NCBI RefSeq assembly: GCF_014656455.1
Contig: NZ_BNCL01000004.1
Coordinates: 124,001 to 188,000, forward strand
Reading direction: 5' to 3'
DNA from: Paracoccus aerius
GTDB lineage: Bacteria > Pseudomonadota > Alphaproteobacteria > Rhodobacterales > Rhodobacteraceae
Length of the DNA stretch: 64,000 nucleotides
The notes beneath the pieces were generated by a model. It was given only the letters and a program-made list of their open reading frames with translations. It made no database searches and had not been told where the DNA came from. This document shows positions 1 through 64,000 of the stretch, in pieces. A program made the translations under genes and the position numbers. Each line of letters opens with the position of its first letter. Within the stretch, counting starts at the first letter, position 1.

Positions 1-873
1 GGCAAGGCGCCGGGGCACGGGGTTCACCGCACGTTCGGGCATGTGGACCGGCACCAGATCGGGCCGTCCCATCTGGGACGCCACAAGACGCGCCAGTTGA
101 AGAAGCGAGGTCTCGGTCTGCGAGCCGACATTGTAGACCCGGTCCGTCGCCGTGCTTTCCGCAGCCAGGATATTGGCCCGCGCCACGTCGCGGACATGGA
201 TCATGTCCAGGGTCTGCAAGCCGTCGCCGAACACAAGCGGCGGCTGTCCCTGGGCGACGCGTTCCATCCACCGGACCAGCACCTCGGTATAGCGTCCATG
301 CAGGTCCATGCGGGGGCCGTAGACATTGAAATAGCGCAGGGCGACATAGTTCAGCCCATACATGTCGTTGAACGACCGCAGAAGCCCTTCACCCATGGTC
401 TTCGCCGCGCCATACAGCGTCCTGTTCGCATAGGGCGGGTCGCTTTCGGGCGTCGGGAAATGCGGCGCAAGCCCATAGATCGAGGCTGACGAGGCCATGA
501 CGAGCTTTCCGACCTTGTAGCGCACGCAATCCTGCAACAGGTCATAGGTCGCCTGGACCATCACCTCCATCGCCTCGTCAGGCTCGGCGGCGCAATGCGT
601 GATCCGCAAGGCGGCCTGGTGGAAGACGACTTCGGATTCGGCCACCAGCGACTGCATCAAGGCGCGGTCCCGGATATCGCCCGACACAAGGCGGACCCGT
701 CCCGTCTGCATGGCCGCGGCCAGGTTTTCTGGCCGGCCGCGCACCATGTTGTCGATCACCACGACCTGCGCCGCCCCGGCCTCGACCAATTGGTCCACCA
801 GGTGAGAGCCGACAAAGCCGCTGCCGCCGGTCACAAGCACATTGGCACCGGCAAGGATCGTCTGGTTGCTCAT
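1..873 (-). CDS. NAD-dependent epimerase/dehydratase (extended SDR), C-terminus cut by window edge
   Basis: Predicted sugar-nucleotide epimerase or dehydratase acting in the cytoplasm on a UDP/TDP-sugar for surface polysaccharide. The N-terminus has the Rossmann motif TGGSGFVG and then the acidic VVVIDN strand end. The catalytic region shows SSASIYG followed by YGAAK (YxxxK), and RYFNVYGPR is typical of the extended SDR family. About 291 residues are visible and the reading frame runs off position 1, so 20-40 residues are probably missing. The ATG overlaps the stop of the upstream aminotransferase (ATGA), so this is the fourth gene of a translationally coupled operon. The exact substrate (4-epimerase or 4,6-dehydratase) cannot be read from sequence; UDP-sugar 4-epimerase (WbpP/GalE-like) is my best guess. 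Confidence 0.85.
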   Translation of the reverse strand, partial: MSNQTILAGANVLVTGGSGFVGSHLVDQLVEAGAAQVVVIDNMVRGRPENLAAAMQTGRVRLVSGDIRDRALMQSLVAESEVVFHQAALRITHCAAEPDEAMEVMVQATYDLLQDCVRYKVGKLVMASSASIYGLAPHFPTPESDPPYANRTLYGAAKTMGEGLLRSFNDMYGLNYVALRYFNVYGPRMDLHGRYTEVLVRWMERVAQGQPPLVFGDGLQTLDMIHVRDVARANILAAESTATDRVYNVGSQTETSLLQLARLVASQMGRPDLVPVHMPERAVNPVPRRLA

Positions 874-2003
874 GATGCCATCTCCATAGGCGGGTTGGTG
901 GTTTCCAGCCGCTCGGCGCAGGCATTCACGGCGTCGATGACGCGGCCGATCTCGGGTCCGGTCAGTTCGGGATAGATGGGCAGGGACAGCGTGGTGCGGG
1001 CATAGCGCTCGGCCACGGGGAAGCTGCCGGGTCCGGCCGCTAGGTCGGCATAGGCGGGCTGCAGGTGGACGGGCCGAAGATAATGGATGTTCGTGGCGAT
1101 GCCCGCATCCGACAGGGCCTGGCGCAGGGCATCCCGCTGGGGATGGCACAGGGCATAGACATGGCGCACATGGTCCGCCGGTCCCGCAGGCGAAGGCCGT
1201 TCCACCGCACCCGCCAACCCCTCGTCATAGGCCTGCGCCACCCGACGGCGGGCCGCGTTCCAGCCGTCCAGATAGCGCAGCTTGACGTCTAGGACCGCAC
1301 CCTGAACGGCATCCATCCGCAGGTTGTATCCGCGCAGCTCGTGGACCGAACGCTCGCGCTGCCCCCAGTCGCGCAGCATCCGCAGCCGCTCGGCCAGGGC
1401 ATCGTCGCTGGTGGTGATCGCCCCACCCTCGCCCGCGGCGCCGAGGTTCTTGCCAGGATAGAAGCTGAAACAGCCCATCGCGCCAAAGGCGCCGGCGCGG
1501 ACCCCGTCGCGTTCGGCCCCATGGGCCTGGCAGGCATCCTCGATCACGCACAGCCCGTGCTTTTCTGCAATGGCGCCGATTGCCGCCATGTCGGCAAGGC
1601 GACCGTGGAAATGGACCGGGACGACGGCGCGGGTGCGCGGGGTGATCGCCTTTTCCAGCTTCTCGGGATCCATGGTCAGGGTGCGGGGATCCACGTCGAC
1701 AAGAACCGGCGTCGCCCCGCAATAGGCAATGGCAGCCACCGTCGCGACAAAGGTGGTGGGCACCGTGATTACCTCGTCGCCCAGCTTGATGCCGGCCGCC
1801 AGCAGGGCCAGTTGCAGCGCCGCCGTTCCGCTGCTGACGGCGATCACATGCCGGGCGCCGCAATAGTCGGCAAAGCTCCGTTCGAACCGTTCGACCTGCT
1901 CGCCCAGGACATATTGCCCGCTGCGCAGGGTGGCCAGGACGGCGCCCTCAAGCTCGTCCTTGATGTCGCCATATTGCCGCCGCAGGTCCAGAAACGGGAT
2001 CAT
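870..2003 (-). CDS. DegT/DnrJ/EryC1/StrS-family PLP sugar aminotransferase (WbpE-like)
   Basis: PLP-dependent aminotransferase that would convert a 3-keto (or 4-keto) UDP-sugar into the amino sugar. The 377 residues match the family length. It starts with the characteristic IPFLDLRRQYG. SSGTAALQLALLA is the PLP-phosphate region, EDACQAHGA holds the ring-stacking aspartate, and FYPGKNLGA carries the Schiff-base lysine. It overlaps the dehydrogenase upstream and the epimerase downstream by 4 nt each. With a Gfo/Idh/MocA dehydrogenase and a left-handed beta-helix acetyltransferase as neighbours, the context fits the WbpB-WbpE-WbpD route to UDP-2,3-diacetamido-2,3-dideoxyglucuronate. The substrate is inferred from context only. 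Confidence 0.88.
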   Translation of the reverse strand: MIPFLDLRRQYGDIKDELEGAVLATLRSGQYVLGEQVERFERSFADYCGARHVIAVSSGTAALQLALLAAGIKLGDEVITVPTTFVATVAAIAYCGATPVLVDVDPRTLTMDPEKLEKAITPRTRAVVPVHFHGRLADMAAIGAIAEKHGLCVIEDACQAHGAERDGVRAGAFGAMGCFSFYPGKNLGAAGEGGAITTSDDALAERLRMLRDWGQRERSVHELRGYNLRMDAVQGAVLDVKLRYLDGWNAARRRVAQAYDEGLAGAVERPSPAGPADHVRHVYALCHPQRDALRQALSDAGIATNIHYLRPVHLQPAYADLAAGPGSFPVAERYARTTLSLPIYPELTGPEIGRVIDAVNACAERLETTNPPMEMAS

Positions 2004-3019
2004 GATGCCACCTTCAAGTTCACAAGATCGATCGGATGACCGCGCAGCTCGGTCGAACGGGTAGCCGCGGCCAGCATCTCGACGATGCGCAGGCCGGCCA
2101 GCCCGTCCGTCGCCGGCGCGCTGCCCTGCTGGATGCAGTCCGCAAAGATTTCTACCTCGGTCAGCAGCGCCTCCTTGGAGGACAGCGCCGGGGCGTACAT
2201 GTCGCCGATGCGATAGGACACCAGATGTTCGTAAGGGCCGCTGCCGCAGCTGGCGCCCCGGTCATAGACCCGCAGCTTTTCGCTGGTCTGCATGTCGTCA
2301 TACAGGACCATCTTGCGGCTTCCCCCGATCAGGGTCTGCCTGATCTTGACCGGCGCCAGCCAGTTGACGTTCAGATGCGCCAGTGCCCCGTTGCCATAGT
2401 GGATGTTCAACTGCGCCATGTTGTCCGGGCGACCGGCCAGGAAGCCCGCGGAACTGGCCGAGATGGCGACCGGCCGCTGGTCCAGAAGGTGATCCAGGAT
2501 CGCCAGGTCATGCACGGCCAGATCCCAGATAACGTTCACGTCGCGCTGGAACAGCCCCAGGTTCACCCGCGTCGAATCATAGTAGTAGATGGCGCCCAGC
2601 ACATCCTCGCGCACCAGACGGGAAATCGCCTGCACGGCCGGGGTATAGACAAAGGTGTGATCCACCATCAGCGTCAGCCCCCGCCGCGCCGCCTCGTCGA
2701 CCAGATGCCGCGCTTGGTCGACATCATCGGTCATCGGCTTTTCGACCAGGACGTGCTTGCCCGCCCTCAGCGCCGCAAGGGCCAAGGCGTAATGGGTCTG
2801 GACCGGCGTCGCGATCATGACCGCATCCACCGCTGGATCGCGCAGCAGTTCCTGCAGATCCGTCGTCAGTCTGGCTGCAGGGTGGCGCAACGCCGCGCGG
2901 GCCAGTGCATCGGGCGACTGGTCCGCGATCATCGCGACCTGGGCCACCCCGCTTTCCGCGACGGCGCGCGCGAGGTTCGGCCCCCAGTATCCATAGCCGA
3001 TGACACCAACATGGATCAT
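2000..3019 (-). CDS. Gfo/Idh/MocA-family sugar-nucleotide dehydrogenase (WbpB-like)
   Basis: NAD(P)-dependent oxidoreductase, 339 residues. The N-terminal Rossmann fold starts VGVIGYGYWG and is followed by the family hallmark EKP (LVEKPMT). The second domain is the usual beta-sheet substrate module with the VIWDLAVHDLAIL stretch containing the conserved Asp/His. In WbpB-type pathways this enzyme oxidises C3 of a UDP-N-acetylglucosaminuronate so that the next gene's aminotransferase can act. It overlaps its neighbours by ATGA on both sides. The assignment to the 3-dehydrogenase step comes from the conserved trio of neighbours; other Gfo/Idh/MocA sugar substrates remain possible. Confidence 0.87.
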   Translation of the reverse strand: MIHVGVIGYGYWGPNLARAVAESGVAQVAMIADQSPDALARAALRHPAARLTTDLQELLRDPAVDAVMIATPVQTHYALALAALRAGKHVLVEKPMTDDVDQARHLVDEAARRGLTLMVDHTFVYTPAVQAISRLVREDVLGAIYYYDSTRVNLGLFQRDVNVIWDLAVHDLAILDHLLDQRPVAISASSAGFLAGRPDNMAQLNIHYGNGALAHLNVNWLAPVKIRQTLIGGSRKMVLYDDMQTSEKLRVYDRGASCGSGPYEHLVSYRIGDMYAPALSSKEALLTEVEIFADCIQQGSAPATDGLAGLRIVEMLAAATRSTELRGHPIDLVNLKVAS

Positions 3020-3522
3020 GTCCTTGCCTCCAGGGATTCGGTCCGCTTTGCGGCGGATCCGCCACGGGAAATGATCCGCGCCGGCACTCCGGCCACCATG
3101 GCGTGGTCCGGCACGTCCCGGGTGACGACGGAACCCGCCCCGACGGTGGCGCCGATGCCGATGGTGATCCCCGGCAGGATCGTCGCATTCGATCCGATAT
3201 TGGCGCCATGCCTGACGCGGGTGCCTTCGCAGACCCAGTCACCGCCGCCCTTGAGGCTTCCATCGGGATTGACCGCCGAGGGATAGCGGTCGTTGGTGAA
3301 CATGACCCCGTGGCCGACGAAGACGCCGTCCTCCAGCGTCACGCCTTCGCACAGGAAGCTGTGCGAGGATATCTTGCAGCGCGCGCCGACCGAACAGCCC
3401 GCCTGTATCTCGACAAAGGTTCCGATCCGAGTTTCCTCGCCGACGCTGCAGCCATACAGGTTCACGAGATCGGGGTGGTGAATCACCGCGCCGCTGCCGA
3501 TTGTGCAATCTTTTATCGCCAA
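3016..3522 (-). CDS. Left-handed beta-helix sugar N-acetyltransferase (WbpD/WlbB-like)
   Basis: Acyltransferase of the hexapeptide-repeat family, 168 residues, that would acetylate the new amino group of the UDP-sugar from acetyl-CoA. Repeated I/V-G-x4 turns run through most of the chain (for example IGSGAVIHH, VGARCKIS, IGSNATILPG, IGIGATVGAG). A VFVGHGVMFTND stretch with the likely catalytic His is followed by the exit sequence VPDHAMVAGVPAR, typical of WbpD-type enzymes. It is the first gene of the operon. The start codon appears to be TTG: a GGAGAG ribosome site lies 5 nt upstream and there is no closer ATG. The stop overlaps the dehydrogenase start by 4 nt. Confidence 0.87.
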   Translation of the reverse strand: MAIKDCTIGSGAVIHHPDLVNLYGCSVGEETRIGTFVEIQAGCSVGARCKISSHSFLCEGVTLEDGVFVGHGVMFTNDRYPSAVNPDGSLKGGGDWVCEGTRVRHGANIGSNATILPGITIGIGATVGAGSVVTRDVPDHAMVAGVPARIISRGGSAAKRTESLEART

Positions 3523-3817
3523 GGAAACTCTCCGCTCTGCTGCGGCAGAATCTGGTGACCCATGCCTTCCCGAAGAATTGCTGCGAAGTCAGGGACGGAA
3601 AACTGTCCGAATGGGCATTGCGCATCATCCGAATGCATCGCGGCCCGCGAACCATCTGGCCATTTTGATCCGGCAGGCAGGGCAACGAGGGATGGCCAGG
3701 CCCCGGATGACCTTCCTCACCTATGGCGGGCCTTGCGGCGACCGCCTTATGATCCCTTTACCGCCCGGCCATGCGCGGCAATTCTGCATCAAGGCAATGC
3801 AACCGACGGAGGGGATC
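3523..3817. other. Divergent intergenic region between the polysaccharide operon and lhgO
   Basis: About 295 nt between the TTG start of the acetyltransferase (minus) and the ATG of lhgO (plus). It should hold both promoters. The lhgO frame stays open upstream to about 3503, but the protein homology begins only at the ATG at 3818. A ribosome site (GGAGGGG) at about 3807-3813 supports that start. I see no convincing -35/-10 pair, operator palindrome or small gene here. Confidence 0.5.
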
Positions 3818-5047
3818 ATGCCGCAGAATGATGTCGTGATCGTGGGCGGGGGCATCCTGGGCCTGACGACCGCCTGGAGCCTGCGGAACGCGAACCCCGA
3901 CCTCCGCATCACCCTTCTGGAAAAGGAAAAGGGCCCGGGCCTTCACCAGTCGGGCCACAATTCCGGGGTGATCCATGCCGGGATCTACTATGCGCCGGGA
4001 AGCCTGAAGGCCACGCTTTGCAAGCAAGGGGCCGCGAGGACAAAGCTGTTCTGCGAACAGCACGGCATCCCCTTCGACACCTGCGGCAAGCTGGTCGTCG
4101 CCACGGAACCGCATGAACTGCCCGCACTGGAAAACCTTGGCGAAAGATCGCGGGCCAACGGCCTGGCCACGACCCTGATCGGAGGCGACGAACTGACCGA
4201 GATGGAGCCCAACATCGTCGGGCTTCGCGCGCTTTTCAGCCCCGCCAGCGGCATCGTCAGCTATGCCCGGATCTGCGCGACGCTTCGCGATCTTCTGGCC
4301 GCGCAAGGGGTCGATTTCCGCTTCGGCGCCTTTGTCACGAACCTGGACGAACGTCCCGACGAGGTGGTCGTCGAAACCTCGGTCGGGGATTTCTCGGCCA
4401 GCTCGGCCGTCGCCTGCGCGGGGCTTCAGGCGGACCGCATCGCGGCCATGTCAGGCCTGGCCGATGATTTCAGGATCATCCCCTTCAGGGGCGAATACTA
4501 CCGCCTGGCCCCCCATCTGGACCAGGTTGTCCGCCACCTGATCTATCCGGTTCCCGAACCCTCGCTGCCGTTCCTGGGGGTTCACCTGACCCGGATGATC
4601 GGCGGCTATGTCACGGTCGGCCCCAATGCCGTCTTCTCGCTGGGCCGTGAAACCTATGAGCGCAGTTGGCCGGGTGCTGCCGATATCGCCGCCAGCCTTG
4701 CCTTTCCCGGCTTCTGGCGTCTGGCGCGGCGCTTTGCGAAGGTCGGCCTTCAGGAAATGCGCGGCAGCTTGTCCCGCAAGGTCTATCTTGAACGCTGCCG
4801 CCGCTATTGCCCCATGCTGACCCTGGCCGATCTGCAGCCCTATCCTTCGGGATTGCGGGCGCAGGCGGTGGGTCGGGACGGCAGGATGATCGACGACTTC
4901 CTGATCCGCGAAACGGCACGGACCCTGCATGTCTGCAACGCACCCTCGCCCGCCGCGACATCCGCATTTCCCATCGGGGACACGATCAGCGCGCGCCTTC
5001 TTGGCAAGATCGATGTGAAGCCGGCCCCTCGGGCTGCGGTGTCCTAG
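3818..5047 (+). CDS. lhgO: L-2-hydroxyglutarate oxidase, FAD-dependent
   Basis: Oxidises L-2-hydroxyglutarate to 2-oxoglutarate; the E. coli enzyme passes electrons to the membrane quinone pool. The 409-residue chain begins with an FAD dinucleotide-binding motif (VVIVGGGILG). HNSGVIHAGIYY, PFLGVHLTR and the C-terminal HVCNAPSPAATSAFPIG are hallmarks of the LhgO/YgaF branch of the DAO family. I chose the ATG directly before the FAD motif because it has a strong upstream ribosome site; a longer start at 3503 is in frame but would add residues unlike the family. It stands alone, divergent from the polysaccharide operon and convergent with tRNA-Tyr. Confidence 0.88.
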   Translation: MPQNDVVIVGGGILGLTTAWSLRNANPDLRITLLEKEKGPGLHQSGHNSGVIHAGIYYAPGSLKATLCKQGAARTKLFCEQHGIPFDTCGKLVVATEPHELPALENLGERSRANGLATTLIGGDELTEMEPNIVGLRALFSPASGIVSYARICATLRDLLAAQGVDFRFGAFVTNLDERPDEVVVETSVGDFSASSAVACAGLQADRIAAMSGLADDFRIIPFRGEYYRLAPHLDQVVRHLIYPVPEPSLPFLGVHLTRMIGGYVTVGPNAVFSLGRETYERSWPGAADIAASLAFPGFWRLARRFAKVGLQEMRGSLSRKVYLERCRRYCPMLTLADLQPYPSGLRAQAVGRDGRMIDDFLIRETARTLHVCNAPSPAATSAFPIGDTISARLLGKIDVKPAPRAAVS

Positions 5048-5107
5048 GCAGCGGACCGCGCCTTGTTCGGCCACGACCGCACCATTGCCGGAACATGAAG
5101 GGGGAAA

Positions 5108-5191
5108 TGGTGGGCGACCCTGGAATCGAACCAGGCATGGGTCTCCCCGGCGGAGTTACAGTCCGCTGCCGCACCTTGCAGCACGTCGCCC
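5108..5191 (-). tRNA. tRNA-Tyr (anticodon GTA)
   Basis: An 84-nt class II tRNA. On the minus strand the acceptor arm GGGCGAC pairs with GTCGCCC, followed by A and an encoded CCA. The D stem is GCTG/CGGC with a GG in the loop. The anticodon arm is GCGGA-CTGTAAC-TCCGC, giving anticodon GTA. A 14-nt long variable arm follows, as expected for bacterial tRNA-Tyr, then the T arm CCTGG-TTCGATT-CCAGG. It lies between lhgO (convergent) and rlmB (divergent). All stems are read directly from the sequence. Confidence 0.96.
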
Positions 5192-5315
5192 GCCGAGCCA
5201 TTCGGCGTGGGGGCGTCATTAGCGGGCGTGGCGGGGGGCGTCAAGCGGATTTCGGCCCCTTGCGTCCGGGGTGCCATGCGCGCCATGAAGGGGGCCAGCC
5301 ACAAGGATCCTGCGC

Positions 5316-6119
5316 ATGGCCGAACGACCCGGAAAGCCCAAGAAACCCACCTGGGTGATTGACAAGGAACGCGCGCGCCGCGCTTCGGCCGCCGAGACGG
5401 TGTGGCTGTTCGGCCTGCACGCGGTCCGCGACGCGCTTGCCAATCCGCGCCGCGAAAAGCTGCGGCTGGTCGTCACGCAGAACGCTGTGGACCGGTTGGG
5501 CGACCTGCATGGCGTCACGCCCGAGATCACCGATCCCCGCGTCTTCGGCAAGGCGGCGCCCCTGGCCCCCGACAGCGTCCACCAGGGCGCCGCGCTCGAG
5601 GTGAAGCCGCTGAAATGGGGCGGGCTCAGCGACGTGGTGCTGCGCGAGGCCGCGGGCGAAAAGCGGCCGCTGCTGGTGGCCCTGGACCGGGTGACCGATC
5701 CCCACAACATCGGCGCCATCCTGCGCTCGGCCGAGGTCTTCGGGGCACGGGCGGTGATCGCACCGGCCCGCCATTCCGCACCCGAGACGGGCGCCCTTGC
5801 CAAGACTGCCTCGGGCGCCTTGGAACGGCAGCCCTATCTGCGCGTGCCCAACCTGGCCGAGGCGCTGAGTCAGTTGAAGGGCATGGGCTTTACGCTGATC
5901 GGCTTGGACGGGACCGGCACCAGCCCCCTGCCCGACCTGCTTGAAACCCTGCCGGGCCGCGCCGTCTGCCTGGTCCTGGGGGCCGAGGGGCCGGGGATGC
6001 GCGACCTGACCACCAAAAGCTGCGACCATGTCGCGCGCATTCCCTTTGCAGCGGATTTCGGATCCCTGAACGTGTCCAATGCGGCGGCGGTCGCGCTCTA
6101 TGCAGCCAGCATGGCGTGA
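5316..6119 (+). CDS. rlmB: 23S rRNA 2'-O-ribose methyltransferase, TrmH/SpoU family (RlmB-like)
   Basis: AdoMet-dependent SPOUT methyltransferase, 267 residues, expected to methylate the ribose of a 23S rRNA guanosine (G2251 in E. coli numbering). The N-terminal substrate-binding domain starts around VWLFGLHAVRDAL. The knotted catalytic domain shows the three SpoU motifs in order: VTDPHNIGAILRSAEVFGA, CLVLGAEGPGMR, and IPFAADFGSLNVSNAAAVALY. An AAGGA lies about 10 nt before the ATG. It is divergent from tRNA-Tyr. A related tRNA-modifying SPOUT enzyme cannot be excluded from sequence alone. Confidence 0.9.
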   Translation: MAERPGKPKKPTWVIDKERARRASAAETVWLFGLHAVRDALANPRREKLRLVVTQNAVDRLGDLHGVTPEITDPRVFGKAAPLAPDSVHQGAALEVKPLKWGGLSDVVLREAAGEKRPLLVALDRVTDPHNIGAILRSAEVFGARAVIAPARHSAPETGALAKTASGALERQPYLRVPNLAEALSQLKGMGFTLIGLDGTGTSPLPDLLETLPGRAVCLVLGAEGPGMRDLTTKSCDHVARIPFAADFGSLNVSNAAAVALYAASMA

Positions 6120-6214
6120 AAATCACATCGCTGCGACAATGCTTGCGGCGGCGTTGAGAATCTTGGCCAGTGCTGCCAATTAAGGCTTCTGCTGCCGCCA
6201 CAAACTGCCTGCCG

Positions 6215-6619
6215 ATGAAAACGCTGCTGATCTCGTTGATGCTGACCGCCGCCCCTGTCCTGCCGGCCATGGCGCAGGATTGGGCAATGGACGGCTATGA
6301 TGCCGTGGGATTTCTGGAGAGCGGGCGGCCCCTGCCGGGTCGGGGCGACATCTCGACGCTGTGGAAGGGCAAGGTCTGGCATTTCGCGTCCGAGGAGAAC
6401 CGCAGCCGCTTCGAATCCGACCCCCGCCGTTTCGCACCTGCATTCGGCGGCTTGTGCCCTGTGGCGCTGTCCGAGGGGCGGCGCGTGGCCGGGGATCCCA
6501 AACATTTCGTCGTGATCGGCAACAAGCTATATCTGGTAGGGTCCAGCCGGGCATTCCGCAAACTGCAGGCGGCGCCGGCCGATATCATCGCCAAGGCCCA
6601 GGAAACCTGGCAACGCTGA
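6215..6619 (+). CDS. Exported YHS-domain protein
   Basis: Small secreted protein of 134 residues. It has an N-terminal signal peptide (MKTLLISLMLTAAPVLPAMAQ), so the mature chain is likely periplasmic. The mature region reads as a YHS domain: AMDGYDAVGFLESG, WKGKVWHFASEENRSRFESDP and YGGxCP-like AFGGLCPVALSEG. YHS domains bind metals in other proteins, but the function of this exported type is unknown. I chose the internal ATG because it gives a clean signal peptide; the frame stays open 45 nt further upstream. A ribosome site is not obvious. Confidence 0.78.
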   Translation: MKTLLISLMLTAAPVLPAMAQDWAMDGYDAVGFLESGRPLPGRGDISTLWKGKVWHFASEENRSRFESDPRRFAPAFGGLCPVALSEGRRVAGDPKHFVVIGNKLYLVGSSRAFRKLQAAPADIIAKAQETWQR

Positions 6620-6697
6620 CAAATCTGCCGGCATTTTTCCATCACAAGAATGCGATTATTCTGGAACTTAAAGGCGGTGTTGCCCATTTACCATTCG

Positions 6698-6787
6698 GAA
6701 CATGACCTCGGAACCGTCATGTTCAGATCACTGTCCCTCGTTCCGCGACTTGCGCCCGGCCAGTTTTCTGGACCGGGCGCCTTTTCT
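6698..6787 (+). ncRNA. Candidate two-hairpin small RNA or transcription attenuator
   Basis: This gap holds two strong secondary structures. The first is a perfect 9-bp inverted repeat, GAACATGAC/GTCATGTTC, at 6698-6706 and 6716-6724 with a 9-nt loop. The second, at 6752-6780, pairs GCGCCCGG with CCGGGCGC around a CAGTTTTCTG loop stem and is followed by CTTTTCT, which is a Rho-independent terminator. The terminator is 130 nt past the YHS stop and only 45 nt before the next ATG. That suggests a short separate RNA or a leader attenuator rather than a simple 3' end. I recognise no known RNA family, and the promoter is not clear. Confidence 0.45.
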
Positions 6788-6831
6788 ATGTAATGATCCT
6801 ACAACTTTTGGACGAGGAGGGGAGGCCCGTC

Positions 6832-7263
6832 ATGGAAGTCGATTTTCAGGATGACGAAGATATTGCGCGGATTGTGCGTGGTGTGAAGGTGATTGCGGTT
6901 GTGGGCCTGTCGCCGAACGAGGCACGGCCCAGCTGGGGCGTCGCGCGCTATCTCCAGGCCAACGACTACCGGATCGTGCCCGTCAATCCGGGTCAGGCCG
7001 GCCACACGATCCTGGGCGAAAAGGTCTATGCCCGGCTGGCCGATATTCCTGCCACCGAAGGCGTCGAGATGGTTGACATCTTTCGCCGGTCCGAGGCGGT
7101 CGGGCCGATCGTGGACGAAGCCCTGGCGCATCTTCCGCACCTGAAGTCGATCTGGATGCAGCTTGGAATCCGGAACGATGCCGCCGCCCGCAAGGCGGAA
7201 CAGCGCGGCATCATCGTGATCCAGGACCGCTGTCCGAAGATCGAGTTTCCCCGCCACCTTTGA
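6832..7263 (+). CDS. CoA-binding domain protein (YccU family)
   Basis: Single-domain protein of 143 residues with a Rossmann-like CoA-binding fold, as in the succinyl-CoA synthetase alpha subunit. VIAVVGLSPNEARPSWGVARYLQ is the nucleotide-binding start, VVPVNPG-type IVPVNPGQAG follows, and VDIFRRSEAV and KSIWMQLGIRND are typical of the YccU/COG1832 family. The physiological role is unknown. I preferred the ATG at 6832 because GGAGGGGAGG ends 8 nt before it; an ATG at 6793 is in frame but has no ribosome site and falls just after the upstream terminator. It converges on the OmpA-domain gene. Confidence 0.85.
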   Translation: MEVDFQDDEDIARIVRGVKVIAVVGLSPNEARPSWGVARYLQANDYRIVPVNPGQAGHTILGEKVYARLADIPATEGVEMVDIFRRSEAVGPIVDEALAHLPHLKSIWMQLGIRNDAAARKAEQRGIIVIQDRCPKIEFPRHL

Positions 7264-7266
7264 ACG

Positions 7267-7294
7267 AAAAAGCCCCGGCACCGCCGGGGCTTTT
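7267..7294. terminator. Bidirectional Rho-independent terminator
   Basis: Perfect hairpin AGCCCCGGC-ACC-GCCGGGGCT flanked by AAAA on the left and TTTT on the right. It lies directly after the CoA-binding gene stop and just before the stop of the opposing OmpA-domain gene, so it can serve both strands. Confidence 0.9.
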
Positions 7295-7299
7295 CCTTG

Positions 7300-9417
7300 T
7301 CAGTTGGCCTCTGCCGTCTGCAGAAGGTCGGTGATGCGCCGCACCGCTGCGCGGCGGTTTTCGCGGACATCGCCTTCCTGCCTTACCTGCAGGAATTGCT
7401 CGCCATAGCCCTGGACCACCAGATTTTCCGGCGGGACGTCGAAGTATTCGGACAGCGCCAGCGCGACCGATTCCGCGCGCCGGTCCGACAAGGCCAGGTT
7501 GGCGGCATCCGCGCCCACCGTGTCGGTATGACCCTCGATCAGGAACATCTCGCGCGGGTTTTCGGCAATCGATTCCGCGATGACATTGCCCAGCGTGGAC
7601 AGTTGGCGCGCCTGGTCCGGCGAAATCGCGGCCGAGCCGGTGTCGAAGGTGATCGCGTCGATGGTCACCGGCGGCACCAGGGCGCGCACCTCGGGGATGC
7701 TGCGGACCTGACCCAAGGTGAAGCGGCGATCCAGGTCAACCTCGCGGCGCAGGGCCTCGCGAAGGGCGGATTCGTCCTGATAGACGCCGGTCGAGGCAAC
7801 CGGCGCGGGTGCGGGCAGCGTTGCCACGTCCACGGGTTCCACCGTTGCGGTGTCGTCGATCAGGCGCGTCTGGGTGCCGTCGGGCGATACCAGCGTGCGG
7901 CGCAGCACGCGCAGATCGGCATCGCGGATGGTCACGACGCGGCTGCCGTCGCTGCGGGTCACGACCGTGCGGGACGAACCATCGTCGAAGTTCTCGGTCG
8001 CAACGGTCGATCCCGGCTGGCGCAGCAGCGCGACCTCGTCCTTGATGACCTCTTGGCTGCCATCGGCGCGGGTCACGACGACCCGGTCCGGCGCGCTGAG
8101 CGTCACCTGCCGGTTGTTGTTCAGGTAGGTGCCAACGGCGACCGCGCCCAAGCCCAGCAGCAATGCCTTGGCCAAGTCGTTGTCGTCATCGTCGTCTTCC
8201 TCGCGGGCGGCCTGTTCCCCTTCGGTCGCCTGTTCCTGTCCGGGCTCAAGCGCCTCGCGCAGGCTGGTGGCGAAATCCTCGCTGGATGAACGGCTGTTCT
8301 CCTCGGTGATTTCCTGCTCGACGACCTCGCCCTCCTGCTCATCGTCAAGCGCGGCAGCGGTGGCTGCGCCGGTTTCCTGCGCCGCCTGCTCGGCCGCCTC
8401 GGTCACCGGGGCATCGGCCTCGGGGGCATTGCCTTCACCTTCGGGGGCAGCGGCCTGTTCGGCGGACTGGTCCTCGGCAGGCTGGTTCTCGGTGGTCTCG
8501 TTCGCGGTGGACTGGTTCTCGGCGGCAGGCGTTTCTTCCTGCTGCTCCAGCGCCTCGCGCAGCGCATCCTCGCCCTGTTCACCGGCAGGCGCGTCAGGCG
8601 CATCAGCTTCGGCTTGGGCAGGTTCCTCGGCTGCTTCTTCCGCTGCCGGCGTTTCCGCGGCCTGCTGCTCGGCCTCAAGCGCGTCGCGCAGCGAATCTTC
8701 GCTTTCGGCCGTGTCTTCGGGTGCGGGTTCGGGGCGGTCGGCCTGCTGTTCGCGGGCTGCGGCAGCCGGGCGCTCCTGGTCCTGCTGGCGCGCGGCCTCG
8801 GCCGGGCGCTCGTCGGTCACGGCATCAGCTTCGGCGGCGGCAGGGGCTTCCTCGGCAGCAGCCTCGGCTTCGGTGGTTTCCTCGCCCTCGGCCTCGGTCA
8901 CGGCGGGCGCGGCTTCGCGGTTCCCGGCCCGGGCCGGACGCTCGGCTTGCTGTTCGCGCGCGGCGGCGGCGGGACGCTCAGCCTGCTGCTCGCGCGCGGC
9001 CTCGGCAGGACGTTCCGCGGCTTCGGGCTGGGCCTCGGCAGAGGTCTCGGCGGGGGCTTCCTCAGAGTCGCCCTCGGTGGCCTCCTCGGCTGGCGCTTCT
9101 GCTTCAGGCTCGGCCGCAGATTCGGCCGGGGCGGCCTCCTCGGCGGCTTCGGATGCCTGTTCCTGGGCCGCTTCCCCGGCTGCGGGTTCTTCGACCGGCT
9201 CCTCGGCGACTTGCTCTGCGGCCGCTTCCTCGGCCGGGGCTTCCTCGCTGGCCTCGGTGGGGGCGGCCTGTTCGGCCTGCGTTTCGGCCGGCTGTGCCTG
9301 CGCAGGCGGAACCGGCGGCTGTTCACCATCGGCCGGTGCCTGGGCCTGGGCCATCGGCGGCACCAGCAGCGACAGGCAGGCCGCTATGGCCGTGGTGTTG
9401 TTGATCATGCGACGCAT
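7300..9417 (-). CDS. OmpA-domain envelope protein with long Ala/Glu-rich spacer
   Basis: Predicted envelope protein of 705 residues. Residues 1-26 form a signal peptide ending AQA. Residues 27-410 are an Ala/Glu/Pro/Gln-rich, strongly acidic low-complexity region with near-repeats of AAREQQAERPA. A short hydrophobic helix lies at about 415-432 (LAKALLLGLGAVAVG). Residues 440-545 contain repeated R-x-DGS elements. Residues 588-700 form a C-terminal OmpA domain with the peptidoglycan-binding signature IEGHTDTVG, then LSDRRAESVALAL and VQGYGE. The motif LR(E/D)ALE occurs four times, at 243, 286, 386 and 552. The start has GGGAAGGGAAG just upstream. It likely anchors to peptidoglycan; the spacer's function is unknown. 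Confidence 0.87.
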   Translation of the reverse strand: MRRMINNTTAIAACLSLLVPPMAQAQAPADGEQPPVPPAQAQPAETQAEQAAPTEASEEAPAEEAAAEQVAEEPVEEPAAGEAAQEQASEAAEEAAPAESAAEPEAEAPAEEATEGDSEEAPAETSAEAQPEAAERPAEAAREQQAERPAAAAREQQAERPARAGNREAAPAVTEAEGEETTEAEAAAEEAPAAAEADAVTDERPAEAARQQDQERPAAAAREQQADRPEPAPEDTAESEDSLRDALEAEQQAAETPAAEEAAEEPAQAEADAPDAPAGEQGEDALREALEQQEETPAAENQSTANETTENQPAEDQSAEQAAAPEGEGNAPEADAPVTEAAEQAAQETGAATAAALDDEQEGEVVEQEITEENSRSSSEDFATSLREALEPGQEQATEGEQAAREEDDDDDNDLAKALLLGLGAVAVGTYLNNNRQVTLSAPDRVVVTRADGSQEVIKDEVALLRQPGSTVATENFDDGSSRTVVTRSDGSRVVTIRDADLRVLRRTLVSPDGTQTRLIDDTATVEPVDVATLPAPAPVASTGVYQDESALREALRREVDLDRRFTLGQVRSIPEVRALVPPVTIDAITFDTGSAAISPDQARQLSTLGNVIAESIAENPREMFLIEGHTDTVGADAANLALSDRRAESVALALSEYFDVPPENLVVQGYGEQFLQVRQEGDVRENRRAAVRRITDLLQTAEAN

Positions 9418-9439
9418 GGGTCTTCCCTTCCCTTGAACG

Positions 9440-9463
9440 GGTTGATCTGTCGCGAAATCAACC
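9440..9463 (-). promoter_or_regulatory. Inverted repeat upstream of the OmpA-domain gene
   Basis: GGTTGAT-N10-ATCAACC, a perfect 7-bp inverted repeat ending 23 nt before the start codon, could be an operator or an mRNA hairpin. A near-match to an EcfG-type promoter overlaps it: GGAAC at 9485-9481, 17 nt, then GGTT at 9463-9460. The spacing (N10) differs from an FNR/FnrL box (N4), so I do not call it one. Confidence 0.4.
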
Positions 9464-9528
9464 GGCAATCCAAGACGCGGGTTCCCAACATCAGCGTGAC
9501 CGGGGCGTGATCGGCGGAAAGTTCCGAC

Positions 9529-9557
9529 AAAAAAGGGCGCAGTCATACCGCGCCCTT
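9529..9557 (-). terminator. Rho-independent terminator of the cys-fpr operon
   Basis: On the minus strand AAGGGCGC-GGTATGACT-GCGCCCTT is followed by a run of T (six in a row at 9529-9534). It begins about 24 nt after the fpr stop and closes the DUF2849-cysI-cysH-DUF934-fpr transcript. Confidence 0.88.
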
Positions 9558-9580
9558 TCCATCCGTCAATTCTGAAGGGC

Positions 9581-10420
9581 TTAAACGCCGTCGCCCACGA
9601 AGGCCTTTTCCACCACAAATTCGCGGGGTTCCGAATTGGCGCCTTCGTGCAAGCCAAAGCCTTCCAGCACCGCCTTCACATCCACGTTGAATGCCAGGCT
9701 GCCGCAGACCATCGCGCGATCCGTTTCCGGGCTGATCGGCGGCAGGCCCAGGTCGGTGAAGACCTTGCCCGAGGTCAGGTTGTCCGTGATCCGGCCCATC
9801 AGCGGCGATTCCTCGCGCGTGGTGGTGGGGTAGTAGACCAGGCGGTTGGCGAAATCCTCGCCGTAGATCTCGCCCAGCAGGGGATCGTGCTTCAGGTTTT
9901 CGACCAGTTCGCGGCCATAGGTCAGTTCCTCGGCGGTGCGGCAGGTATGCATCATGATTACCTGTTCATACCGCTCGTATGTTTCGGGATCGCGCATCAG
10001 CGACGCGAAGGGCGCGATGCCGGTGCCGGTCGCCAGGAACCACAGCCGCTTGCCGGGCAGCAGCGCGTCAAGGACCAGCGTGCCTACGGGCTTGGGCCGC
10101 AGGATGATCTCGTCTCCCGGCTGGATGTGCTGCAGCTTCGAGGTTAGCGGCCCGTCCGGCACCTTGATCGAATAGAATTCCAGTTCCTCGTCCCAGTTGG
10201 GCGAGGCGATGGAATAGGCGCGCAGCAACGGCTTGCCGTTGTCGCCCAGCAGACCGATCATCACGAATTCGCCCGAACGAAAGCGCAAGGACGCAGGACG
10301 CGTCACCCGGAAGGAAAACAGGCTGTCGGTCCAATGCTTGACCGCCGTCACGGTCTGCGCGTCGGGAAGGGTCTTGGAGGCGGTCTTGGCAGCTTCGGCC
10401 ACGGGAATGTCCAGGGTCAT
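9581..10420 (-). CDS. fpr: Ferredoxin-NADP+ reductase
   Basis: FAD enzyme of 279 residues that exchanges electrons between NADPH and ferredoxin. FAD-binding RAYSIASPNWDEELEFYSI (RxYS pattern) is followed by GPLTSKLQHIQPGD. The NADP-binding domain shows LATGTGIAPFASL and later MVCGSLAFNVD, and the chain ends EKAFVGDGV as in bacterial FPRs. AGGA lies 7 nt before the ATG. It is the last gene of the sulfate-assimilation operon, 46 nt after DUF934. This suggests that it supplies reduced ferredoxin to the ferredoxin-type sulfite reductase CysI encoded upstream; FPRs also act in oxidative stress, so a dual role is possible. Confidence 0.92.
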   Translation of the reverse strand: MTLDIPVAEAAKTASKTLPDAQTVTAVKHWTDSLFSFRVTRPASLRFRSGEFVMIGLLGDNGKPLLRAYSIASPNWDEELEFYSIKVPDGPLTSKLQHIQPGDEIILRPKPVGTLVLDALLPGKRLWFLATGTGIAPFASLMRDPETYERYEQVIMMHTCRTAEELTYGRELVENLKHDPLLGEIYGEDFANRLVYYPTTTREESPLMGRITDNLTSGKVFTDLGLPPISPETDRAMVCGSLAFNVDVKAVLEGFGLHEGANSEPREFVVEKAFVGDGV

Positions 10421-10466
10421 GGGAAGTCCTGCATGTTCTAGTCGATGGGGCGGCGGGGCGAAAGCC

Positions 10467-10853
10467 CTAGCCCGCCAGGTGGGCGCGGTGGTCGAAGGCC
10501 TTCCAGTCGGCTCGTGCGATCCACTGCTCGGCCGGCTGGCGCGCGGCGATGTCGGGGGCGACCTCGACCTCGTCGAAACCCACACGGCGGGCCATCGCAT
10601 ACTGGTCCGCGATCAGCCGGCCCGAGGCGCGAAGGCGGCCCTTGAAGCCCAATTCGCGAAGCCGGCGGGCCAGCGAAAAGCCGCGCCCGTCGGTGAAGGC
10701 GGGAAAGTCGATCGAGATCAATGCGCGGTCCAGATAGGTGGCCAGATCGGCCAGCGGCGTGTCGGGGGCCAGGGTCACCTCGGCCTCGTCCACCAGCGGA
10801 TGGAAGCCGTCGTCGCGCGCGATGACGCGTTCGCTGTTCAACTGGTCGGTCAT
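10467..10853 (-). CDS. DUF934 protein of the sulfate-assimilation operon
   Basis: Protein of 128 residues with the DUF934 pattern: TPLADLATYLDRALISIDFPAFTDGRGFSLARRLRELGFKG and then ADQYAMARRVGFDEVEV (described here in two parts of the N- and C-terminal halves). This family is found almost only next to cysI/cysH and is presumed to help sulfite reduction, but no biochemical activity is established to my knowledge. Its ATG overlaps the cysH stop (ATGA) and it precedes fpr. No signal peptide or membrane segment is visible. Confidence 0.85.
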   Translation of the reverse strand: MTDQLNSERVIARDDGFHPLVDEAEVTLAPDTPLADLATYLDRALISIDFPAFTDGRGFSLARRLRELGFKGRLRASGRLIADQYAMARRVGFDEVEVAPDIAARQPAEQWIARADWKAFDHRAHLAG

Positions 10854-11581
10854 GCCGGAACCTTTCCGCGGACGATCTTGCCGCCAATGAAGTGGATGCC
10901 GCATTCGGTCTTGTCGCTGCCGCGCCAGCGTCCGGCGCGGGGATCCTCGCCCGGCTTCACCGGCGAGGTGCAAGGCGCGCAGCCGATGGACGGATAGCCC
11001 TTTGCCACCAGCGGATGGCGCGGCAGGTTGTTCTCGACCATGTATTCCTGCACATCCTCGGCCCGCCAATGGGCCAGCGGGTTGATGCGCAGGCGGGACG
11101 GCGGCTCGGGCTCGAAGAACTCGAGCGCGGCACGGTCGTTGTTCTGGAACCGCTTGCGGCCCGTGATCCAGGCGTCATAGCCAGACAGCGCGCCTTCCAG
11201 CGGCACCGTCTTGCGCAGGTCGCAGCAGGCATTGGCGTCGAACTGGTGCAGCGTCCCGTCGGGATCCTGGCGCGCGACCTGGGTCTGGTCGGCACGGATC
11301 ACCTGGACATTGGTCAGGCCCAGCCGGGCCGATACGTCCCGCTGGTATTCCAGCGTTTCGGGAAACAGCATCTGCGTGTCGATGAACAGCACCGGCAGGC
11401 CGGGCGCAACCCGGCTGACCATATGCAGCAGCACCACGGATTCGGCCCCGAAGGACGACACCAGTGCCACCCGCCCCAGATCCGGGTCGCTGACGGCGCG
11501 GCGCAGGACCTCGGTCGCTGCATGATGACGATAGCGGTCGTTCAACCGCGCGGCACGACTGTCCAGCGTGTCATCAAGCAT
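10850..11581 (-). CDS. cysH: Assimilatory adenylyl-sulfate (APS) reductase
   Basis: Reduces APS to sulfite with thioredoxin. The 243-residue chain has the ATP-pyrophosphatase fold motif SSFGAESVVLL and the arginine-rich GRKRFQNN loop. It has the catalytic ECGIH cysteine at 227. It also carries Cys119-Cys120 and Cys201-x2-Cys204, the four ligands of the [4Fe-4S] cluster that marks APS rather than PAPS reductases. I therefore infer APS as substrate (EC 1.8.4.10). The start overlaps the cysI stop by 8 nt and the stop overlaps DUF934, so it is translationally coupled on both sides. Confidence 0.92.
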   Translation of the reverse strand: MLDDTLDSRAARLNDRYRHHAATEVLRRAVSDPDLGRVALVSSFGAESVVLLHMVSRVAPGLPVLFIDTQMLFPETLEYQRDVSARLGLTNVQVIRADQTQVARQDPDGTLHQFDANACCDLRKTVPLEGALSGYDAWITGRKRFQNNDRAALEFFEPEPPSRLRINPLAHWRAEDVQEYMVENNLPRHPLVAKGYPSIGCAPCTSPVKPGEDPRAGRWRGSDKTECGIHFIGGKIVRGKVPA

Positions 11582-13232
11582 GGGCAGGCTCGGGATAGAG
11601 CGCGGCCTTGAACGGGGCGGGACCAAGCCGGCGATAGGCGTCGATGAAGCGTTCCGAGGCGTCCGCGCGGACTTCAAGATAGGCGCGCAGCAGGCGATCG
11701 ACAGCAGGCACGACCTGGTCGTAGGGGAAACCCGCGCCGGCGCGTTCGCCGATGGCCGGGATGTCGTAACCGTCGCCGCCCAGGGTGATCTGGTAGTTTT
11801 CCACCCCCGCCCGGTCCAGGCCCAGGATGCCGATATGGCCCAGGTGGTGATGCCCGCAGGCGTTGATGCAGCCCGAGATGCGGATGTTCAGCTTGCCGAT
11901 TTCATCCTCCAGGCCCGCATCCTTGAAATGCGTCGCGATTTCCTGAGCGATGGGGATCGACCGGGCGGTGGCCAGGGTGCAATAGTCCATGCCGGGGCAG
12001 GCGATGATGTCGCTGGTCAGCCCGGCATTGGCCACCGCCAGCCCCGCCTTTTGCAGCGCCGCATAGACGGCGGGCAGGTCAGACTTGTGGACATGGGGCA
12101 GCACGACGTTCTGGTCATGGCTGATGCGCAGGTCGTCATGGCCGTATTGTTCCGCCAGATCGGCCAGCAGGCGCATCTGGTCGGCCGAGGCATCGCCCGG
12201 CGTCTCGCCATGCGTCTTGAAGGTCACGATCACGCTGGCATAGCCATCGACCTTGTGGGGGTGCAGGTTGGTGTCGGTCCAGCTGCGGAAGGCGCCGTTC
12301 CTGGCTCGCTCGGCCTCATAGCCGTCGGTCGGGCCGTTGCGGAAGGCGGGCGCGGCGAAGCGGTCGCGGAAGATCGCCAAGGCCTCGCGGTCGGCGCCGT
12401 GGAAGTCGCGGCGGCGGTTCTGGAACTCCTCCTCGACCTCGGCCTTGAAGACGTCCAGGCCGCGCTCGTGCACGGTGATCTTGATGCGGGCCTTGTACTT
12501 GTTGTCGCGCCGTCCCGACAGGTTGTAGGTCGAGATGATCGCCTCGATATAGGCCAGCAGGTCCGCCTCGGGCAGGAAGTCGCGGATCACCTTGCCCAGC
12601 ATGGGCGTGCGGCCGAGGCCCCCGCCGACCCAGACCTCGAACCCGGTCTGGCCGTCCTTCTGGATCAGGCGCAACCCGATGTCATGGGCGGCGACCAAGG
12701 CGCGGTCGCGCTGTGCGCCGCTGATGGCGATCTTGAACTTGCGCGGCAGGAACTGGAACTCGGCATGGTCGGTGGACCAGCTGCGCAGCAGCTCGGCATA
12801 GGGGCGCGGATCCATGTATTCGTCGGCGGCAGCCCCCGCGAAGGCATCGGTCGTCACGTTGCGGATCGTGTTGCCGGATGTCTGGATCGCGTGCATCCCG
12901 ACGGATGCCAGCTTGTCCAGCATGTCGGGGATTTCCACCAGCTTGGGCCAGTTGAACTGGATGTTCTGGCGGGTGGTCCAGTGGCCGTAGCCCTTGTCAT
13001 AGGTTTCGGCCAGATGGGCCAGCATCCGCATCTGGTCGGGGCTGATCGTGCCATAGGGGATGGCGATCCGCAGCATATAGGCGTGCAGCTGCAGATAAAC
13101 GCCGTTCATCAGGCGCAGGGGCCGAAACTCTTCTTCGGTCAGGCTGCCGTCCAGGCGACGTTCCACCTGGGCGCGGAACTGGGCCGCGCGGTGGCGCACG
13201 TAATCGGTATCGACGGGACGGACGTCAAACAT
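11574..13232 (-). CDS. cysI: Ferredoxin-type assimilatory sulfite (nitrite/sulfite) reductase
   Basis: Siroheme/[4Fe-4S] enzyme of 552 residues reducing sulfite to sulfide in six electrons. The two-fold repeated ferrodoxin-like architecture is visible. TTRQNIQFNW is in the first half, SGNTIRNVTTD in the siroheme region, and the cluster ligands are in CPGMDYC and CINAC. The IRISGCINACGHHHLGHIG stretch is diagnostic. It lies between DUF2849 (8-nt overlap) and cysH (8-nt overlap). The adjacent fpr suggests ferredoxin is the donor. Nitrite reductase activity is possible for this family, but the sulfate-pathway context argues for sulfite. Confidence 0.93.
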   Translation of the reverse strand: MFDVRPVDTDYVRHRAAQFRAQVERRLDGSLTEEEFRPLRLMNGVYLQLHAYMLRIAIPYGTISPDQMRMLAHLAETYDKGYGHWTTRQNIQFNWPKLVEIPDMLDKLASVGMHAIQTSGNTIRNVTTDAFAGAAADEYMDPRPYAELLRSWSTDHAEFQFLPRKFKIAISGAQRDRALVAAHDIGLRLIQKDGQTGFEVWVGGGLGRTPMLGKVIRDFLPEADLLAYIEAIISTYNLSGRRDNKYKARIKITVHERGLDVFKAEVEEEFQNRRRDFHGADREALAIFRDRFAAPAFRNGPTDGYEAERARNGAFRSWTDTNLHPHKVDGYASVIVTFKTHGETPGDASADQMRLLADLAEQYGHDDLRISHDQNVVLPHVHKSDLPAVYAALQKAGLAVANAGLTSDIIACPGMDYCTLATARSIPIAQEIATHFKDAGLEDEIGKLNIRISGCINACGHHHLGHIGILGLDRAGVENYQITLGGDGYDIPAIGERAGAGFPYDQVVPAVDRLLRAYLEVRADASERFIDAYRRLGPAPFKAALYPEPAHA

Positions 13233-13566
13233 TGCTGGCCTCGGACTGCTTGGCTTGCTTCAGGGTCTGGATGCCGTGGAAATAGTTGGACGGCCCGCGC
13301 TGCCGGAAGGCCTCGCGGAAATGGGTCGGCTCGGGGCCGTTGGGGCCGCGCCGCGCCTCGACCAGATAGGGGCCGACGACGATGTTGGACTGGCCCACCG
13401 CCTTCAGCAGCGCCAGATCGGCGATGGCCTCGTCCTCGAACAGGGTCGCCTGCGCGGGATCGGCGGTCCAGCCGTCCTCGCACATCCACAGGTTATGGCC
13501 TTCGCGCAGGTCGTTTGCGGTGATGACGCCGGGCTTGGCGGCCGTCGGGACGAAGGCTTTGCTCAT
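13225..13566 (-). CDS. DUF2849 protein, first gene of the sulfate-assimilation operon
   Basis: Small cytoplasmic protein of 113 residues with the DUF2849 pattern: a GVITANDLREGHNLWM start, GWTADPAQATLFEDEAIADLAL in the middle, and PYLVEA then RERFR-like HFREAFRQRGPSNYFHG at the end. The family occurs upstream of sulfite reductase in Rhodobacterales and some Rhizobiales. Its function is unknown; a role in siroheme enzyme maturation or regulation is only a guess. It is divergent from an Lrp-type regulator and overlaps cysI by 8 nt. I expected a siroheme synthase gene (cysG) at this place and do not see one. Confidence 0.85.
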   Translation of the reverse strand: MSKAFVPTAAKPGVITANDLREGHNLWMCEDGWTADPAQATLFEDEAIADLALLKAVGQSNIVVGPYLVEARRGPNGPEPTHFREAFRQRGPSNYFHGIQTLKQAKQSEASNV

Positions 13567-13666
13567 GGTCTGACCCTTTCGGATTGGTCCTTACAATATA
13601 GAATTTTGTTCTGGATCTTTGCGATAGGGTCAGGAAAATAAGGACATTCAGCCACGTTGGACGATC
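13567..13666. promoter_or_regulatory. Divergent control region between the cys operon and the Lrp-type regulator
   Basis: A 100-nt, comparatively AT-rich gap that must carry both promoters. It contains the imperfect palindrome ACAATATAGAATTTTGT at 13593-13609 (ACAA...TTGT arms with two further matching pairs), a plausible Lrp/AsnC-type operator. AATAAGGAC just before the regulator start provides its ribosome site. Assignment of the site to the neighbouring regulator is inference. Confidence 0.5.
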
Positions 13667-14182
13667 ATGACGGAACAGCTTCCACAGAATATTGGCCACG
13701 CCAAAACAAATTTCCGGCTGGACGAGGTGGATCGCAAAATCCTGTCCCTGCTTCAAGAGGATGCAAGCCTTTCGCTGGACCAGATCGCCGACCGGGTGGG
13801 GGCGTCCAAGACCCCCGTCTGGAACCGCATCCGCAAGCTGCGGGAAGCCGGCGTGATCCGCCGCCAGGTGGCGATCCTCGACCCCGAGGCCCTGGGGCTG
13901 GAGGCCTGCTTCTTCGTGCTGATCCGCACCAGCGAACATGACAAGGCCTGGGCTGCGAGGTTCCTGAAGGCGCTGCGCGAACGCCCCGAGGTGATCGAGG
14001 CGCACCGGCTGGCGGGCGACATCGACTATATCCTGAAAGTGCAGGTCAGGAACGCGCGCGCCTATGACCGCTTCTACCAGTCGCTGATCGCCGAGGTGAA
14101 GATCCACAACGTCACGGCGCTTCTGTCGATGGAGGAGATCAAGGCAACCAGTGCGCTTCCTATTCCGGACGTTGCGCGCTAA
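13667..14182 (+). CDS. Lrp/AsnC-family transcriptional regulator
   Basis: DNA-binding regulator of 171 residues. The N-terminal AsnC-type helix-turn-helix reads LDEVDRKILSLLQEDASLS and then DQIADRVGASKTPVWNRIRKL. A RAM/AsnC ligand-binding domain follows, with GDIDYILKVQVRNARAYDRFY. It is transcribed divergently from the cys operon, which is the usual arrangement for a local regulator, so I infer control of sulfur assimilation, possibly in response to an amino acid such as cysteine or methionine. There is a 25-residue N-terminal extension before the wing. The effector is unknown. Confidence 0.9.
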   Translation: MTEQLPQNIGHAKTNFRLDEVDRKILSLLQEDASLSLDQIADRVGASKTPVWNRIRKLREAGVIRRQVAILDPEALGLEACFFVLIRTSEHDKAWAARFLKALRERPEVIEAHRLAGDIDYILKVQVRNARAYDRFYQSLIAEVKIHNVTALLSMEEIKATSALPIPDVAR

Positions 14183-14206
14183 GGTTGTATCGACCTTGGG
14201 GGCTGC

Positions 14207-14563
14207 ATGTCCGAATACCTGATCTGGCACAATCCGAAATGCTCGACCTCGCGCTTTGTGCTGCAAGCCTTGCAGGATGCAGGCGTGGATCCGGCGGTGC
14301 GCGATTACCAGCAGCAACCCCCCTCGGCCCAGGAACTGCGCGACGCGCTTGATCGACTGGGCATCGCGCCGCGCGGCCTGCTGCGCCGCAAGAACACGCC
14401 CCATGACGGCCTGGGCCTGGGCGATCCCGCCTTGTCCGACGAGTCCTTGATCGCCGCCATGGCGGACCACCCCGTCCTGATCGAACGCCCCGTGGTCTTC
14501 GGGCCAGGGGGCGCGCGCCTGTGCCGGCCCAAGGAAACCGTCTTCGCCATGCTGGCCGGCTGA
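14207..14563 (+). CDS. arsC: ArsC/Spx-family arsenate reductase-like protein
   Basis: Glutaredoxin-type ArsC of 118 residues. The active-site loop HNPKCSTSR contains the nucleophilic Cys (Cys12). YQQQPPSAQELRDAL and LIERPVVFGPGGARLCRPKE provide the later conserved arginines and the closing RP motif. This family reduces arsenate with glutathione and glutaredoxin. There is no arsenite pump or arsR nearby, so its role here may be another thiol reaction. It sits 24 nt after the Lrp-type regulator and its stop overlaps the next start (TGATG), suggesting co-transcription with the glycosyltransferase-like gene. Confidence 0.82.
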   Translation: MSEYLIWHNPKCSTSRFVLQALQDAGVDPAVRDYQQQPPSAQELRDALDRLGIAPRGLLRRKNTPHDGLGLGDPALSDESLIAAMADHPVLIERPVVFGPGGARLCRPKETVFAMLAG

Positions 14564-15546
14564 TGGCTGCGCCGAACCTGCTGATCGTGGCCCAGGCCGG
14601 GCCGCTGGAGTTCCAGGCGATCATCTTCGCCGCCAGCCTGCGCCATGCCGCGCCCGATTTCGCCGGGCGCCTGATCGTGGCCGAGCCGCAGCCGGACGGG
14701 GCCTGGGCCGGGCATGACACCCGCATCCCCGACGACACCCGCGCCCTGCTGGAATCGCTTGGGGCCGAGATCGCGCCTTTTACCGCCCGCCATTTCGGCG
14801 CGGCCTATCCCTATGGCAACAAGATCGAGGCGCTGTCGGTCCTGCCCCAGGACCAGCCCTTCGCCTTCTTCGACACGGACACGCTGATCCTGGGTCCGCT
14901 GGACCAGGTGCCCTTTGACAGCGCCCTGCCCGCGGCCTCGATGCGGCGCGAAGGGACATGGCCCGAACCGCCGCTCTACGGCCCAGGCTACGGGGCGATC
15001 TGGAAGTCGCTTTACGACCGCTTCGGGCTGGACTTCGCATCCTCGCTTGACCTGTCCCAGCCCGACGAGCATTGGGAACGTTACCTGTATTTCAACGCGG
15101 GCTGGTTCTTCGGGCCCGACCCGGCGGTCTTCCGGCAACGCTTTCTCGACTGGGCCTTGTCGGTGCGCCGCGACCCGCCCGACGAACTGGCCTGCCAAAG
15201 CCTGGACCCCTGGCTGGACCAGGTGATCCTGCCCCTGGTGATCCACAGCCTTGGCGGCGGGCGCCCCGGCCCCGGCCTTGCGGGTCTTGATGGCGCCGTC
15301 ACCTGCCATTACCGCAACCTGCCGCTGCTCTACGCCCGCGAATCCGACCGGGTGCTGGAGGTGCTGGAGGCTGCGACCGCCCCGAACCGCATCAAGAGGC
15401 GGCTGAAGGACTGGGCTCCGGCAAAGAAGCTGATCTACCAGGGCAAGGGCCGCCAGAAGGTCCGCCCCCTGTTCGCCGACGGGCTGCCACCCAAGGAAAA
15501 GCCGATCCGGCAGACGCTGAGGAAGAACGGCTGGTGGTGGGACTAA
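14563..15546 (+). CDS. Putative nucleotide-diphospho-sugar transferase (GT-A-like), uncharacterised
   Basis: Protein of 327 residues that I cannot assign to a named family with certainty. An N-terminal LLIVAQAGPLEFQAIIFAASL resembles the first strand and helix of GT-A glycosyltransferases. FFDTDTLILG at about 102-111 gives a DxD metal/nucleotide-binding motif, followed by FNAGWFFGP and a basic C-terminal tail. There is no signal peptide or membrane segment. It overlaps the arsC-like stop (TGATG) and converges on the OsmC gene with a 4-nt stop overlap. A role in surface glycan synthesis is a guess. Confidence 0.65.
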   Translation: MAAPNLLIVAQAGPLEFQAIIFAASLRHAAPDFAGRLIVAEPQPDGAWAGHDTRIPDDTRALLESLGAEIAPFTARHFGAAYPYGNKIEALSVLPQDQPFAFFDTDTLILGPLDQVPFDSALPAASMRREGTWPEPPLYGPGYGAIWKSLYDRFGLDFASSLDLSQPDEHWERYLYFNAGWFFGPDPAVFRQRFLDWALSVRRDPPDELACQSLDPWLDQVILPLVIHSLGGGRPGPGLAGLDGAVTCHYRNLPLLYARESDRVLEVLEAATAPNRIKRRLKDWAPAKKLIYQGKGRQKVRPLFADGLPPKEKPIRQTLRKNGWWWD

Positions 15547-15950
15547 ACCCCCTGCCCCACTGACACCGGGATCCCGCGCGGCAGGGAACAGCCGACCATC
15601 GAGCTTTCCCGGGCCTCGTCTATCAGGGGGCCCGGGTCGGAGCCATCCTCCAGCGTGCAGCGAACCGCCAAGTCCGCCCCCGTCGCGATCAGCGGATCGC
15701 CCTCCAACGACAGATCCACCCTGACCGCCAGTGACGCGATGCCCAGGCCGCGCCGATGCGCGATATAGCGCAGGTCGTTGCAGAAGCAGCCGCCGATCGC
15801 CAGGGCCAGCAGTTGCGCCCCGTTGAAGCCCAGGCCCATGCCCCCGGCCTTGCCTTCGGGCCGGTCAACGATGATGCAATGACTGCCCGCCCGGCCAGTG
15901 GCCGCCTCGGTTCCCGGCAGGTTCGTCAGGCTGACGCTGGCGACGGGCAA
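15543..15950 (-). CDS. OsmC/Ohr-family peroxiredoxin-like protein
   Basis: Protein of 135 residues of the OsmC superfamily, which reduces organic hydroperoxides through two cysteines. One conserved Cys sits in LALAIGGCFCNDLRYIA and the second in ESSMVGCSLPRGIPV. The length and the swapped-dimer pattern fit a general OsmC member rather than a canonical Ohr. The substrate is not predictable. Its stop shares 4 nt with the stop of the convergent glycosyltransferase-like gene. No operator for an OhrR-like regulator is apparent upstream. Confidence 0.85.
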   Translation of the reverse strand: MPVASVSLTNLPGTEAATGRAGSHCIIVDRPEGKAGGMGLGFNGAQLLALAIGGCFCNDLRYIAHRRGLGIASLAVRVDLSLEGDPLIATGADLAVRCTLEDGSDPGPLIDEARESSMVGCSLPRGIPVSVGQGV

Positions 15951-16009
15951 GACGCCCCCCTTCGCTTGATCCCGGCCTCAGCCTAGCACGAAGGGGGGCC
16001 GCTGTCGCG

Positions 16010-17047
16010 TCAGTCCTCGCCAGCGTCCTCGGTCGATCCGCGCCAGATGTTGACGTCGCCGCCCGCCGACAGGTCGTCGATGCGGGCAAGTTCCTCGGCG
16101 GAGAAATCCAGCCGTTCCAATGCACCGACGCAATCCGCCACCTGCGACGCGCGCGAGGCGCCGATCAGCGCGCTTGTCACGCGGCCGTCGCGCAGGGTCC
16201 AGGCCACGGCCATCTGCGCCAGCGTCTGCCCCCGTCCGGCGGCCATGTCGTTCAACCCGTTCAGGCGCCCGATCAGCGTGTCGGTCAGCCAGTCCTTTGC
16301 CAGCGACTTGCCCTGCGCCGCGCGGCTGTCGGCGGGAATGCCCTTCAAGTACTTGCCGGTCAGCATCCCTTGGGCCAGCGGCGTGAAGACGATGCTGCCT
16401 GTCCCCTCGTCCTCAAGTGTGTCCAGCAGGTTGTCATGTTCGATCCAGCGGTTCAGCATGTTGTAGCTGGGCTGGTGGATCAGGCATGGCGTGCCCAGGT
16501 CGCGCAGGATCGCCACGGCTTCCCGTGTGCGGGCGCTGTTGTAGCTGCTGATGCCGACATAAAGCGCGCGGCCCGAGCGGACAATGTAATCCAGGGCGCC
16601 CATCGTTTCTTCCAGCGGCGTGTCGGGGTCGAAACGGTGGGAATAGAAGATATCGACATGATCCAGGCCCAACCGCTTCAGCGACTGGTCGCAGGACTGG
16701 ATCAGGTATTTGCGGCTGCCAAATTCGCCATAAGGCCCCGGCCACATCCGCCAGCCCGCCTTGCTGCTGATGACCAACTCGTCCCGGAGACCCGCGAAAT
16801 CCGTCCGCAGGATCTCGCCAAAGGCTTCCTCGGCGCTGCCAGGGGGCGGGCCATAGTTGTTGGCCAGGTCGAAATGGTTGATCCCCAGGTCAAAGGCCGT
16901 GCGGCAGATGTCACGCTTGGTCTCGTGCGGGGTGTCGTGGCCGAAGTTGTGCCAAAGGCCCAGGCTGATCGCGGGCAGCATCAGGCCGGACCTGCCGCAG
17001 CGGCGATATTGCATCCGGTCGTAACGATCTGGGTTCGGCATATACAT
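16010..17047 (-). CDS. Aldo/keto reductase (YghZ/Gpr-like)
   Basis: NADPH-dependent carbonyl reductase of 345 residues. FDLANNYGPPPGSAEEAFG gives the catalytic Asp and Tyr, ISSKAGWRMWPGPYGEFG the Lys, and DIFYSHRFDPDTPLEETM the His. These features and length match E. coli YghZ (L-glyceraldehyde 3-phosphate reductase), which detoxifies methylglyoxal and related aldehydes. It is probably monocistronic: 56 nt separate it from DUF3253 upstream and 59 nt from OsmC downstream. The physiological substrate is inferred from similarity. Confidence 0.9.
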   Translation of the reverse strand: MYMPNPDRYDRMQYRRCGRSGLMLPAISLGLWHNFGHDTPHETKRDICRTAFDLGINHFDLANNYGPPPGSAEEAFGEILRTDFAGLRDELVISSKAGWRMWPGPYGEFGSRKYLIQSCDQSLKRLGLDHVDIFYSHRFDPDTPLEETMGALDYIVRSGRALYVGISSYNSARTREAVAILRDLGTPCLIHQPSYNMLNRWIEHDNLLDTLEDEGTGSIVFTPLAQGMLTGKYLKGIPADSRAAQGKSLAKDWLTDTLIGRLNGLNDMAAGRGQTLAQMAVAWTLRDGRVTSALIGASRASQVADCVGALERLDFSAEELARIDDLSAGGDVNIWRGSTEDAGED

Positions 17048-17103
17048 CGGGGACCTGCTGGTTGCTCACGCGCGGCGCAGGATGGTGCCGTGCCGGTGCC
17101 GCG

Positions 17104-17346
17104 TCAAGCAGGCGGCCCAAGGCGGACAGGACCACGAAGATCCGGCCCGGCGACCACCTTGCCGCCCTGCGTGATGCCGATCCTACCCTCGGCCTGAAGG
17201 CCCAGGGCCTCGGCCCGGATCGCTGGCATCAGCGGGCGCCAGTCGGCGGCAAGGTCGCGGGCGATCTCGCTGGGGCAGCAGGTGGTGCCGGGGCGCAGCC
17301 CGGCAACCCGCGCAAGGATGGCCCTGCGCAGGTCCGGGTCCGTCAT
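17104..17346 (-). CDS. DUF3253 small protein downstream of ileS
   Basis: 80-residue protein with a winged-helix-like pattern: LRRAILARVAGLRPGTTCCPSEIARDL, then a WRPLMPAIRAEALGLQAEGRI helix-turn region and GKVV. This matches DUF3253, a family of unknown function with a helix-turn-helix-like fold. The ATG overlaps the ileS stop (ATGA), so it is likely translated by coupling. No DNA-binding role has been shown to my knowledge. Confidence 0.8.
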   Translation of the reverse strand: MTDPDLRRAILARVAGLRPGTTCCPSEIARDLAADWRPLMPAIRAEALGLQAEGRIGITQGGKVVAGPDLRGPVRLGPPA

Positions 17347-20267
17347 CCCAGCACGTCATTGCAACGGGCGCAAATGCCCGGATGCTTGTGGGTGCCGACA
17401 TCGGGCAGGATCTTCCAGCACCGCTGGCACTTCTCGCCATCGGCCACCTCGAAGACCACACCGATGCCGGGGGTCTCGGCCATGCGGAAGGCTTCCGCCG
17501 GGGCCGGGTCGGCGGTCAGCGCCAGGTCCGAGGTGATGCAGACATCCGCAAAGTCCACGGATTTCAGCGCGGCCAGCATGTCGCGGTCATCGACATGGAC
17601 CACGGGCGCGGCCTCCAGGCTGGCGCCGATGGTCTTGTCAGTCCGCTTCACCTCGAGCGCCGCCGTCACGACGCGGCGGGCGCGGCGGACGTGGTCCCAT
17701 TTCAGCGCCAGCGGCTCGTTCAGCCAATCGGCGGGGGTCGCCGGGAAGTCCTGCAGATGCACGCTGTCGTCATAGGAGGGGAAGCGCGACAGCCACACAT
17801 CCTCGGTCGTGAAGGGCAGGATCGGGGCCAGCCAGGTCACCAGCCGGTGGAACAGGATGTCCAGCACCGTCCGCGCGGCCCGGCGACGCGGATCCGTCGC
17901 GGCGTCGCAGTAAAGCGCGTCCTTGCGGATGTCGAAATAGAAGGCCGACAAATCCACGGTGCAGAACTGGAACAGCGTCTGGAACACGCCCTGGAAGTCG
18001 AACTGGTCATAGCCCTTGCGGACCGCGTGATCCAGTTGCGCGAGGCGATGCAGCACCCATTGTTCCAGTTCCGGCATCTGCGCGGGGTCCACCTTTTCGG
18101 CATCCGTGAACCCGTCCAAGGCGCCCAGCAGGAAGCGCAGCGTGTTGCGCAGCCGACGATAGCTGTCGGCGGTGCCCTTCAGGATTTCCGGCCCGATCCG
18201 CTGGTCGGCGGTGTAATCTGCCTGCGCCACCCACAGGCGCAGGATGTCGGCGCCGTATTGCTCGATCACCTTGGCGGGGACGATGGTGTTGCCCAGCGAC
18301 TTGGACATCTTCATGCCCTTCTCGTCGAGCGTGAAGCCGTGGGTGACAACATTGCGATAGGGCGCGCGGCCCTTGGTCGCGCAGCCCTGCAACAGGGAGG
18401 ACTGGAACCAGCCGCGATGCTGGTCGGTGCCTTCAAGGTACACGTCGGCGATCCCGTCCGGCGCCCCATCCGCCCGGTCGCGCAGCACGAAGGCATGGGT
18501 CGAGCCCGAGTCGAACCACACGTCCAGCACGTCCATGACCTGGTCGTAATCGTCGGGGTTCACCACGCCGTCCAGCATCCGCGCCTTGAAGCCGTCGCGA
18601 TACCAGACATCGGCGCCATCGGATTCGAAGGCGGCGATGATGCGGTCGTTCACCCGCTGGTCGCGCAGCAGGAAGTCGTCGTCGGTGGGCTTGGCGCCGC
18701 GACGCACGAAGCAGGTCAGCGGCACGCCCCAGGCCCGCTGGCGCGACAGCACCCAGTCCGGCCGGTTCTCCACCATCGAATGGATCCGGTTGCGCCCCGT
18801 CTGCGGCCACCATTTCACCAGCTTGTCGATGCTGGTCAGCGCGCGGGTGCGGATCGTCTGGCCGTATTCGTTCATGCCGTCGGTCAGCGGCTTGTCGATG
18901 GCCGCGAACCACTGCGGCGTGTTGCGATAGATCAGCGGCGCCTTGGATCGCCAGCTGTGCGGATAGGAGTGCTTGATCTTGCCCTTGGCCAGCAGCGCAC
19001 CCGCATAGGCCAGCTGCTTGATGACGCTGACATTGGCGGGGCCGTCCTTGCCGTCAGCATCGATGATCGCCTGCCCGCCGAACAGCGGCAGATCCTTGCG
19101 ATAGCTGCCGTCGGGTTCGACGTTGTAGGTCATCGGCAGCCTGAAGCGCAGGCCCAGCTGATAGTCGTCGTCGCCGTGGCTGGGCGCGGTGTGGACAAAA
19201 CCCGTGCCCGCGTCGTCGGTGACGTGATCGCCCGGCAGCAGGGGGACGTCATAGTCCCATTCGCCATTGCCGCCCTCGACGCCGCGCAGGGGATGCGACA
19301 GCAGCACACCCTCGAGCTCCGCCGCGGGGACATCGGCCACGCGTTGCCACTCCTCAACCTTCGCAGCCTTCATCACGCTTTCAGCCAAGGCATCGGCCAG
19401 CACCAGCAGCTCACCCGCTTGCGCGGTCGCGGTCTCGGCCACCGTCCCGACCCGATACAGGCCATAAGCGATCCCCGGATTGAACGCGACGGCCCGGTTC
19501 TGCGGGATCGTCCAGGGCGTCGTCGTCCAGATGACCACGCTTGCAGGCTTCTTCGTTGCCCAAATACCCTGCGACGATTCCACGCCAAACCGCACCCAGA
19601 TCGTGTGGCTGGTGTGGTCCTTGTATTCGACCTCGGCCTCGGCGAGCGCCGTCTTTTCCACCGGCGACCACATCACGGGCTTGGACCCCTGATACAGCGC
19701 GCCGTTCATCACCAGCTTCATGAACTCGGCCGCGATCACCGCCTCGGCGTGGAAGTCCATCGTCAGATAGGGATTGTCCCACTTGCCGGTGATGCCAAGG
19801 CGCTTGAACTCCTGCCGCTGGATGTCGATCCATTCGTCGGCGAAGCGGCGGCATTCCTGGCGGAACTCGACCACGTCCACGGCATCCTTGTCGCGGCCTT
19901 CGGCGCGGTATTTCTCCTCGATCTTCCATTCGATCGGCAGGCCGTGGCAATCCCAGCCGGGGACATAGCGCGCATCGCGGCCCATCATCTGGTGGCTGCG
20001 CACGATGATGTCCTTGATGGTCTTGTTCAGCGCGTGGCCGATATGCAGGTGTCCGTTCGCATAGGGAGGGCCGTCGTGCAGAATGAAGGGCGCCCGGCCT
20101 TCGCTGCGTTCGCGCAGGCGGTCATAGATGCCGATGCGGTCCCAGCGGGCCAGCCATTCGGGCTCGCGCTGCGGCAGTCCCGCGCGCATCGGAAACTCGG
20201 TCTGCGGCAGGAAAACGGTGTCGCGGTAGTCGGGGGCATCGGTCGTAACGGTGGTATCGGCGGCCAT
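17343..20267 (-). CDS. ileS: Isoleucyl-tRNA synthetase
   Basis: Class Ia aminoacyl-tRNA synthetase, about 974 residues. The HIGH motif is in NGHLHIGHALNKTI, the editing domain follows (TPWTIPQNRAV), and the KMSKS loop is in EKGMKMSKSLGNT. The C-terminal zinc site is CQRCWKIL...CARC, typical of the bacterial (mupirocin-sensitive) type. I set the start at 20267 because AAGGA lies 7 nt upstream; an in-frame ATG at 20288 would add MPSKDAP but has no ribosome site. It is divergent from a membrane-protein gene and is followed by DUF3253. Confidence 0.95.
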   Translation of the reverse strand: MAADTTVTTDAPDYRDTVFLPQTEFPMRAGLPQREPEWLARWDRIGIYDRLRERSEGRAPFILHDGPPYANGHLHIGHALNKTIKDIIVRSHQMMGRDARYVPGWDCHGLPIEWKIEEKYRAEGRDKDAVDVVEFRQECRRFADEWIDIQRQEFKRLGITGKWDNPYLTMDFHAEAVIAAEFMKLVMNGALYQGSKPVMWSPVEKTALAEAEVEYKDHTSHTIWVRFGVESSQGIWATKKPASVVIWTTTPWTIPQNRAVAFNPGIAYGLYRVGTVAETATAQAGELLVLADALAESVMKAAKVEEWQRVADVPAAELEGVLLSHPLRGVEGGNGEWDYDVPLLPGDHVTDDAGTGFVHTAPSHGDDDYQLGLRFRLPMTYNVEPDGSYRKDLPLFGGQAIIDADGKDGPANVSVIKQLAYAGALLAKGKIKHSYPHSWRSKAPLIYRNTPQWFAAIDKPLTDGMNEYGQTIRTRALTSIDKLVKWWPQTGRNRIHSMVENRPDWVLSRQRAWGVPLTCFVRRGAKPTDDDFLLRDQRVNDRIIAAFESDGADVWYRDGFKARMLDGVVNPDDYDQVMDVLDVWFDSGSTHAFVLRDRADGAPDGIADVYLEGTDQHRGWFQSSLLQGCATKGRAPYRNVVTHGFTLDEKGMKMSKSLGNTIVPAKVIEQYGADILRLWVAQADYTADQRIGPEILKGTADSYRRLRNTLRFLLGALDGFTDAEKVDPAQMPELEQWVLHRLAQLDHAVRKGYDQFDFQGVFQTLFQFCTVDLSAFYFDIRKDALYCDAATDPRRRAARTVLDILFHRLVTWLAPILPFTTEDVWLSRFPSYDDSVHLQDFPATPADWLNEPLALKWDHVRRARRVVTAALEVKRTDKTIGASLEAAPVVHVDDRDMLAALKSVDFADVCITSDLALTADPAPAEAFRMAETPGIGVVFEVADGEKCQRCWKILPDVGTHKHPGICARCNDVLG

Positions 20268-20411
20268 CGGGGCATCCTTGGAAGGCATGAGAGGCGGTCG
20301 GGGGTTCGGACAAGCGGCGACCCGGCGGCGCGAAACCTCACGCCACCGGGTTGCTAATTCGGGATCCGAACGCCAGAAATTCCATGCCGACCTCTATAGA
20401 AAGCCGCCCGC

Positions 20412-21236
20412 GTGCCCGCAACCCTGACCGACGATGCCATGGCCCGCCGCCGCGCCGCCGTGTCGCGCTTTGTCCGCGACCGGTACGGGCTTCGCGGCAC
20501 CCTGCGCCTGCACCGCGCGGCGCTTGGGTGGGACCTGCTGCGCGCGCCGGTCAATGTGATGCTGTCGCCGGTCTTTATTCTAACGCGGCTGGTGGGCTGG
20601 GCGCTGCCCCGGCTGGGCCTACGCCGCGCGGGCGCCTGGCTTTCGGCGCGGCGGGTGTTCCTGCCTTCGGACATGGGCCGGGTGATCCAGGCCGACCTGG
20701 AGGCCCTGGTGGCGGACCTTGACGCGCAGGGCATTGGCCCCGGTGCCCCGCCCGCCATCACCCGCCAGGCCGCCGCCACCCTGGCCGAGACCCGCAACGC
20801 CGTGTCCGAGATCACGACCTCGGTCATCGTGCTGGCCTCGGGGTGGCTTCTGTTCAACCGCGCCACACCCGGCGTGATCTCGCTGGCAGGCCCGCTGGCC
20901 GAGATGCGCGCCCATTCGACCGCCGTCGGCGATTTCCTTCTGGGAGACCAGTTGGGCCGCGCCTGGTACTGGGCCTTCCCGGTCGAGCTTTCGCCGTGGG
21001 AAGTGATCGTGACGGGCCTGGCGCTGGCGGTGATCGGATCGCTGGTCACGACCTTCGCGGGGCTGGTCGCCGATCCGCTGCAGGTCGCGACCGGCACGCA
21101 TCGCCGCCGGATCCTGCGCCTGCTGGACCGGCTGGACCGCGCCCAGCCGGGACCGGGTCTTGAACGCGAACACCTGCTGGCGCGGGCGGGCGATCTGTCG
21201 GACGCCGCGCTGATGATCTGGCGGAACCTGCGCTAG
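20412..21236 (+). CDS. Uncharacterised membrane protein
   Basis: Protein of 274 residues with no function that I recognise. A basic N-terminus (about 1-40) is followed by a hydrophobic stretch at about 47-70, a long helix-rich middle, and two likely membrane helices ([14 protein letters not shown] at about 137-150; [22 protein letters not shown] at about 198-219). The C-terminal tail is polar and Arg/Leu-rich. The start is a GTG at 20412 or an ATG at 20439; neither has a strong ribosome site. It diverges from ileS, and its TAG stop is shared with the queF stop (CTAG). Confidence 0.72.
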
Positions 21237-21694
21237 CCGCGTCCGCGATAGCCCGCGACACCCTGGTCGGGCAGCCACAGCCCGGCAGGCGCCGCGCCCG
21301 TCTGCCAAAAGACGTCGATGGGCATCCCGCCGCGTGGATACCAATACCCGCCGATCCGCAGCCATTGCGGCGCGATGGCGTCCACCAGCCGCTTGCCGAT
21401 GCCGACGGTGCAATCCTCGTGAAAGGCCCCGTGGTTGCGGAAGCTGCCCAGGTAAAGCTTCAGCGACTTTGATTCGACCAGCCAGTCGCCGGGGACATAG
21501 TCGATCACCAGATGCGCGAAATCCGGCTGGCCGGTGATCGGGCAAAGGCTGGTGAACTCGGGCTGGGTGAAGCGGACGGCATAGACCTCGCCAGCCTGCG
21601 GGTTCGGCACGCGTTCCAGCACCGCCTGTTCGGGATCGGCGGGCAGGTCGGTCTTGGCGCCAAGCTGGGTCAGGGCGTCGGTGTAATGGGTCAT
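21233..21694 (-). CDS. queF: NADPH-dependent 7-cyano-7-deazaguanine (preQ0) reductase
   Basis: Reduces preQ0 nitrile to preQ1 in queuosine biosynthesis. At 153 residues it is the short, YkvM-type unimodular QueF. The catalytic Cys is in [13 protein letters not shown], and [21 protein letters not shown] contains the QueF signature with the NADPH-binding E(S/L)K(S/A)hK(L/Y) motif. GGAAATCC-type sequence upstream of ATG 21694 is a weak ribosome site, and no better start exists. Other queuosine genes are not in this window. Confidence 0.93.
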
Positions 21695-21812
21695 GGGAAA
21701 TCCTTCCGGGCTGGCGCGCGGCGATAGCAGCACCGGCCCCATGCGTCAAACCGCGCCTTGCGCCGGAGCCGCCCGCAGGCCACATGACGGATCAACCAAC
21801 GGACCCGCCACC

Positions 21813-22214
21813 ATGATCCCGCCCCGCTTCGACGTCACCCCCGACCAGATCGACCGCGTCGTTGCCGTCTTCTACGGCGCCATCCGCCGGCACGAGGTGC
21901 TGGGCCCGGTCTTTGCAGGCCACGTCACCGACTGGCCCGCGCATGAGGCAAAGATCGCCGCCTTCTGGCGCAACGCGATCCTTTACGAACGCAGCTATGA
22001 CGGCAATCCGATGCGCGTCCACGTGCAGGCGGGCGACGTGCGGGCCGATCACTTCCCGATCTGGCTGGCGCTCTTCGACGAAACCCTGCGCCGCACCTTG
22101 CCGCCTGATCCGGCGCGGGCCTGGTCGGCCCTGGCTCACCGGATCGGCGCCGGTTTGCGCATGGGGGTCGAGGCTACCCGCATCCGCCGCGACGCACCGC
22201 CCGTCCTGCGCTAG
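21813..22214 (+). CDS. Group III truncated hemoglobin
   Basis: Heme protein of 133 residues. VVAVFYGAIRRHEVLGPVF is the A/B helix region, AFWRNAILYERSYDGNPMRVHV is the E-helix region typical of group III, and HFPIWLALFDETL contains the proximal His on helix F. Proteins of this group are linked to protection from nitric oxide or to microaerobic metabolism, but the function is not established. It lies between queF (divergent) and a TRIC-family gene with which it shares a CTAG stop overlap. Confidence 0.88.
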   Translation: MIPPRFDVTPDQIDRVVAVFYGAIRRHEVLGPVFAGHVTDWPAHEAKIAAFWRNAILYERSYDGNPMRVHVQAGDVRADHFPIWLALFDETLRRTLPPDPARAWSALAHRIGAGLRMGVEATRIRRDAPPVLR

Positions 22215-22858
22215 CGGTTGTTCTTGTCGGCCCGGGGCGGACGCGCGCGATAGGTCGGCAGGCTCCACCCCAGCAGCAGGCTGCCTGCGCGCAAGGCCAT
22301 GACCACCAGACCGCAGAAGATCAGCGCCACGGGCCGGGGCATCCCCACCCCGATCAGCACCACGGCCGCGACTGCCCCGCCGAAGGCCGCGGTGACATAC
22401 AACTCGCCCTGCTTCAGCACCATCGGCAGTTCGTTGCCCACCACGTCGCGGATCAGCCCGCCGAAGGTGCCGGTGACCACGCCCATCGCCACGACGACCA
22501 CCGGACTGACCCCCGCCTGCAGCGCGATCCCCGCGCCTGCCGGCACGGCCACCGACAGGGCAAAGGCGTCCAGCCAGACGATCAGGCGATAGCGGCTTTC
22601 GAACAGATGCGCAGTAAAGAACACCAGCACGGCGGCGCCCGAGGTCAGCAGGATCAGTTCCGGCTGCCCCACCCAGAAGATCGCGTCGCGGTTCAGGATC
22701 AGGTCGCGCACGGTGCCCCCGCCAATCCCGGTCAAGGTGGCGAAGAAGATGAAGCCCACCAGATCCAACTGCGCCCGGCTGGCCACCAGGGCGCCCGTCA
22801 GCGCAAAGACCAGCACCGCCGCATAATCCAGCAGCGGAACCAGCAGGCCAGGCGTCAC
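22211..22858 (-). CDS. TRIC-family/YadS (UPF0126) inner-membrane channel protein
   Basis: Integral membrane protein of 215 residues with about seven hydrophobic helices in two repeats. Each repeat carries the family glycine-rich signature: [20 protein letters not shown] in the first and [17 protein letters not shown] in the second. The family is related to trimeric intracellular cation channels; in bacteria it was long annotated UPF0126 and its substrate is uncertain. It is downstream of rnhA in the same operon with an ATGA overlap. The short polar C-terminus ([10 protein letters not shown]) is probably cytoplasmic. Confidence 0.87.
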
Positions 22859-23322
22859 CCCGCCACCTTCGCGGGCTTGAAGGGCGCCATGCCGCCCCGC
22901 GCCAGTTCATCGGCCCGTTCGTTTTCGGGATGGCCTGCATGGCCCTTGATCCAGGCCCAGGTGACGGTGTGGCGGCGCTGCGCCTCGTCCAGGCGCTGCC
23001 ACAGTTCGGCGTTCTTGACGGGCTTGCGGTCGGCGGTCTTCCAGCCGTTGCGCTTCCAGCCGTGGATCCACTGGGTCACGCCGTTCTTCACATAGGCGCT
23101 GTCAGTGGTGATGGTGATCGCCGACGGCCGCGACAGCGCCTCGAGCGCGGAAATCGCCGCCATCAACTCCATCCGGTTATTGGTGGTCAGCGCCTCGCCC
23201 CCGGCAAGCTCGCGTTCCTTGACGATCCTGCCGCCATCCATGGCGCGCATCAGAACGCCCCAGCCTCCGGGGCCGGGATTGCCGCTGCAGGCGCCGTCGG
23301 TCCAGGCGAAAAGCTCAGCCAT
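22855..23322 (-). CDS. rnhA: Ribonuclease HI
   Basis: Cleaves RNA in RNA/DNA hybrids. The 155-residue chain has the DEDD metal-binding set: Asp in [12 protein letters not shown], Glu in [10 protein letters not shown], Asp in [10 protein letters not shown], and the final Asp in ENERADELA preceded by the KGHAGH loop. The ATG overlaps the end of the upstream GST gene by 8 nt (ATGGCTGA), and the stop overlaps the TRIC gene. An in-frame ATG 12 nt upstream would add four residues that do not fit the family start. Confidence 0.95.
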
Positions 23323-23920
23323 CCAGCCCCACATATCCCGGAAGCGCCGCCACGCGGGCCAGCCAGGCGTTCACGGCGGGAAAGCGCGCCATCTCGAACC
23401 CGCCCCGCTCGTCTGCGGTATGGGTATAGGCGTAAAGGCAGACATCGGCCAAAGTCGCCCCGTCGCCCACCAGCCATTCGCGTCCCGTCAGCCGGTCCTC
23501 CATGACCTGCAACAGGGCATGGCCGCTGTCCAGCAACGCCGCCAGCCGATCGGGCGTCGCCTGCGCCCGCCGATGAGGATAGGTCAGCAGCGCGGCCCGA
23601 ACAGCGATCAACCCTTCATGCTGGTTCTGTTCCCAGAACATCCAGGACAGCATCTCGGCCCGTGCGAAGGGATCGGCAGGCACAAAGCCCGTCCCCTCGC
23701 CCAGCCAGCACAGGATCGCATTCGACTCGGGCAGCAGCCGCCCGTCGTCCAGTTCCAGCACCGGGGCCTTGCCAAAGGGCAACCGGCCACTGGCCTTGGC
23801 CCCCTCCAGGGCCTCGGTCAGATATTCGACGTCGGTGGTCTCGATCGCCCGACCCAGCAGCGCCAGCAGCAGCCGCACCTTGTAGCTGTTGCCCGACGAG
23901 GGCATCGAATAAAGCCGCAT
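23315..23920 (-). CDS. Glutathione S-transferase family protein
   Basis: 201-residue GST. The N-terminal thioredoxin-like domain begins [19 protein letters not shown] with a Ser at the glutathione-activating position, then [21 protein letters not shown] with the cis-Pro and the ES glutathione contact. An all-helical C-terminal domain has [19 protein letters not shown]. The substrate is unknown. Two adjacent ATG codons exist; I chose the second (23920) because it lies 5 nt from AGAAGG. That ribosome site belongs to a dispersed repeat element. It is coupled to rnhA. Confidence 0.87.
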
Positions 23921-23924
23921 CATG

Positions 23925-23986
23925 CCTTCTTCTTCACGCAAATATCCTCGGGGGGTCGGGGGGGGTCCAGGGGGCGAAGCGCCCCC
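23925..23986 (-). repeat. Dispersed Rhodobacteraceae intergenic element, copy A
   Basis: On the minus strand a GGGGGCG/CGCCCCC hairpin (23970-23976 with 23980-23986) lies just after the ispH stop. It is followed by a C-rich stretch and the core GAGGATATTTGCGTGAAGAAGAAGG (given in two parts: GAGGATATTT and GTGAAGAAGAAGG). The core ends in the GST ribosome site. Copy B at 48149 has the same layout and nearly the same core. Confidence 0.75.
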
Positions 23987-23994
23987 GGCGGGCG

Positions 23995-24951
23995 TCAGGC
24001 GGTTTCCCGCAAGACCTTCGGCACCTTGAATTCCACATTCTCCTGCGCGGTCTCGACGATCTCGACCGTCACGTCATAGCGGGCGCGGAAGGCGTCGATG
24101 ACTTCGTTCACCAGCACCTCGGGGGCGCTTGCCCCTGCGGTGACGCCCACGGCGGTGGCCCCGTCGATGGCGCGCCAGTCGATCTGGTCGGCGCGCATCA
24201 CAAGCTGCGAATAGGCGCAGCCCGTCGCCCGACCGACCTCGACCAGGCGTTTGGAATTGGACGAATTCGGTGCCCCGATCACCAGAAGCGCGTCGATCTT
24301 GTGCGCAATCGCCTTGACCGCCGCCTGCCGGTTGGTGGTGGCATAGCAGATGTCCTCCTTGGCCGGACCTGCGATGGCCGGAAACCGCGCCTGCAAGGCC
24401 GCCACGATTTCCGCCGTGTCATCGACCGACAGGGTGGTCTGGGTGATGAAGGCCAGCCGTTCGGGATCGCGGGGGGCGATGGTCGCCACATCCTCGATCG
24501 TCTCGACCAGGATCACCTCGCCCTCGGGCAGTTGGCCCATCGTGCCCAGCACCTCGGGATGGCCGGCATGGCCGATCATCACCATCTGCAGGCCTTCGGC
24601 GTGGTGGCGCGCGGCCTCGTTGTGGACCTTGGTGACCAGCGGGCAGGTCGCGTCCACATGGATCATGTTGCGCCGCCGCGCCTCGGCAGGCACGGCCTTG
24701 GGCACGCCATGGGCGGAAAAGACCACCGGGCGGTCGTCGGGCACGTCGTCCAGTTCCTCGACAAAGACCGCGCCCTGGTCGCGCAACCCGTCCACCACGA
24801 ACTTGTTGTGGACGATCTCGTGACGGACATAGACGGGGGCGCCCCATTTCTGCAGCGCCAGTTCCACGATCTTGATTGCGCGGTCCACGCCCGCGCAAAA
24901 GCCGCGCGGGGCGGCAAGATACAGCATCAGGGGGGGCTTTGCGTGTTCCAT
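23995..24951 (-). CDS. ispH: 4-hydroxy-3-methylbut-2-enyl diphosphate reductase
   Basis: Last enzyme of the MEP isoprenoid pathway, making IPP and DMAPP. The 318-residue chain has all three [4Fe-4S] cysteines: [27 protein letters not shown] and [25 protein letters not shown] holds the active-site His and Glu, and [14 protein letters not shown] is the substrate loop. I chose ATG 24951 since the length then matches the family. A GTG at 25002 that overlaps the cobQ stop (GTGA) is an alternative with 17 extra residues. It follows cobQ. Confidence 0.94.
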
Positions 24952-24998
24952 GCCCCCGAGGTAGCGCGCCGGGGCCGCTTCGTCCAGCGGCAAGCCCG

Positions 24999-26432
24999 TC
25001 ACAAACCGGCCAGTGCCAGCAGTCCCGCCACGTCCAGATGGGCCTCGATGTGGTCGGCCAGGTCATCCAGGACCTGATCCACCCCCGCCTCGTATCCAGG
25101 CCGCGACGATGCGCCTAGCCGCGCCAGCCAGGCGGCCCGGAAGCCGTCGTCGGAAAACAGCCCGTGCAAATAGGTGCCGGCGATCCGCCCGTCGCGGCTG
25201 ATTGCGCCATCGGGGCCGGGAAGATGGGCGAAGGGTCGCGCGCAGTCCGGGCCGGTGGTGCGGCCCATGTGGATCTCGTATCCTGTCACGGTCTGCCCCA
25301 GCGCGGTGCCCGTCACGCGCTCCAGCCGTTTTTCGGGCGCCATCACCGTTTCCACGTCCAGAAACCCAAGGCCCGCGACCTCTCCGGCCATTCCGTCGCT
25401 ACCCAGGGGATCGCGGACCACCCGCCCCAGCATCTGGAAGCCGCCGCACAGGCCCAGCACATGTCCGCCCCGCCGCACATGGGCGGCAAGGTCGATGTCC
25501 CAGCCCTGCGCGCGCAGGAAGGCGAGATCCCCCAGCGTCGATTTCGTGCCGGGGATCACCACCACGTCGGCATCGCCGGGAGTAGCCCGGCCCGGACCCA
25601 GCATGGTCAGGCGCACCCCGGGCTCCGCCGCCAGCGGATCCAGGTCGTCGAAATTGGCGATCCGCGACAGGCACAGGCAGACCACATGCAGCCCCTGCCC
25701 GGCCGAGGCCCGCAGATCCACCGCATCTTCGGACGGCAGGCGGTGCGCGTCCGCGAACCAGGGCAAAACGCCGAAGCCCCGCCAACCGGTCGCCCCTTCG
25801 ATCATCCGGTAGCCGTCATCGAACAAGCGCAGGTCGCCCCGGAACTTGTTGACCAGGAAACCCTGGATCATTGCAGCGTCGGCCGGGTCGATCACCGCCT
25901 GCGTGCCCACGATCTGCGCGATCACCCCGCCCCGGTCGATATCGCCCGCCAGCACCACGGGCACCCCCGCCGCGCGGGCAAAGCCCATGTTGGCGATGTC
26001 GCGCGGGCGCAGGTTCACCTCGGCCGGGCTGCCCGCGCCTTCCACGATCACCAGGTCATGGGCGGCGGAGAGGCGCGCGAAGCTGTCCAGCACGCCGGCC
26101 ATCAGGCGCGGGCGCAGGGCGGCGTAATCGCACGCCTCGGCCCGGGCGATGGCGCGGCCCTGCAGGATCACCTGCGCGCCGGTATCGGTTTCGGGCTTCA
26201 GCAGCACCGGGTTCATGTCGGCCAGCGGTTCCAGCCCGCAGGCGCGGGCCTGGAGCGCCTGCGCCCGGCCGATCTCGCCTCCATCGGCGGTGACGGCTGC
26301 GTTGTTCGACATGTTCTGCGGCTTGAAGGGCGCGACCGACAGGCCCCGGTTGCGCGCGGCGCGGCACAGGCCCGCCACCAGCAGCGACTTTCCGACATTC
26401 GATCCGGTGCCCTGGATCATCAGCGCGGGCAT
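24999..26432 (-). CDS. cobQ: Cobyric acid synthase, glutamine-hydrolysing
   Basis: Amidates four side chains of adenosylcobyrinic a,c-diamide during cobalamin synthesis. The 477 residues split into an N-terminal dethiobiotin-synthetase-like ATPase domain ([12 protein letters not shown]-loop, [12 protein letters not shown]) and a C-terminal triad-type glutaminase domain with the nucleophile in [12 protein letters not shown]. The true start is the ATG before the P-loop; the frame runs far upstream but overlaps the divergent secG gene. Other cobalamin genes are outside the window. Confidence 0.94.
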
Positions 26433-26504
26433 GGGTTTACTCTGCTTGCCAACATCCCCCCGGATGACTAGATAGGCGCGTCCGAAAGCGAAAGGCCGAA
26501 AGCC

Positions 26505-27059
26505 GTGGAAAACGTCGTCCTGACCATCCATCTGATCCTTGCCGTGCTGCTCACCGGCGTGGTGCTGCTGCAACGATCCGAGGGTGGCGGGCTTGGCATG
26601 GGCGGCGGCGGCGGCGGCGTGATGACCGGCCGACAGGCCGCGAACGCCCTGACCCGGCTGACCTGGATCTTCGGCATCGCGCTGTTCGTGACCTCGATCG
26701 CGCTGACGATCATCGCCGCGCGGCAGGTGTCGAACAGTTCGATCATGGACCAGCTGGGCGTTCCCGCCGGCCGCCAGGAATCGACGCTGCCGGCAGCACC
26801 GGCCTATGTTCCGCCGCCTTCGTCCACCACCGGCGGCGATCCCCTGACCCCGCCCGCGCCTGATGCACCCGTGGCTGACACCGCCGCGCCCGAGGCTGCG
26901 GCACCCGCCGTCGAACCCGTGGCCCCGCCCGCGGCCGAGCCCGCAACCCTGGCACCCGCAGCGACGCAGCCTGCCGAACCGCAGGCCACCGCCCCGGCCC
27001 AGCCCGAAGCCCCTGCCCCAGCGGCGCCCGCTGCCCCGGCCGAAGCTCCGGCCAACTGA
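26505..27059 (+). CDS. secG: Preprotein translocase subunit SecG with long Ala/Pro-rich tail
   Basis: Small membrane subunit of the SecYEG channel. Two membrane helices lie at about 2-22 ([20 protein letters not shown]) and 50-72, separated by the conserved cytoplasmic loop [15 protein letters not shown]. The core SecG is only about 75 residues. The remaining 110 residues are an Ala/Pro-rich, weakly acidic tail, which is much longer than in E. coli (110 residues in total). The start is GTG. It is divergent from cobQ and lies upstream of pyrG with a hairpin between. Confidence 0.9.
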
Positions 27060-27073
27060 GAACACCACAACTA

Positions 27074-27093
27074 GGGGCGGGATTTTCCGCCCC
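27074..27093 (+). terminator. Hairpin between secG and pyrG
   Basis: GGGGCGG-GATTTT-CCGCCCC directly after the secG stop, without a T-run. It may act as a weak terminator or as mRNA 3'-end protection. The remaining 130 nt before pyrG have no feature I can name. Confidence 0.6.
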
Positions 27094-27222
27094 CACATCA
27101 GCTTGCGGTCCATTGCGGCCACGGGGCGAATCGGCTATATCTCAAGTCCCGTGATGCTGGTCACAGTGTGACCCGCAACCATTCAGAATTTGCGAAATCA
27201 CGCAGGAATCACGGGGGCCTTC

Positions 27223-28866
27223 ATGGCGCGTTACATCTTCATCACCGGCGGCGTCGTGTCCTCGCTCGGCAAGGGCCTGGCATCGGCGGCACTGGGCGCG
27301 CTCTTGCAGGCACGGGGCTTTACCGTGCGGCTGCGCAAGCTGGACCCCTATCTGAACGTCGATCCCGGCACCATGTCGCCCTTCGAGCATGGCGAGGTCT
27401 TCGTGACCGACGACGGCGCGGAAACCGACCTGGACCTGGGCCATTACGAACGCTTCACTGGCGTGTCGGCGCGCCGCACCGACAGCGTGTCGTCGGGCCG
27501 GATCTATTCCAACGTGCTGGAAAAGGAACGCCGGGGCGAATACCTGGGCAAGACCATCCAGGTGATCCCCCATGTCACCAACGAGATCAAGGACTTCCTG
27601 GCCGTCGGCGACACGGAGGTGGATTTCATGCTGTGCGAGATCGGCGGCACGGTCGGCGATATCGAGGGGCTGCCCTTCTTCGAGGCGATCCGCCAGTTCA
27701 TCCACGAACGCCCGCGCGGTCAGTGCATCCTGATGCACCTGACGCTGCTGCCCTACCTGGCGGCCAGCGGCGAATTGAAGACCAAGCCCACCCAGCACAG
27801 CGTCAAGGAACTGCAATCCATCGGCCTGGCCCCCGACGTGCTGGTCTGCCGGTCCGAACACCCGATCCCGGAAAAGGAACGCGCCAAGATCGCGCTGTTC
27901 TGCAACGTCCGCCCCGACGCCGTAATCCCCGCCTATGACCTGAAGTCGATCTACGAGGCGCCCTTGGCCTATCACCGCGCGGGGCTGGACCGTGCCGTGC
28001 TTGACGCCTTCGCCATCAGCCCCGCCCCGCGTCCGGATCTCTCGAAATGGGAAGACGTGATGGACCGGCTGGACAATGCCGAGGGCCAGGTGAACATCGC
28101 CGTGGTCGGGAAATACACCCAGCTTGAGGACGCCTACAAATCCATCGCCGAGGCGCTGACCCATGGCGGCATGGCCAACCGGGTGCGCGTCAAGGCCGAC
28201 TGGGTGGACAGCGAGAAGCTGGAAGGCGAAGGCGCGCATCTGCTGGACGGATACCACGGCATCATCGTGCCCGGCGGCTTCGGCGAACGCGGGACCGAAG
28301 GGATGCTGGCCGCCGCCAAATACGCGCGGGAAAAGAAGGTGCCCTATCTGGGCATCTGCCTGGGAATGCAGATGGCCGTGATCGAGGCCGCGCGGAACCT
28401 GGCCGGAATGCCCGATGCGGGTTCCGAGGAGTTCGATCACGAGGCCGGCAAGACGCGCTTTACCCCGGTGGTCTATCACCTCAAGGAATGGGTGCAGGGC
28501 AATTACACCGTGCAACGCAAGGTGACCGACGACAAGGGCGGCACCATGCGTCTTGGCGCCTATACCGCCATCCTGGCGCCCGACTCGAAGATCAGCGAAG
28601 TCTATGGCGGCGCGGTCGAGATCGAGGACCGCCATCGCCACCGCTACGAGGTGGACGCCACCTATCGCGAAGCGCTTGAACAGGCTGGCCTGTGCTTTTC
28701 GGGCATGTCGCCCGATGGAAAGTTGCCCGAGGTGATCGAATATCCCGACCATCCCTGGTTCATCGGCGTCCAGTCCCATCCCGAACTGAAGTCGAAACCC
28801 TTCGAACCCGCCCCCCTGTTCGCGGGCTTCGTGCGCGCCGCGATGGAGGAAGGCCGGCTGGTTTGA
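27223..28866 (+). CDS. pyrG: CTP synthase
   Basis: Converts UTP to CTP with ATP and glutamine. The 547-residue chain has an N-terminal synthetase domain starting [20 protein letters not shown], with [21 protein letters not shown] and ERNRHRYE-like [11 protein letters not shown] near the C-terminus. The class I glutamine amidotransferase domain (from about 290) has the nucleophile in [10 protein letters not shown] and the His/Glu pair in QSHPELKS. I chose the ATG at the family start; the frame is open 33 nt further up. Long secG-pyrG gene order is common in alphaproteobacteria. Confidence 0.96.
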
Positions 28867-28874
28867 TCCGGTTG

Positions 28875-28896
28875 CCCGGCCCCAGGCGGGGCCGGG
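28875..28896. terminator. Hairpin between convergent pyrG and NYN-domain gene
   Basis: Perfect CCCGGCCCC-AGGC-GGGGCCGGG hairpin starting 8 nt after the pyrG stop, followed by CCTTGG. It is placed to end both convergent transcripts; the T-tract is weak. Confidence 0.72.
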
Positions 28897-28903
28897 CCTT
28901 GGC

Positions 28904-29458
28904 TTACCCTTCCGACGCCGTCTGCTGTTCGCGCGGGGGCCTGCCCACGATGTCGCGCAGTGCATCCAGCTCGATGAAGTTGTCGGCCTGGCGGCGCAGG
29001 TCGTCCGCGATCATCGGCGGCTGGCTGCGGATGGTGGACACCACGGACACGCGGACCCCTTGGCGCTGCAACGCCTCGATCAGCGGCTTGAAGTCGCCGT
29101 CGCCGGAAAACAGCACGGCATGGTCCAGGCGGGGCGCAAGCTGCATGGCATCGATCGTCAGTTCGATGTCCATGTTGCCCTTGACCTTACGGCGGCCCAT
29201 CGTGTCGGTGTATTCCTTGGCAGCCTTGGTCACCACGCAATAGCCGTTGTAGTGAAGCCAGTCGACCAGCGGACGGATCGGGGAATAATCCTCGCCCTCC
29301 ATAAGGGCGGTATAGTAATAAGCGCGCATCAGCTTGCCGCGACGGTCGAATTCCTGCCGCAGCAGCTTGTAGTCGATGTCGAAGCCCAAGGCCTTGGCCG
29401 AGGCGTAAAGATTGGCTCCGTCGATGAAGATCGCCAGGCGATCATCCTTGTAAAACAT
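28904..29458 (-). CDS. NYN/LabA-family PIN-like ribonuclease-fold protein
   Basis: 184-residue protein with the NYN (LabA/DUF88) PIN-like fold. Acidic active-site candidates are Asp in AIFIDGANLYASAK, Asp/Glu in GNMDIELTIDAM, and Asp in VLFSGDGDFKPLIEAL. The family is predicted to cleave RNA, but substrates in alphaproteobacteria are not known. It is divergent from folK. I chose ATG 29458 (MFYKDDRLAIF), which fits the family start. Confidence 0.87.
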   Translation of the reverse strand: MFYKDDRLAIFIDGANLYASAKALGFDIDYKLLRQEFDRRGKLMRAYYYTALMEGEDYSPIRPLVDWLHYNGYCVVTKAAKEYTDTMGRRKVKGNMDIELTIDAMQLAPRLDHAVLFSGDGDFKPLIEALQRQGVRVSVVSTIRSQPPMIADDLRRQADNFIELDALRDIVGRPPREQQTASEG

Positions 29459-29553
29459 ATCACTTGCCTTCAATGGGACTGCGGGTTCCGGCAGGGGCAC
29501 GCAGCCTTGCACACGCGTCGGAGACGCAAGACTTCATAAAACGAACGGGTGCC

Positions 29554-30153
29554 ATGGAAAACTTGTCTTTCGGTATCGTTTCCTTGGGGGCGAATCTGCC
29601 GTCCGCCGCAGGCGATGCCGTCCACTCCCTTCGCGAAGCCTTGGATATTCTGCATGGTGAACCCGATATTTCAATAGCGGCAATCAGCCGCATCTGGCGG
29701 ACGCCCGCCGTACCGGCGGGATCCGGCCCGGATTATGCCAATGCGGCGGCCGTGATCCGCACCGCCCTGGCCGCGCGCCATCTGCTGGACCGCCTGCACG
29801 GGATCGAAGCGCACTTCGGCCGCGACCGCAGCACGGGCCGCTGGTCCGCGCGTGTGCTGGATCTGGACCTGATCGCCCTGGACGACCTGATCCTGCCCGA
29901 CGCGGCCACCCTGCGCCGCTGGATCGGGCTGGACCCGGCCAGCCAGCAGACCACCGCCCCCGATCACCTGATCCTGCCCCATCCCCGGATGCAGGATCGC
30001 GGCTTCGTGCTGGCCCCCTTGGCGGAAATCGCGCCGGGCTGGCGCCACCCCTTGACGGACCGGACGGTGTCGCAGATGCTGGCGGCGCTTGGACCCGACG
30101 GTCTGTCGGGAATGACACCGCTGCCCTTTGGGGGCGGGCTGCCCCATCCTTGA
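29554..30153 (+). CDS. folK: 2-amino-4-hydroxy-6-hydroxymethyldihydropteridine diphosphokinase
   Basis: Pyrophosphokinase of folate synthesis, 199 residues. SLGANLPS opens the pterin-binding strand, and RWSARVLDLDLIALDD holds the Mg-binding Asp pair (RxxDxDxL pattern). LPHPRMQDRGFVLAPLAEIAPGW is the C-terminal signature. It is divergent from the NYN gene across 95 nt, and 71 nt upstream of rpoZ. That gap contains a GCGTC-GGA-GACGC hairpin at 29515-29527 of unknown meaning. Confidence 0.93.
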   Translation: MENLSFGIVSLGANLPSAAGDAVHSLREALDILHGEPDISIAAISRIWRTPAVPAGSGPDYANAAAVIRTALAARHLLDRLHGIEAHFGRDRSTGRWSARVLDLDLIALDDLILPDAATLRRWIGLDPASQQTTAPDHLILPHPRMQDRGFVLAPLAEIAPGWRHPLTDRTVSQMLAALGPDGLSGMTPLPFGGGLPHP

Positions 30154-30224
30154 CATTTTCAGCCTTGGCGTTCACAACCTCGGTTTCGCCCCGGAACTCT
30201 GATTCGCAACTGCACAGGTGAGAC

Positions 30225-30578
30225 ATGGCCCGCGTAACGGTTGAAGACTGCGTCGACAAAGTCCCGAACCGCTTTGATCTGGTGATGCTGGCCTCGCATC
30301 GCGCCCGTGAGATTACCGCGGGCAGCCCGCCCACGGTCGATCGCGACAACGACAAGAACCCGGTCGTCGCCCTGCGCGAGATCGCCGAGGAAACGCAGCC
30401 CGTTGACGACCTGCGCGAACGGATGATCGAATCGACCCAAACCCAGATCGAGGTCGATGAGCCGGAAGAAGACGCCATGGCCCTGCTGCTGGGCGCCGAG
30501 GTGGATCGTCCCAAGCCCGTCGACGAGGAATCCGAGGAACGGATGCTGCGCATGATGCTGGAAGCGAACCAGCGTTAA
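30225..30578 (+). CDS. rpoZ: RNA polymerase omega subunit
   Basis: 117-residue omega subunit. [29 protein letters not shown] is the conserved beta'-binding N-terminus, described here as residues 2-30, and [12 protein letters not shown] follows. The acidic C-terminal half is longer than in E. coli (91 residues), as is usual in alphaproteobacteria. AGGTGA lies just before the ATG. It is followed after 30 nt by the Rsh gene, the classical rpoZ-rel arrangement linking omega to ppGpp response. Confidence 0.95.
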
Positions 30579-30608
30579 GGCCACGGGAACAGGGGTCTTC
30601 GGCCAAGA

Positions 30609-32723
30609 ATGATCGACGTCGAAGACCTTATCGCGCTTGTCCGCAACTACAACCCGCGCAGCAATGCCGGCCTGATCCGCGACGCCTATGAATACGGGAT
30701 GCGGATGCACGAAGGCCAGTTCCGCCATTCGGGCGAACCTTACTTCACCCATCCCATCGCCGTCGCCGCCATCCTGACGGAAATGCGGCTGGACGACGCA
30801 ACCATCGTCACCGCGCTTCTGCATGACACGGTCGAGGACACCCGGTCCACCAAGCAGGACCTGACCACGGCATTCGGGGCCGAGATCGCCGACCTGGTCG
30901 ATGGCGTCACCAAGCTGACCAACCTGGAATTGTCCTCGGCGCAGTCCAAGCAGGCCGAGAACTTCCGCAAGCTGTTCATGGCCATGTCGCGCGACCTGCG
31001 CGTGATCCTGGTCAAGCTTGCCGACCGGCTGCACAACATGCGCACCATCCGGTCCATGCGCCCCGAAAAGCAGGTCAAGAAGGCCCGCGAGACGATGGAT
31101 ATCTATGCCCCCCTGGCCGGTCGCATGGGGATGCAGTGGATGCGCGAGGAACTGGAAGACCTCGCCTTCAAGGTCATCAACCCGGAGGCGCGCAATTCCA
31201 TCATCCGCCGCTTCGTCAGCCTGCAAAAGGACAGCGGCGACATCATCGGCCAGATCACGGCCGATATCCGGATGGAGCTGGAGCGCCAGGGGATCGAGGC
31301 CGATGTCTTCGGCCGCGCCAAGAAGCCCTTTTCGGTCTGGCGCAAGATGCAGGAAAAGCAGTTGGCGTTCTCGCGGCTGTCCGACATCTACGGTTTTCGC
31401 ATCATCACGCGGACGGACATGGACTGCTATCGTGCGCTTGGGGTGATCCACCAACGCTGGCGCGCCGTTCCCGGCCGGTTCAAGGACTATATCAGCCAGC
31501 CCAAGTCCAACGGCTATCGGTCGATCCACACCACCGTGTCGGGCCGCGACGGCAAGCGGGTCGAGGTGCAGATCCGCACCCGGCAGATGCACGAGGTGGC
31601 CGAGGCAGGCGTCGCCGCCCATTGGGCCTATCGCGACGGCGTCCGCACCAAGAACCCCTTCGCCGTCGATCCCGCCGAATGGATCGACAGCCTGACCGAC
31701 CGGCTCGAGGGCGAGGACCACAACGAGTTCCTGGAAGCCGTCAAGCTGGAGATGTACCAGGATCAGGTGTTCTGCTTCACGCCGCGCGGCGACGTGATCC
31801 AGTTGCCCAAGGGGGCGACGCCCATCGACTTCGCCTATGCGATCCACACCCGCCTGGGCAATTCCTGCGTGGGCGCCAAGGTGGACGGGATCCGCGTGCC
31901 CTTGTGGACGCGGCTGAAGAACGGGCAGTCGGTCGACATCATCGCCGCGTCGGGACAGCGCCCGCAATCGACCTGGCTGGACATCGTCGCCACAGGCCGC
32001 GCCAAGTCCGCGATCCGCCGGTCCCTGCGCGAGGAAGACCGCGACCGCTTCATCCGCCTGGGTCGCGAACTGGTCCGCGTCAGCTTCGAACATGTCGGCC
32101 GCAAGGTGACCGACAAGGCGCTGCGCACCGCCGCCAAGCAGATGGGCCTGGCCGATGGAGACGAGTTGCTGGCCCGGATCGGAAGCGCGGAAAACTCGGC
32201 CAAGGAGGTGCTGCAGGTCCTTTACCCCGACCTGGCCGCCCACCAGGACGAGATCGACGGCACCCGCCCCTTCGCGGGGGTCGAGGCCGATGCCGACTTC
32301 AAGCGCGCGCCCTGCTGCCGCCCGCTGCCCGGCGAAAGGATCGTCGGCATCACCTATCGCGGCAAGGGCGTGGTGATCCATGCCATCGACTGCCCGGTGC
32401 TTGCGGAATACGAGGACAGTCCCGATCGCTGGGTGGATGTCCAGTGGCGTTCGGGCCGGCATCCGGCGGCCTATTCGACGATGCTCTCGCTGACGATCCG
32501 CCACGACGCGGGCGTGCTGGGCCGCATCTGCAGCCTGATCGGGGCGCAGGGGGCCAACATCTCGAACCTTGAATTCATGGACCGCAAGCCCGACTTCTAC
32601 CGCATCGAGGTCGAAATCGAGCTGCGGGACCAGGAACACCTGCACAACCTGCTGACGGCGCTCGAGGCGGAAAGCGACGTCGCGCAGGTTGCTCGCATCC
32701 GCGACATCGCAAAGAAGCCCTGA
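30609..32723 (+). CDS. rsh: Bifunctional (p)ppGpp synthetase/hydrolase (Rsh)
   Basis: Stringent-response enzyme of 704 residues. The HD hydrolase domain (about 25-175) has HD at 72-73 within LLHDTVEDT. The synthetase domain (about 235-345) has RFKDYISQPKSNGYRSIHTT; the RxKD signature marks the bifunctional class. A TGS domain (FTPRGDVIQLPKGATPIDFAY, about 390-450), a conserved-Cys region (RAPCCRPLPGERIVG) and a C-terminal ACT domain complete the chain. Both activities are expected. It lies between rpoZ and a DUF2062 gene. Confidence 0.95.
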   Translation: MIDVEDLIALVRNYNPRSNAGLIRDAYEYGMRMHEGQFRHSGEPYFTHPIAVAAILTEMRLDDATIVTALLHDTVEDTRSTKQDLTTAFGAEIADLVDGVTKLTNLELSSAQSKQAENFRKLFMAMSRDLRVILVKLADRLHNMRTIRSMRPEKQVKKARETMDIYAPLAGRMGMQWMREELEDLAFKVINPEARNSIIRRFVSLQKDSGDIIGQITADIRMELERQGIEADVFGRAKKPFSVWRKMQEKQLAFSRLSDIYGFRIITRTDMDCYRALGVIHQRWRAVPGRFKDYISQPKSNGYRSIHTTVSGRDGKRVEVQIRTRQMHEVAEAGVAAHWAYRDGVRTKNPFAVDPAEWIDSLTDRLEGEDHNEFLEAVKLEMYQDQVFCFTPRGDVIQLPKGATPIDFAYAIHTRLGNSCVGAKVDGIRVPLWTRLKNGQSVDIIAASGQRPQSTWLDIVATGRAKSAIRRSLREEDRDRFIRLGRELVRVSFEHVGRKVTDKALRTAAKQMGLADGDELLARIGSAENSAKEVLQVLYPDLAAHQDEIDGTRPFAGVEADADFKRAPCCRPLPGERIVGITYRGKGVVIHAIDCPVLAEYEDSPDRWVDVQWRSGRHPAAYSTMLSLTIRHDAGVLGRICSLIGAQGANISNLEFMDRKPDFYRIEVEIELRDQEHLHNLLTALEAESDVAQVARIRDIAKKP

Positions 32724-32756
32724 ACGGGCATCGCCTGGGCAAGGGGGATCAGGACC

Positions 32757-33395
32757 GTGTTCAAGCGCAGCAAGCCGCGCACCTACGGACAACTGGCAAG
32801 CGAGTTTCTTTATCCGCCGGGCGGATTCCGCCGGTCCACCACCTATCTGTGGTATCGCCTGCGCCGCCTGCCCGACCAGCCCCACCGCATTGCCCGCGGC
32901 ATGGCGGCCGGCGTCTTCCTGTCCTTCACGCCCCTCCACGGCTTTCACTTCATCGTCGCGGCGCTTGTTTCGCTGGCGATCCGGGGCAATGTCCTGGCGG
33001 CCTTCGTGGGCACCTTCGCGGGCAATCCGCTGACCACGCCCTTTATCGCGCTTGGCGCGGTGGGCCTGGGGCGGACCATCCTGGGATTGCCGGGCGACAT
33101 GTCGCCCCAGGTCATCTTTCGCGAATTCGCCCATGCCACGGCGGAAACCTGGCACAACATCATGTCGGCCGTCGGCCCCGGCCCGACCAGTTGGAGCGGC
33201 CTTTCCGAGTTCTGGCACGAGATCTTCCTCCCCTATGCAGCCGGGGGCGCGGTCCTGGGCGGGATCGCTGCGGTGGCGACCTATTACCTGACGATCCCGC
33301 TTGTGCGCCGCTATCACCGGCGCAAGTCCCAGGCCATGGCCGCGCGCATCGCCAAGGTTCGCGCTCAGTCGACCGGCGGGCAGGGCAGATCCTGA
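32757..33395 (+). CDS. DUF2062 inner-membrane protein
   Basis: 212-residue membrane protein. The N-terminal RRLPDQPHRIARGMAAGVFLSFTP, HGFHFIVAALVSLAIRGN and GTFAGNPLTTPFI match the DUF2062 pattern. Three hydrophobic segments are visible (about 45-75, 80-105 and 160-185), and the C-terminus is basic. Function unknown. Start is GTG with AAGGGGGA upstream; it is 33 nt after rsh, so likely co-transcribed. In many relatives pdxJ and acpS follow rsh; they are absent here. Confidence 0.85.
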   Translation: MFKRSKPRTYGQLASEFLYPPGGFRRSTTYLWYRLRRLPDQPHRIARGMAAGVFLSFTPLHGFHFIVAALVSLAIRGNVLAAFVGTFAGNPLTTPFIALGAVGLGRTILGLPGDMSPQVIFREFAHATAETWHNIMSAVGPGPTSWSGLSEFWHEIFLPYAAGGAVLGGIAAVATYYLTIPLVRRYHRRKSQAMAARIAKVRAQSTGGQGRS

Positions 33396-33451
33396 GGCAG
33401 CTTCACCGTTCTGCCATATCCCCGCTGCATGGCTGACATCTTTCCTGCCTA

Positions 33452-33490
33452 GTGGTCCGGCTTCGTAGAATGACGAAGGACCACCGGACC
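33452..33490 (+). promoter_or_regulatory. Hairpin covering the ribosome site of the phytase-like gene
   Basis: GTGGTC-CGG-CTTCGT-AGAATG-ACGAAG-GACCAC places the GAAGGA ribosome site in a stem (33461-33466 with 33473-33478; 33452-33457 with 33479-33484). An alternative outer stem, GGTCCGG/CCGGACC (33454-33460 with 33484-33490), competes with it. The ATG follows immediately. If translation starts at 33470 this is partly coding instead. Confidence 0.45.
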
Positions 33491-34831
33491 ATGCGCCTGA
33501 CCCTTGCCCTGCTTGCCTGCACCGCCGCCGCCCCTGCCCTGGCCCAGGAACGTTTTCCCGCGACGCTTGCGGGCCATGCCAGCCTTCCCGCCTTCAGCAT
33601 GGTCGTGCCTCCCGCCGATGCGCCGCGCGATCTGTGGGTGTCGGGCAAGTTCACCGGCAAGGCCCGCAACGAGGTGCCGATGTCGGTCGAGGGCGATGTC
33701 GGTCCTGCCTATGGCGGCCACAAGACCGGCATCTCGCTGCCCTTCATCGGCCAGCCGGTCCAGGGCATGTCGGGCCTGGCGATGAACCGGGACCAGGACG
33801 GGTCATGGTTCGCGCTGACCGACAACGGCTTCGGCAGCAAGGCCAACAGCCCTGATGCGATGCTGTTCTTTCACCGGATGCAGCCCGACTTCGCTACCGG
33901 CCGCGTGGCGCGGCTGGAAACCGTGTTCCTGCGCGACCCCGACCGCAAGGTGCCCTTCCGCATTGCCAACGAGGCAACCGACAGCCGCTATCTGACCGGT
34001 GCGGATTTCGACCCTGAAAGCATCCAGGCCCACGGTGACGAGATCTGGATCGGCGACGAGTTCGGTCCTTTTGTCCTGCGCGTGGCCCGGGACGGGCGGG
34101 TGCTGTCGGTGCATCAAACCATGCTGGACGGCACGCCGCTGGCGGGGCCCGACACGCCGGGCACCGTGGTTCCCGCGCAGGCGGGCGTGGATTTCCAGGC
34201 CCAGCGGTCAGGCGGATACGAGGGAATGGCCCTGCAGCCCGGCACGGGCCTTCTGTGGGCGATGCTTGAAAAGCCGCTGCTGGGCGCTGACGGCCAGCCG
34301 GAAGGCCGCTTCCTGCGGGTGATGACCTTTGATACCGCCGCGGGCGACTGGACGGGCGACAGCTTCCGGTTCCGACTGTCGGACGGGGCGACGGCGATCG
34401 GCGACTTCAACTTCATCGACGAAACCCGCGCCCTGGTGATCGAGCGGGACAATGGCGAAGGCAATGCCGCGCTTGCCTGCGCCGAGGGGGCCACCGACCA
34501 AGGCGCCTGCTACCCGCAGCCCGCCCGCGTCAAGAACGTGGTGCTGGTCGACACCGCAAACCGCGACGACGAAGGCTTCATCCGCCGCATCGGCCATGTC
34601 GACCTGCTGGACATCGCCGATCCCGATGGAAAGGCACCCGAAGGGATGGCGACCGATGGCCGGTTCACCTTCCCCTTCTTCACCATCGAGAACGTGGCCC
34701 GCGTCGATGACACCCATATCCTGGTTGCCAATGACAACAACCTGCCCTTCTCGGGCGGGCGGGAGATCGGCAAGGCCGCGGATAGCGAGTTCATCCTGCT
34801 GTCCGTGCCGGAACTTCTGGCGGCACGCTGA
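33491..34831 (+). CDS. Exported phytase-like esterase (PF13449 type)
   Basis: 446-residue protein with a signal peptide (MRLTLALLACTAAAPALAQ). The mature part matches the 'esterase-like activity of phytase' family, a beta-propeller: GMSGLAMNRDQDGSWFALTDNGFG, DPESIQAHGDEIWIGDEFGPFVLR, YEGMALQPG and a C-terminal ILVANDNNLPFSGGR. Likely acts in the periplasm on phosphate esters or inositol phosphates; substrate is uncertain. In-frame ATGs at 33452 and 33470 would lengthen the N-region. It is separate from the rsh operon by 95 nt. Confidence 0.85.
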   Translation: MRLTLALLACTAAAPALAQERFPATLAGHASLPAFSMVVPPADAPRDLWVSGKFTGKARNEVPMSVEGDVGPAYGGHKTGISLPFIGQPVQGMSGLAMNRDQDGSWFALTDNGFGSKANSPDAMLFFHRMQPDFATGRVARLETVFLRDPDRKVPFRIANEATDSRYLTGADFDPESIQAHGDEIWIGDEFGPFVLRVARDGRVLSVHQTMLDGTPLAGPDTPGTVVPAQAGVDFQAQRSGGYEGMALQPGTGLLWAMLEKPLLGADGQPEGRFLRVMTFDTAAGDWTGDSFRFRLSDGATAIGDFNFIDETRALVIERDNGEGNAALACAEGATDQGACYPQPARVKNVVLVDTANRDDEGFIRRIGHVDLLDIADPDGKAPEGMATDGRFTFPFFTIENVARVDDTHILVANDNNLPFSGGREIGKAADSEFILLSVPELLAAR

Positions 34832-34840
34832 GGCCGGAAG

Positions 34841-34895
34841 GCGGGGGACTTCACGTCCCCCGCGCCCCCTGTGGGATATTTGCCCCAAGATGAAC
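34841..34895 (+). repeat. Dispersed intergenic element, copy C, with terminator hairpin
   Basis: Perfect hairpin GCGGGGGAC-TTCAC-GTCCCCCGC (34841-34863), then CCCCCTGT and the core GGGATATTTG-CCCC-AAGATGAAC. The order (G-rich hairpin, GGATATTT, AAGA-GAA) is the same as in copies A and B. It lies between convergent phytase-like and otsA genes and is probably the terminator of the former. Confidence 0.7.
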
Positions 34896-34897
34896 GG

Positions 34898-36253
34898 TCA
34901 GCGTCCTGCCCGGCCCAAGGCGTCAAGATAGGCGGCGGACCACCAGCCGACATCCTGTTCAACAACGCCGCGCAGAAGGGCCGCATGGCGTTCCTGCCGT
35001 TCTTCCAGCGGCATGGCGATGGCCTGCTGCATGGCCTGGGCCAGTTCCCCGGGGTCGTGGGGGTTGATGATCAGCGCCTCGGGCATCTGTTCGGCCGCGC
35101 CGGCGAAGCGGGACAGGATCAGCACGCCGGGATCGGCGGGATCCTGGGCCGCGACATATTCCTTGGCCACAAGGTTCATCCCATCCGCCAGGGGCGTCAC
35201 GAGGCCGACCCTCGACTGCCGGTAGAGCCCTGCCAGCTCGTCGCGGGGGATCGGGCGGTGGATGAAGCGGATGGGCGTCCAGTTGACGGTCGCGAACTGA
35301 CCGTTGACGCGGCCTGCCAGATGCTCGGTTTCCTCGCGGATCTGCTGGTAGGCATCGACGGATTCGCGTGTGGGCGGGGCGATCTGCAGCAGCATCACCT
35401 TTTCCGTCAGCGACGGGTCGTTTTCCAGAAGATACTGGAACGCCCGGAACCGCTGCGGGATGCCCTTGGAATAATCAAGCCGGTCCACGCCGATCATCGA
35501 CTGCGACCCGGTCAAGGTGCGCATCCGGTCTTCCTGGCGCGCGCCCCGGGCCAGGGCGATGAAGGCCTGGGCATCGATCCCTATGGGAAAGACACCGGCC
35601 CGGATGCTGCGGCCCGCGATGCGGAACTCGGTATCGGAAAGCTGTTCCATATCGGTCAGCGTGCGGGCGCTTGTGGCGAAATGGTCAAGGTCGCGCTGCG
35701 CCTGGAATCCCACCAGGTCATAATGGGACAGCCATTCGAACAACTCGTCCGGGTTGGGCAGGGTGGCGCAGTCGGTGGGGCCGGGAAAGGGGATATGCAG
35801 GAAATGCCCGATCAGCCCCTTGACCCCCAGCTTGCGCAATTCCTGCGCCAGGGGGAAGAGCTGGTAGTCCTGGACCCAGATCCGGTCGTCGGGGCGCAGA
35901 TGCGGAACAACCAGCCGGGCGATGCGTTCGTTCACCCGGCGGTATCCTTCCAGATACTCCGGCAGGATCCGCATCAGGTCGGCGCGACCGTGGCAGACAG
36001 GCCACAGGACCGAATTGGAATAGCCCAGGTAATAATCGTCGTGATCCTGCGGGGTCAGGTCGAAGGACGCCCGCCCGAAAGCCGCGCCCTCGTGGTATGT
36101 CAGGTCGTCCGAAGGATCCTCGACGGTGTCGCCGGAAAAGCCGATCCACAACCCGCCCGAGCTGCGCAGGGCATCTTCAAGCGCGACGACCAGTCCGCCG
36201 GATGGGCTGTCGCCCAGGGGAATGCGGTTCGATATGGCAACAAGGCGCGACAT
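34898..36253 (-). CDS. otsA: Alpha,alpha-trehalose-phosphate synthase
   Basis: GT20 glycosyltransferase of 451 residues joining UDP-glucose and glucose-6-phosphate. The N-terminal glucose-6-phosphate site is RLVAISNRIPLGD followed by GGL. WPVCHGRADLMRI, WVQDYQLFPLAQELR and VDRLDYSKGIPQRFRAF are family motifs. LVTPLADGMNLVAKEYVA is the nucleotide-sugar site. It overlaps otsB by 1 nt (TGATG). Trehalose protects from osmotic stress and drying. Confidence 0.95.
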   Translation of the reverse strand: MSRLVAISNRIPLGDSPSGGLVVALEDALRSSGGLWIGFSGDTVEDPSDDLTYHEGAAFGRASFDLTPQDHDDYYLGYSNSVLWPVCHGRADLMRILPEYLEGYRRVNERIARLVVPHLRPDDRIWVQDYQLFPLAQELRKLGVKGLIGHFLHIPFPGPTDCATLPNPDELFEWLSHYDLVGFQAQRDLDHFATSARTLTDMEQLSDTEFRIAGRSIRAGVFPIGIDAQAFIALARGARQEDRMRTLTGSQSMIGVDRLDYSKGIPQRFRAFQYLLENDPSLTEKVMLLQIAPPTRESVDAYQQIREETEHLAGRVNGQFATVNWTPIRFIHRPIPRDELAGLYRQSRVGLVTPLADGMNLVAKEYVAAQDPADPGVLILSRFAGAAEQMPEALIINPHDPGELAQAMQQAIAMPLEERQERHAALLRGVVEQDVGWWSAAYLDALGRAGR

Positions 36254-36999
36254 CAGCCCAACCTTTCCAAGGCGTCGTCCAGCCAGCGGGCAAGGGCCGC
36301 GGGATCTGCCAGCCGCATCTGCGCGACAGTGTCGCCTTCACCGATCTTGATGCCCTGCCCGCCCAAGGCCTGGGCGCGGGCCATCGCCGCCTCGTCCGTC
36401 AGGTCGTCGCCGGCATAGACGGGAACGCGTCCCGAAAAGGGCACCATGGCCATCAGCCGGTCAAGCGCGCCGTCCTTGCCCGTGCCTGCGGGCCGCAGTT
36501 CGACCGCCATCTTGGCCGGCTGCAGCACCATGCCCGGATGCGTGTCGGCAAGCTGCTGCATCACATCCTCGACCACCTGGCGGAGAGAGGGATCGGCCCG
36601 ATAATGCAGCGCGACACCATGCGGCTTGCGCTCGACCAGAATGGCGGGATGCGCGGCCACCGCGCGGGCCGCAGATCCGTGCAGTTCTGCAACATCCAGA
36701 TCGATGCCATGCGTCTTCTGGATCCGCTGGCTGTCGAGGGACAGTTCGGCACCGTGGCTGCCCGCGACTGCGCCCGGAAAATCAGGCAGGAAGGCCCGCA
36801 GGTCGGCGACATCGCGGCCCGAGATCAGCGCGACCGCCCCGCCAAGCCTGTCATGCAGGCGCGCAAGCCTGCCGGGCAGGCCGGGCGGGATCACGACGGC
36901 ATCGGGCCTGGGGGCGATGTCCACCAGGCATCCGTCGAAGTCCAGGAACAGGGCGGATCCGGCTGTCAGGACGGGGGCATTCCGGGCAAGCGGCTGCAT
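36253..36999 (-). CDS. otsB: Trehalose-6-phosphate phosphatase
   Basis: HAD-superfamily phosphatase of 248 residues. The nucleophile motif is LFLDFDGCLVDIAP, motif II is ALISGR, and motif III/IV include PVYAGDDLTDEAAM; SHGAELSL and GKDGALDRL support OtsB. AGGAG lies 9 nt before the ATG. It is the first gene of otsBA. The divergent region up to the nitronate monooxygenase is 141 nt; no EcfG-type promoter match is present there, although trehalose genes are often under such control. Confidence 0.94.
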   Translation of the reverse strand: MQPLARNAPVLTAGSALFLDFDGCLVDIAPRPDAVVIPPGLPGRLARLHDRLGGAVALISGRDVADLRAFLPDFPGAVAGSHGAELSLDSQRIQKTHGIDLDVAELHGSAARAVAAHPAILVERKPHGVALHYRADPSLRQVVEDVMQQLADTHPGMVLQPAKMAVELRPAGTGKDGALDRLMAMVPFSGRVPVYAGDDLTDEAAMARAQALGGQGIKIGEGDTVAQMRLADPAALARWLDDALERLG

Positions 37000-37140
37000 C
37001 GGCGCGCATTCTCCTTTGCAACGGGTCCGATACCAACCCTTGGGATCGCGATCGGTTCACCACCGCGTGAGTTTTTCCGCCGCGTCAGTGTTGCCCGATC
37101 CCGACCCGCAGGACATCCTGCCCGAAATTCCGGAGGAACC

Positions 37141-38106
37141 ATGCTGCCCCCCATCCTGTCCGCCTTGCGCATTCCCGTTGTCGCCTCGCCCATGTTCATC
37201 GTCTCGGGACCGGAACTGGTGATCGCCCAGTGCAAGGCGGGCATCGTCGGCAGCTTCCCCGCCCTGAACGCGCGCGAGCAGGACGGAGAGCCGCCGCTGC
37301 TGGACGCCTGGCTGACCCGGATCGCCGAGGAACTGGACCGCCACAACCAGGCCAATCCCGACCATCCCGCCGCGCCATTCGCGGTGAACCAGATCGTCCA
37401 TCGCAGCAATGCCCGGCTGGAACGCGACATCGAGATCTGCCACCGCCACCGCGTGCCGATCTGGATCACCAGCCTGGGCGCGCGGGTCGAGGTGAACCAG
37501 GCCGCCCATGACTGCGGCGGCATCGCGCTGCATGACGTGATCAACAACGTCTTCGCGCGCAAAGCCGTCGAGAAGGGCGCCGACGGGCTGATCGCGGTCG
37601 CAGCCGGCGCGGGCGGCCATGCGGGTCCGCTGTCACCCTTTGCGCTGATCCAGGAAATTCGCGAATGGTTCGACGGCCCGCTGCTGCTGTCGGGTGCCAT
37701 CGCCACCGGGGGGGCCGTGCTGGCCGCGCAGGCCATGGGGGCCGATCTGGCCTATATCGGCAGCCCCTTCATCGCCACGACGGAAGCGAACGCCCAGCCC
37801 GACTACAAGCGGATGATCGTGGAAAGCGGGGCGATGGACATCGTCACCTCGTCGCTGTTCACGGGCGTGTCGGGGAACTACCTCGCCCCGTCGATCCGCG
37901 CGGCGGGGATGGATCCGGACAATCTGGAAGGGGCCGATCCCTCGGCGATGAACTTTGGCAGCAATGCGGCCAAGGCCAAGGCCTGGAGCCAGATCTGGGG
38001 GTCGGGCCAGGGCATCGGCGCGGTGCGCGACATCGTGCCCGCCGCCACCCGCATCGACCGTCTGTCCCGCGAATACGCGGCGGCCAAGGCCGCGATCTGC
38101 GGCTGA
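37141..38106 (+). CDS. Nitronate monooxygenase (2-nitropropane dioxygenase family)
   Basis: FMN-dependent TIM-barrel enzyme of 321 residues oxidising alkyl nitronates such as propionate 3-nitronate. [31 protein letters not shown] is the N-terminal flavin strand region (residues about 13-43), AAGAGGHAG contains the catalytic-region His, and [25 protein letters not shown] is the phosphate-binding part. Start is the ATG after GGAGGAACC. It stands alone, divergent from otsBA. Actual substrate not predictable. Confidence 0.9.
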
Positions 38107-38122
38107 ACCTTTGCGGACCGGG

Positions 38123-38151
38123 CCTTCGTTCCCATATGAGGGCTACGAAGG
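38123..38151 (+). promoter_or_regulatory. Leader hairpin of msrBA
   Basis: CCTTCGT-T-CCC-ATATGA-GGG-CT-ACGAAGG: a 10-bp interrupted stem ending 17 nt before the msrB start. The 3' side and following bases (ACGAAGGACCA-G-CGGA) repeat the leader of the phytase-like gene at 33473 with one mismatch. It could be an mRNA structure or an operator. Confidence 0.45.
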
Positions 38152-38168
38152 ACCAGCGGAGGACAAGC

Positions 38169-38615
38169 ATGGCCTATGAGAAGACTGCCGACGCCCTGGC
38201 GCGGCTGACGCCCGAGCAGTATCGCGTCACGCAGGAAAACGGCACCGAGCGCGCCTTTACGGGCGAATACGACCATCATTTCGAACCCGGCATCTATGTG
38301 GACGTGGTTTCGGGCGAGCCGCTGTTCGCATCGTCCGCGAAATACAATTCCGGCTGCGGCTGGCCCGCCTTCACAAAGCCCATCGAAGACAACGTGACCG
38401 AACACCGCGACCTGTCGCATGGCATGGTCCGGGTCGAGGTCCGGTCCAAGCATGGCGACAGCCATCTGGGCCATGTCTTTCCCGACGGCCCGCGCGAGGC
38501 GGGCGGGCTGCGCTATTGCATCAACTCGGCCGCGCTGCGCTTCGTGCCCCGCGACCGGATGGAAGCCGAGGGATACGGCGCCTACCTGTCCCAGGTCGAG
38601 GAGGCGGCACGATGA
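38169..38615 (+). CDS. msrB: Peptide-methionine (R)-S-oxide reductase
   Basis: 148-residue MsrB that repairs methionine-R-sulfoxide. [28 protein letters not shown] and [12 protein letters not shown] with the catalytic Cys are all present. The two CxxC pairs that bind zinc in many MsrBs are missing: the first site reads [10 protein letters not shown]. This is therefore the zinc-free type. The stop overlaps msrA by ATGA. No signal peptide, so it is cytoplasmic. Confidence 0.95.
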
Positions 38616-39121
38616 GCGAACGGGCGGTTCTTGCAGGCGGCTGCTTCTGGGGAATGCAGGATCTGATCCGCCGCCTGCCCGGCGTCGTCACGACGCGGGT
38701 GGGCTATACGGGCGATGATTTCCCGAATGCCACCTATCGCAACCACGGCAACCATGCCGAAGGGATCGAGATCATGTTCGATCCCGGCATCATCACCTAT
38801 CGCCGCCTGCTGGAGGTGTTCTTCCAGATCCACGATCCCACCACGCCGAACCGGCAGGGCAACGACATCGGCCCCAGCTATCGTTCGGCCATCTATTACG
38901 TGGACGAAGAGCAGAAGCGCGTGGCCGAGGAGACGATCGAGGATGTCAACGCCTCGGGCCTGTGGCCGGGCAAGGTCGTCACCGAAGTCGAGCCGGTGGG
39001 CGAGTTCTGGGAAGCCGAGCCCGAGCATCAGGATTACCTGGAACGCTTTCCCAACGGCTATACCTGCCACTTCCCGCGCCCGAACTGGGTGCTGCCGAAA
39101 GCGCCCCGCACGGTCCAGTAG
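38612..39121 (+). CDS. msrA: Peptide-methionine (S)-S-oxide reductase
   Basis: 169-residue MsrA acting on the S epimer. The catalytic motif is [12 protein letters not shown] with the nucleophilic Cys11; [16 protein letters not shown] and [24 protein letters not shown] follow. [10 protein letters not shown] carries a possible resolving Cys. It is translationally coupled to msrB and converges on the YqgE gene with a 9-nt gap and no terminator hairpin. Confidence 0.95.
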
Positions 39122-39130
39122 GTCAGGGCA

Positions 39131-39754
39131 TCAGGCGTGGCCCGCCGCTGCCGACAGCAGCGACGGGTCGATGCCCTGGGCGCGCAGCGCAGTCTGCCAC
39201 TTGTCGGAATGGGCGGTGCTGAAGATCAGTTCCTCGGCGCCGTCGCCGGTCAGCCAGCCGTTCTGCAGCATCTCGTCTTCCAATTGGCCCGGCCCCCATC
39301 CGGCATAGCCCAGCGCCAGCACCGCCGAGGCGGGTCCATGCCCGTTTGCCAGTTCCTCGAGAATGTCGCGGGTGGTCGTCATCGCCAGCGTGCGCCCGAT
39401 CCGCAGCCGACCTTCCGGGTCGTTGCCATGTTCGGGGACATTGTGCAGGACAAAGCCCCGCCCCGGCTCGACCGGGCCGCCGAAGCGCACCTCAATGGGG
39501 CGGGCCGAACCGTCGCTGTCGATGCCAAGCTGTTCCAGCAGGTCGCCGAAGTCGATTTCGGGCAGGGGGCGGTTCAGGACCAGGCCCATCGCGCCTTCAT
39601 CGGTATGGGCGCAGATCAGCACGACCGAGCGTTCGAACCGAGGATCGGCCATGCCCGGCATCGCGATCAGGATCTTCCCGGTGAGGTTGGTTTCCCCCGC
39701 ACGGGCGAACGGAATGCCGCCGGATTGGCTGCCATGGATGTCGGAACTGCTCAT
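39131..39754 (-). CDS. YqgE/AlgH-family protein
   Basis: 207-residue protein of the YqgE/AlgH family (UPF0301). ETNLTGKILIAMPGMADPRFERSVVLICAH is the conserved N-terminal strand-helix region (about residues 20-50), then GAMGLVLNRPLP, RFGGPVEPGRGFVLH and LGYAGWGPGQLEDEM. Function is not established; AlgH was first linked to alginate regulation. TCCTTC-type complement (GAAGGGGAAGGAGAACAG) gives a strong ribosome site before ATG 39754. It is divergent from the DsbD-alpha protein gene. Confidence 0.92.
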   Translation of the reverse strand: MSSSDIHGSQSGGIPFARAGETNLTGKILIAMPGMADPRFERSVVLICAHTDEGAMGLVLNRPLPEIDFGDLLEQLGIDSDGSARPIEVRFGGPVEPGRGFVLHNVPEHGNDPEGRLRIGRTLAMTTTRDILEELANGHGPASAVLALGYAGWGPGQLEDEMLQNGWLTGDGAEELIFSTAHSDKWQTALRAQGIDPSLLSAAAGHA

Positions 39755-39856
39755 CTGTTCTCCTTCCCCTTCAAGATCGGCCCTGGCCGCCAGGGATGCA
39801 AGTCCTGCGCGGAATTGTGACTTCATCCGGCCCGCGCCAGCCGCTATCGCTGGATC

Positions 39857-40630
39857 ATGATCCGATCCGTCCTGCCCTTCGCCTGCCTTTGCCTGGCCGC
39901 GGCGCCCTTGGCCGCCGAGACCCCGACCCCGGGCCTGGCCGATGCGCGCATCCTGCCTGGCTGGACCCAGTCGGACGGAAGCCGCATGGGCGCCATCGAG
40001 TTCCAGCTTGAGCCGGGCTGGAAGACCTATTGGCGCAATCCGGGCGACAGCGGCCTGCCACCAGACTTCGACTGGACAGGCTCGGGCAATCTTGCGGGGC
40101 TCACGCTGCACTGGCCCGCACCCGAGGCCATCCCGTCTGGCGATGGCATGGCGCTTGGCTATCACGGCCGTCTGGTTCTTCCCTTCACCGCGCAACCCGC
40201 CGATCCCGCTCGCCCGGTCGATCTGGCGGTCCGCGTCGATTTCGGCCTGTGCAAGGACGTCTGCGTGCCGGCCCATGTCGCGCTGACGGCAGGCCCGGCG
40301 GAACAGGGGCCGGATCCCGCGATCCTGGCCGCGATGGATCAGGTGCCGCGTCCCGCCCCCGACCGCCCGGCCTGCAGGCTGGAGCCGATCAGCGACGGGA
40401 TCCGGGTCACCGCCACCCTGCCCCGCCCGGCGGCACTGGCGGCGATGGAACTGGCCGATACCGAAGTCTGGATCTCGACCACCGAGATCGCGACCGAGGC
40501 CGGGCGCACGGTCCTGACGGCCGATTTCGTCCCGCCCCAGGCAGAGCCCTTCGACCTTCCGCAGGACAGGCTGGTCTTCACGGTGATGGCCGATGAGGGC
40601 GCGGTCGAGATGCGGGGCTGCGCGGGCTAG
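39857..40630 (+). CDS. Exported DsbD-alpha-domain protein (standalone)
   Basis: 257-residue protein with a signal peptide (MIRSVLPFACLCLAAAPLAA). The mature chain has the immunoglobulin-like fold of the DsbD N-terminal domain: GAIEFQLEPGWKTYWRNPGDSGLPPDF, then a redox pair in FGLCKDVCVPAH (CxxxC). A second half repeats a similar fold. Unlike DsbD/ScsB it lacks the transmembrane and thioredoxin domains, so it must receive electrons from another membrane protein. A periplasmic thiol reductase role is inferred. Its TAG stop is shared with the UDG gene (CTAG). Confidence 0.83.
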   Translation: MIRSVLPFACLCLAAAPLAAETPTPGLADARILPGWTQSDGSRMGAIEFQLEPGWKTYWRNPGDSGLPPDFDWTGSGNLAGLTLHWPAPEAIPSGDGMALGYHGRLVLPFTAQPADPARPVDLAVRVDFGLCKDVCVPAHVALTAGPAEQGPDPAILAAMDQVPRPAPDRPACRLEPISDGIRVTATLPRPAALAAMELADTEVWISTTEIATEAGRTVLTADFVPPQAEPFDLPQDRLVFTVMADEGAVEMRGCAG

Positions 40631-41445
40631 GCCTGCCCGTCCAGACGCGCAGCCAGCGACAGGAGGTCGGCCCAGGCTTCGCGCTTGGCGGGCGGGTTTC
40701 GCAGCAGATAGGCCGGGTGCGCCATGGGCAGGGCGGGACGGCCGAAGGCCTGGGTCCAGGTGCCGCGCAGGCGCAGGATGCCGCGCCGGCCGATCGCCGC
40801 ATCGCAGGCGATGTTGCCCATCAGCACGATCACGTCCGGGGCTGCTAGTTCGATATGGCGGCGGACGAAGGGCAGGCTGACGGCGATCTCGTCCGGCTGC
40901 GGGTCGCGGTTGCCGGGCGGGCGCCAAGTCAGGACATTGGTGATATACAGCGCCCGTTCCGCATCGACGGATTGGCGCGACAGGCCGATGGCATCGAACA
41001 TGCGGTCCAGCAATTGCCCTGCGCGGCCCACGAAGGGGCGGCCCTGCCGGTCCTCCTCGTCGCCCGGAGCCTCGCCCAGGATCAGGACGCGGGCGGCGGG
41101 GTTTCCGTCGGCAAAGCAGAAATTGCGCGCGCCCTTCTTCAACTCGATCCCGTCAAAGCGTTCCTGCGCGGCGGCAAGCGCATCCAGCGTATCGGCCTGC
41201 GCCGCCAGGGCCTCGGCCTGGGCCACGCGCCCGGGCAGGTCGTCGTCATCCGCCGTTAGGGTCAAGGCGGGCGCGGCAGGGGGCGTCATCGCGATGAGCG
41301 GCGGGGGCGGGGCGGCAGCGACTTGGAAGCGGTCCGCGGGCACGTCGCCCATGGCCTCGTCCACGCCCATCTCGGCCTGCCATTCCAGCAGCGCCAAGGC
41401 CGTCTCTGCGTCCAGTTCGATCCCCTGATAGGTCAGCCGGTCCAC
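40627..41445 (-). CDS. Family 4/5-like uracil-DNA glycosylase
   Basis: 272-residue uracil-DNA glycosylase of the SPO1-polymerase-related type. An Ala/Pro-rich N-terminus (about 40-70) precedes the catalytic domain: ILGEAPGDEEDRQGRPFVGRAGQLLDRM (GEAPG and PFVGRAG), YITNVLTWRPPGNRDPQ and the closing MAHPAYLLRNP. Only two cysteines exist in the whole chain (110 and 214), so the four-Cys iron-sulfur site of classical family 4 enzymes is absent. The start is GTG. It is 3 nt downstream of petR. Confidence 0.87.
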   Translation of the reverse strand: MDRLTYQGIELDAETALALLEWQAEMGVDEAMGDVPADRFQVAAAPPPPLIAMTPPAAPALTLTADDDDLPGRVAQAEALAAQADTLDALAAAQERFDGIELKKGARNFCFADGNPAARVLILGEAPGDEEDRQGRPFVGRAGQLLDRMFDAIGLSRQSVDAERALYITNVLTWRPPGNRDPQPDEIAVSLPFVRRHIELAAPDVIVLMGNIACDAAIGRRGILRLRGTWTQAFGRPALPMAHPAYLLRNPPAKREAWADLLSLAARLDGQA

Positions 41446-41448
41446 GGG

Positions 41449-42153
41449 TCAGTCCACGACCAGCATATAGCCCGTGCCCCGTACGGTCTGCAGAAAGCGC
41501 GGCTCTCGGGGGTCGGGCTCGATCTTGCGGCGCAGGCGGGTGATCTGCACGTCGATGGCGCGTTCGCTGTTCTCGGCCTCGTCGCCGGTGCCGCGGCCCA
41601 GGTCGTCGATCAGGTCGGCCCGGCTGACGGGTTCGCCCTTGCTGGCGGCAAGGCGGCGCAGCAGCGCCTGTTCGGTGCCGGTCAGGCGCAGGTGGTTCTC
41701 GCCCTGCCACAATTCGCCCTTGTCGATGTCGTATCGCAGCGCGCCCAGCGTCAGGAACTTGGGCTGGCGAACCTCGGGCGCGGGGATGCGGCGCAGGATG
41801 GCGCTGATGCGCAGCAGCAGCTCGCGCGGCTCGAAGGGCTTTGCCAGATAATCGTCGGCGCCCACCTCCAGCCCGGTGATCCGGTCCTCGGTCTCGCCCC
41901 GCGCGGTCAGCAGCAGGATGGGCGTGGTCAGCGTCTCGCGCAGGGACCGGGTCAGGGCAAAGCCGTCCTCGCCCGGCATCATCACGTCCAGCACGATCAT
42001 GTCGAAGTCCAGCCCTGCCAGCAGCCGCCGGGCCTGGGCCGCGTCGCGGGCCAGCGTCACCAGGAAGCCGTTCTTGCGTAGGAATCGCCCCAGCAGCGCA
42101 CGGATGCGTTCATCGTCGTCGACGATCAGCAGATGGGCGTCGGTCTGGCTCAT
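41449..42153 (-). CDS. petR: OmpR-family response regulator (PetR-like)
   Basis: 234-residue two-component regulator. The receiver domain has LIVDDDERIRALL, the phospho-acceptor Asp in MIVLDVMMPGEDG and Lys in YLAKPFEPREL. The winged-helix domain ends ERAIDVQITRLRRKIEPDP and TVRGTGYMLV. With a MarR-type gene directly upstream it matches the petP-petR operon described in Rhodobacter capsulatus. No cognate histidine kinase is adjacent. The target genes are unknown here. Confidence 0.88.
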   Translation of the reverse strand: MSQTDAHLLIVDDDERIRALLGRFLRKNGFLVTLARDAAQARRLLAGLDFDMIVLDVMMPGEDGFALTRSLRETLTTPILLLTARGETEDRITGLEVGADDYLAKPFEPRELLLRISAILRRIPAPEVRQPKFLTLGALRYDIDKGELWQGENHLRLTGTEQALLRRLAASKGEPVSRADLIDDLGRGTGDEAENSERAIDVQITRLRRKIEPDPREPRFLQTVRGTGYMLVVD

Positions 42154-42162
42154 GGCGGGCCT

Positions 42163-42675
42163 TTATTCGGGCAGATCCTTCATCGACTGATACTGCGCCC
42201 GCGTCTCGGGGTCCATCATCGCTTCCAGCACCTGCCGGAAGCCCGCCACCGCCTGCGGGCCGGCGGCGCGATAGGCCTGGCGCATCCGCGCCCGCTGCGC
42301 CTCGGACAGGCGGCGTTCCAGCGCCGTGCCGTCCTCGGTCAGGAACAGGTGACGTTCGCGCCGGTCGCGGCGGCCGACGCGGCTTTCGACCAGCCCGTCC
42401 TCGATCAGGGTGCGCAGCACGCGGTTCAAAGACTGCTTTGTCACCCCCAGCACGGCCAGCAGCGACGTCACCGTCAGCCCCGGATTGCGATGGATGAAAT
42501 GCAGCGCCCGGTGATGGGCGCGGCCATAGTCCATGTCGGCCAGGATCAGGTCGGGATCGGCCGTAAAGGCCCGATAGGCAAAGAACATCGCCTCGATCCC
42601 GCGACGCAGCTTCTCGTCCGTCAGGAACAGCAGATCATCGCCCATCATGCTGTGAACGCGAAGCGTCTCGACCAT
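42163..42675 (-). CDS. petP: MarR-family regulator (PetP-like)
   Basis: 170-residue winged-helix regulator. DMDYGRAHHRALHFIHRNPG opens the domain, LLAVLGVTKQSLNRVLRTLIEDGLVES is the recognition region and RRDRRERHLFLTEDG the wing. It is 9 nt upstream of petR, in the petP-petR order known from R. capsulatus. Divergent from ilvE across 155 nt that contain a GCCCT-GAT-AGGGC palindrome at 42697-42709, a possible operator. Confidence 0.88.
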   Translation of the reverse strand: MVETLRVHSMMGDDLLFLTDEKLRRGIEAMFFAYRAFTADPDLILADMDYGRAHHRALHFIHRNPGLTVTSLLAVLGVTKQSLNRVLRTLIEDGLVESRVGRRDRRERHLFLTEDGTALERRLSEAQRARMRQAYRAAGPQAVAGFRQVLEAMMDPETRAQYQSMKDLPE

Positions 42676-42830
42676 GGTCCGTCCTTTCCCAATGCCGCCC
42701 TGATAGGGCAGTCTTGTTGACTTTCCAAGATTCGATTGCTAGGCGTCAAGGGCTTCGCGCAACAAAAGGGCCGATACCGGGCGGACCCGCGCAAGATCCG
42801 CAAAATCCCGGACTGGTTTTGGAGAGAATG

Positions 42831-43700
42831 ATGACGGGCGCATATGACGATCGCGACGGCAAGATCTGGATGGACGGCGAACTGGTCGATTGGCGCGACG
42901 CGAATGTACATATCCTGACCCACGCCCTGCATTATGCAAGCTCGGTCTTCGAGGGCGAGCGGTGCTATGACGGCAAGATCTTCAAGGGCCACGAACACTC
43001 GCTGCGGCTGATCGAATCGGCCCGCCTGCTGGACATGGAATCCCCCTATTCCGCCGAGGACATCGACGCGGCCAAGGAGGCCGTGCTGAAGGCCAACGGG
43101 CTGACCAACGCCTATGTCCGCGCGGTGATGTGGCGCGGCTCGGGTCCCGACATGGGCGTGTCGGCGGCGCGCAATCCGGTTCGCATGGCAGTCGCCGTCT
43201 GGGAATGGGGCAGCTATTACGGCGACGCCAAATGGCAGGGGGCGAAGCTGGACGTGGCCAAGTGGAAGCGTCCGTCCCCCGAAACCATCCCGACCGCCGC
43301 CAAGGCCGCGGGCCTTTACATGATCTGCACCATGTCCAAGCACGCGGCCGAGGCCAAGGGATGTTCGGACGCGCTGTTCATGGACTGGGAAGGCTATGTA
43401 GCCGAGGCGACCGGCGCCAACATCTTCTTTATCAAGGACGGAGAGGTCCACACTCCCCTGGCCGACCGCTTCCTGAACGGGATCACGCGCCAGACGATCA
43501 TCCAGATGCTCAAGGACAACGGCACCACCGTCCACGAACGCCGCATCCTTCCCGAGGAACTGGAAGGCTTCCAGGAATGCTTCCTGACCGGCACCGCAGC
43601 CGAGGTCACCCCGGTGGGCCAGATCGGCGACTGGCACTTCCAGGTGGGCCAGACAACCCGCAAGGTCGCCGAGGATTACGAACGGCTGGTGCGGGCCTGA
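42831..43700 (+). CDS. ilvE: Branched-chain amino acid aminotransferase
   Basis: 289-residue fold-type IV PLP enzyme for the last step of Leu/Ile/Val synthesis. WMDGELVDWRDANVHILTHALHYASSVFEG is the conserved N-terminus (about residues 12-41), YMICTMSKHAAEAKGCSDALF contains the PLP lysine, and EATGANIFF and LNGITRQTII complete the pattern. Two ATGs are adjacent; GGAGAGA favours 42831. A strong terminator follows 23 nt after the stop. Confidence 0.94.
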   Translation: MTGAYDDRDGKIWMDGELVDWRDANVHILTHALHYASSVFEGERCYDGKIFKGHEHSLRLIESARLLDMESPYSAEDIDAAKEAVLKANGLTNAYVRAVMWRGSGPDMGVSAARNPVRMAVAVWEWGSYYGDAKWQGAKLDVAKWKRPSPETIPTAAKAAGLYMICTMSKHAAEAKGCSDALFMDWEGYVAEATGANIFFIKDGEVHTPLADRFLNGITRQTIIQMLKDNGTTVHERRILPEELEGFQECFLTGTAAEVTPVGQIGDWHFQVGQTTRKVAEDYERLVRA

Positions 43701-43723
43701 ACCGCGTTCCCCTGCTTCAACCG

Positions 43724-43752
43724 AAAAGGCTGCTCTTGTCGGGCAGCCTTTT
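43724..43752 (+). terminator. Rho-independent terminator of ilvE
   Basis: AAAAGGCTGC-TCTTGTCGG-GCAGCCTTTT: perfect 10-bp complement with A/T runs on both sides. Suited to act on both strands. Confidence 0.92.
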
Positions 43753-43809
43753 GCCTTATCCGGCTGGACGCGGAGGCTGCCGGGCGTCCGGCGGCACCGT
43801 CCTTTTCCG

Positions 43810-43998
43810 CTAGCTCAACCGGCCACGCTCGATGCGCGCATATTCCACGGCCTTCCGGTTTGTCTCGCCCCGCGTCTGGGGACGCGACCACAGCGCCACG
43901 ACGGCAGGATGGATACCCGACTCTCGCTCGTGCCGGGTGAACTCGCGCAAGCGGATCATGTCCTTCTCGTGAGGGATGTCCCTGACAGGCTTGGTCAT
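43810..43998 (-). CDS. Small basic orphan protein (62 aa)
   Basis: 62-residue, strongly charged, Arg/Glu-rich protein starting MTKPVRDIPHEKDMIRLREF; no family recognised and no membrane segment or signal peptide. AGGAGG lies 6 nt before the ATG, which supports translation. Its promoter is unusually clear (TTGAAT-16 nt-TATACA) and holds a perfect palindrome in the spacer, so I think it is a real, regulated gene. It follows ptsN on the same strand. Function unknown. Confidence 0.68.
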   Translation of the reverse strand: MTKPVRDIPHEKDMIRLREFTRHERESGIHPAVVALWSRPQTRGETNRKAVEYARIERGRLS

Positions 43999-44027
43999 CT
44001 TCGGCCTCCTGGAAAGATGGAAGCCCC

Positions 44028-44055
44028 TGTATAGGACCGAATCGGTCCAATTCAA
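44028..44055 (-). promoter_or_regulatory. Sigma-70-like promoter with a 15-bp palindromic operator in the spacer
   Basis: On the minus strand -35 TTGAAT (44055-44050) and -10 TATACA (44033-44028) are 16 nt apart. The spacer is the perfect palindrome GGACCGA-T-TCGGTCC (44034-44048) plus one base. A repressor bound there would block RNA polymerase. The half-site GGACCG resembles GACC-type operators of TetR-family repressors, but the regulator is not in the window. Confidence 0.65.
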
Positions 44056-44061
44056 AACGAT

Positions 44062-44523
44062 TCAGGCGGCCTTCACGCCCTGGGCCGCCAGAACGGCGTG
44101 CAGCGCCACCGGATCGTCATTGGCCCGCAGCTTGGCGCGCAGGTCGGTGTCGCGAAGGGTTCGGGACACAAGCGCAAGCGCCTTGAGGTGGTCGACGCCG
44201 CTGGTCTCGGGCGCCAGCAGGCCGAAGATCAGGTCGACGGGCTGGCGGTCCACGGCGTCGAAATCCAGCGGCTTGTCCAGGCGGACGAACAGGCCAACCA
44301 CCCGGTCCAGCCCGTGCAGCCGCGCATGGGGCAGCGCGACGCCCTGTCCCACGCCCGTGGGCCCCAGGCTTTCGCGTTCCTGCAGCGCATCCAGAACCTC
44401 GGTCGCGTTCAGCCCGTATTCGGCATGGGCCAGTTCCGCAAGCTCCTGGAACAGGCGCTTCTTCGAGGTGCATTGTCCCAGGGACCGGACGGCGCCGGGT
44501 TTCAGGATTTCGGTCAACTGCAT
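44062..44523 (-). CDS. ptsN: PTS IIA-like nitrogen-regulatory protein
   Basis: 153-residue EIIA(Ntr) protein. The phospho-accepting His is in GVALPHARLHGLDRVVG, and KRLFQELAELAHAEYGL and LALVSRTLRD are typical. Part of the PTS(Ntr) phosphorelay that adjusts K+ and carbon/nitrogen balance. It is downstream of hpf; start at MQLTEIL fits homologues. In many proteobacteria rpoN is in the same cluster, but is not here. Confidence 0.94.
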   Translation of the reverse strand: MQLTEILKPGAVRSLGQCTSKKRLFQELAELAHAEYGLNATEVLDALQERESLGPTGVGQGVALPHARLHGLDRVVGLFVRLDKPLDFDAVDRQPVDLIFGLLAPETSGVDHLKALALVSRTLRDTDLRAKLRANDDPVALHAVLAAQGVKAA

Positions 44524-44548
44524 CGCTTGCGTCTTTCCCAAGGCTCAA

Positions 44549-44576
44549 GCGCCCCCGCGCAGGATGCCGGGGGCGC
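44549..44576 (-). terminator. Hairpin between hpf and ptsN
   Basis: Perfect GCGCCCCCG-N10-CGGGGGCGC stem, 32 nt after the hpf stop, without a T-run. It may give partial termination or protect the hpf mRNA end, allowing different hpf and ptsN levels. Confidence 0.6.
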
Positions 44577-44608
44577 GTCAACTCTTTCGTCAGGCGTCCT
44601 GCGCGGCG

Positions 44609-45184
44609 TCAACCATTGCCGCGCGGGTCAATCCAGCCCACATTGCCGTCTTCACGGCGGTGGACGACATTGACGCCCCCGTGTTTCTCGTTGCGGAACA
44701 CCAGAAGCGGCGTGCCCGACAACTCCATCTGCATCACCGCATCTCCAACCGACAGGGTCGGCACGCGGGTCTCCATCTCGGCGATGATGATCGGTTGCAG
44801 GCCGCTGTCCTGCGATTCCCATTCATCCTCGTCGGCGGCCAGCACATACATGCCTGCCTGCCCGAATTCAACCGGCTCGGACCTGTCCTTGTGATGGTCC
44901 TTCAGGCGGCGCTTGTAGCGGCGAAGCTGCTTGTCCATCTTCTCGCGGCAGGCCTCGAAGGCGGCATAGATCTCGGTGGCGCTGCCACGGGCCGTCACGT
45001 TCAGCCCGGTGGACAGGTGCACCACGGCGTCGCACAGGAACTGGTGGGCATCCTTCGAGAAGGTCACCGTGGCATCCGTGGGGCGCTGCGAATACTTGTC
45101 GATCGTTCCGCCCAGTTCCGTCTTCACATGCGTCGAAAGCGCATCGCCGATGTCGATCTGTTTTCCGCTGATGGTATAGCGCAT
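44609..45184 (-). CDS. hpf: Ribosome hibernation promoting factor, long form
   Basis: 191-residue long HPF that dimerises 70S ribosomes in stationary phase. The N-terminal domain (about 1-100) has ISGKQIDIGDALSTHVKTEL and basic REKMDKQLRRYKRRLKDH. The C-terminal dimerisation domain (about 130-190) has LSVGDAVMQMELSGTPLLVFRNEKHGGVNVVHRREDGNVGWIDP (residues about 147-188). I start at ATG 45184, 6 nt from AGAGGA; an ATG 6 nt upstream has no room for a ribosome site. A perfect EcfG-type promoter match lies about 60 nt upstream. Confidence 0.94.
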   Translation of the reverse strand: MRYTISGKQIDIGDALSTHVKTELGGTIDKYSQRPTDATVTFSKDAHQFLCDAVVHLSTGLNVTARGSATEIYAAFEACREKMDKQLRRYKRRLKDHHKDRSEPVEFGQAGMYVLAADEDEWESQDSGLQPIIIAEMETRVPTLSVGDAVMQMELSGTPLLVFRNEKHGGVNVVHRREDGNVGWIDPRGNG

Positions 45185-45245
45185 CGTCATTCCTCTCGGT
45201 TGCCCGTTACCGTATGCGCCGGCCCGTCTGCCGGCACAGGGCGGA

Positions 45246-45270
45246 AACGGGGGTGGCGGGATACGGTTCC
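45246..45270 (-). promoter_or_regulatory. Candidate EcfG (general stress) promoter of hpf
   Basis: GGAAC (45270-45266), 16 nt, CGTT (45249-45246), an exact match to the GGAAC-N16/17-CGTT pattern for EcfG-type sigma factors of alphaproteobacteria. The -10 lies 61 nt before the hpf start. The rest of the 177-nt gap holds a GCCGGC-CCGTCT-GCCGGC hairpin. Confidence 0.6.
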
Positions 45271-45361
45271 TGCCGCACCCGCATGAGTCAATCTGGTGAC
45301 AGGCCGCGTCCTCTGTCAACGGGGCGCGGGCCCCGGCCGGACAATTTCGCGCGGGCGCCTG

Positions 45362-46111
45362 TCAGGCCATGCGGAAACTCTCGCCCAGATAGACCTCGCG
45401 GACCCGCGCGTCCGCGACAATGTCCTCGGTCGATCCGGACATGAGGACCGTCCCGTCATGGAGGATATAGGCCCGGTCGACGATGCCCAGCGTCTCGCGC
45501 ACATTGTGGTCGGTGATCAGCACGCCGATGCCCCGCGACTTGAGATCATGGACCAAGCCGCGAATCTCGCCCACCGCGATGGGATCGACGCCCGCGAAAG
45601 GTTCGTCCAGCAGCAGGAAGCTGGGATCCGAGGCCAGGCAGCGCGCGATCTCGGCCCGGCGGCGCTCGCCCCCGGACAGGGCCAGCGCGGGCGCGGCACG
45701 CAGGTGCTCGATTGAAAAATCGCCCAGCAACTCCTCCAGCCGGTCGCGGCGGTGGCGGGGATCCTCGTGGACGACCTCAAGGACGGCCATGATGTTCTGT
45801 TCGACCGAAAGCCCGCGAAAGATCGACATTTCCTGCGGCAGATAGCCGATGCCCATCCGCGCGCGGCGGAACATCGGCAGGCGCGTGGCATCCTGCCCGT
45901 CGATCAGCACCTGCCCCGCGTCGGGCGGCACAAGGCCCGCAATGCAGTAAAAGCAGGTGGTCTTGCCCGATCCGTTCGGCCCCAGAAGGGCCACGACCTC
46001 TCCGCGTGCAAGATCGACGGACACGTCGCGGATCACCGGGCGGTTGCGATAGGATTTGCGCAAGCCCCGGACCCGCAACCCCTCGCCCGTGCGCGCTTGC
46101 GCCCCACGCAT
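45362..46111 (-). CDS. lptB: LPS export ABC transporter ATP-binding protein
   Basis: 249-residue ATPase powering lipopolysaccharide transport by LptFGC. Walker A is [12 protein letters not shown]-loop [10 protein letters not shown], signature [15 protein letters not shown], Walker [15 protein letters not shown] and the switch His in [11 protein letters not shown]. The N-terminal MRGAQARTG extension is short. It overlaps lptA by 1 nt (TGATG). Confidence 0.95.
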
Positions 46112-46587
46112 CAGTTGCCGCCCGGCTGCAGGACCGACCGCACCCGCCCCTGGACCTGCGCAGTCCCGGATTCGAGGTTCACCAGCATCCTGTCGCCCGT
46201 CAGCACGTTCTGCCCCTGGGTCAGCACCACATCGCCCGTCAGCGTGACATTGCCCGAGTCCACGTCATAGGTGGCAGCCTCGGCTTCGGCCGCGTCGGCT
46301 CCGGATACAAGCGTCACATTGCCCTTGGCGTCCAGCGACCGGATGCGGCTTTGCCCGCCCTCGGCATAGATCACCGTCACGCTGTCCGCCGACAGCCGCA
46401 TCTCGCCCTGGCCGATCACGACATTGCCGGTGAACACCGCGCTGCCGTCGGCCTGGTTGACCGACAGGTTGTCGGCTGCGACCTCGACCGGGGCCTGGAT
46501 GTCGGCGCGCATCCCGCCAAAGGCCACCTCCTGCGCGACAGCAGGCGGGGCGGCAAGGATCAGGGCTGTCAGCAGGGGGCGCAGCAT
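46111..46587 (-). CDS. lptA: LPS transport periplasmic protein LptA
   Basis: 158-residue OstA-like periplasmic protein that bridges inner and outer membrane. Signal peptide [19 protein letters not shown]; then [35 protein letters not shown] (described as residues about 35-69) with beta-jellyroll repeats and [19 protein letters not shown]. Lies between lptC (19 nt) and lptB. Confidence 0.92.
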
Positions 46588-46606
46588 CGGCGTGTCCTTT
46601 GATGGG

Positions 46607-47176
46607 TCAGGGCTGGTATATCAGACGGACATCGCCCGAGAAATTCAAGATCGAAGCATCCTCGCCCGGGGCGGGCGCAAGCTCCATCCGCCGGGCCGAA
46701 AGGGTGCCGAAGGGCGCCTCGGCCTTGACGCCTTCATCGGCGGCAATGCGGGACCGGTCGGTTGCGGCATCGATGCTGGCCGCATCCAGCGTCCAGCCGG
46801 TGGATGTCGTCATGCGCACCCCGCCATCAAGCCGGATCGCGCCATCGGCCAAGCCCGCCTGCGGCGCCGTCAGGTCGGCACGCAGTCCGTCGGGGCGCTG
46901 CCAATCCAACCGCAGATCCTGCGCCTGCCCACCTCCCTGTCCCGGCATTGCCTCAGATGCGCGCAGGGTCAACTGGGCGCCGTCATCGGTCACGCCGGCA
47001 TATTCGGGCGACACCAGCCGAGGATCGCGGGCCATCGCCTGGGCATCCACATCGGCATAGGGGATCTGCGATTCGCTGTCCCCCCCGCGCGAGAACAGGA
47101 ACAGCGTGGACAGCATCGCAAGCGCCGCCAAAGGCAGCAGCACGCGCAACCAGCGAACGACACGGGTGCGGTTCAT
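46607..47176 (-). CDS. lptC: LPS export protein LptC
   Basis: 189-residue bitopic membrane protein. A single N-terminal membrane helix (VLLPLAALAMLSTLFLF, about 12-28) anchors a periplasmic beta-jellyroll domain; NPRLVSPEYAG-like ARDPRLVSPEYAGVTDDG, and FSGDVRLIYQ at the end are consistent with LptC. Identification rests largely on its place between kdsD and lptA, as LptC sequences vary strongly. Confidence 0.88.
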   Translation of the reverse strand: MNRTRVVRWLRVLLPLAALAMLSTLFLFSRGGDSESQIPYADVDAQAMARDPRLVSPEYAGVTDDGAQLTLRASEAMPGQGGGQAQDLRLDWQRPDGLRADLTAPQAGLADGAIRLDGGVRMTTSTGWTLDAASIDAATDRSRIAADEGVKAEAPFGTLSARRMELAPAPGEDASILNFSGDVRLIYQP

Positions 47177-47196
47177 GGGCGGGTCCGGTTCATCGG

Positions 47197-48141
47197 CTAG
47201 ACGATCCCCGCACGAAGGCAGTCATGGATATGCAGGATGCCCTGCGGCATCCCATCCGCCACCGCGAACAGGCAGGTGATCTTGCGGTCCTGCATCTGCG
47301 CAAGGGCGGCTTCGGCCAAGGCATCGGGCGCAATGACCCGGGGACCGGGCGTCATCACCTCGGATGCCCGGTGATCCAGCAGGCCCTGCATGTGGCGGCG
47401 CAGGTCGCCGTCGGTGATGATGCCCACCAGACGCCCTGCCTCATCCGTCACGCCGGTCACGCCATAGCCCTTCTGGCTGATGACCAGAAGCGCATCCGAC
47501 ATCGGCGCATCCTGTGGCACCAGGGGCATGTCGCGATGCATCAGGTCGCCGACCTTGGCCAGCCGCGCGCCCAGCTTTCCGCCGGGATGGAAGGTGCGGA
47601 AATGCTCGGGGGTGAACTCGCGGTGCTCCATCAGTGCCACCGCCAGGGCATCGCCCAGGGCCAGCGTCATGGTGGTGGACGTGGTGGGCACGATGCCGTT
47701 GCCGCAGGCCTCGGGCGCCAGGGGCAGCACAAGCGCCACATCCGCCTGCCGCAGCAAGGTCGACTGGGCACGCGAAGCGACCCCGATCAGCGGGATCCTG
47801 AAGCGGCGGGTATGGGCAATCAGGTCGGCAAGCTCTGGCGTCTCGCCGCTGTTGGACAGGACAAGGGCCACGTCGGCCTGCGTGACCATGCCCAGATCGC
47901 CATGGCTCGCCTCGGCCGGATGGACGAACTGCGCGGGCGTGCCGGTGGATGCCAGCGTGGCCGCGATCTTGCGCCCGACATGGCCCGACTTGCCCATGCC
48001 CGACACGATCACCCGCCCCCGCGCGCCCAGGATCAGATCGACCGCACGGGCGAAATCGCCGTTCAGCCCCTCGGCCAGCACGGCCAGCCCCTGAGCCTCG
48101 GTCAGGATCACGCGCCGCGCCGTTTCCAGATAATCGCTCAA
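47197..48141 (-). CDS. kdsD: Arabinose-5-phosphate isomerase (KpsF/GutQ/KdsD)
   Basis: 314-residue enzyme giving arabinose-5-phosphate for Kdo. The SIS domain (about 30-170) has VSGMGKSGHVGRKIAATLASTGTP and HPAEASHGDLG; two CBS domains follow (about 200-314). The start is TTG, 7 nt from GAAGAAGG contributed by repeat copy B. Its place directly before lptCAB fits lipopolysaccharide synthesis. Confidence 0.93.
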   Translation of the reverse strand: MSDYLETARRVILTEAQGLAVLAEGLNGDFARAVDLILGARGRVIVSGMGKSGHVGRKIAATLASTGTPAQFVHPAEASHGDLGMVTQADVALVLSNSGETPELADLIAHTRRFRIPLIGVASRAQSTLLRQADVALVLPLAPEACGNGIVPTTSTTMTLALGDALAVALMEHREFTPEHFRTFHPGGKLGARLAKVGDLMHRDMPLVPQDAPMSDALLVISQKGYGVTGVTDEAGRLVGIITDGDLRRHMQGLLDHRASEVMTPGPRVIAPDALAEAALAQMQDRKITCLFAVADGMPQGILHIHDCLRAGIV

Positions 48142-48148
48142 ACCGCCG

Positions 48149-48200
48149 CCTTCTTCTTCACGGAAATATCCTCAGGGGTCCGGGGGCGGAAAACCCCCGG
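48149..48200 (-). repeat. Dispersed intergenic element, copy B
   Basis: Minus strand: CCGGGGG/CCCCCGG hairpin (48180-48186 with 48194-48200) just after the RNase D stop, then GACCCCTGAGGATATTT and CCGTGAAGAAGAAGG. The 25-nt core differs from copy A at one base and again ends as the ribosome site of the next gene. Confidence 0.75.
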
Positions 48201-48210
48201 CCTTGCCCAT

Positions 48211-48825
48211 CTAATGCCGGAAGATGTCGTTTTCATCCCCCCAGCCCAGCAGGTCCAGATGGGCGCGGGCGGGCAGGAAATCGAAGCAGGCCTGGGCAAG
48301 ACCGATCCGGTTCTCGCGCCGCAGCCGTTCTTCCAAGGCTTCCTTCAGCTTGTGCAGGTGCAGCACGTCGGAGGCCGCATATTCCAGTTGCGCATCCGTC
48401 AGATCCGGCGCGCCCCAGTCGCTCGTCTGCTGCTGCTTGCTGACATCGACGCCCACCAACTCGCTCAGCAAGTATTTCAGTCCGTGCCGGTCGGTATAGG
48501 TGCGCACCAGCTTGGACGCGATCTTGGTGCACCAGACCGGCGCCGTGACGACGCCAAAGGCGTTTTCCAGGGCGGCGATGTCGAAGCGGCCGAAATGGAA
48601 CAGCTTCAGGACCTTGGGATCGGTCAGCATCCGGCACAGGTTCGGCGCCTCGGTCTGGCCGCGCTCGATCTGGACCAGATGCGCGTCCCCGTCGCCCGAC
48701 GACAGCTGCACCAGGCACAGCCGGTCGCGCCGGGGATCAAGGCCCATCGTCTCGGTGTCGATGGCCACCACTGGGCCAAGCGTCAGGTCATCGGGAAGGT
48801 CGTTGGGGTAAAGATGTATGCTCAT
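48211..48825 (-). CDS. Ribonuclease D-type 3'-5' exonuclease
   Basis: 204-residue DEDDy exonuclease domain. Asp/Glu in VAIDTETMGL, Asp in LFHFGRFDIAAL, and YAASDVLHLHKL with the catalytic Tyr and Asp. It has no HRDC domain, so it is about half the length of E. coli RNase D; such short forms are common in alphaproteobacteria. It probably trims structured RNA. It is followed by kdsD through repeat copy B. Confidence 0.9.
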   Translation of the reverse strand: MSIHLYPNDLPDDLTLGPVVAIDTETMGLDPRRDRLCLVQLSSGDGDAHLVQIERGQTEAPNLCRMLTDPKVLKLFHFGRFDIAALENAFGVVTAPVWCTKIASKLVRTYTDRHGLKYLLSELVGVDVSKQQQTSDWGAPDLTDAQLEYAASDVLHLHKLKEALEERLRRENRIGLAQACFDFLPARAHLDLLGWGDENDIFRH

Positions 48826-48921
48826 CGCGTCGTCCGTCCGGGCCAAGGCTGTGATGGCGCCCCTCTCATCAGAAAGCGGCGCGGCATTCCAGCCTTATTC
48901 GCGCGACCGGCGATGCGGGAA

Positions 48922-48953
48922 GGCTGGCCGGGGCGCAGGACCGCCGGCCAGCC
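48922..48953 (-). terminator. Hairpin after the exported duplicated-motif gene
   Basis: GGCTGGCCGG-N12-CCGGCCAGCC, a perfect 10-bp stem beginning 7 nt after the stop at 48960, followed on the minus strand by TTCC. Likely terminator of that gene. Confidence 0.75.
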
Positions 48954-48959
48954 CGCTTG

Positions 48960-49499
48960 TCAGGCTGATCCGGCAGCCTGGACGGCCTTCATGCAGGTGT
49001 CTTCATCCCCTGCGGCAAGCGCGTCCCGTGCCGCCTGGATATGCGCCTCGCGGGTCGAGGCATCGCTGGAAGCCTCGGTGCTTCCGCCGTTGGTGGCGGC
49101 TGCCGTCGCCTGCTCGGTCGCCGTGGGCTGGCCCTCCTGCTGGGCCTGCGCATCCGCGCCCGACATGGCAATGCCTGCCTGCTGGCCCGAATCCCCCTCA
49201 AGCGGGGCGTGCGATCCATCCTTGGCAATGCCTTCGGCATCCGCCGAGGCCTCGCCCGAAGCGGCCGGTGCCGCGCTGTTCATTCCGGCATCGGCGGCGG
49301 TTTCCGTTGCGCTGTCCGTGGCCGACGCCCCATCCGATGATCCTTCCAGCGGCGCCAGCGATCCGTCCTTCGAGATTCCTTCCGAGGCAGTCTCTCCCCC
49401 GGTCAGTCGGGCAAGTTCCGCCGCGCAGTCAGCCTGGGCCGACATGGCGGTCATCGCAAGGAATGCGCTGCCCGCCACCCAAGTCAAAGTGGTCTTCAT
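48960..49499 (-). CDS. Exported acidic protein with duplicated KDGS-x-APLEG motif
   Basis: 179 residues, family not recognised. A signal peptide covers residues 1-23 (ends SAQA). The mature part is Ala/Ser/Glu-rich with two copies of a 16-residue motif: SEGISKDGSLAPLEGS at 39-54 and AEGIAKDGSHAPLEGD at 88-103. Cys25 and Cys169 could form one disulfide. The C-terminus (REAHIQAARDALAAGDEDTC) is helical. GGAGG lies 6 nt before the ATG. A perfect GGAAC-N16-CGTT match lies 47 nt upstream, suggesting a stress-induced periplasmic protein. Function unknown. Confidence 0.78.
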   Translation of the reverse strand: MKTTLTWVAGSAFLAMTAMSAQADCAAELARLTGGETASEGISKDGSLAPLEGSSDGASATDSATETAADAGMNSAAPAASGEASADAEGIAKDGSHAPLEGDSGQQAGIAMSGADAQAQQEGQPTATEQATAAATNGGSTEASSDASTREAHIQAARDALAAGDEDTCMKAVQAAGSA

Positions 49500-49546
49500 T
49501 TCATCCTCCCGGAACATGACGCGCCTGCCTGGGGCGCATGGCCCGG

Positions 49547-49571
49547 AACGCCCCCATCCGCCCGATGTTCC
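49547..49571 (-). promoter_or_regulatory. Candidate EcfG (general stress) promoter
   Basis: GGAAC (49571-49567), 16 nt, CGTT (49550-49547), upstream of the exported duplicated-motif protein. The -10 ends 47 nt before the ATG. It is the same spacing as the site in front of hpf. Confidence 0.6.
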
Positions 49572-49618
49572 AGAAAACCGGGAAGGCATCACTTAAGTCG
49601 TAGATGTCCCTTGCGCGG

Positions 49619-50245
49619 TCAGTCCTGCAAGGCCGACCAGGCGTCCATGAAGGCGCGGGCCTTTTCGCCTGTCTCGGCCGCCGCCTGCCCCGGCTTGTAA
49701 AGCGCCGATCCCAACCCGAAGCCGTTCGCCCCCGCGCGCAGATAGACCGCCATCGTGTCGGGCGCGATCCCGCCCACGGGCAGCAGCCGCGCCTCGCGCG
49801 GCAGCACCGCCCGCATGGCCTTGACAGCGGCGGGGGGGATCATCTCGGCCGGGAACAGCTTCAGGGCGGCGGCACCGGCTTCGAGGGCGGCAAAGGCTTC
49901 GCTGACGGTGCCGACGCCGGGGCAATAGGCGAGGTTCAGCCGCCGCGCCTCGGCGGCGACGCACGGGTCAAAATTGGGGGCGATGATGATGCGCCCCCCG
50001 GCATCCGCCACGGCGCGCACCTGTTCGGCCGTCAGAACCGTGCCCGCGCCGACGACCGCATCGGGGGCGGCGGCAACCATGCGGGCGATGCTGTCCAGCG
50101 GATCGGGCGAGTTCAGCGGCACTTCAAGGATCGTGAAGCCCGCCCCGGTCAGGGCGCTCGCGGTTTCCGCGGCCTCATCCGGGCGCAGACCCCGCAGGAT
50201 CGCGATCATCGGGTTCGCGGCAAAAGCTGTGTCGAGGTCGGTCAT
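49619..50245 (-). CDS. dgoA: 2-dehydro-3-deoxy-6-phosphogalactonate aldolase
   Basis: Splits KDPGal into pyruvate and glyceraldehyde-3-phosphate. 208-residue class I aldolase of the KDPG/KHG family: ILRGLRPDEA, EVPLNSPDPLDSI, VGAGTVLTAEQV and the Schiff-base Lys in ALKLFPAEMI; RP-to-EVPLNSP rather than EVTLRTP indicates the galactonate type. Last gene of the sugar operon; the ATG overlaps dgoK. Confidence 0.92.
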   Translation of the reverse strand: MTDLDTAFAANPMIAILRGLRPDEAAETASALTGAGFTILEVPLNSPDPLDSIARMVAAAPDAVVGAGTVLTAEQVRAVADAGGRIIIAPNFDPCVAAEARRLNLAYCPGVGTVSEAFAALEAGAAALKLFPAEMIPPAAVKAMRAVLPREARLLPVGGIAPDTMAVYLRAGANGFGLGSALYKPGQAAAETGEKARAFMDAWSALQD

Positions 50246-51120
50246 GCAAGTTTCCCCATTCGGGCGATTTCCCAAAGCCCCCGCTGCGCCATGCCCGGCG
50301 GCGCGATCCGCGCCGCGATGCCCAGCACCGCGAAGGCCGTCTGATAGCGCAGCGCCAGATCGCCCCGCCCGATGATCGTGACCGAGCCACCGGCGTCCCG
50401 CGTGCCTTGCGCGACCTCGTCCCCGATCAGCAGGCCGGACAGGTAATCCGCGACCTGGTCCGGGGCCAGCCGGTCCATCAAGGCCAGCGTCCGGGCCGAG
50501 AAGATGCGCCCCAGCAGCGCCCCGTCCTGCCGTCCCGCCTCGACCCCCCGGCGGAAGGCATCCTCGCTGCCGGGCCCCGGCTGGATCAGCCGGCCCAGGA
50601 TGGTATGGTCGCGCAGCGCCCCGAAGACCTCGCCTGTCATGACCGTGCGAAAGCCGGTCAGCGCGCCACCCTCGGCCCGCGCCCATTTGCTGTGGGTGCC
50701 GGGCAGGACGAACAGCCCGTCCCCGCCTCCGCCCGACAGATGACCGATGATCTCGGTTTCCTCGCCGCGCATCACGTCGGGGGCGGGGCCGTCGGGGTCG
50801 CTGACCGCGCCGGTCACGAAGTGGATGCCCTCGTGCAGGGTCAGGTTCGCGGCCAGGGCCGCAGCATCAAGGGGCAGCGGCAGATAGGCCGTCTCGATCC
50901 AGCCGTTGCGGCTGGTGATCATCCCCGAGGCGATGACCGGAGCCGTTCCCAGCCAACTGCCGATCCGGTCCTGCATGGCCTGGCGGAACCCCCCGGGCAA
51001 ACCGGCCGCGGCAAGAATGCCCGGACCGTCGCCCACGCGGTCCAGCACCTCGCCACCCGCGCCCATCCGCCAGGCGCGGAACGAGGTGGTGCCCCAGTCG
51101 ATGCCGATCAGCGCCGTCAT
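50242..51120 (-). CDS. dgoK: 2-dehydro-3-deoxygalactonokinase
   Basis: 292-residue ATP-dependent kinase of De Ley-Doudoroff galactose degradation. IGIDWGTTSFRAWRM is the ATP phosphate 1 motif and VLPGTHSKWARAE the DgoK signature; GDEVAQGT is near the C-terminus. Coupled by 4-nt overlaps to galM and dgoA. No dgoD (galactonate dehydratase) is beside it. Confidence 0.92.
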   Translation of the reverse strand: MTALIGIDWGTTSFRAWRMGAGGEVLDRVGDGPGILAAAGLPGGFRQAMQDRIGSWLGTAPVIASGMITSRNGWIETAYLPLPLDAAALAANLTLHEGIHFVTGAVSDPDGPAPDVMRGEETEIIGHLSGGGGDGLFVLPGTHSKWARAEGGALTGFRTVMTGEVFGALRDHTILGRLIQPGPGSEDAFRRGVEAGRQDGALLGRIFSARTLALMDRLAPDQVADYLSGLLIGDEVAQGTRDAGGSVTIIGRGDLALRYQTAFAVLGIAARIAPPGMAQRGLWEIARMGKLA

Positions 51121-52088
51121 CGGCTGAACCGGTAGGCCGCGTGGTGGCGATAAACCTGGCCGGGCCGCAGGATCGCACCCGGATAGTCGGGGCGGTTCGG
51201 CGCGTCGGGCCAGCCCTGCGTTTCCAGGGCCACACCCGCGAACCGGTCATAGCTGCGGCCGTCCAGCCCCGAAAGCCCGCCGAAATGCACGCCATCATAG
51301 ACCTGCAATCCCGGCTGGTCCGTCTCGATCTGCATCCGGATGCCGCTTTGCCCGGTCAGGTCCGCGACCACGCGCGGGGCGGCCGGGCCATCGGACAGGC
51401 AGAAGTTGTGGTCGTATTCCCCCGGCACGATCTCTCGGGCCTGGCGGAAATCGAAGCGCGTGCCCTGGACGGGCGCCGTGCCCGGCAGCGGGATCAGGTC
51501 GTCGTCGACAGGCAGATAGCGGTCTGCCGCGACGCGCAGCCGGTGGTTGCGCACATCGCCCCCGCCGTCGAGGTTGAAGTAGCCGTGATGCGCCAGGTTG
51601 CAAGGCGTCGGCGCGTCGGCCTGGGCTTCGATGTCGAAGACCAGTCCGCCGTCGCGCAGGGTGATCCGGACGCGGATGGTCATGGCGCCGGGAAAGCCCA
51701 TGTCCCCGTCCGGCAGGGCCAGCGACAAGATGGCATTGTCGCTGCGGGCCTCCTCGACCTGCCACAGATGCCAGTTGGTCCCGCGCGATCCGCCGTGCAG
51801 CGTGTGGCGTTCCTTGAAGTTGGCGTCGGTCCGGTATTCCTGCCCGTCCAGGGTGAAGCGCGCACCACCGATGCGGTTGGCGAAGCGCCCGACGATCGCG
51901 CCCATGTAGATCCCGTCGCCCAGGTAATCCGCCGGATCCGGGCAACCCAGGACCAGAGAATGATCGACGCCGTCCATCCGCAGATCCTGCACCGTCGCGC
52001 CCAGCGTCAGCACCTGCGCCGTCAGCCCGCCCCCGGTCAGCGTCAGGCGGTCGACCTTGCGCCCGTCGGGCAGGCTCCAGCCGCTCAC
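51117..52088 (-). CDS. galM: Aldose 1-epimerase (mutarotase)
   Basis: 323-residue mutarotase interconverting alpha and beta sugars. HTLHGGSRGTNWHLW, catalytic His in NLAHHGYFNLDG, and the catalytic Glu in VALETQGWPDAPN. It would present the anomer required by the sugar 1-dehydrogenase of this operon. 4-nt overlaps on both sides. Confidence 0.92.
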   Translation of the reverse strand: MSGWSLPDGRKVDRLTLTGGGLTAQVLTLGATVQDLRMDGVDHSLVLGCPDPADYLGDGIYMGAIVGRFANRIGGARFTLDGQEYRTDANFKERHTLHGGSRGTNWHLWQVEEARSDNAILSLALPDGDMGFPGAMTIRVRITLRDGGLVFDIEAQADAPTPCNLAHHGYFNLDGGGDVRNHRLRVAADRYLPVDDDLIPLPGTAPVQGTRFDFRQAREIVPGEYDHNFCLSDGPAAPRVVADLTGQSGIRMQIETDQPGLQVYDGVHFGGLSGLDGRSYDRFAGVALETQGWPDAPNRPDYPGAILRPGQVYRHHAAYRFSR

Positions 52089-52930
52089 AGGATCACCCGG
52101 GGTTCGGGACGGCCGGTCAGGCCGGTCTGCACCACATAGGTCTTGCCCTGGGCCGGGTCGGGATCCTCGATCCCGTCAAAGGCGGTCGTCACCAGCAGGT
52201 CGGACAGGTCCGTGCCGCCGAAGGACGGACAGGATGATTGCCGCCCGTCCACGTCGAAACGATGGGTTTGCTGCCCTTGGGCGTCAAAGCGGACCACCGC
52301 CCCCTGCCCCCAGATCGCGCAGCAGAAACCGCCATCCGCGTCCGTGACCGCGCCATCGGGCGACCAGTCCTGCGCGGACAGGTCAAGGAACACCTGCGGC
52401 TCGCCCACAGGCCAGCCATCCCCGTCCAGCCCCTGCCGCCAAACGATGCTGCGGTCGGTGTCCGAATAATGCACGGTCGCCCCATCGGGCGAGAAGCAGA
52501 TCGCGTTCGGGATGGTGATGGGGTCCACCAGCCTGCGCACCTCGCCCCGGTAGAAGCGATAGATCGCGCCAAGGCCCGGCTCGCCGTTCCGGCCCATCGT
52601 GCTGAACCAGAAGCCGCCCTGCGGGTCCGCGCGGCCGTCGTTGGACCGGGTGGCGGGATTGTCCGCCTCGACCGCCGCGACATCAGTCAAGGCTCCGTCG
52701 GCCAGCGACAGGATCGCCAGACCCGTTTCCGTGGCGATCAGCAGCCGGTCCCGGTCGATCCAGCCCGCGGCCGAGGCCATGCGGTCAAAGCGCCATTCCA
52801 GCGGCGATCCGTCCGCCTGCTGCGACAAGAGCCGCTTGCCCTTGATGTCGAACCAGAAGAACTGCTGGCGCTCGGGGTGCCAGAAGGCCCCCTCGCCCAA
52901 CTGGCATTGGCGGTTGTCGTGGATCATCAT
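52085..52930 (-). CDS. SMP-30/gluconolactonase-family sugar lactonase
   Basis: 281-residue six-bladed propeller lactonase. Metal ligands are Glu in LGEGAFWHPE, Asn in TRSNDGRADPQGGFWFSTMG, PNAICFSPDG and Asp in WSPDGAVTDADG. Opens the lactone formed by the dehydrogenase (arabinono- or galactonolactone). Two ATGs are adjacent; the first forms an ATGA overlap with the permease stop. Confidence 0.9.
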   Translation of the reverse strand: MMIHDNRQCQLGEGAFWHPERQQFFWFDIKGKRLLSQQADGSPLEWRFDRMASAAGWIDRDRLLIATETGLAILSLADGALTDVAAVEADNPATRSNDGRADPQGGFWFSTMGRNGEPGLGAIYRFYRGEVRRLVDPITIPNAICFSPDGATVHYSDTDRSIVWRQGLDGDGWPVGEPQVFLDLSAQDWSPDGAVTDADGGFCCAIWGQGAVVRFDAQGQQTHRFDVDGRQSSCPSFGGTDLSDLLVTTAFDGIEDPDPAQGKTYVVQTGLTGRPEPRVIL

Positions 52931-53910
52931 GTTCCCCTTGTGGCTTCCTGGGCCAGCCGCATCTGCGACAGTTTCAGCAGGCCCTTTTGCAGCAGGATGA
53001 AGGCCAGCAGAAGGATCCCGATGACGATCTTGGTCCACCAGGACGACAGGCTGCCGTCGAAGACGATATAGGTCTGGATCAGGCCCATCGTCAGCACGCC
53101 CACGAAGGTCCCGAACATATAGCCCGCGCCCCCCGTCAGCAGCGTCCCGCCGATGACCACGGCGGCAATGGCCGTCAGTTCCGTTCCCACCGTCGCCAGC
53201 GAATAGCCCGATCCGGTATAGACCGAGAAGACGATGCCCGACAGTCCCGCCATCGCCCCCGAAAAGGCATAGACCAGCACGGTCGTGCGCCCTTGCCGGA
53301 CGCCCATCAGCCGCGCCGCGGCCTCGCCCCCGCCCAGGGCATAGACGGAGGCGCCGAAGCGGGTCTTGTGGGCGACGATCATGCCAAGAACGAAGGTCAG
53401 GACCATCAGCACGCCGATCAGCGTCAGCCGCCCCTTGCCGGGCATCAGCCAGTACGCACCCTGCAGCGCCTGATAAAAGGGATGCTGGATCGGCACGGAA
53501 TCGATGGACAGGATATAGGCCGCACCGCGTGCCAGGAACATGCCCGCAAGCGTGACGATGAAGGCGGGCATGGCCAGCCGGTCGATCAGGAATCCCATGC
53601 CCGCGCCGAAGGCGGTGGTCAGCATCAGCAGCAGGGCAAAGACCGCCAGCGGATGCAGCCCGGTATCGCGCAGCAGGACCGCGATGAAGACCCCGGAAAA
53701 GGCGATGACCGATCCGACGGACAGGTCGATGCCGCCGGAAAGGATCACCAGCGTCATGCCGACCGCGACGATGCCCAGATAGGCGTTGTCGGTCAGCAGG
53801 TTTCCGACGACCCGCGTGGACAGGATGTTGGGGAACTGCAGCCAGAAGACCAGATAGGCCAGCAGGAAGATCCCGATGGTGACATAAAGCGGCAGCGCGC
53901 GGGTGTTCAT
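52927..53910 (-). CDS. yjfF: Sugar ABC transporter permease (YjfF-like)
   Basis: 327-residue membrane protein with about nine helices. [24 protein letters not shown] and AAVVIGGTLLTGGAG are the BPD-transp-2 family signatures. In E. coli YtfT and YjfF pair with YtfR and YtfQ for galactofuranose. Coupled to ytfT by 4 nt. Confidence 0.9.
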   Translation of the reverse strand: MNTRALPLYVTIGIFLLAYLVFWLQFPNILSTRVVGNLLTDNAYLGIVAVGMTLVILSGGIDLSVGSVIAFSGVFIAVLLRDTGLHPLAVFALLLMLTTAFGAGMGFLIDRLAMPAFIVTLAGMFLARGAAYILSIDSVPIQHPFYQALQGAYWLMPGKGRLTLIGVLMVLTFVLGMIVAHKTRFGASVYALGGGEAAARLMGVRQGRTTVLVYAFSGAMAGLSGIVFSVYTGSGYSLATVGTELTAIAAVVIGGTLLTGGAGYMFGTFVGVLTMGLIQTYIVFDGSLSSWWTKIVIGILLLAFILLQKGLLKLSQMRLAQEATRGT

Positions 53911-54923
53911 GCCTGCCTCCGAAGCGTGGCGTCGCGGCTTGCGCGGTGGCTGTCGCGCCACAGGCGCCATTCGGCGCTGATGCGGGGCGATTGCAGGACC
54001 AGGATCACCAGCACCAGCCCGGCCTTGATGATGAGGTTGTATTCCGACGGAAAGCCGATCAGCCGGATGCCGATGCTGATGGTGGTGATGATCAGCGCCC
54101 CGATGATCGAGGCCGCGATGGAGAAGCGCCCGCCCAGCAGCGAATTGCCCCCGATCACCACGGCCAGGATCGCGTCCAGTTCCAGCCACAGCCCGGCATT
54201 GTTGGCATCCGCGCCGCGGATGTCGGCTGTCACGATCAGCCCCGCCAAGGCCGCGCAAAGGCCGGATGCCACATAGACCGCGATCAGCAGGACGGTCGCA
54301 TTCACCCCGGCCAGGGTGCTGGCGCGGCGGTTAACGCCGATCGCCTCGACCAGCAGGCCAAGGGCGGTGCGGCGCATCAGGGCTGCGGCGGCAATCGCGG
54401 TGGCGATCCAGATCCAGGTGGGCACCGGCAGGCCCAGCACCACCCCCGACCCGATCCAGCCGAAGCCCGGATCGGTGAAGGTCAGGATGCGCCCTTCGGT
54501 GATCAACTGGGCGACGCCGCGCCCCATGGTCATCAGGATCAGCGTGGCGACAAAGGGCTGGATGCCCACCACCGCCACAAGCGTGCCGTTCCAAAGCCCG
54601 GCAAGCGCACCGGCGCCCAGGGCCAGCAGCAGCGCGGCCGGCAGCCCCCAGCCCGAGGCCACGGCGGATGCCGCGACCGCGCCGCAGATCGCCATGATCG
54701 TGCCGACCGACAGGTCGATCCCGCGCGTGGCGATCACCAGCGTCATGCCGACCGCCAGCAGGGCCACGGGCGCAGCGCGCTTCAGCACGTCGATGACCGG
54801 CCCGACCAGCCGGCCGTCGTTCATCTGGATGTCGAGAAAGCCCGGATAGAAGGCCGTCACCACCGCCACCAGGGCGGCCAGGGCCATCAGTTGCGGGGCA
54901 AGGCGTTTCAGCAGCTCCGTCAT
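53907..54923 (-). CDS. ytfT: Sugar ABC transporter permease (YtfT-like)
   Basis: 338-residue membrane permease of the same family as its neighbour; VGMTLVIATRGIDLSVGTIMAICGA and LAVVIGGNSLLGGR are visible. Together with YjfF it likely makes a heterodimeric channel. Overlaps ytfR and yjfF. Confidence 0.9.
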   Translation of the reverse strand: MTELLKRLAPQLMALAALVAVVTAFYPGFLDIQMNDGRLVGPVIDVLKRAAPVALLAVGMTLVIATRGIDLSVGTIMAICGAVAASAVASGWGLPAALLLALGAGALAGLWNGTLVAVVGIQPFVATLILMTMGRGVAQLITEGRILTFTDPGFGWIGSGVVLGLPVPTWIWIATAIAAAALMRRTALGLLVEAIGVNRRASTLAGVNATVLLIAVYVASGLCAALAGLIVTADIRGADANNAGLWLELDAILAVVIGGNSLLGGRFSIAASIIGALIITTISIGIRLIGFPSEYNLIIKAGLVLVILVLQSPRISAEWRLWRDSHRASRDATLRRQA

Positions 54924-56410
54924 GCGGCCTCCGTGGCGGCAATGGCCTGCATGATGCGGCCGGGGGCGATCTCGTCGCCCGTCAGTTCGGCGACATGGCG
55001 GCGGTCGCGCAGCACGATCACGCGGTCGGACACGGCGATCAGTTCATCGATCTCGCTGCTGATGACCAAAAGCGACATGCCCTGGTCCACCAGCTGATGG
55101 ATCAGGCGGACGATCTCGGCATGGGCGCCCACGTCGATGCCGCGGGTCGGTTCGTCCAGGATCAGGAAGCGCGGGTTCATCGCCAGCCAGCGGGCCAGCA
55201 CGACCTTTTGCTGGTTGCCCCCCGACAGTTCGCCGATGCGCTTTTCCCGGCCCGAGGTGCGGATGTCCAGCCGCTTGATGTAATCGTCGGCCAGCCGGTT
55301 CTGTTCGGCGCGCGGGATGGGCCGCGCCCAACCGCGCCTGGCTTGAAGGCCCAGGATGATGTTCTCTCGGATGGACAGGTCGGCCACGATGCCGTCGGTC
55401 TTTCGTTCCTCGGGGACGAAGCCGAAGCCTGCCGCGATGGCGCTGCGGGGGCTGCGCAGGTCCAGCGGCCCCTGCTGGTCGGTTGCGGTGCCGGAATGGG
55501 CGTTGCGCAACCCGAACAGCAGTTCGGCGGATTCGGTGCGCCCCGACCCCAGAAGGCCCGCCAGGCCCACGACCTCGCCCTGACCGACTGCCAGGTCGAA
55601 GGGTTCGATGGTGCCGCGCCGCCCCAGGCCGCTGAAATCCAGCATCGGCGGGCGGGGACCGCGCGCGATCGCCTCGTGCGCGGTGGCATCCTCCAGTTCC
55701 CGGCCCAGCATGTGTTCGATCAGGCGCACGCGGTCCAGGCTGGCGGTGTCGGCGGTCACGATCTTGCGGCCGTTGCGCAGCACGGTCACCCGATCGGTCA
55801 GCTCGAAGACCTGATCCAGGAAATGCGACACGAAGACGATCCCGAGGCCGCGTTCGCGCAAGGACCGCACCACGTCGAAGACCATCCGCACCTCGGCCGC
55901 GTCAAGGCTGGCGGTGGGTTCGTCCAGGATCAGCACCTTGCCTGACAGGGCGACGGCGCGGGCAATGGCGATGATCTGCTGGATCGCCACCGAATAGGTG
56001 CCCAGGTCGCGGTCCACGTCCAGATCCAGGCCGTATTGCGCCAGCATCGCGCGGGCCTGCCTGCGCATCGCCCGGCCGTCGATCAGGCCGAAGCGACGCG
56101 GCTCGCGGCCGAACATCAGGTTCTGCGCCACGGTCAGGTTCGCCAGCAGGTTCACTTCCTGATAGACGGTGCCGATGCCCAGTTCCTGCGCATGGGCGGT
56201 GGACCGGGGATCGATCTCGGTCCCGTCCAGCAGGACGGTGCCCCCATCGCGGCGATAGGCGCCGGTCAGGCACTTGATCAGCGTGGACTTGCCGGCGCCG
56301 TTTTCGCCCAGAAGGGCATGAACCTCGCCCGCGCGGAGGTCGAAATCGACCTCGTCAAGCGCAAGCGTGCCGGGAAAGGTCTTGGACAGGGACCGGATGG
56401 TCAGCAGCAT
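54920..56410 (-). CDS. ytfR: Sugar ABC transporter ATP-binding protein, two-domain (YtfR-like)
   Basis: 496-residue protein with two fused ABC domains. Domain 1 has Walker A LLGENGAGKST, Walker B VLILDEPTASLD and the switch HIS in VFVSH. Domain 2 has a degenerate Walker A (GLLGSGRTES) but an intact LSGGNQQKVVLARWL signature and LILDEPTRGID. This asymmetry is normal for the CUT2 class. Starts after a strong hairpin following ytfQ. Confidence 0.92.
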   Translation of the reverse strand: MLLTIRSLSKTFPGTLALDEVDFDLRAGEVHALLGENGAGKSTLIKCLTGAYRRDGGTVLLDGTEIDPRSTAHAQELGIGTVYQEVNLLANLTVAQNLMFGREPRRFGLIDGRAMRRQARAMLAQYGLDLDVDRDLGTYSVAIQQIIAIARAVALSGKVLILDEPTASLDAAEVRMVFDVVRSLRERGLGIVFVSHFLDQVFELTDRVTVLRNGRKIVTADTASLDRVRLIEHMLGRELEDATAHEAIARGPRPPMLDFSGLGRRGTIEPFDLAVGQGEVVGLAGLLGSGRTESAELLFGLRNAHSGTATDQQGPLDLRSPRSAIAAGFGFVPEERKTDGIVADLSIRENIILGLQARRGWARPIPRAEQNRLADDYIKRLDIRTSGREKRIGELSGGNQQKVVLARWLAMNPRFLILDEPTRGIDVGAHAEIVRLIHQLVDQGMSLLVISSEIDELIAVSDRVIVLRDRRHVAELTGDEIAPGRIMQAIAATEAA

Positions 56411-56432
56411 GACGCCTCCCTTCGGGATGGAT

Positions 56433-56456
56433 GCCGGGCCACGGGGGCGGCCCGGC
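56433..56456 (-). terminator. Intra-operon hairpin between ytfQ and ytfR
   Basis: GCCGGGCC-N8-GGCCCGGC, a perfect 8-bp stem in the 55-nt gap after ytfQ, without a T-run. Hairpins at this place usually stabilise binding-protein mRNA and reduce read-through, so the receptor is made in excess. Confidence 0.7.
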
Positions 56457-56465
56457 GAAAGGGCG

Positions 56466-57425
56466 TCAGTAGCCCAGGCCCTTGCGGCGCTCGTATTCGC
56501 CCGCTGGATCGTCAGCCTGGGTGAACAGCTTCGATTCGGTCTGGATGAACTTCGGCGGCATCGTGCCATCGGCCCAATAGGCTTCAAGCGCGTCAAAGGC
56601 GGGACCGGCCATGTTGGGCGTCAATTCGACCGTTGCATTGGCCTCTCCGTCGGCCATGGCCTTGAAGATGTCCGGAACGGCGTCGATGGACACGACAAGG
56701 ATGTCCTCGCCGGGCTTCAGTCCGGCTTCCTTGATGGCCTGGATCGCGCCGACCGCCATGTCGTCGTTATGGGCGTAAAGCGCGCAGATGTCGCGGCCGC
56801 CGTTTTCGGCCTGGATGAAGCTTTCCATCACTTCCTTGCCCAGGGCGCGGGTGAAGTCGCCGGTCTGGCTGCGGACGATGGACAGGTTGGCGTGGTCCTT
56901 GATTGCGTTTTCGAAGCCGGTCTTGCGGTCGATGGCGGGGCTTGATCCGGTGGTGCCCTGCAATTCGACGATGGGGCATTCGCGGTCGCCGACCTCGTTC
57001 ACCAGCCATTCGCCGGCGACTTCGCCTTCATGGACCAGGTTCGAGCCCACGGCGGTCAGGTAGAGGTCCTCGGAACTGTCCACCTGCCGGTCCAGCAGGA
57101 CCACCGGGATCTCGGCCTCCTTGGCTTCCTGCAGGACCGAATCCCAGCCGGTGGCCACGACCGGGGCCAGCAGGATGGCGTCCACGCCCTGGGCCACGAA
57201 GGACCGGATCGCGGCGATCTGGTTTTCCTGCTTCTGCTGCGCATCCGAGAATTGCAGCTGGATGCCGCGTTCCTCGGCCTGCTGCCGGGTCAGCGTGGTT
57301 TCGGCCGCCCGCCAGCCGGATTCCGATCCGATCTGCGAGAAGCCGACCGTTTCGCCTTCGGCGAAGGCGCCGGTGGCCGAGACGGCCAGGAATGCTGCTG
57401 TGCCCAGCAGGGTCTTGATGGTCAT
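56466..57425 (-). CDS. ytfQ: Sugar ABC transporter substrate-binding protein (YtfQ-like)
   Basis: 319-residue periplasmic receptor. Signal peptide MTIKTLLGTAAFLAVSATGAFA; type I periplasmic-binding fold with VGFSQIGSESGWR, ILLAPVVATGWD, ALYAHNDDMAVGAIQAI and VELTPNMAGPAFD. Similar to E. coli YtfQ (galactofuranose) and arabinose/galactose receptors. GGAGG lies before ATG. In this operon the ligand is likely arabinose or galactose. Confidence 0.9.
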   Translation of the reverse strand: MTIKTLLGTAAFLAVSATGAFAEGETVGFSQIGSESGWRAAETTLTRQQAEERGIQLQFSDAQQKQENQIAAIRSFVAQGVDAILLAPVVATGWDSVLQEAKEAEIPVVLLDRQVDSSEDLYLTAVGSNLVHEGEVAGEWLVNEVGDRECPIVELQGTTGSSPAIDRKTGFENAIKDHANLSIVRSQTGDFTRALGKEVMESFIQAENGGRDICALYAHNDDMAVGAIQAIKEAGLKPGEDILVVSIDAVPDIFKAMADGEANATVELTPNMAGPAFDALEAYWADGTMPPKFIQTESKLFTQADDPAGEYERRKGLGY

Positions 57426-57480
57426 GGTTTTCCTCCCTCTTGAAATCGCCCGGTCTCCTGCCGGGCAATGGTTACGGGGC

Positions 57481-58995
57481 CTAGAGGCCCCGCAAATCCT
57501 CGGGCAACAGCGCCTCGGGGATGTTCTGGTAGCTGACCGGGCGCAGGAAACGGCGGATTGCCATGGTCCCCACGCTGGTCGCGCCGAAATTGGTCGATGC
57601 CGGATAAGGGCCGCCGTGGACCATCGCGTCCGCGACCTCGACCCCGGTGGGCCAGCCATTGGCCAGGATCCGGCCCGCCTTCTGTTCCAGGATCGGCATC
57701 AGCCGCCGCGCCAGGTCGGTGTCGCCGTCATCCATGTGCAGCGTGGCGGTCAACTGACCTTCCATCGCCAGGGCCACGTCCAGCATCTGCTGGTCGTCGG
57801 ACACGGTGACGATGATTCCCAGCGGGCCGAACACCTCCTCGGCCAGGGTGTTGTCGCGCAGGAATTCCTCGGCCGTGGTCTTGTAGATCGACGGCAGGGC
57901 GTTGCGGCCCTCGCTGACCCCCTCGAAGATCGGCGTGGCGATCCCGGCGGCGCGATTGGCGCCCGCACGATAGGCCTCGGCGATGCCGTCGGTCAGCATG
58001 ATCTGCGGTGCCGACTTGGCCACGATGTCGCCTGCCGCCTTGGCAAAGGCGTCGGCCAGCACGCCCTTGGGCATCACAAGCAGGCCGGGATTGGTGCAGA
58101 ACTGGCCCGCACCCATGGTCAGGCTGCCCGACCAGCCCTCGGCCAGCTTGGCGCCGCGCGCGGCAAGCGCATGGGGCAGGACGAAGCCGGGGTTGATGCT
58201 GCCCAATTCGCCGAAGAAGGGGATCGGCTCGTGCCGGGCGGCGCAGAGGTCGAACAGGGCGCGGCCGCCGCGCAGGCTGCCGGTGAAGCCCACGGCCTTG
58301 ATCAGCGGGTGCTGCACAAGTGCCGCGCCGACCGCATGGCTGTCGCCGTGGATGAAGCTGAACACGCCTGCCGGCATTCCGGTCTCCTGGATCGCGGCAT
58401 GGATGGCGTCGGCCACGATTTCCCCGGTGCCGGGATGGGCGGGATGCCCCTTGACGACGACCGGGCAGCCCGCGGCCAGCGCCGAGGCCGTGTCGCCGCC
58501 CGCGGTCGAGAAGGCCAGCGGGAAGTTCGAGGCGCCGAAGACCGCGACCGGGCCGATGGGCCGCTGCATCAGGCGCAGGTCGGGACGCGGCAGGGGCTGG
58601 CGGTCGGGCAGCGCCGGATCGACGCGGCGGTCGAGGTAGTCGCCCTTGCGGATATGGTCCGCGAACAGCCGCAACTGGCCGGTCGTGCGGCCGCGTTCGC
58701 CCTGAAGCCGCCCCTCGGGGAGGCCGGTTTCCGCCGTGCCGATGGCGGTAATGGCCTCGGCCCGCGCCTCGATCTGGTCGGCGATGGCTTCAAGAAAGCG
58801 CGCCCGCTCCTCGCGGCTGGTCGCCGAATAGGCGAGAAAGGCTTCCTCGGCCGCCTGGACGGCGCGGTCGACCAGATCCACGGTTCCCGCGCTGAATTCA
58901 TGAACAGGGCCGTGGGCGGGCGAGGATCGGAAGGTTCCCTCTCCCGTCAGCCATTCGCCTGCGATCAGATGTTTGCCGTGGGGGGTGAAGGTCAT
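57481..58995 (-). CDS. 2,5-dioxovalerate (alpha-ketoglutarate semialdehyde) dehydrogenase
   Basis: 504-residue aldehyde dehydrogenase giving 2-oxoglutarate, last step of the oxidative pentose route. Catalytic Glu is in FFGELGSINPGF and Cys in GAGQFCTNPGLL; VFGASNFPLAFSTAGGD is the NAD(P) region. The GAGQFCTNPG form and length indicate the KGSADH subgroup. GAGGATA lies just before the ATG. 10 nt from the dehydrogenase gene. Confidence 0.92.
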   Translation of the reverse strand: MTFTPHGKHLIAGEWLTGEGTFRSSPAHGPVHEFSAGTVDLVDRAVQAAEEAFLAYSATSREERARFLEAIADQIEARAEAITAIGTAETGLPEGRLQGERGRTTGQLRLFADHIRKGDYLDRRVDPALPDRQPLPRPDLRLMQRPIGPVAVFGASNFPLAFSTAGGDTASALAAGCPVVVKGHPAHPGTGEIVADAIHAAIQETGMPAGVFSFIHGDSHAVGAALVQHPLIKAVGFTGSLRGGRALFDLCAARHEPIPFFGELGSINPGFVLPHALAARGAKLAEGWSGSLTMGAGQFCTNPGLLVMPKGVLADAFAKAAGDIVAKSAPQIMLTDGIAEAYRAGANRAAGIATPIFEGVSEGRNALPSIYKTTAEEFLRDNTLAEEVFGPLGIIVTVSDDQQMLDVALAMEGQLTATLHMDDGDTDLARRLMPILEQKAGRILANGWPTGVEVADAMVHGGPYPASTNFGATSVGTMAIRRFLRPVSYQNIPEALLPEDLRGL

Positions 58996-59005
58996 TGCAT
59001 TATCC

Positions 59006-59917
59006 TCAGAATTGGAAGTCCGCGACGGTATTCCGCCGCCCGAGGGTGAAGGCATCGGCCACAAGGACCATGGGCGCAAGGTCCGCGTCCGATTTTCCTT
59101 CGCCTACCAGCTTTGCCATCCGTGCATAAAGCGCGGGGTATTCGCCCATGATGTCGTCGGCGCCCTGCACATGCCGGCCGTCGATTTCCAGCCGGTTGCC
59201 GCCCATGCGCAGCGCCATCTGCCCGGCATCCGTTTGGAACTCCATGTCCCAGGTCTGCGGGCCTTCCTGGCGGAAGTCGAAGTCGGCGCCGACCCCCTGG
59301 CTGAACTGCAACCGCGCGGCGATTGGGGCCTGGCGGTTGGCCGGGAAGTCCAGGTCGGCGGACAGCAGGCGCACCGGCTGGGGCAGGATGGCGGTCAGGA
59401 TCGACAAGGCGTTGATCCCCGGATCGAAGACACCCATGCCGCCTGCCTCGAAAATCCAGTCCTGGCCGGGATGCCACTTGCGCACGTCCTCGCGCCAGAT
59501 GATCCGGCCTTCGTGGACGGTCTTGCCCGCCAGCCAGTCGCGCGCGGCAGCCACGGCCATCGCCATGCGCGAATGCCAGGTGGCATAGATCGTGACGCCC
59601 TGCCGTTCAGCCAGGTCGCACAGCGCGTGAACCTCGGCCAGGGTGGCGCCGGGGGGCTTTTCCAGCATCAGGTGGCGGCCCGCGCGCAGCACGGCCTGCG
59701 CCGCCTCGAACCGCGGCACGGGCGGCAGGCACAGGCTGACCACCGGGATGTCGGGCCGCGCCTCCAGCATGGCGTCGATGTCCGTGAAGGCCTCGACGCC
59801 ATCGACCGTGCCCTTCCGGCTGACGGTCGCGGCCAGATCCCAGTCCGGGCTGGCATTCAGCGCCGGCACATGCTGGTCCAGCGCGATCTTCCCGATGCCG
59901 ACCAACGCGATCTTCAT
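59006..59917 (-). CDS. L-arabinose/D-galactose 1-dehydrogenase (Gfo/Idh/MocA family)
   Basis: 303-residue NAD(P) dehydrogenase oxidising the sugar anomeric carbon to lactone. ALVGIGKIALDQHVPAL is the Rossmann start, LMLEKPPGATLAEV the EKP motif, and WREDVRKWHPGQDWIFEAGGMGVFDPGINALSIL (residues about 140-173) the substrate region. Matches the arabinose/galactose dehydrogenases of Azospirillum and rhizobia, which use both sugars. Overlaps the dehydratase by 1 nt. Confidence 0.9.
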   Translation of the reverse strand: MKIALVGIGKIALDQHVPALNASPDWDLAATVSRKGTVDGVEAFTDIDAMLEARPDIPVVSLCLPPVPRFEAAQAVLRAGRHLMLEKPPGATLAEVHALCDLAERQGVTIYATWHSRMAMAVAAARDWLAGKTVHEGRIIWREDVRKWHPGQDWIFEAGGMGVFDPGINALSILTAILPQPVRLLSADLDFPANRQAPIAARLQFSQGVGADFDFRQEGPQTWDMEFQTDAGQMALRMGGNRLEIDGRHVQGADDIMGEYPALYARMAKLVGEGKSDADLAPMVLVADAFTLGRRNTVADFQF

Positions 59918-61659
59918 CAGTGGCTGTCCCGTCCGACCGGGTTGCCGCGGCAGCCCTTGAGGAAGTCCAGATCCGCCCCGGTATCGGCCCCTTCAACATG
60001 CGCCTGGTGCAGCCAGGCATAGCCGCTGGCCGGCAACTCGTGGCTGGGCCGCCACTCGGCCAGGCGCAGGGCCAGTTCCTCGTCCGAAATGTCCAGGTGC
60101 AGGCGGCGGTTCGGCACGTCCAGTTCGATCATGTCGCCGTTTCGGACCACGGCCAAGGGGCCGCCTGCCGCGGCTTCGGGGCTGGTGTGCAGGACAACTG
60201 TGCCGTAGGCCGTGCCCGACATGCGCGCGTCGGAAATCCGCACCATGTCGGTGATGCCCTTGCGCAGCACCTTGGGCGGCAGGCCCATGTTGCCGACCTC
60301 GGCCATGCCGGGATAGCCCTTGGGGCCGCAGTTCTTCATCACCATCACGCAGGTCTCGTCGATATCAAGCGCCTCGTCCTCGATCCGGGCCTTGTAGTCG
60401 TCGATATCCTCGAACACGACCGCGCGGCCGCGATGGACCAGCAGATGCGGGCTGGCGGCGGACGGTTTCAGCACCGCGCCCTTGGGCGCCAGGTTGCCGC
60501 GCAGCACGGCGATGCCGCCCTGGGCCATCAGCGGGCGGTCGGCGGGCAGGATCACGTCCTCGTTCCAGTTGACGACATCCTTGACCTCGTCCCAGATCGA
60601 GGAGCCGCTGACGGTCAGCGCGTCCTTGTGCAGCAGCCCGGCCTCGCCCAGCCGTTTCAGCACGACCGGCAGGCCGCCGGCATAGAAGAACTCCTCCATC
60701 AGGTATTGGCCCGACGGCATCAGGTTCACGATGGTCGCCACGTCCCGCCCGCAGCGGTCCCAGTCATCCAGCGTGATGTCCACGCCCACCCGGCCCGCGA
60801 TGGCCAGCAGGTGGATCACCGCATTGGTGGACCCGCCGATGGCGCCGTTGGTGCGGATGGCGTTCTCGAAGGCAGCCCGCGTCATGATGTCGGAAGGCTT
60901 CAGGTCGTCCTTGACCATCTGCACGATCCGACGGCCCGACAGTTGCGCCATCACGCGGCGGCGGCTGTCCACGGCGGGGATCGCGGCATTGCCCGACAAC
61001 GCCATGCCAAGCGCCTCGGCCATCGACGCCATCGTGGACGCCGTGCCCATCGTGTTGCAGGTGCCGGTGGACCGCGACATGGAGGCCTCGGCCTCCAGGA
61101 ACTCCTCCTGCGTCATCTCTCCGGCCTTCACGGCCTCGCTGAACTTCCACAGATGCGTGCCCGATCCGACGCGTTCGCCCCGGAAATATCCGTTCAGCAT
61201 CGGCCCGCCGGTGACGACGATCGACGGGATGTCGGTGGACGCCGCGCCCATCAGCAGGGACGGCGTGGTCTTGTCGCAGCCGACCAGCAGGACCGCACCG
61301 TCGATGGGCTGGCCGCGCATCGTTTCCTCGACCGCAAGGGCGGCCAGGTTGCGGAACATCATCGCGGTGGGACGGAAGGTGTTTTCGGATGCGGAAAAGA
61401 CCGGAACCTCGACGGGGAAGCCGCCGGCCTCCCAGACGCCCGCCTTCACCTTCTCGGCCAGTTCGCGCAGATGGCCGTTGCAGGGGGTCATGTCGGACCA
61501 GGTGTTCATGATGCCGATGACGGGGCGCCCGTCGAACAGGTCATGGGGCCAGCCCTGGTTCTTCATCCAGCCGCGGTGATAGATCGTGTCGCGCGAGGTG
61601 CCGCCATACCAGTGCTGGGAACGAAGCTGGCGGGGCCAGGGGGCGGGTTTGAACGTCAT
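59917..61659 (-). CDS. L-arabinonate dehydratase (IlvD/Edd family)
   Basis: 580-residue sugar-acid dehydratase producing 2-keto-3-deoxy-arabinonate. Iron-sulfur ligands: Cys60 (DMTPCNGHL), Cys128 (VGCDKTTPS), Cys201 (TGTCNTMGTAST). VSGSSIWDEVKD holds the catalytic Ser region. Length and the HWYGGTSRDTIYHRGW N-terminus are typical of pentonate dehydratases. Because no dgoD is present, it may also dehydrate galactonate; this is inference. Confidence 0.9.
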   Translation of the reverse strand: MTFKPAPWPRQLRSQHWYGGTSRDTIYHRGWMKNQGWPHDLFDGRPVIGIMNTWSDMTPCNGHLRELAEKVKAGVWEAGGFPVEVPVFSASENTFRPTAMMFRNLAALAVEETMRGQPIDGAVLLVGCDKTTPSLLMGAASTDIPSIVVTGGPMLNGYFRGERVGSGTHLWKFSEAVKAGEMTQEEFLEAEASMSRSTGTCNTMGTASTMASMAEALGMALSGNAAIPAVDSRRRVMAQLSGRRIVQMVKDDLKPSDIMTRAAFENAIRTNGAIGGSTNAVIHLLAIAGRVGVDITLDDWDRCGRDVATIVNLMPSGQYLMEEFFYAGGLPVVLKRLGEAGLLHKDALTVSGSSIWDEVKDVVNWNEDVILPADRPLMAQGGIAVLRGNLAPKGAVLKPSAASPHLLVHRGRAVVFEDIDDYKARIEDEALDIDETCVMVMKNCGPKGYPGMAEVGNMGLPPKVLRKGITDMVRISDARMSGTAYGTVVLHTSPEAAAGGPLAVVRNGDMIELDVPNRRLHLDISDEELALRLAEWRPSHELPASGYAWLHQAHVEGADTGADLDFLKGCRGNPVGRDSH

Positions 61660-61668
61660 CTTGAGCCT

Positions 61669-62658
61669 CTAGAGAGTGGCGACGGCGACAGGGATTTCGC
61701 CGTTCTGCTGCTGGTCCAGCGGGTTTGACAGGGGCAGGCCGAAGGCGGGCGCCTCGATCTGGAAGACATCGCCCGACTGCGCCTTGACGCCATCCGCGAA
61801 GGACAGCGTCGCGGTGCCGAAGAAATGCACATGCACGTCGCCCGGCTGGCGGAACAGCGCATATTTGAAGTGGTGGTGTTCCAGGTTCGCCAGCGAATGC
61901 GACATGTTGGATTCGCCCGACAGGAAGGGCTTTTCCCAGATCGCCTGTCCGTCGCGCAGGATGCGGCTGGTGCCTTCCACATGCTGCGGCAGATCGCCTA
62001 CCAGCATCTCGGGGCCATAGCTGGCCGGGCGCAGCTTGGAATGCGCCAGCCACAGGTAATTGCCGCGTTCGGTCACATGGTCGGAAAACTCGTTGGCAAG
62101 CGCAAAGCCCAGGCGGAAGGGCGTGCCGTCCGGGCCGATCAGGTAAAGGCCAGCGATTTCCGGCTCCTCGCCTGCGTCCAGGGCGAAGCCCGGCGAGACC
62201 AGGGGCGCGCCGGGGGCAATCGCATTCACGCCATTGCCCTTGTAGAACCATTCAGGCTGAACGCCGGCGGCCCCGTTCTGCGGCTTGCCCCCTTCCAGCC
62301 CCATGCGGAACATCTTCATGCTGTCGGTCAGCGCCTCGGCGTCCGTCTTGGCATGCATCGAGTTGCGTGTGGCGGCGCTGCCCAGATGCGTCAGCCCGGT
62401 GCCGGTCAGGTGCAGGTGCGCCGGATCATCGTGGTCCAGCGGCAGCAGCACCCGGCCTTCGGCCAGGGCGGCGGCCAGATCGACGGCCTCGCCCTGGCCG
62501 CGTGCCCTTACCTCGGCCCCAAGGCCATGCCCTGCGGCGATGGCGGCCAGGGCCAGATCGCGGGTGGAACGCGCGCCAGGCACGATCCAGGCGCTGTCAT
62601 TCTCGCGTGCGGCGACAACCCGGTCGCCGCCGGGGCTTTTCAGTTGCGACAGAAACAT
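61669..62658 (-). CDS. gguC: FAH-family protein, likely 2-keto-3-deoxy-L-arabinonate dehydratase (AraD1/GguC-like)
   Basis: 329-residue fumarylacetoacetate-hydrolase-superfamily protein. LDHDDPAHLHLTGTGLTHLGSA, MHAKTD, GNGVNAIAPGAPLVSPGFALDAGEEPEIAGLY (residues about 173-204) and HFFGTATLSFADG match the GguC/AraD1 group found behind gguAB. It is placed to turn KDA into 2-oxoglutarate semialdehyde, the step that a DHDPS-family AraD performs in Azospirillum. Function is from context; 9 nt before the dehydratase. Confidence 0.8.
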   Translation of the reverse strand: MFLSQLKSPGGDRVVAARENDSAWIVPGARSTRDLALAAIAAGHGLGAEVRARGQGEAVDLAAALAEGRVLLPLDHDDPAHLHLTGTGLTHLGSAATRNSMHAKTDAEALTDSMKMFRMGLEGGKPQNGAAGVQPEWFYKGNGVNAIAPGAPLVSPGFALDAGEEPEIAGLYLIGPDGTPFRLGFALANEFSDHVTERGNYLWLAHSKLRPASYGPEMLVGDLPQHVEGTSRILRDGQAIWEKPFLSGESNMSHSLANLEHHHFKYALFRQPGDVHVHFFGTATLSFADGVKAQSGDVFQIEAPAFGLPLSNPLDQQQNGEIPVAVATL

Positions 62659-62662
62659 GGTT

Positions 62663-63868
62663 CTAGCCTTGCTTGTTCTTGTTGTAGACGTCGAAGATCA
62701 CGGCGGCGAGCAGAACCAGGCCCTTGATGACCTGCTGGTAGTCGATGCCGATGCCCATGATCGACATGCCGTTGTTCATCACGCCCATGATCAGCGCGCC
62801 GACCACGACCCCGATGATGCGCCCCACCCCGCCCGACATCGACGCGCCGCCGATGAAGACCGCAGCGATCACGTCTAGCTCGAACCCGACGCCGGCCTTG
62901 GGAGTGGCGCTGTTCAACCGGGCCGTGACGATCATCCCGGCCAGCGAGGCCAGCACGCCCATGTTGACAAAGGTGAAGAAGACCAGGCGTTCGGTCTTGA
63001 TGCCCGACAGCTTCGCTGCCTTCTCGTTCCCGCCAAGGGCATAGATGCGCCGCCCTGTGGTCGTAGACTCGGTGAAGAAGGCGTAAAGGACGATCAGGAC
63101 CGACATGACCAGCAGCACGTTCGGAAGGCCCCGGAAGCTGGCCAGCTTCCAGCCCACGAACAGAAGCGCGACTACCACGACGGCATTGCGTGCCCAGAAG
63201 AAGCCCGCGGGTTCGGGGGTGATGCCGAACTCGGCCTCGCGGGCGCGGCCACGGATGCCGGTCCAGACGATCGCGGCGGCGGCCACCGCGACCAGGATCA
63301 GGGCGGTGAAGTTGGGCTTGTCCGGGCCGAACAGGTCGGGGATGAAGCCGGTGGACAGCGACTGGAAGGACCGCTCGAACGGACCGATGTTCTGGCCGCC
63401 CAGCAGCCACAGGGTCAGGCCGCGGAAGACCAGCATCCCGGCCAGCGTCACGATAAAGGACGGGATGCGCCAATAGGCGATCCAGTATCCTTGCGCGGCA
63501 CCGATCAGCCCGCCCACGACCAGCACGATCGGGATCACCACCAGCACCGGCAGGCCCATCCGCACCATCAGCACCGATGCCACCGCGCCCGTGAAGGCCG
63601 CGACCGACCCGACCGACAGGTCGATATGGCCCGCCACGATCACCAGAAGCATCCCCAGGGCCATGATGATGACATAGGAGTTCTGCAGGAACAGGTTGGT
63701 GATGTTCTGCGCCGACAGGAAGTCCACCCCCTGGGTCGCGCGCACGATCACGAAGAAGAACAGCACGATGGCGACAAGCGCCAGCATCATCCCGTTCTCG
63801 CGAAGATGGCTGCCCAGATGGGCGCCGATGCCTGACGTTGCAGGCTTGTTCGTTTCGGCGGTGCTCAT
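62663..63868 (-). CDS. gguB: Multiple-sugar ABC transporter permease (GguB/MmsB-like)
   Basis: 401-residue permease with about ten to eleven helices. [25 protein letters not shown] and [14 protein letters not shown] are the CUT2 signatures. It is longer than YtfT/YjfF because of a middle insertion (about 180-240), typical of XylH/GguB/MmsB. Overlaps gguA by ATGA; 4 nt before the FAH gene. Confidence 0.9.
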
Positions 63869-64000
63869 GCAGCCTCCCCCTTCATTCCGTCTTGCAGGAT
63901 CAGGGCCATGATCCGTTCCTGGCTGGCCTGTTCGCGGGTCAGCTCGCCGGCGATCCGGCCCTCGTTCATGACATAGATGCGATCGCACATGCCCAGAAGC
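63865..64000 (-). CDS. gguA: Multiple-sugar ABC transporter ATP-binding protein, C-terminal end only
   Basis: Only the last 44 codons are in the window: [20 protein letters not shown] and then [12 protein letters not shown]. This is the end of a second ABC domain of a two-domain CUT2 ATPase (GguA/MmsA/XylG type). The stop overlaps gguB. In the known order chvE-gguA-gguB-gguC, a chvE-like receptor gene should lie just beyond 64000. Confidence 0.82.

Follow-up and report, generated by a model that had tools for sequence, protein, structure and literature searches.

A conserved EcfG-type promoter motif upstream of genes for predicted exported two-cysteine proteins in Paracoccus aerius and other alphaproteobacteria

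Rhodobacter sphaeroides belongs to the same order as Paracoccus. Its PhyR-NepR-EcfG gene cluster is similar to that of the genome studied here, and under stress, as is established for the class, PhyR titrates NepR and EcfG is thereby freed (PMC5830050). A mutation in R. sphaeroides phyR had an effect under membrane stress and lowered UV survival in the dark, but had none in the heat, salt, and oxidative stresses that this source describes; PhyR there serves membrane stress and dark UV survival rather than broad stress resistance (PMC5830050). In Rhizobium etli, EcfG1 promoters read GGAAC-N16-CGTT (PMC3892343). EcfG of Sphingomonas melonis Fr1 likewise uses GGAAC, with a looser GTT as its -10 element (GGAAC-N17-20-GTT, which corresponds to spacers of 16 to 19 counted to NGTT), a wider spacing than the 16 to 17 of the present search, and its targets include a Ku gene, a PRC-barrel gene, and many hypothetical genes (PMC6599016). 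Among the open-licence PMC papers listed by literature searches, none was, judged by title and opening abstract, a study of EcfG in Paracoccus or of a protein like the one described below.

The window analyzed here, a stretch of 64,000 nucleotides of P. aerius (contig NZ_BNCL01000004.1, positions 124,001 to 188,000), holds GGAACATCGGGCGGATGGGGGCGTT on the minus strand at 49571..49547, which reads GGAAC-N16-CGTT. The -35 element GGAAC occupies 49567..49571 and, after a spacer of 16, the -10 element CGTT occupies 49547..49550. The site lies in the gap downstream of a same-strand ORF ending at 49619 and points in the direction of the gene that follows it; 47 nt separate its last base from the ATG at 49499, so that the sequence and distance given in an earlier note on this DNA are both borne out. 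A Shine-Dalgarno-like GGAGG stands at 49505..49509 (minus strand), where CCGGGAG is conserved in the close upstream regions. In 13 such regions, picked by protein closeness (11 loci from the genus plus L156 and L175), the invariant blocks include GGAACAT and GCGTT, and both the -35 GGAAC and the -10 GCGTT are thus unchanged in 13/13. As an EcfG (ECF15) promoter we counted GGAAC and CGTT or GTT with a spacer of 16 to 17, shortly 5' of a gene in the same direction, retained 5' of orthologues, in a genome that has EcfG, NepR, and PhyR; each of these features was found for the site at 49571..49547.

The surroundings of the site hold other elements as well. Some 20 to 27 nt 5' of GGAAC, at about 49590-49597 of the window (minus strand), there is a ACTTAAGTTAA-like element common to most close orthologues (it is present in L034, L035, L038 to L041, and L044), which may be an UP element or a binding site. 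Within the leader (49504-49546, minus strand), TGCGCC and GGCGCG are able to pair in close orthologues. A 5'-leader hairpin is not claimed, as 0 of 6 pairs were changed on both sides and the changes were one-sided only, and it brought no added stability in the window (z 0.38).

In the assembly around the window (4.22 Mb, 107 contigs), PhyR (NCBIfam NF006623), NepR (Pfam PF18557), and an ECF sigma factor are encoded side by side in one locus. This sigma factor exceeds the PRK12546 cut-off and is called EcfG here because of its place beside nepR and phyR. The nepR-ecfG unit has a site of its own, GGAAC-N17-GGTT, 39 nt before the nepR ATG. There are nine Sigma70_r2 genes in the genome, one of which encodes RpoH (L064). 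A second EcfG-like ECF sigma factor (L066, G000:C12:95828), below the model cut-offs, has GGAAC-N16-GGTT 178 nt before its assigned start. The arrangement resembles the EcfG1 regulon of R. etli, where the motif is identical to that of the window and NepR and PhyR are present, although dependence was measured there by mutant microarrays and is inferred here from sequence (PMC3892343).

The earlier note had pointed to two perfect matches with the same 16-nt spacer, each in a promoter gap, and had held their occurrence within 4.4 kb to be unlikely by chance. Both sites do lie in promoter gaps, but the window holds three perfect GGAAC-N16-CGTT matches. The third, at 35904-35928 (plus strand), is antisense within an ORF (34898-36253) that we take, from its sequence judged by eye, to be otsA, does not lie in a promoter gap, and is probably a chance match. 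With the spacer fixed at 16, shuffled sequences held 0.30 matches on average and 0 of 100 shuffles reached the three of the window; with spacers of 15 to 18, the window still holds three, the shuffle mean is 1.29, and 14 of 100 shuffles reach three, so that the count is not outstanding. The argument from closeness fails, because 81 sites in a uniform spread should yield some 6.6 pairs no more than 4.3 kb apart, which makes the 4.3 kb between the two sites weak evidence. The raw number of motifs also proves nothing, as the genome-wide count of GGAAC-N16/17-CGTT is 81 and that of a reversed-pattern control is 131, and we therefore turned to position and conservation, which provide the strong evidence for the promoter.

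All 81 surroundings (30 loci and 51 stretches) were scored, with promoter position defined as no more than 250 nt 5' of a start on the same strand and not inside a gene predicted by a simple codon-based gene caller. Promoter position was found for 44 of the 81 sites; of 23193 positions drawn at random from the same loci plus the window, 975 (4.2%) qualified, as did 4.6% of positions within the window (binomial p about 3e-37 for 44/81 against random positions). As the gene caller missed the gene under study, its site is counted among the 37 of 81 not in promoter position. Genes after the 44 sites include those for Dps, two Ku proteins, a superoxide dismutase, an HU/IHF-type protein, and a PRC-barrel protein, all recognized by eye, as well as for HPF and RpoH, both confirmed by family models. 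This set of downstream genes has the look of an EcfG regulon.

Several individual sites deserve mention. The two Ku-type genes (L027 and L028, identified by eye; G000:C6:8972 and 13246) lie 4.3 kb apart, each with a perfect motif. GGAAC-N17-CGTT 28 nt upstream of rpoH (L112, G000:C9:21755) suggests that EcfG may feed the heat-shock sigma factor. In the window, GGAAC-N17-GGTT at 9460-9485 (minus strand), 42 nt before a 705-aa ORF with an OmpA domain (7303-9417, minus strand), is likely a further EcfG promoter. The companion EcfG-type promoter GGAAC-N16-CGTT at 45246..45270 (minus strand) stands 61 nt before hpf (44609-45184). Scored over 250 nt upstream with spacers of 15 to 18 and C, G, or T before GTT, its motif is kept in just 6 of 30 genus loci, its own included, and it offers little corroboration.

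Conservation upstream of the exported-protein gene contrasts with this. The protein is present in 34 of 101 genus genomes, our own included, and loci were built for 30 of these, one copy each; L042 is without its 5' end at a contig edge, which left 29 to be scored. GGAAC occurs within 140 nt upstream in 29/29, and the full GGAAC-N16/17-NGTT in 26 (CGTT in 12 of those 26); L046, L047, and L050 keep GGAAC and have no -10 element. A wider set of 75 loci came from searching the GTDB genome collection with the family alignment, and 72 of them were scored (L188 has no start codon, and the 5' end is absent from L161 and L189). At -100..-40, GGAAC-N16/17-NGTT was found in 65 of the 72, the CGTT form in 30, and GGAAC in 70. 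The 247 control ORFs, taken from these loci and having RBS-like starts, gave 11, 1, and 29, and shuffled upstream regions gave 0.3%, 0.03%, and 7%. Sorted by title label, 27 of 31 Paracoccus loci and 38 of 41 others have the motif, and at least one motif occurs in 26 of 27 genus-level labels; with L171 set aside, an alphaproteobacterial bin that appears to correspond to L059, a locus already counted in the genus, the others stand at 37/40 and the genus-level labels at 25/26. Orthologues thus keep the motif upstream, the check for which the earlier note had asked, both outside Paracoccus (37/40) and in the genus and wider sets (26/29 and 65/72), two figures that are not independent because the Paracoccus share of the wider set overlaps the genus set.

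Among the misses in the wider set, L162, L163, L164, L167, and L212 have GGAAC without a -10 element, the start of L212 probably being set too far upstream, and in L205 (by eye) and L221 the motif was found further upstream. The locus labelled Arenimonas, L218, encodes a protein that resembles those of L214 and L225 and looks like a rhizobial contig within another organism's bin. In Sinorhizobium meliloti ABS7, the annotated ATG of a homologue on pSymB is preceded at 35 nt by GGAAC-N16-TGTT (by eye), and a homologue is also found in S. meliloti 1021 (NC_003078.1:1115934-1116254).

The gene itself (48960..49499, minus strand, stop codon included) encodes an acidic, two-cysteine protein of 179 aa that is predicted to be exported. 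The predicted signal peptide, recognized by eye, spans residues 1-23 (49431..49499), ends in ..AQA, and would leave a mature N terminus reading DCAAELARL; A23 and C25 are invariant in 29 genus members. The duplicated motif that had been noticed earlier is indeed present, as EGISKDGSLAPLEG at residues 40-53 (49341..49382) and EGIAKDGSHAPLEG at residues 89-102 (49194..49235). A C-terminal helical hairpin (residues 144-178, 48966..49070), with Cys169, is predicted by AlphaFold2 as helices 144-163 and 166-178. The block means of pLDDT are 91 to 93 from residue 151 on and 67 for residues 141-150; for the whole protein, the mean pLDDT is 66 and the pTM 0.37, and all but the C-terminal part is poorly modeled. 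The closest relative, at 93%, comes from a genus genome (L033), followed among named relatives by Paracoccus species. Neither the window protein nor the selected homologues (12 different proteins in all) gave a Pfam or NCBIfam match over the curated cut-off, weak matches only being seen, and the single weak profile match to a solved structure (8e1e_A, E 1.2e-4), with no stretch passing alone, was not accepted as a relative. A scan for a terminator consensus found none downstream of the gene, and an intrinsic terminator 3' of it was rejected, the stem being weakly better than shuffles (z -1.67, 12 of 200 as good).

The family shares an acidic, mostly disordered character, KDG(S/T)xxPL motifs, and an AxSxQDxxAQQxG block. 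Invariant in the 29 genus members are Cys25, Cys169, the DG of the second motif, and the QQ in AMSGADAQAQQEG; a set of 37 diverse members still shares the QQ, the first cysteine, and some residues of each KDG..P motif without exception, and the second cysteine is present in at least 90%. In the short rhizobial members, the sequence of the C-terminal hairpin is absent and the late cysteine is retained (by eye). Properties were computed for 71 full-length members, the window protein included, with the cleavage site set by a simple pattern and L161, L175, L188, L189, and L212 excluded. Exactly two cysteines follow the signal peptide in 70 of the 71 (L190 has one), glycine exceeds 6% in all 71, the pI is below 5 in 68, and GRAVY has a median of -0.54 (range, -1.47 to -0.20). 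In the lipobox of bacterial lipoproteins, the first cysteine follows G, A, or S; here D precedes Cys25 in the window protein and in more than 90% of genus members, so that no lipobox is seen, and A, which a lipobox would allow, precedes the first cysteine in some rhizobial members. A disulfide probably joins the two conserved cysteines, one at each end of the protein.

Hydrophilins, which protect enzymes from drying, are glycine-rich (more than 6% glycine by the usual rule), hydrophilic (hydrophilicity index above 1), disordered, and stress-linked, and the family is like them in its high glycine and disorder and, apparently, in its hydrophilic character and link to stress. Unlike hydrophilins, its members are predicted to be exported and have two conserved cysteines and KDG(S/T)xxPL motifs. 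Most naturally, the protein is read as a stress protein that is exported, disordered, and closed by a disulfide; that it acts protectively in the periplasm, in the manner of a hydrophilin, is conceivable, if somewhat doubtful.

The family is patchily distributed. All 45 family-carrying genomes that were searched have NepR (20 Paracoccus and 25 others; the genomes of 47 of the 75 loci were sought). In a class sample, NepR is present in 48 of 289 genomes (41 over the cut-off), or 46 of 235 among those of good quality, and in the genus it is present in 99 of 101; these co-occurrence comparisons are uncorrected for relatedness. NepR is present in 33 of the 34 family-carrying genomes of the genus, the exception being G017, a 71% complete assembly. 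As NepR is present in 99 and the family in 34 of the 101 genus genomes, NepR is no predictor of the family there, and the family is a patchy accessory rather than a core output. It was found in 3 of 295 genomes of a family-rank sample and 1 of 385 of a class sample, our own genome included in each, in searches that scored first candidates only and may miss short members. Phage records gave no match to the window protein.

We consider it highly probable that the motif is a working promoter of the general-stress sigma factor EcfG and that its product is an exported stress protein. This reading, which the earlier note had put forward, is supported by the PhyR/NepR/EcfG locus, by the site that nepR itself has, and by the retention of the motif in orthologues. 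A chance match in a GC-rich gap might seem to be favored by the raw genome count, which is lower than that of the control, and by the 37 perfect matches outside promoter position, with the target site formally among them, but 26 of 27 genus-level labels include homologues that keep the motif about as far from the start codon, compared with 11 of 247 controls; short of an alignment artefact, this conservation already refutes chance, to which we give virtually no credence. A repressor rather than a sigma factor might bind these bases as a dyad, GGAAC..GTTCC, as the plus strand of the window has GGAAC-N16-TGTT over nearly the same positions (49545-49569) and the arms make a 5-bp inverted repeat. 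CGTTCC, however, occurs only in the window, L033, and L175 of the 13 close upstream regions, and with CGTTT in the remaining ten, conservation does not extend to the dyad; we regard this reading as very improbable. A real promoter that serves mainly, or is shared with, another ECF sigma factor such as L066 is a less remote alternative and still an improbable one. The genome has nine Sigma70_r2 genes, L066 best matches the same models as EcfG, though below their cut-offs, and R. etli has a second, noncanonical EcfG (PMC3892343). Yet when eight of these sigma factors were scanned (L062 being the ninth), the nepR/phyR-linked one alone passed the PRK12546 cut-off, the nepR-linked ecfG operon has the same kind of site, and in the R. 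etli data described just 1 of 19 EcfG2-dependent units fits the EcfG1 motif (PMC3892343).

For the protein, the main alternative to a bulk protectant is a periplasmic redox or metal sensor or carrier that uses the cysteine pair. That 70 of 71 members have two cysteines, no more and no fewer, after the signal peptide would suit such a role, as would the S. meliloti homologue, which adjoins a heavy-metal-domain protein and a copper ATPase; the consensus, though, lacks CxxC and any conserved cluster of His or Met, and no common neighbor was recognized by eye in 14 distant loci, with at most one ORF visible per side. We judge this alternative unlikely, while giving it appreciable weight. With the motif, its position and conservation, the presence of the regulators, and the cysteine pattern observed directly, we read the exported protein as an output of the EcfG response and very probably a part of the cell's stress defense. 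EcfG-RNA polymerase would start a few bases past CGTT, so that the leader would measure about 40 nt; the product, by its signal peptide seen by eye, would leave by the Sec route and end as an acidic, mostly disordered envelope protein whose two cysteines may be joined by a disulfide. The trigger need not be salt or heat, since the R. sphaeroides phyR mutant was unaffected in both in the tests described (PMC5830050).

Many targets of the general stress response have no known function in S. meliloti (PMC6180224) and, according to the source cited above, in S. melonis (PMC6599016). The present finding adds a target whose promoter is conserved over many genera. The novelty lies in how broadly an unnamed family is linked to the EcfG promoter; the promoter type itself is known. 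The features of the family are simple and testable (two cysteines, a repeated motif, no Pfam or NCBIfam match), and the homologue in S. meliloti 1021 makes it testable in an established strain. On balance, we favor the view that this is an undescribed alphaproteobacterial family of exported, disulfide-closed, disordered proteins that is wired nearly without exception to the general-stress sigma factor. If so, the gene stands at differing places and its EcfG promoter travels along with it, and the family would form a patchy periplasmic arm of the alphaproteobacterial stress response, mainly in what we take to be the Rhodobacterales and Hyphomicrobiales.
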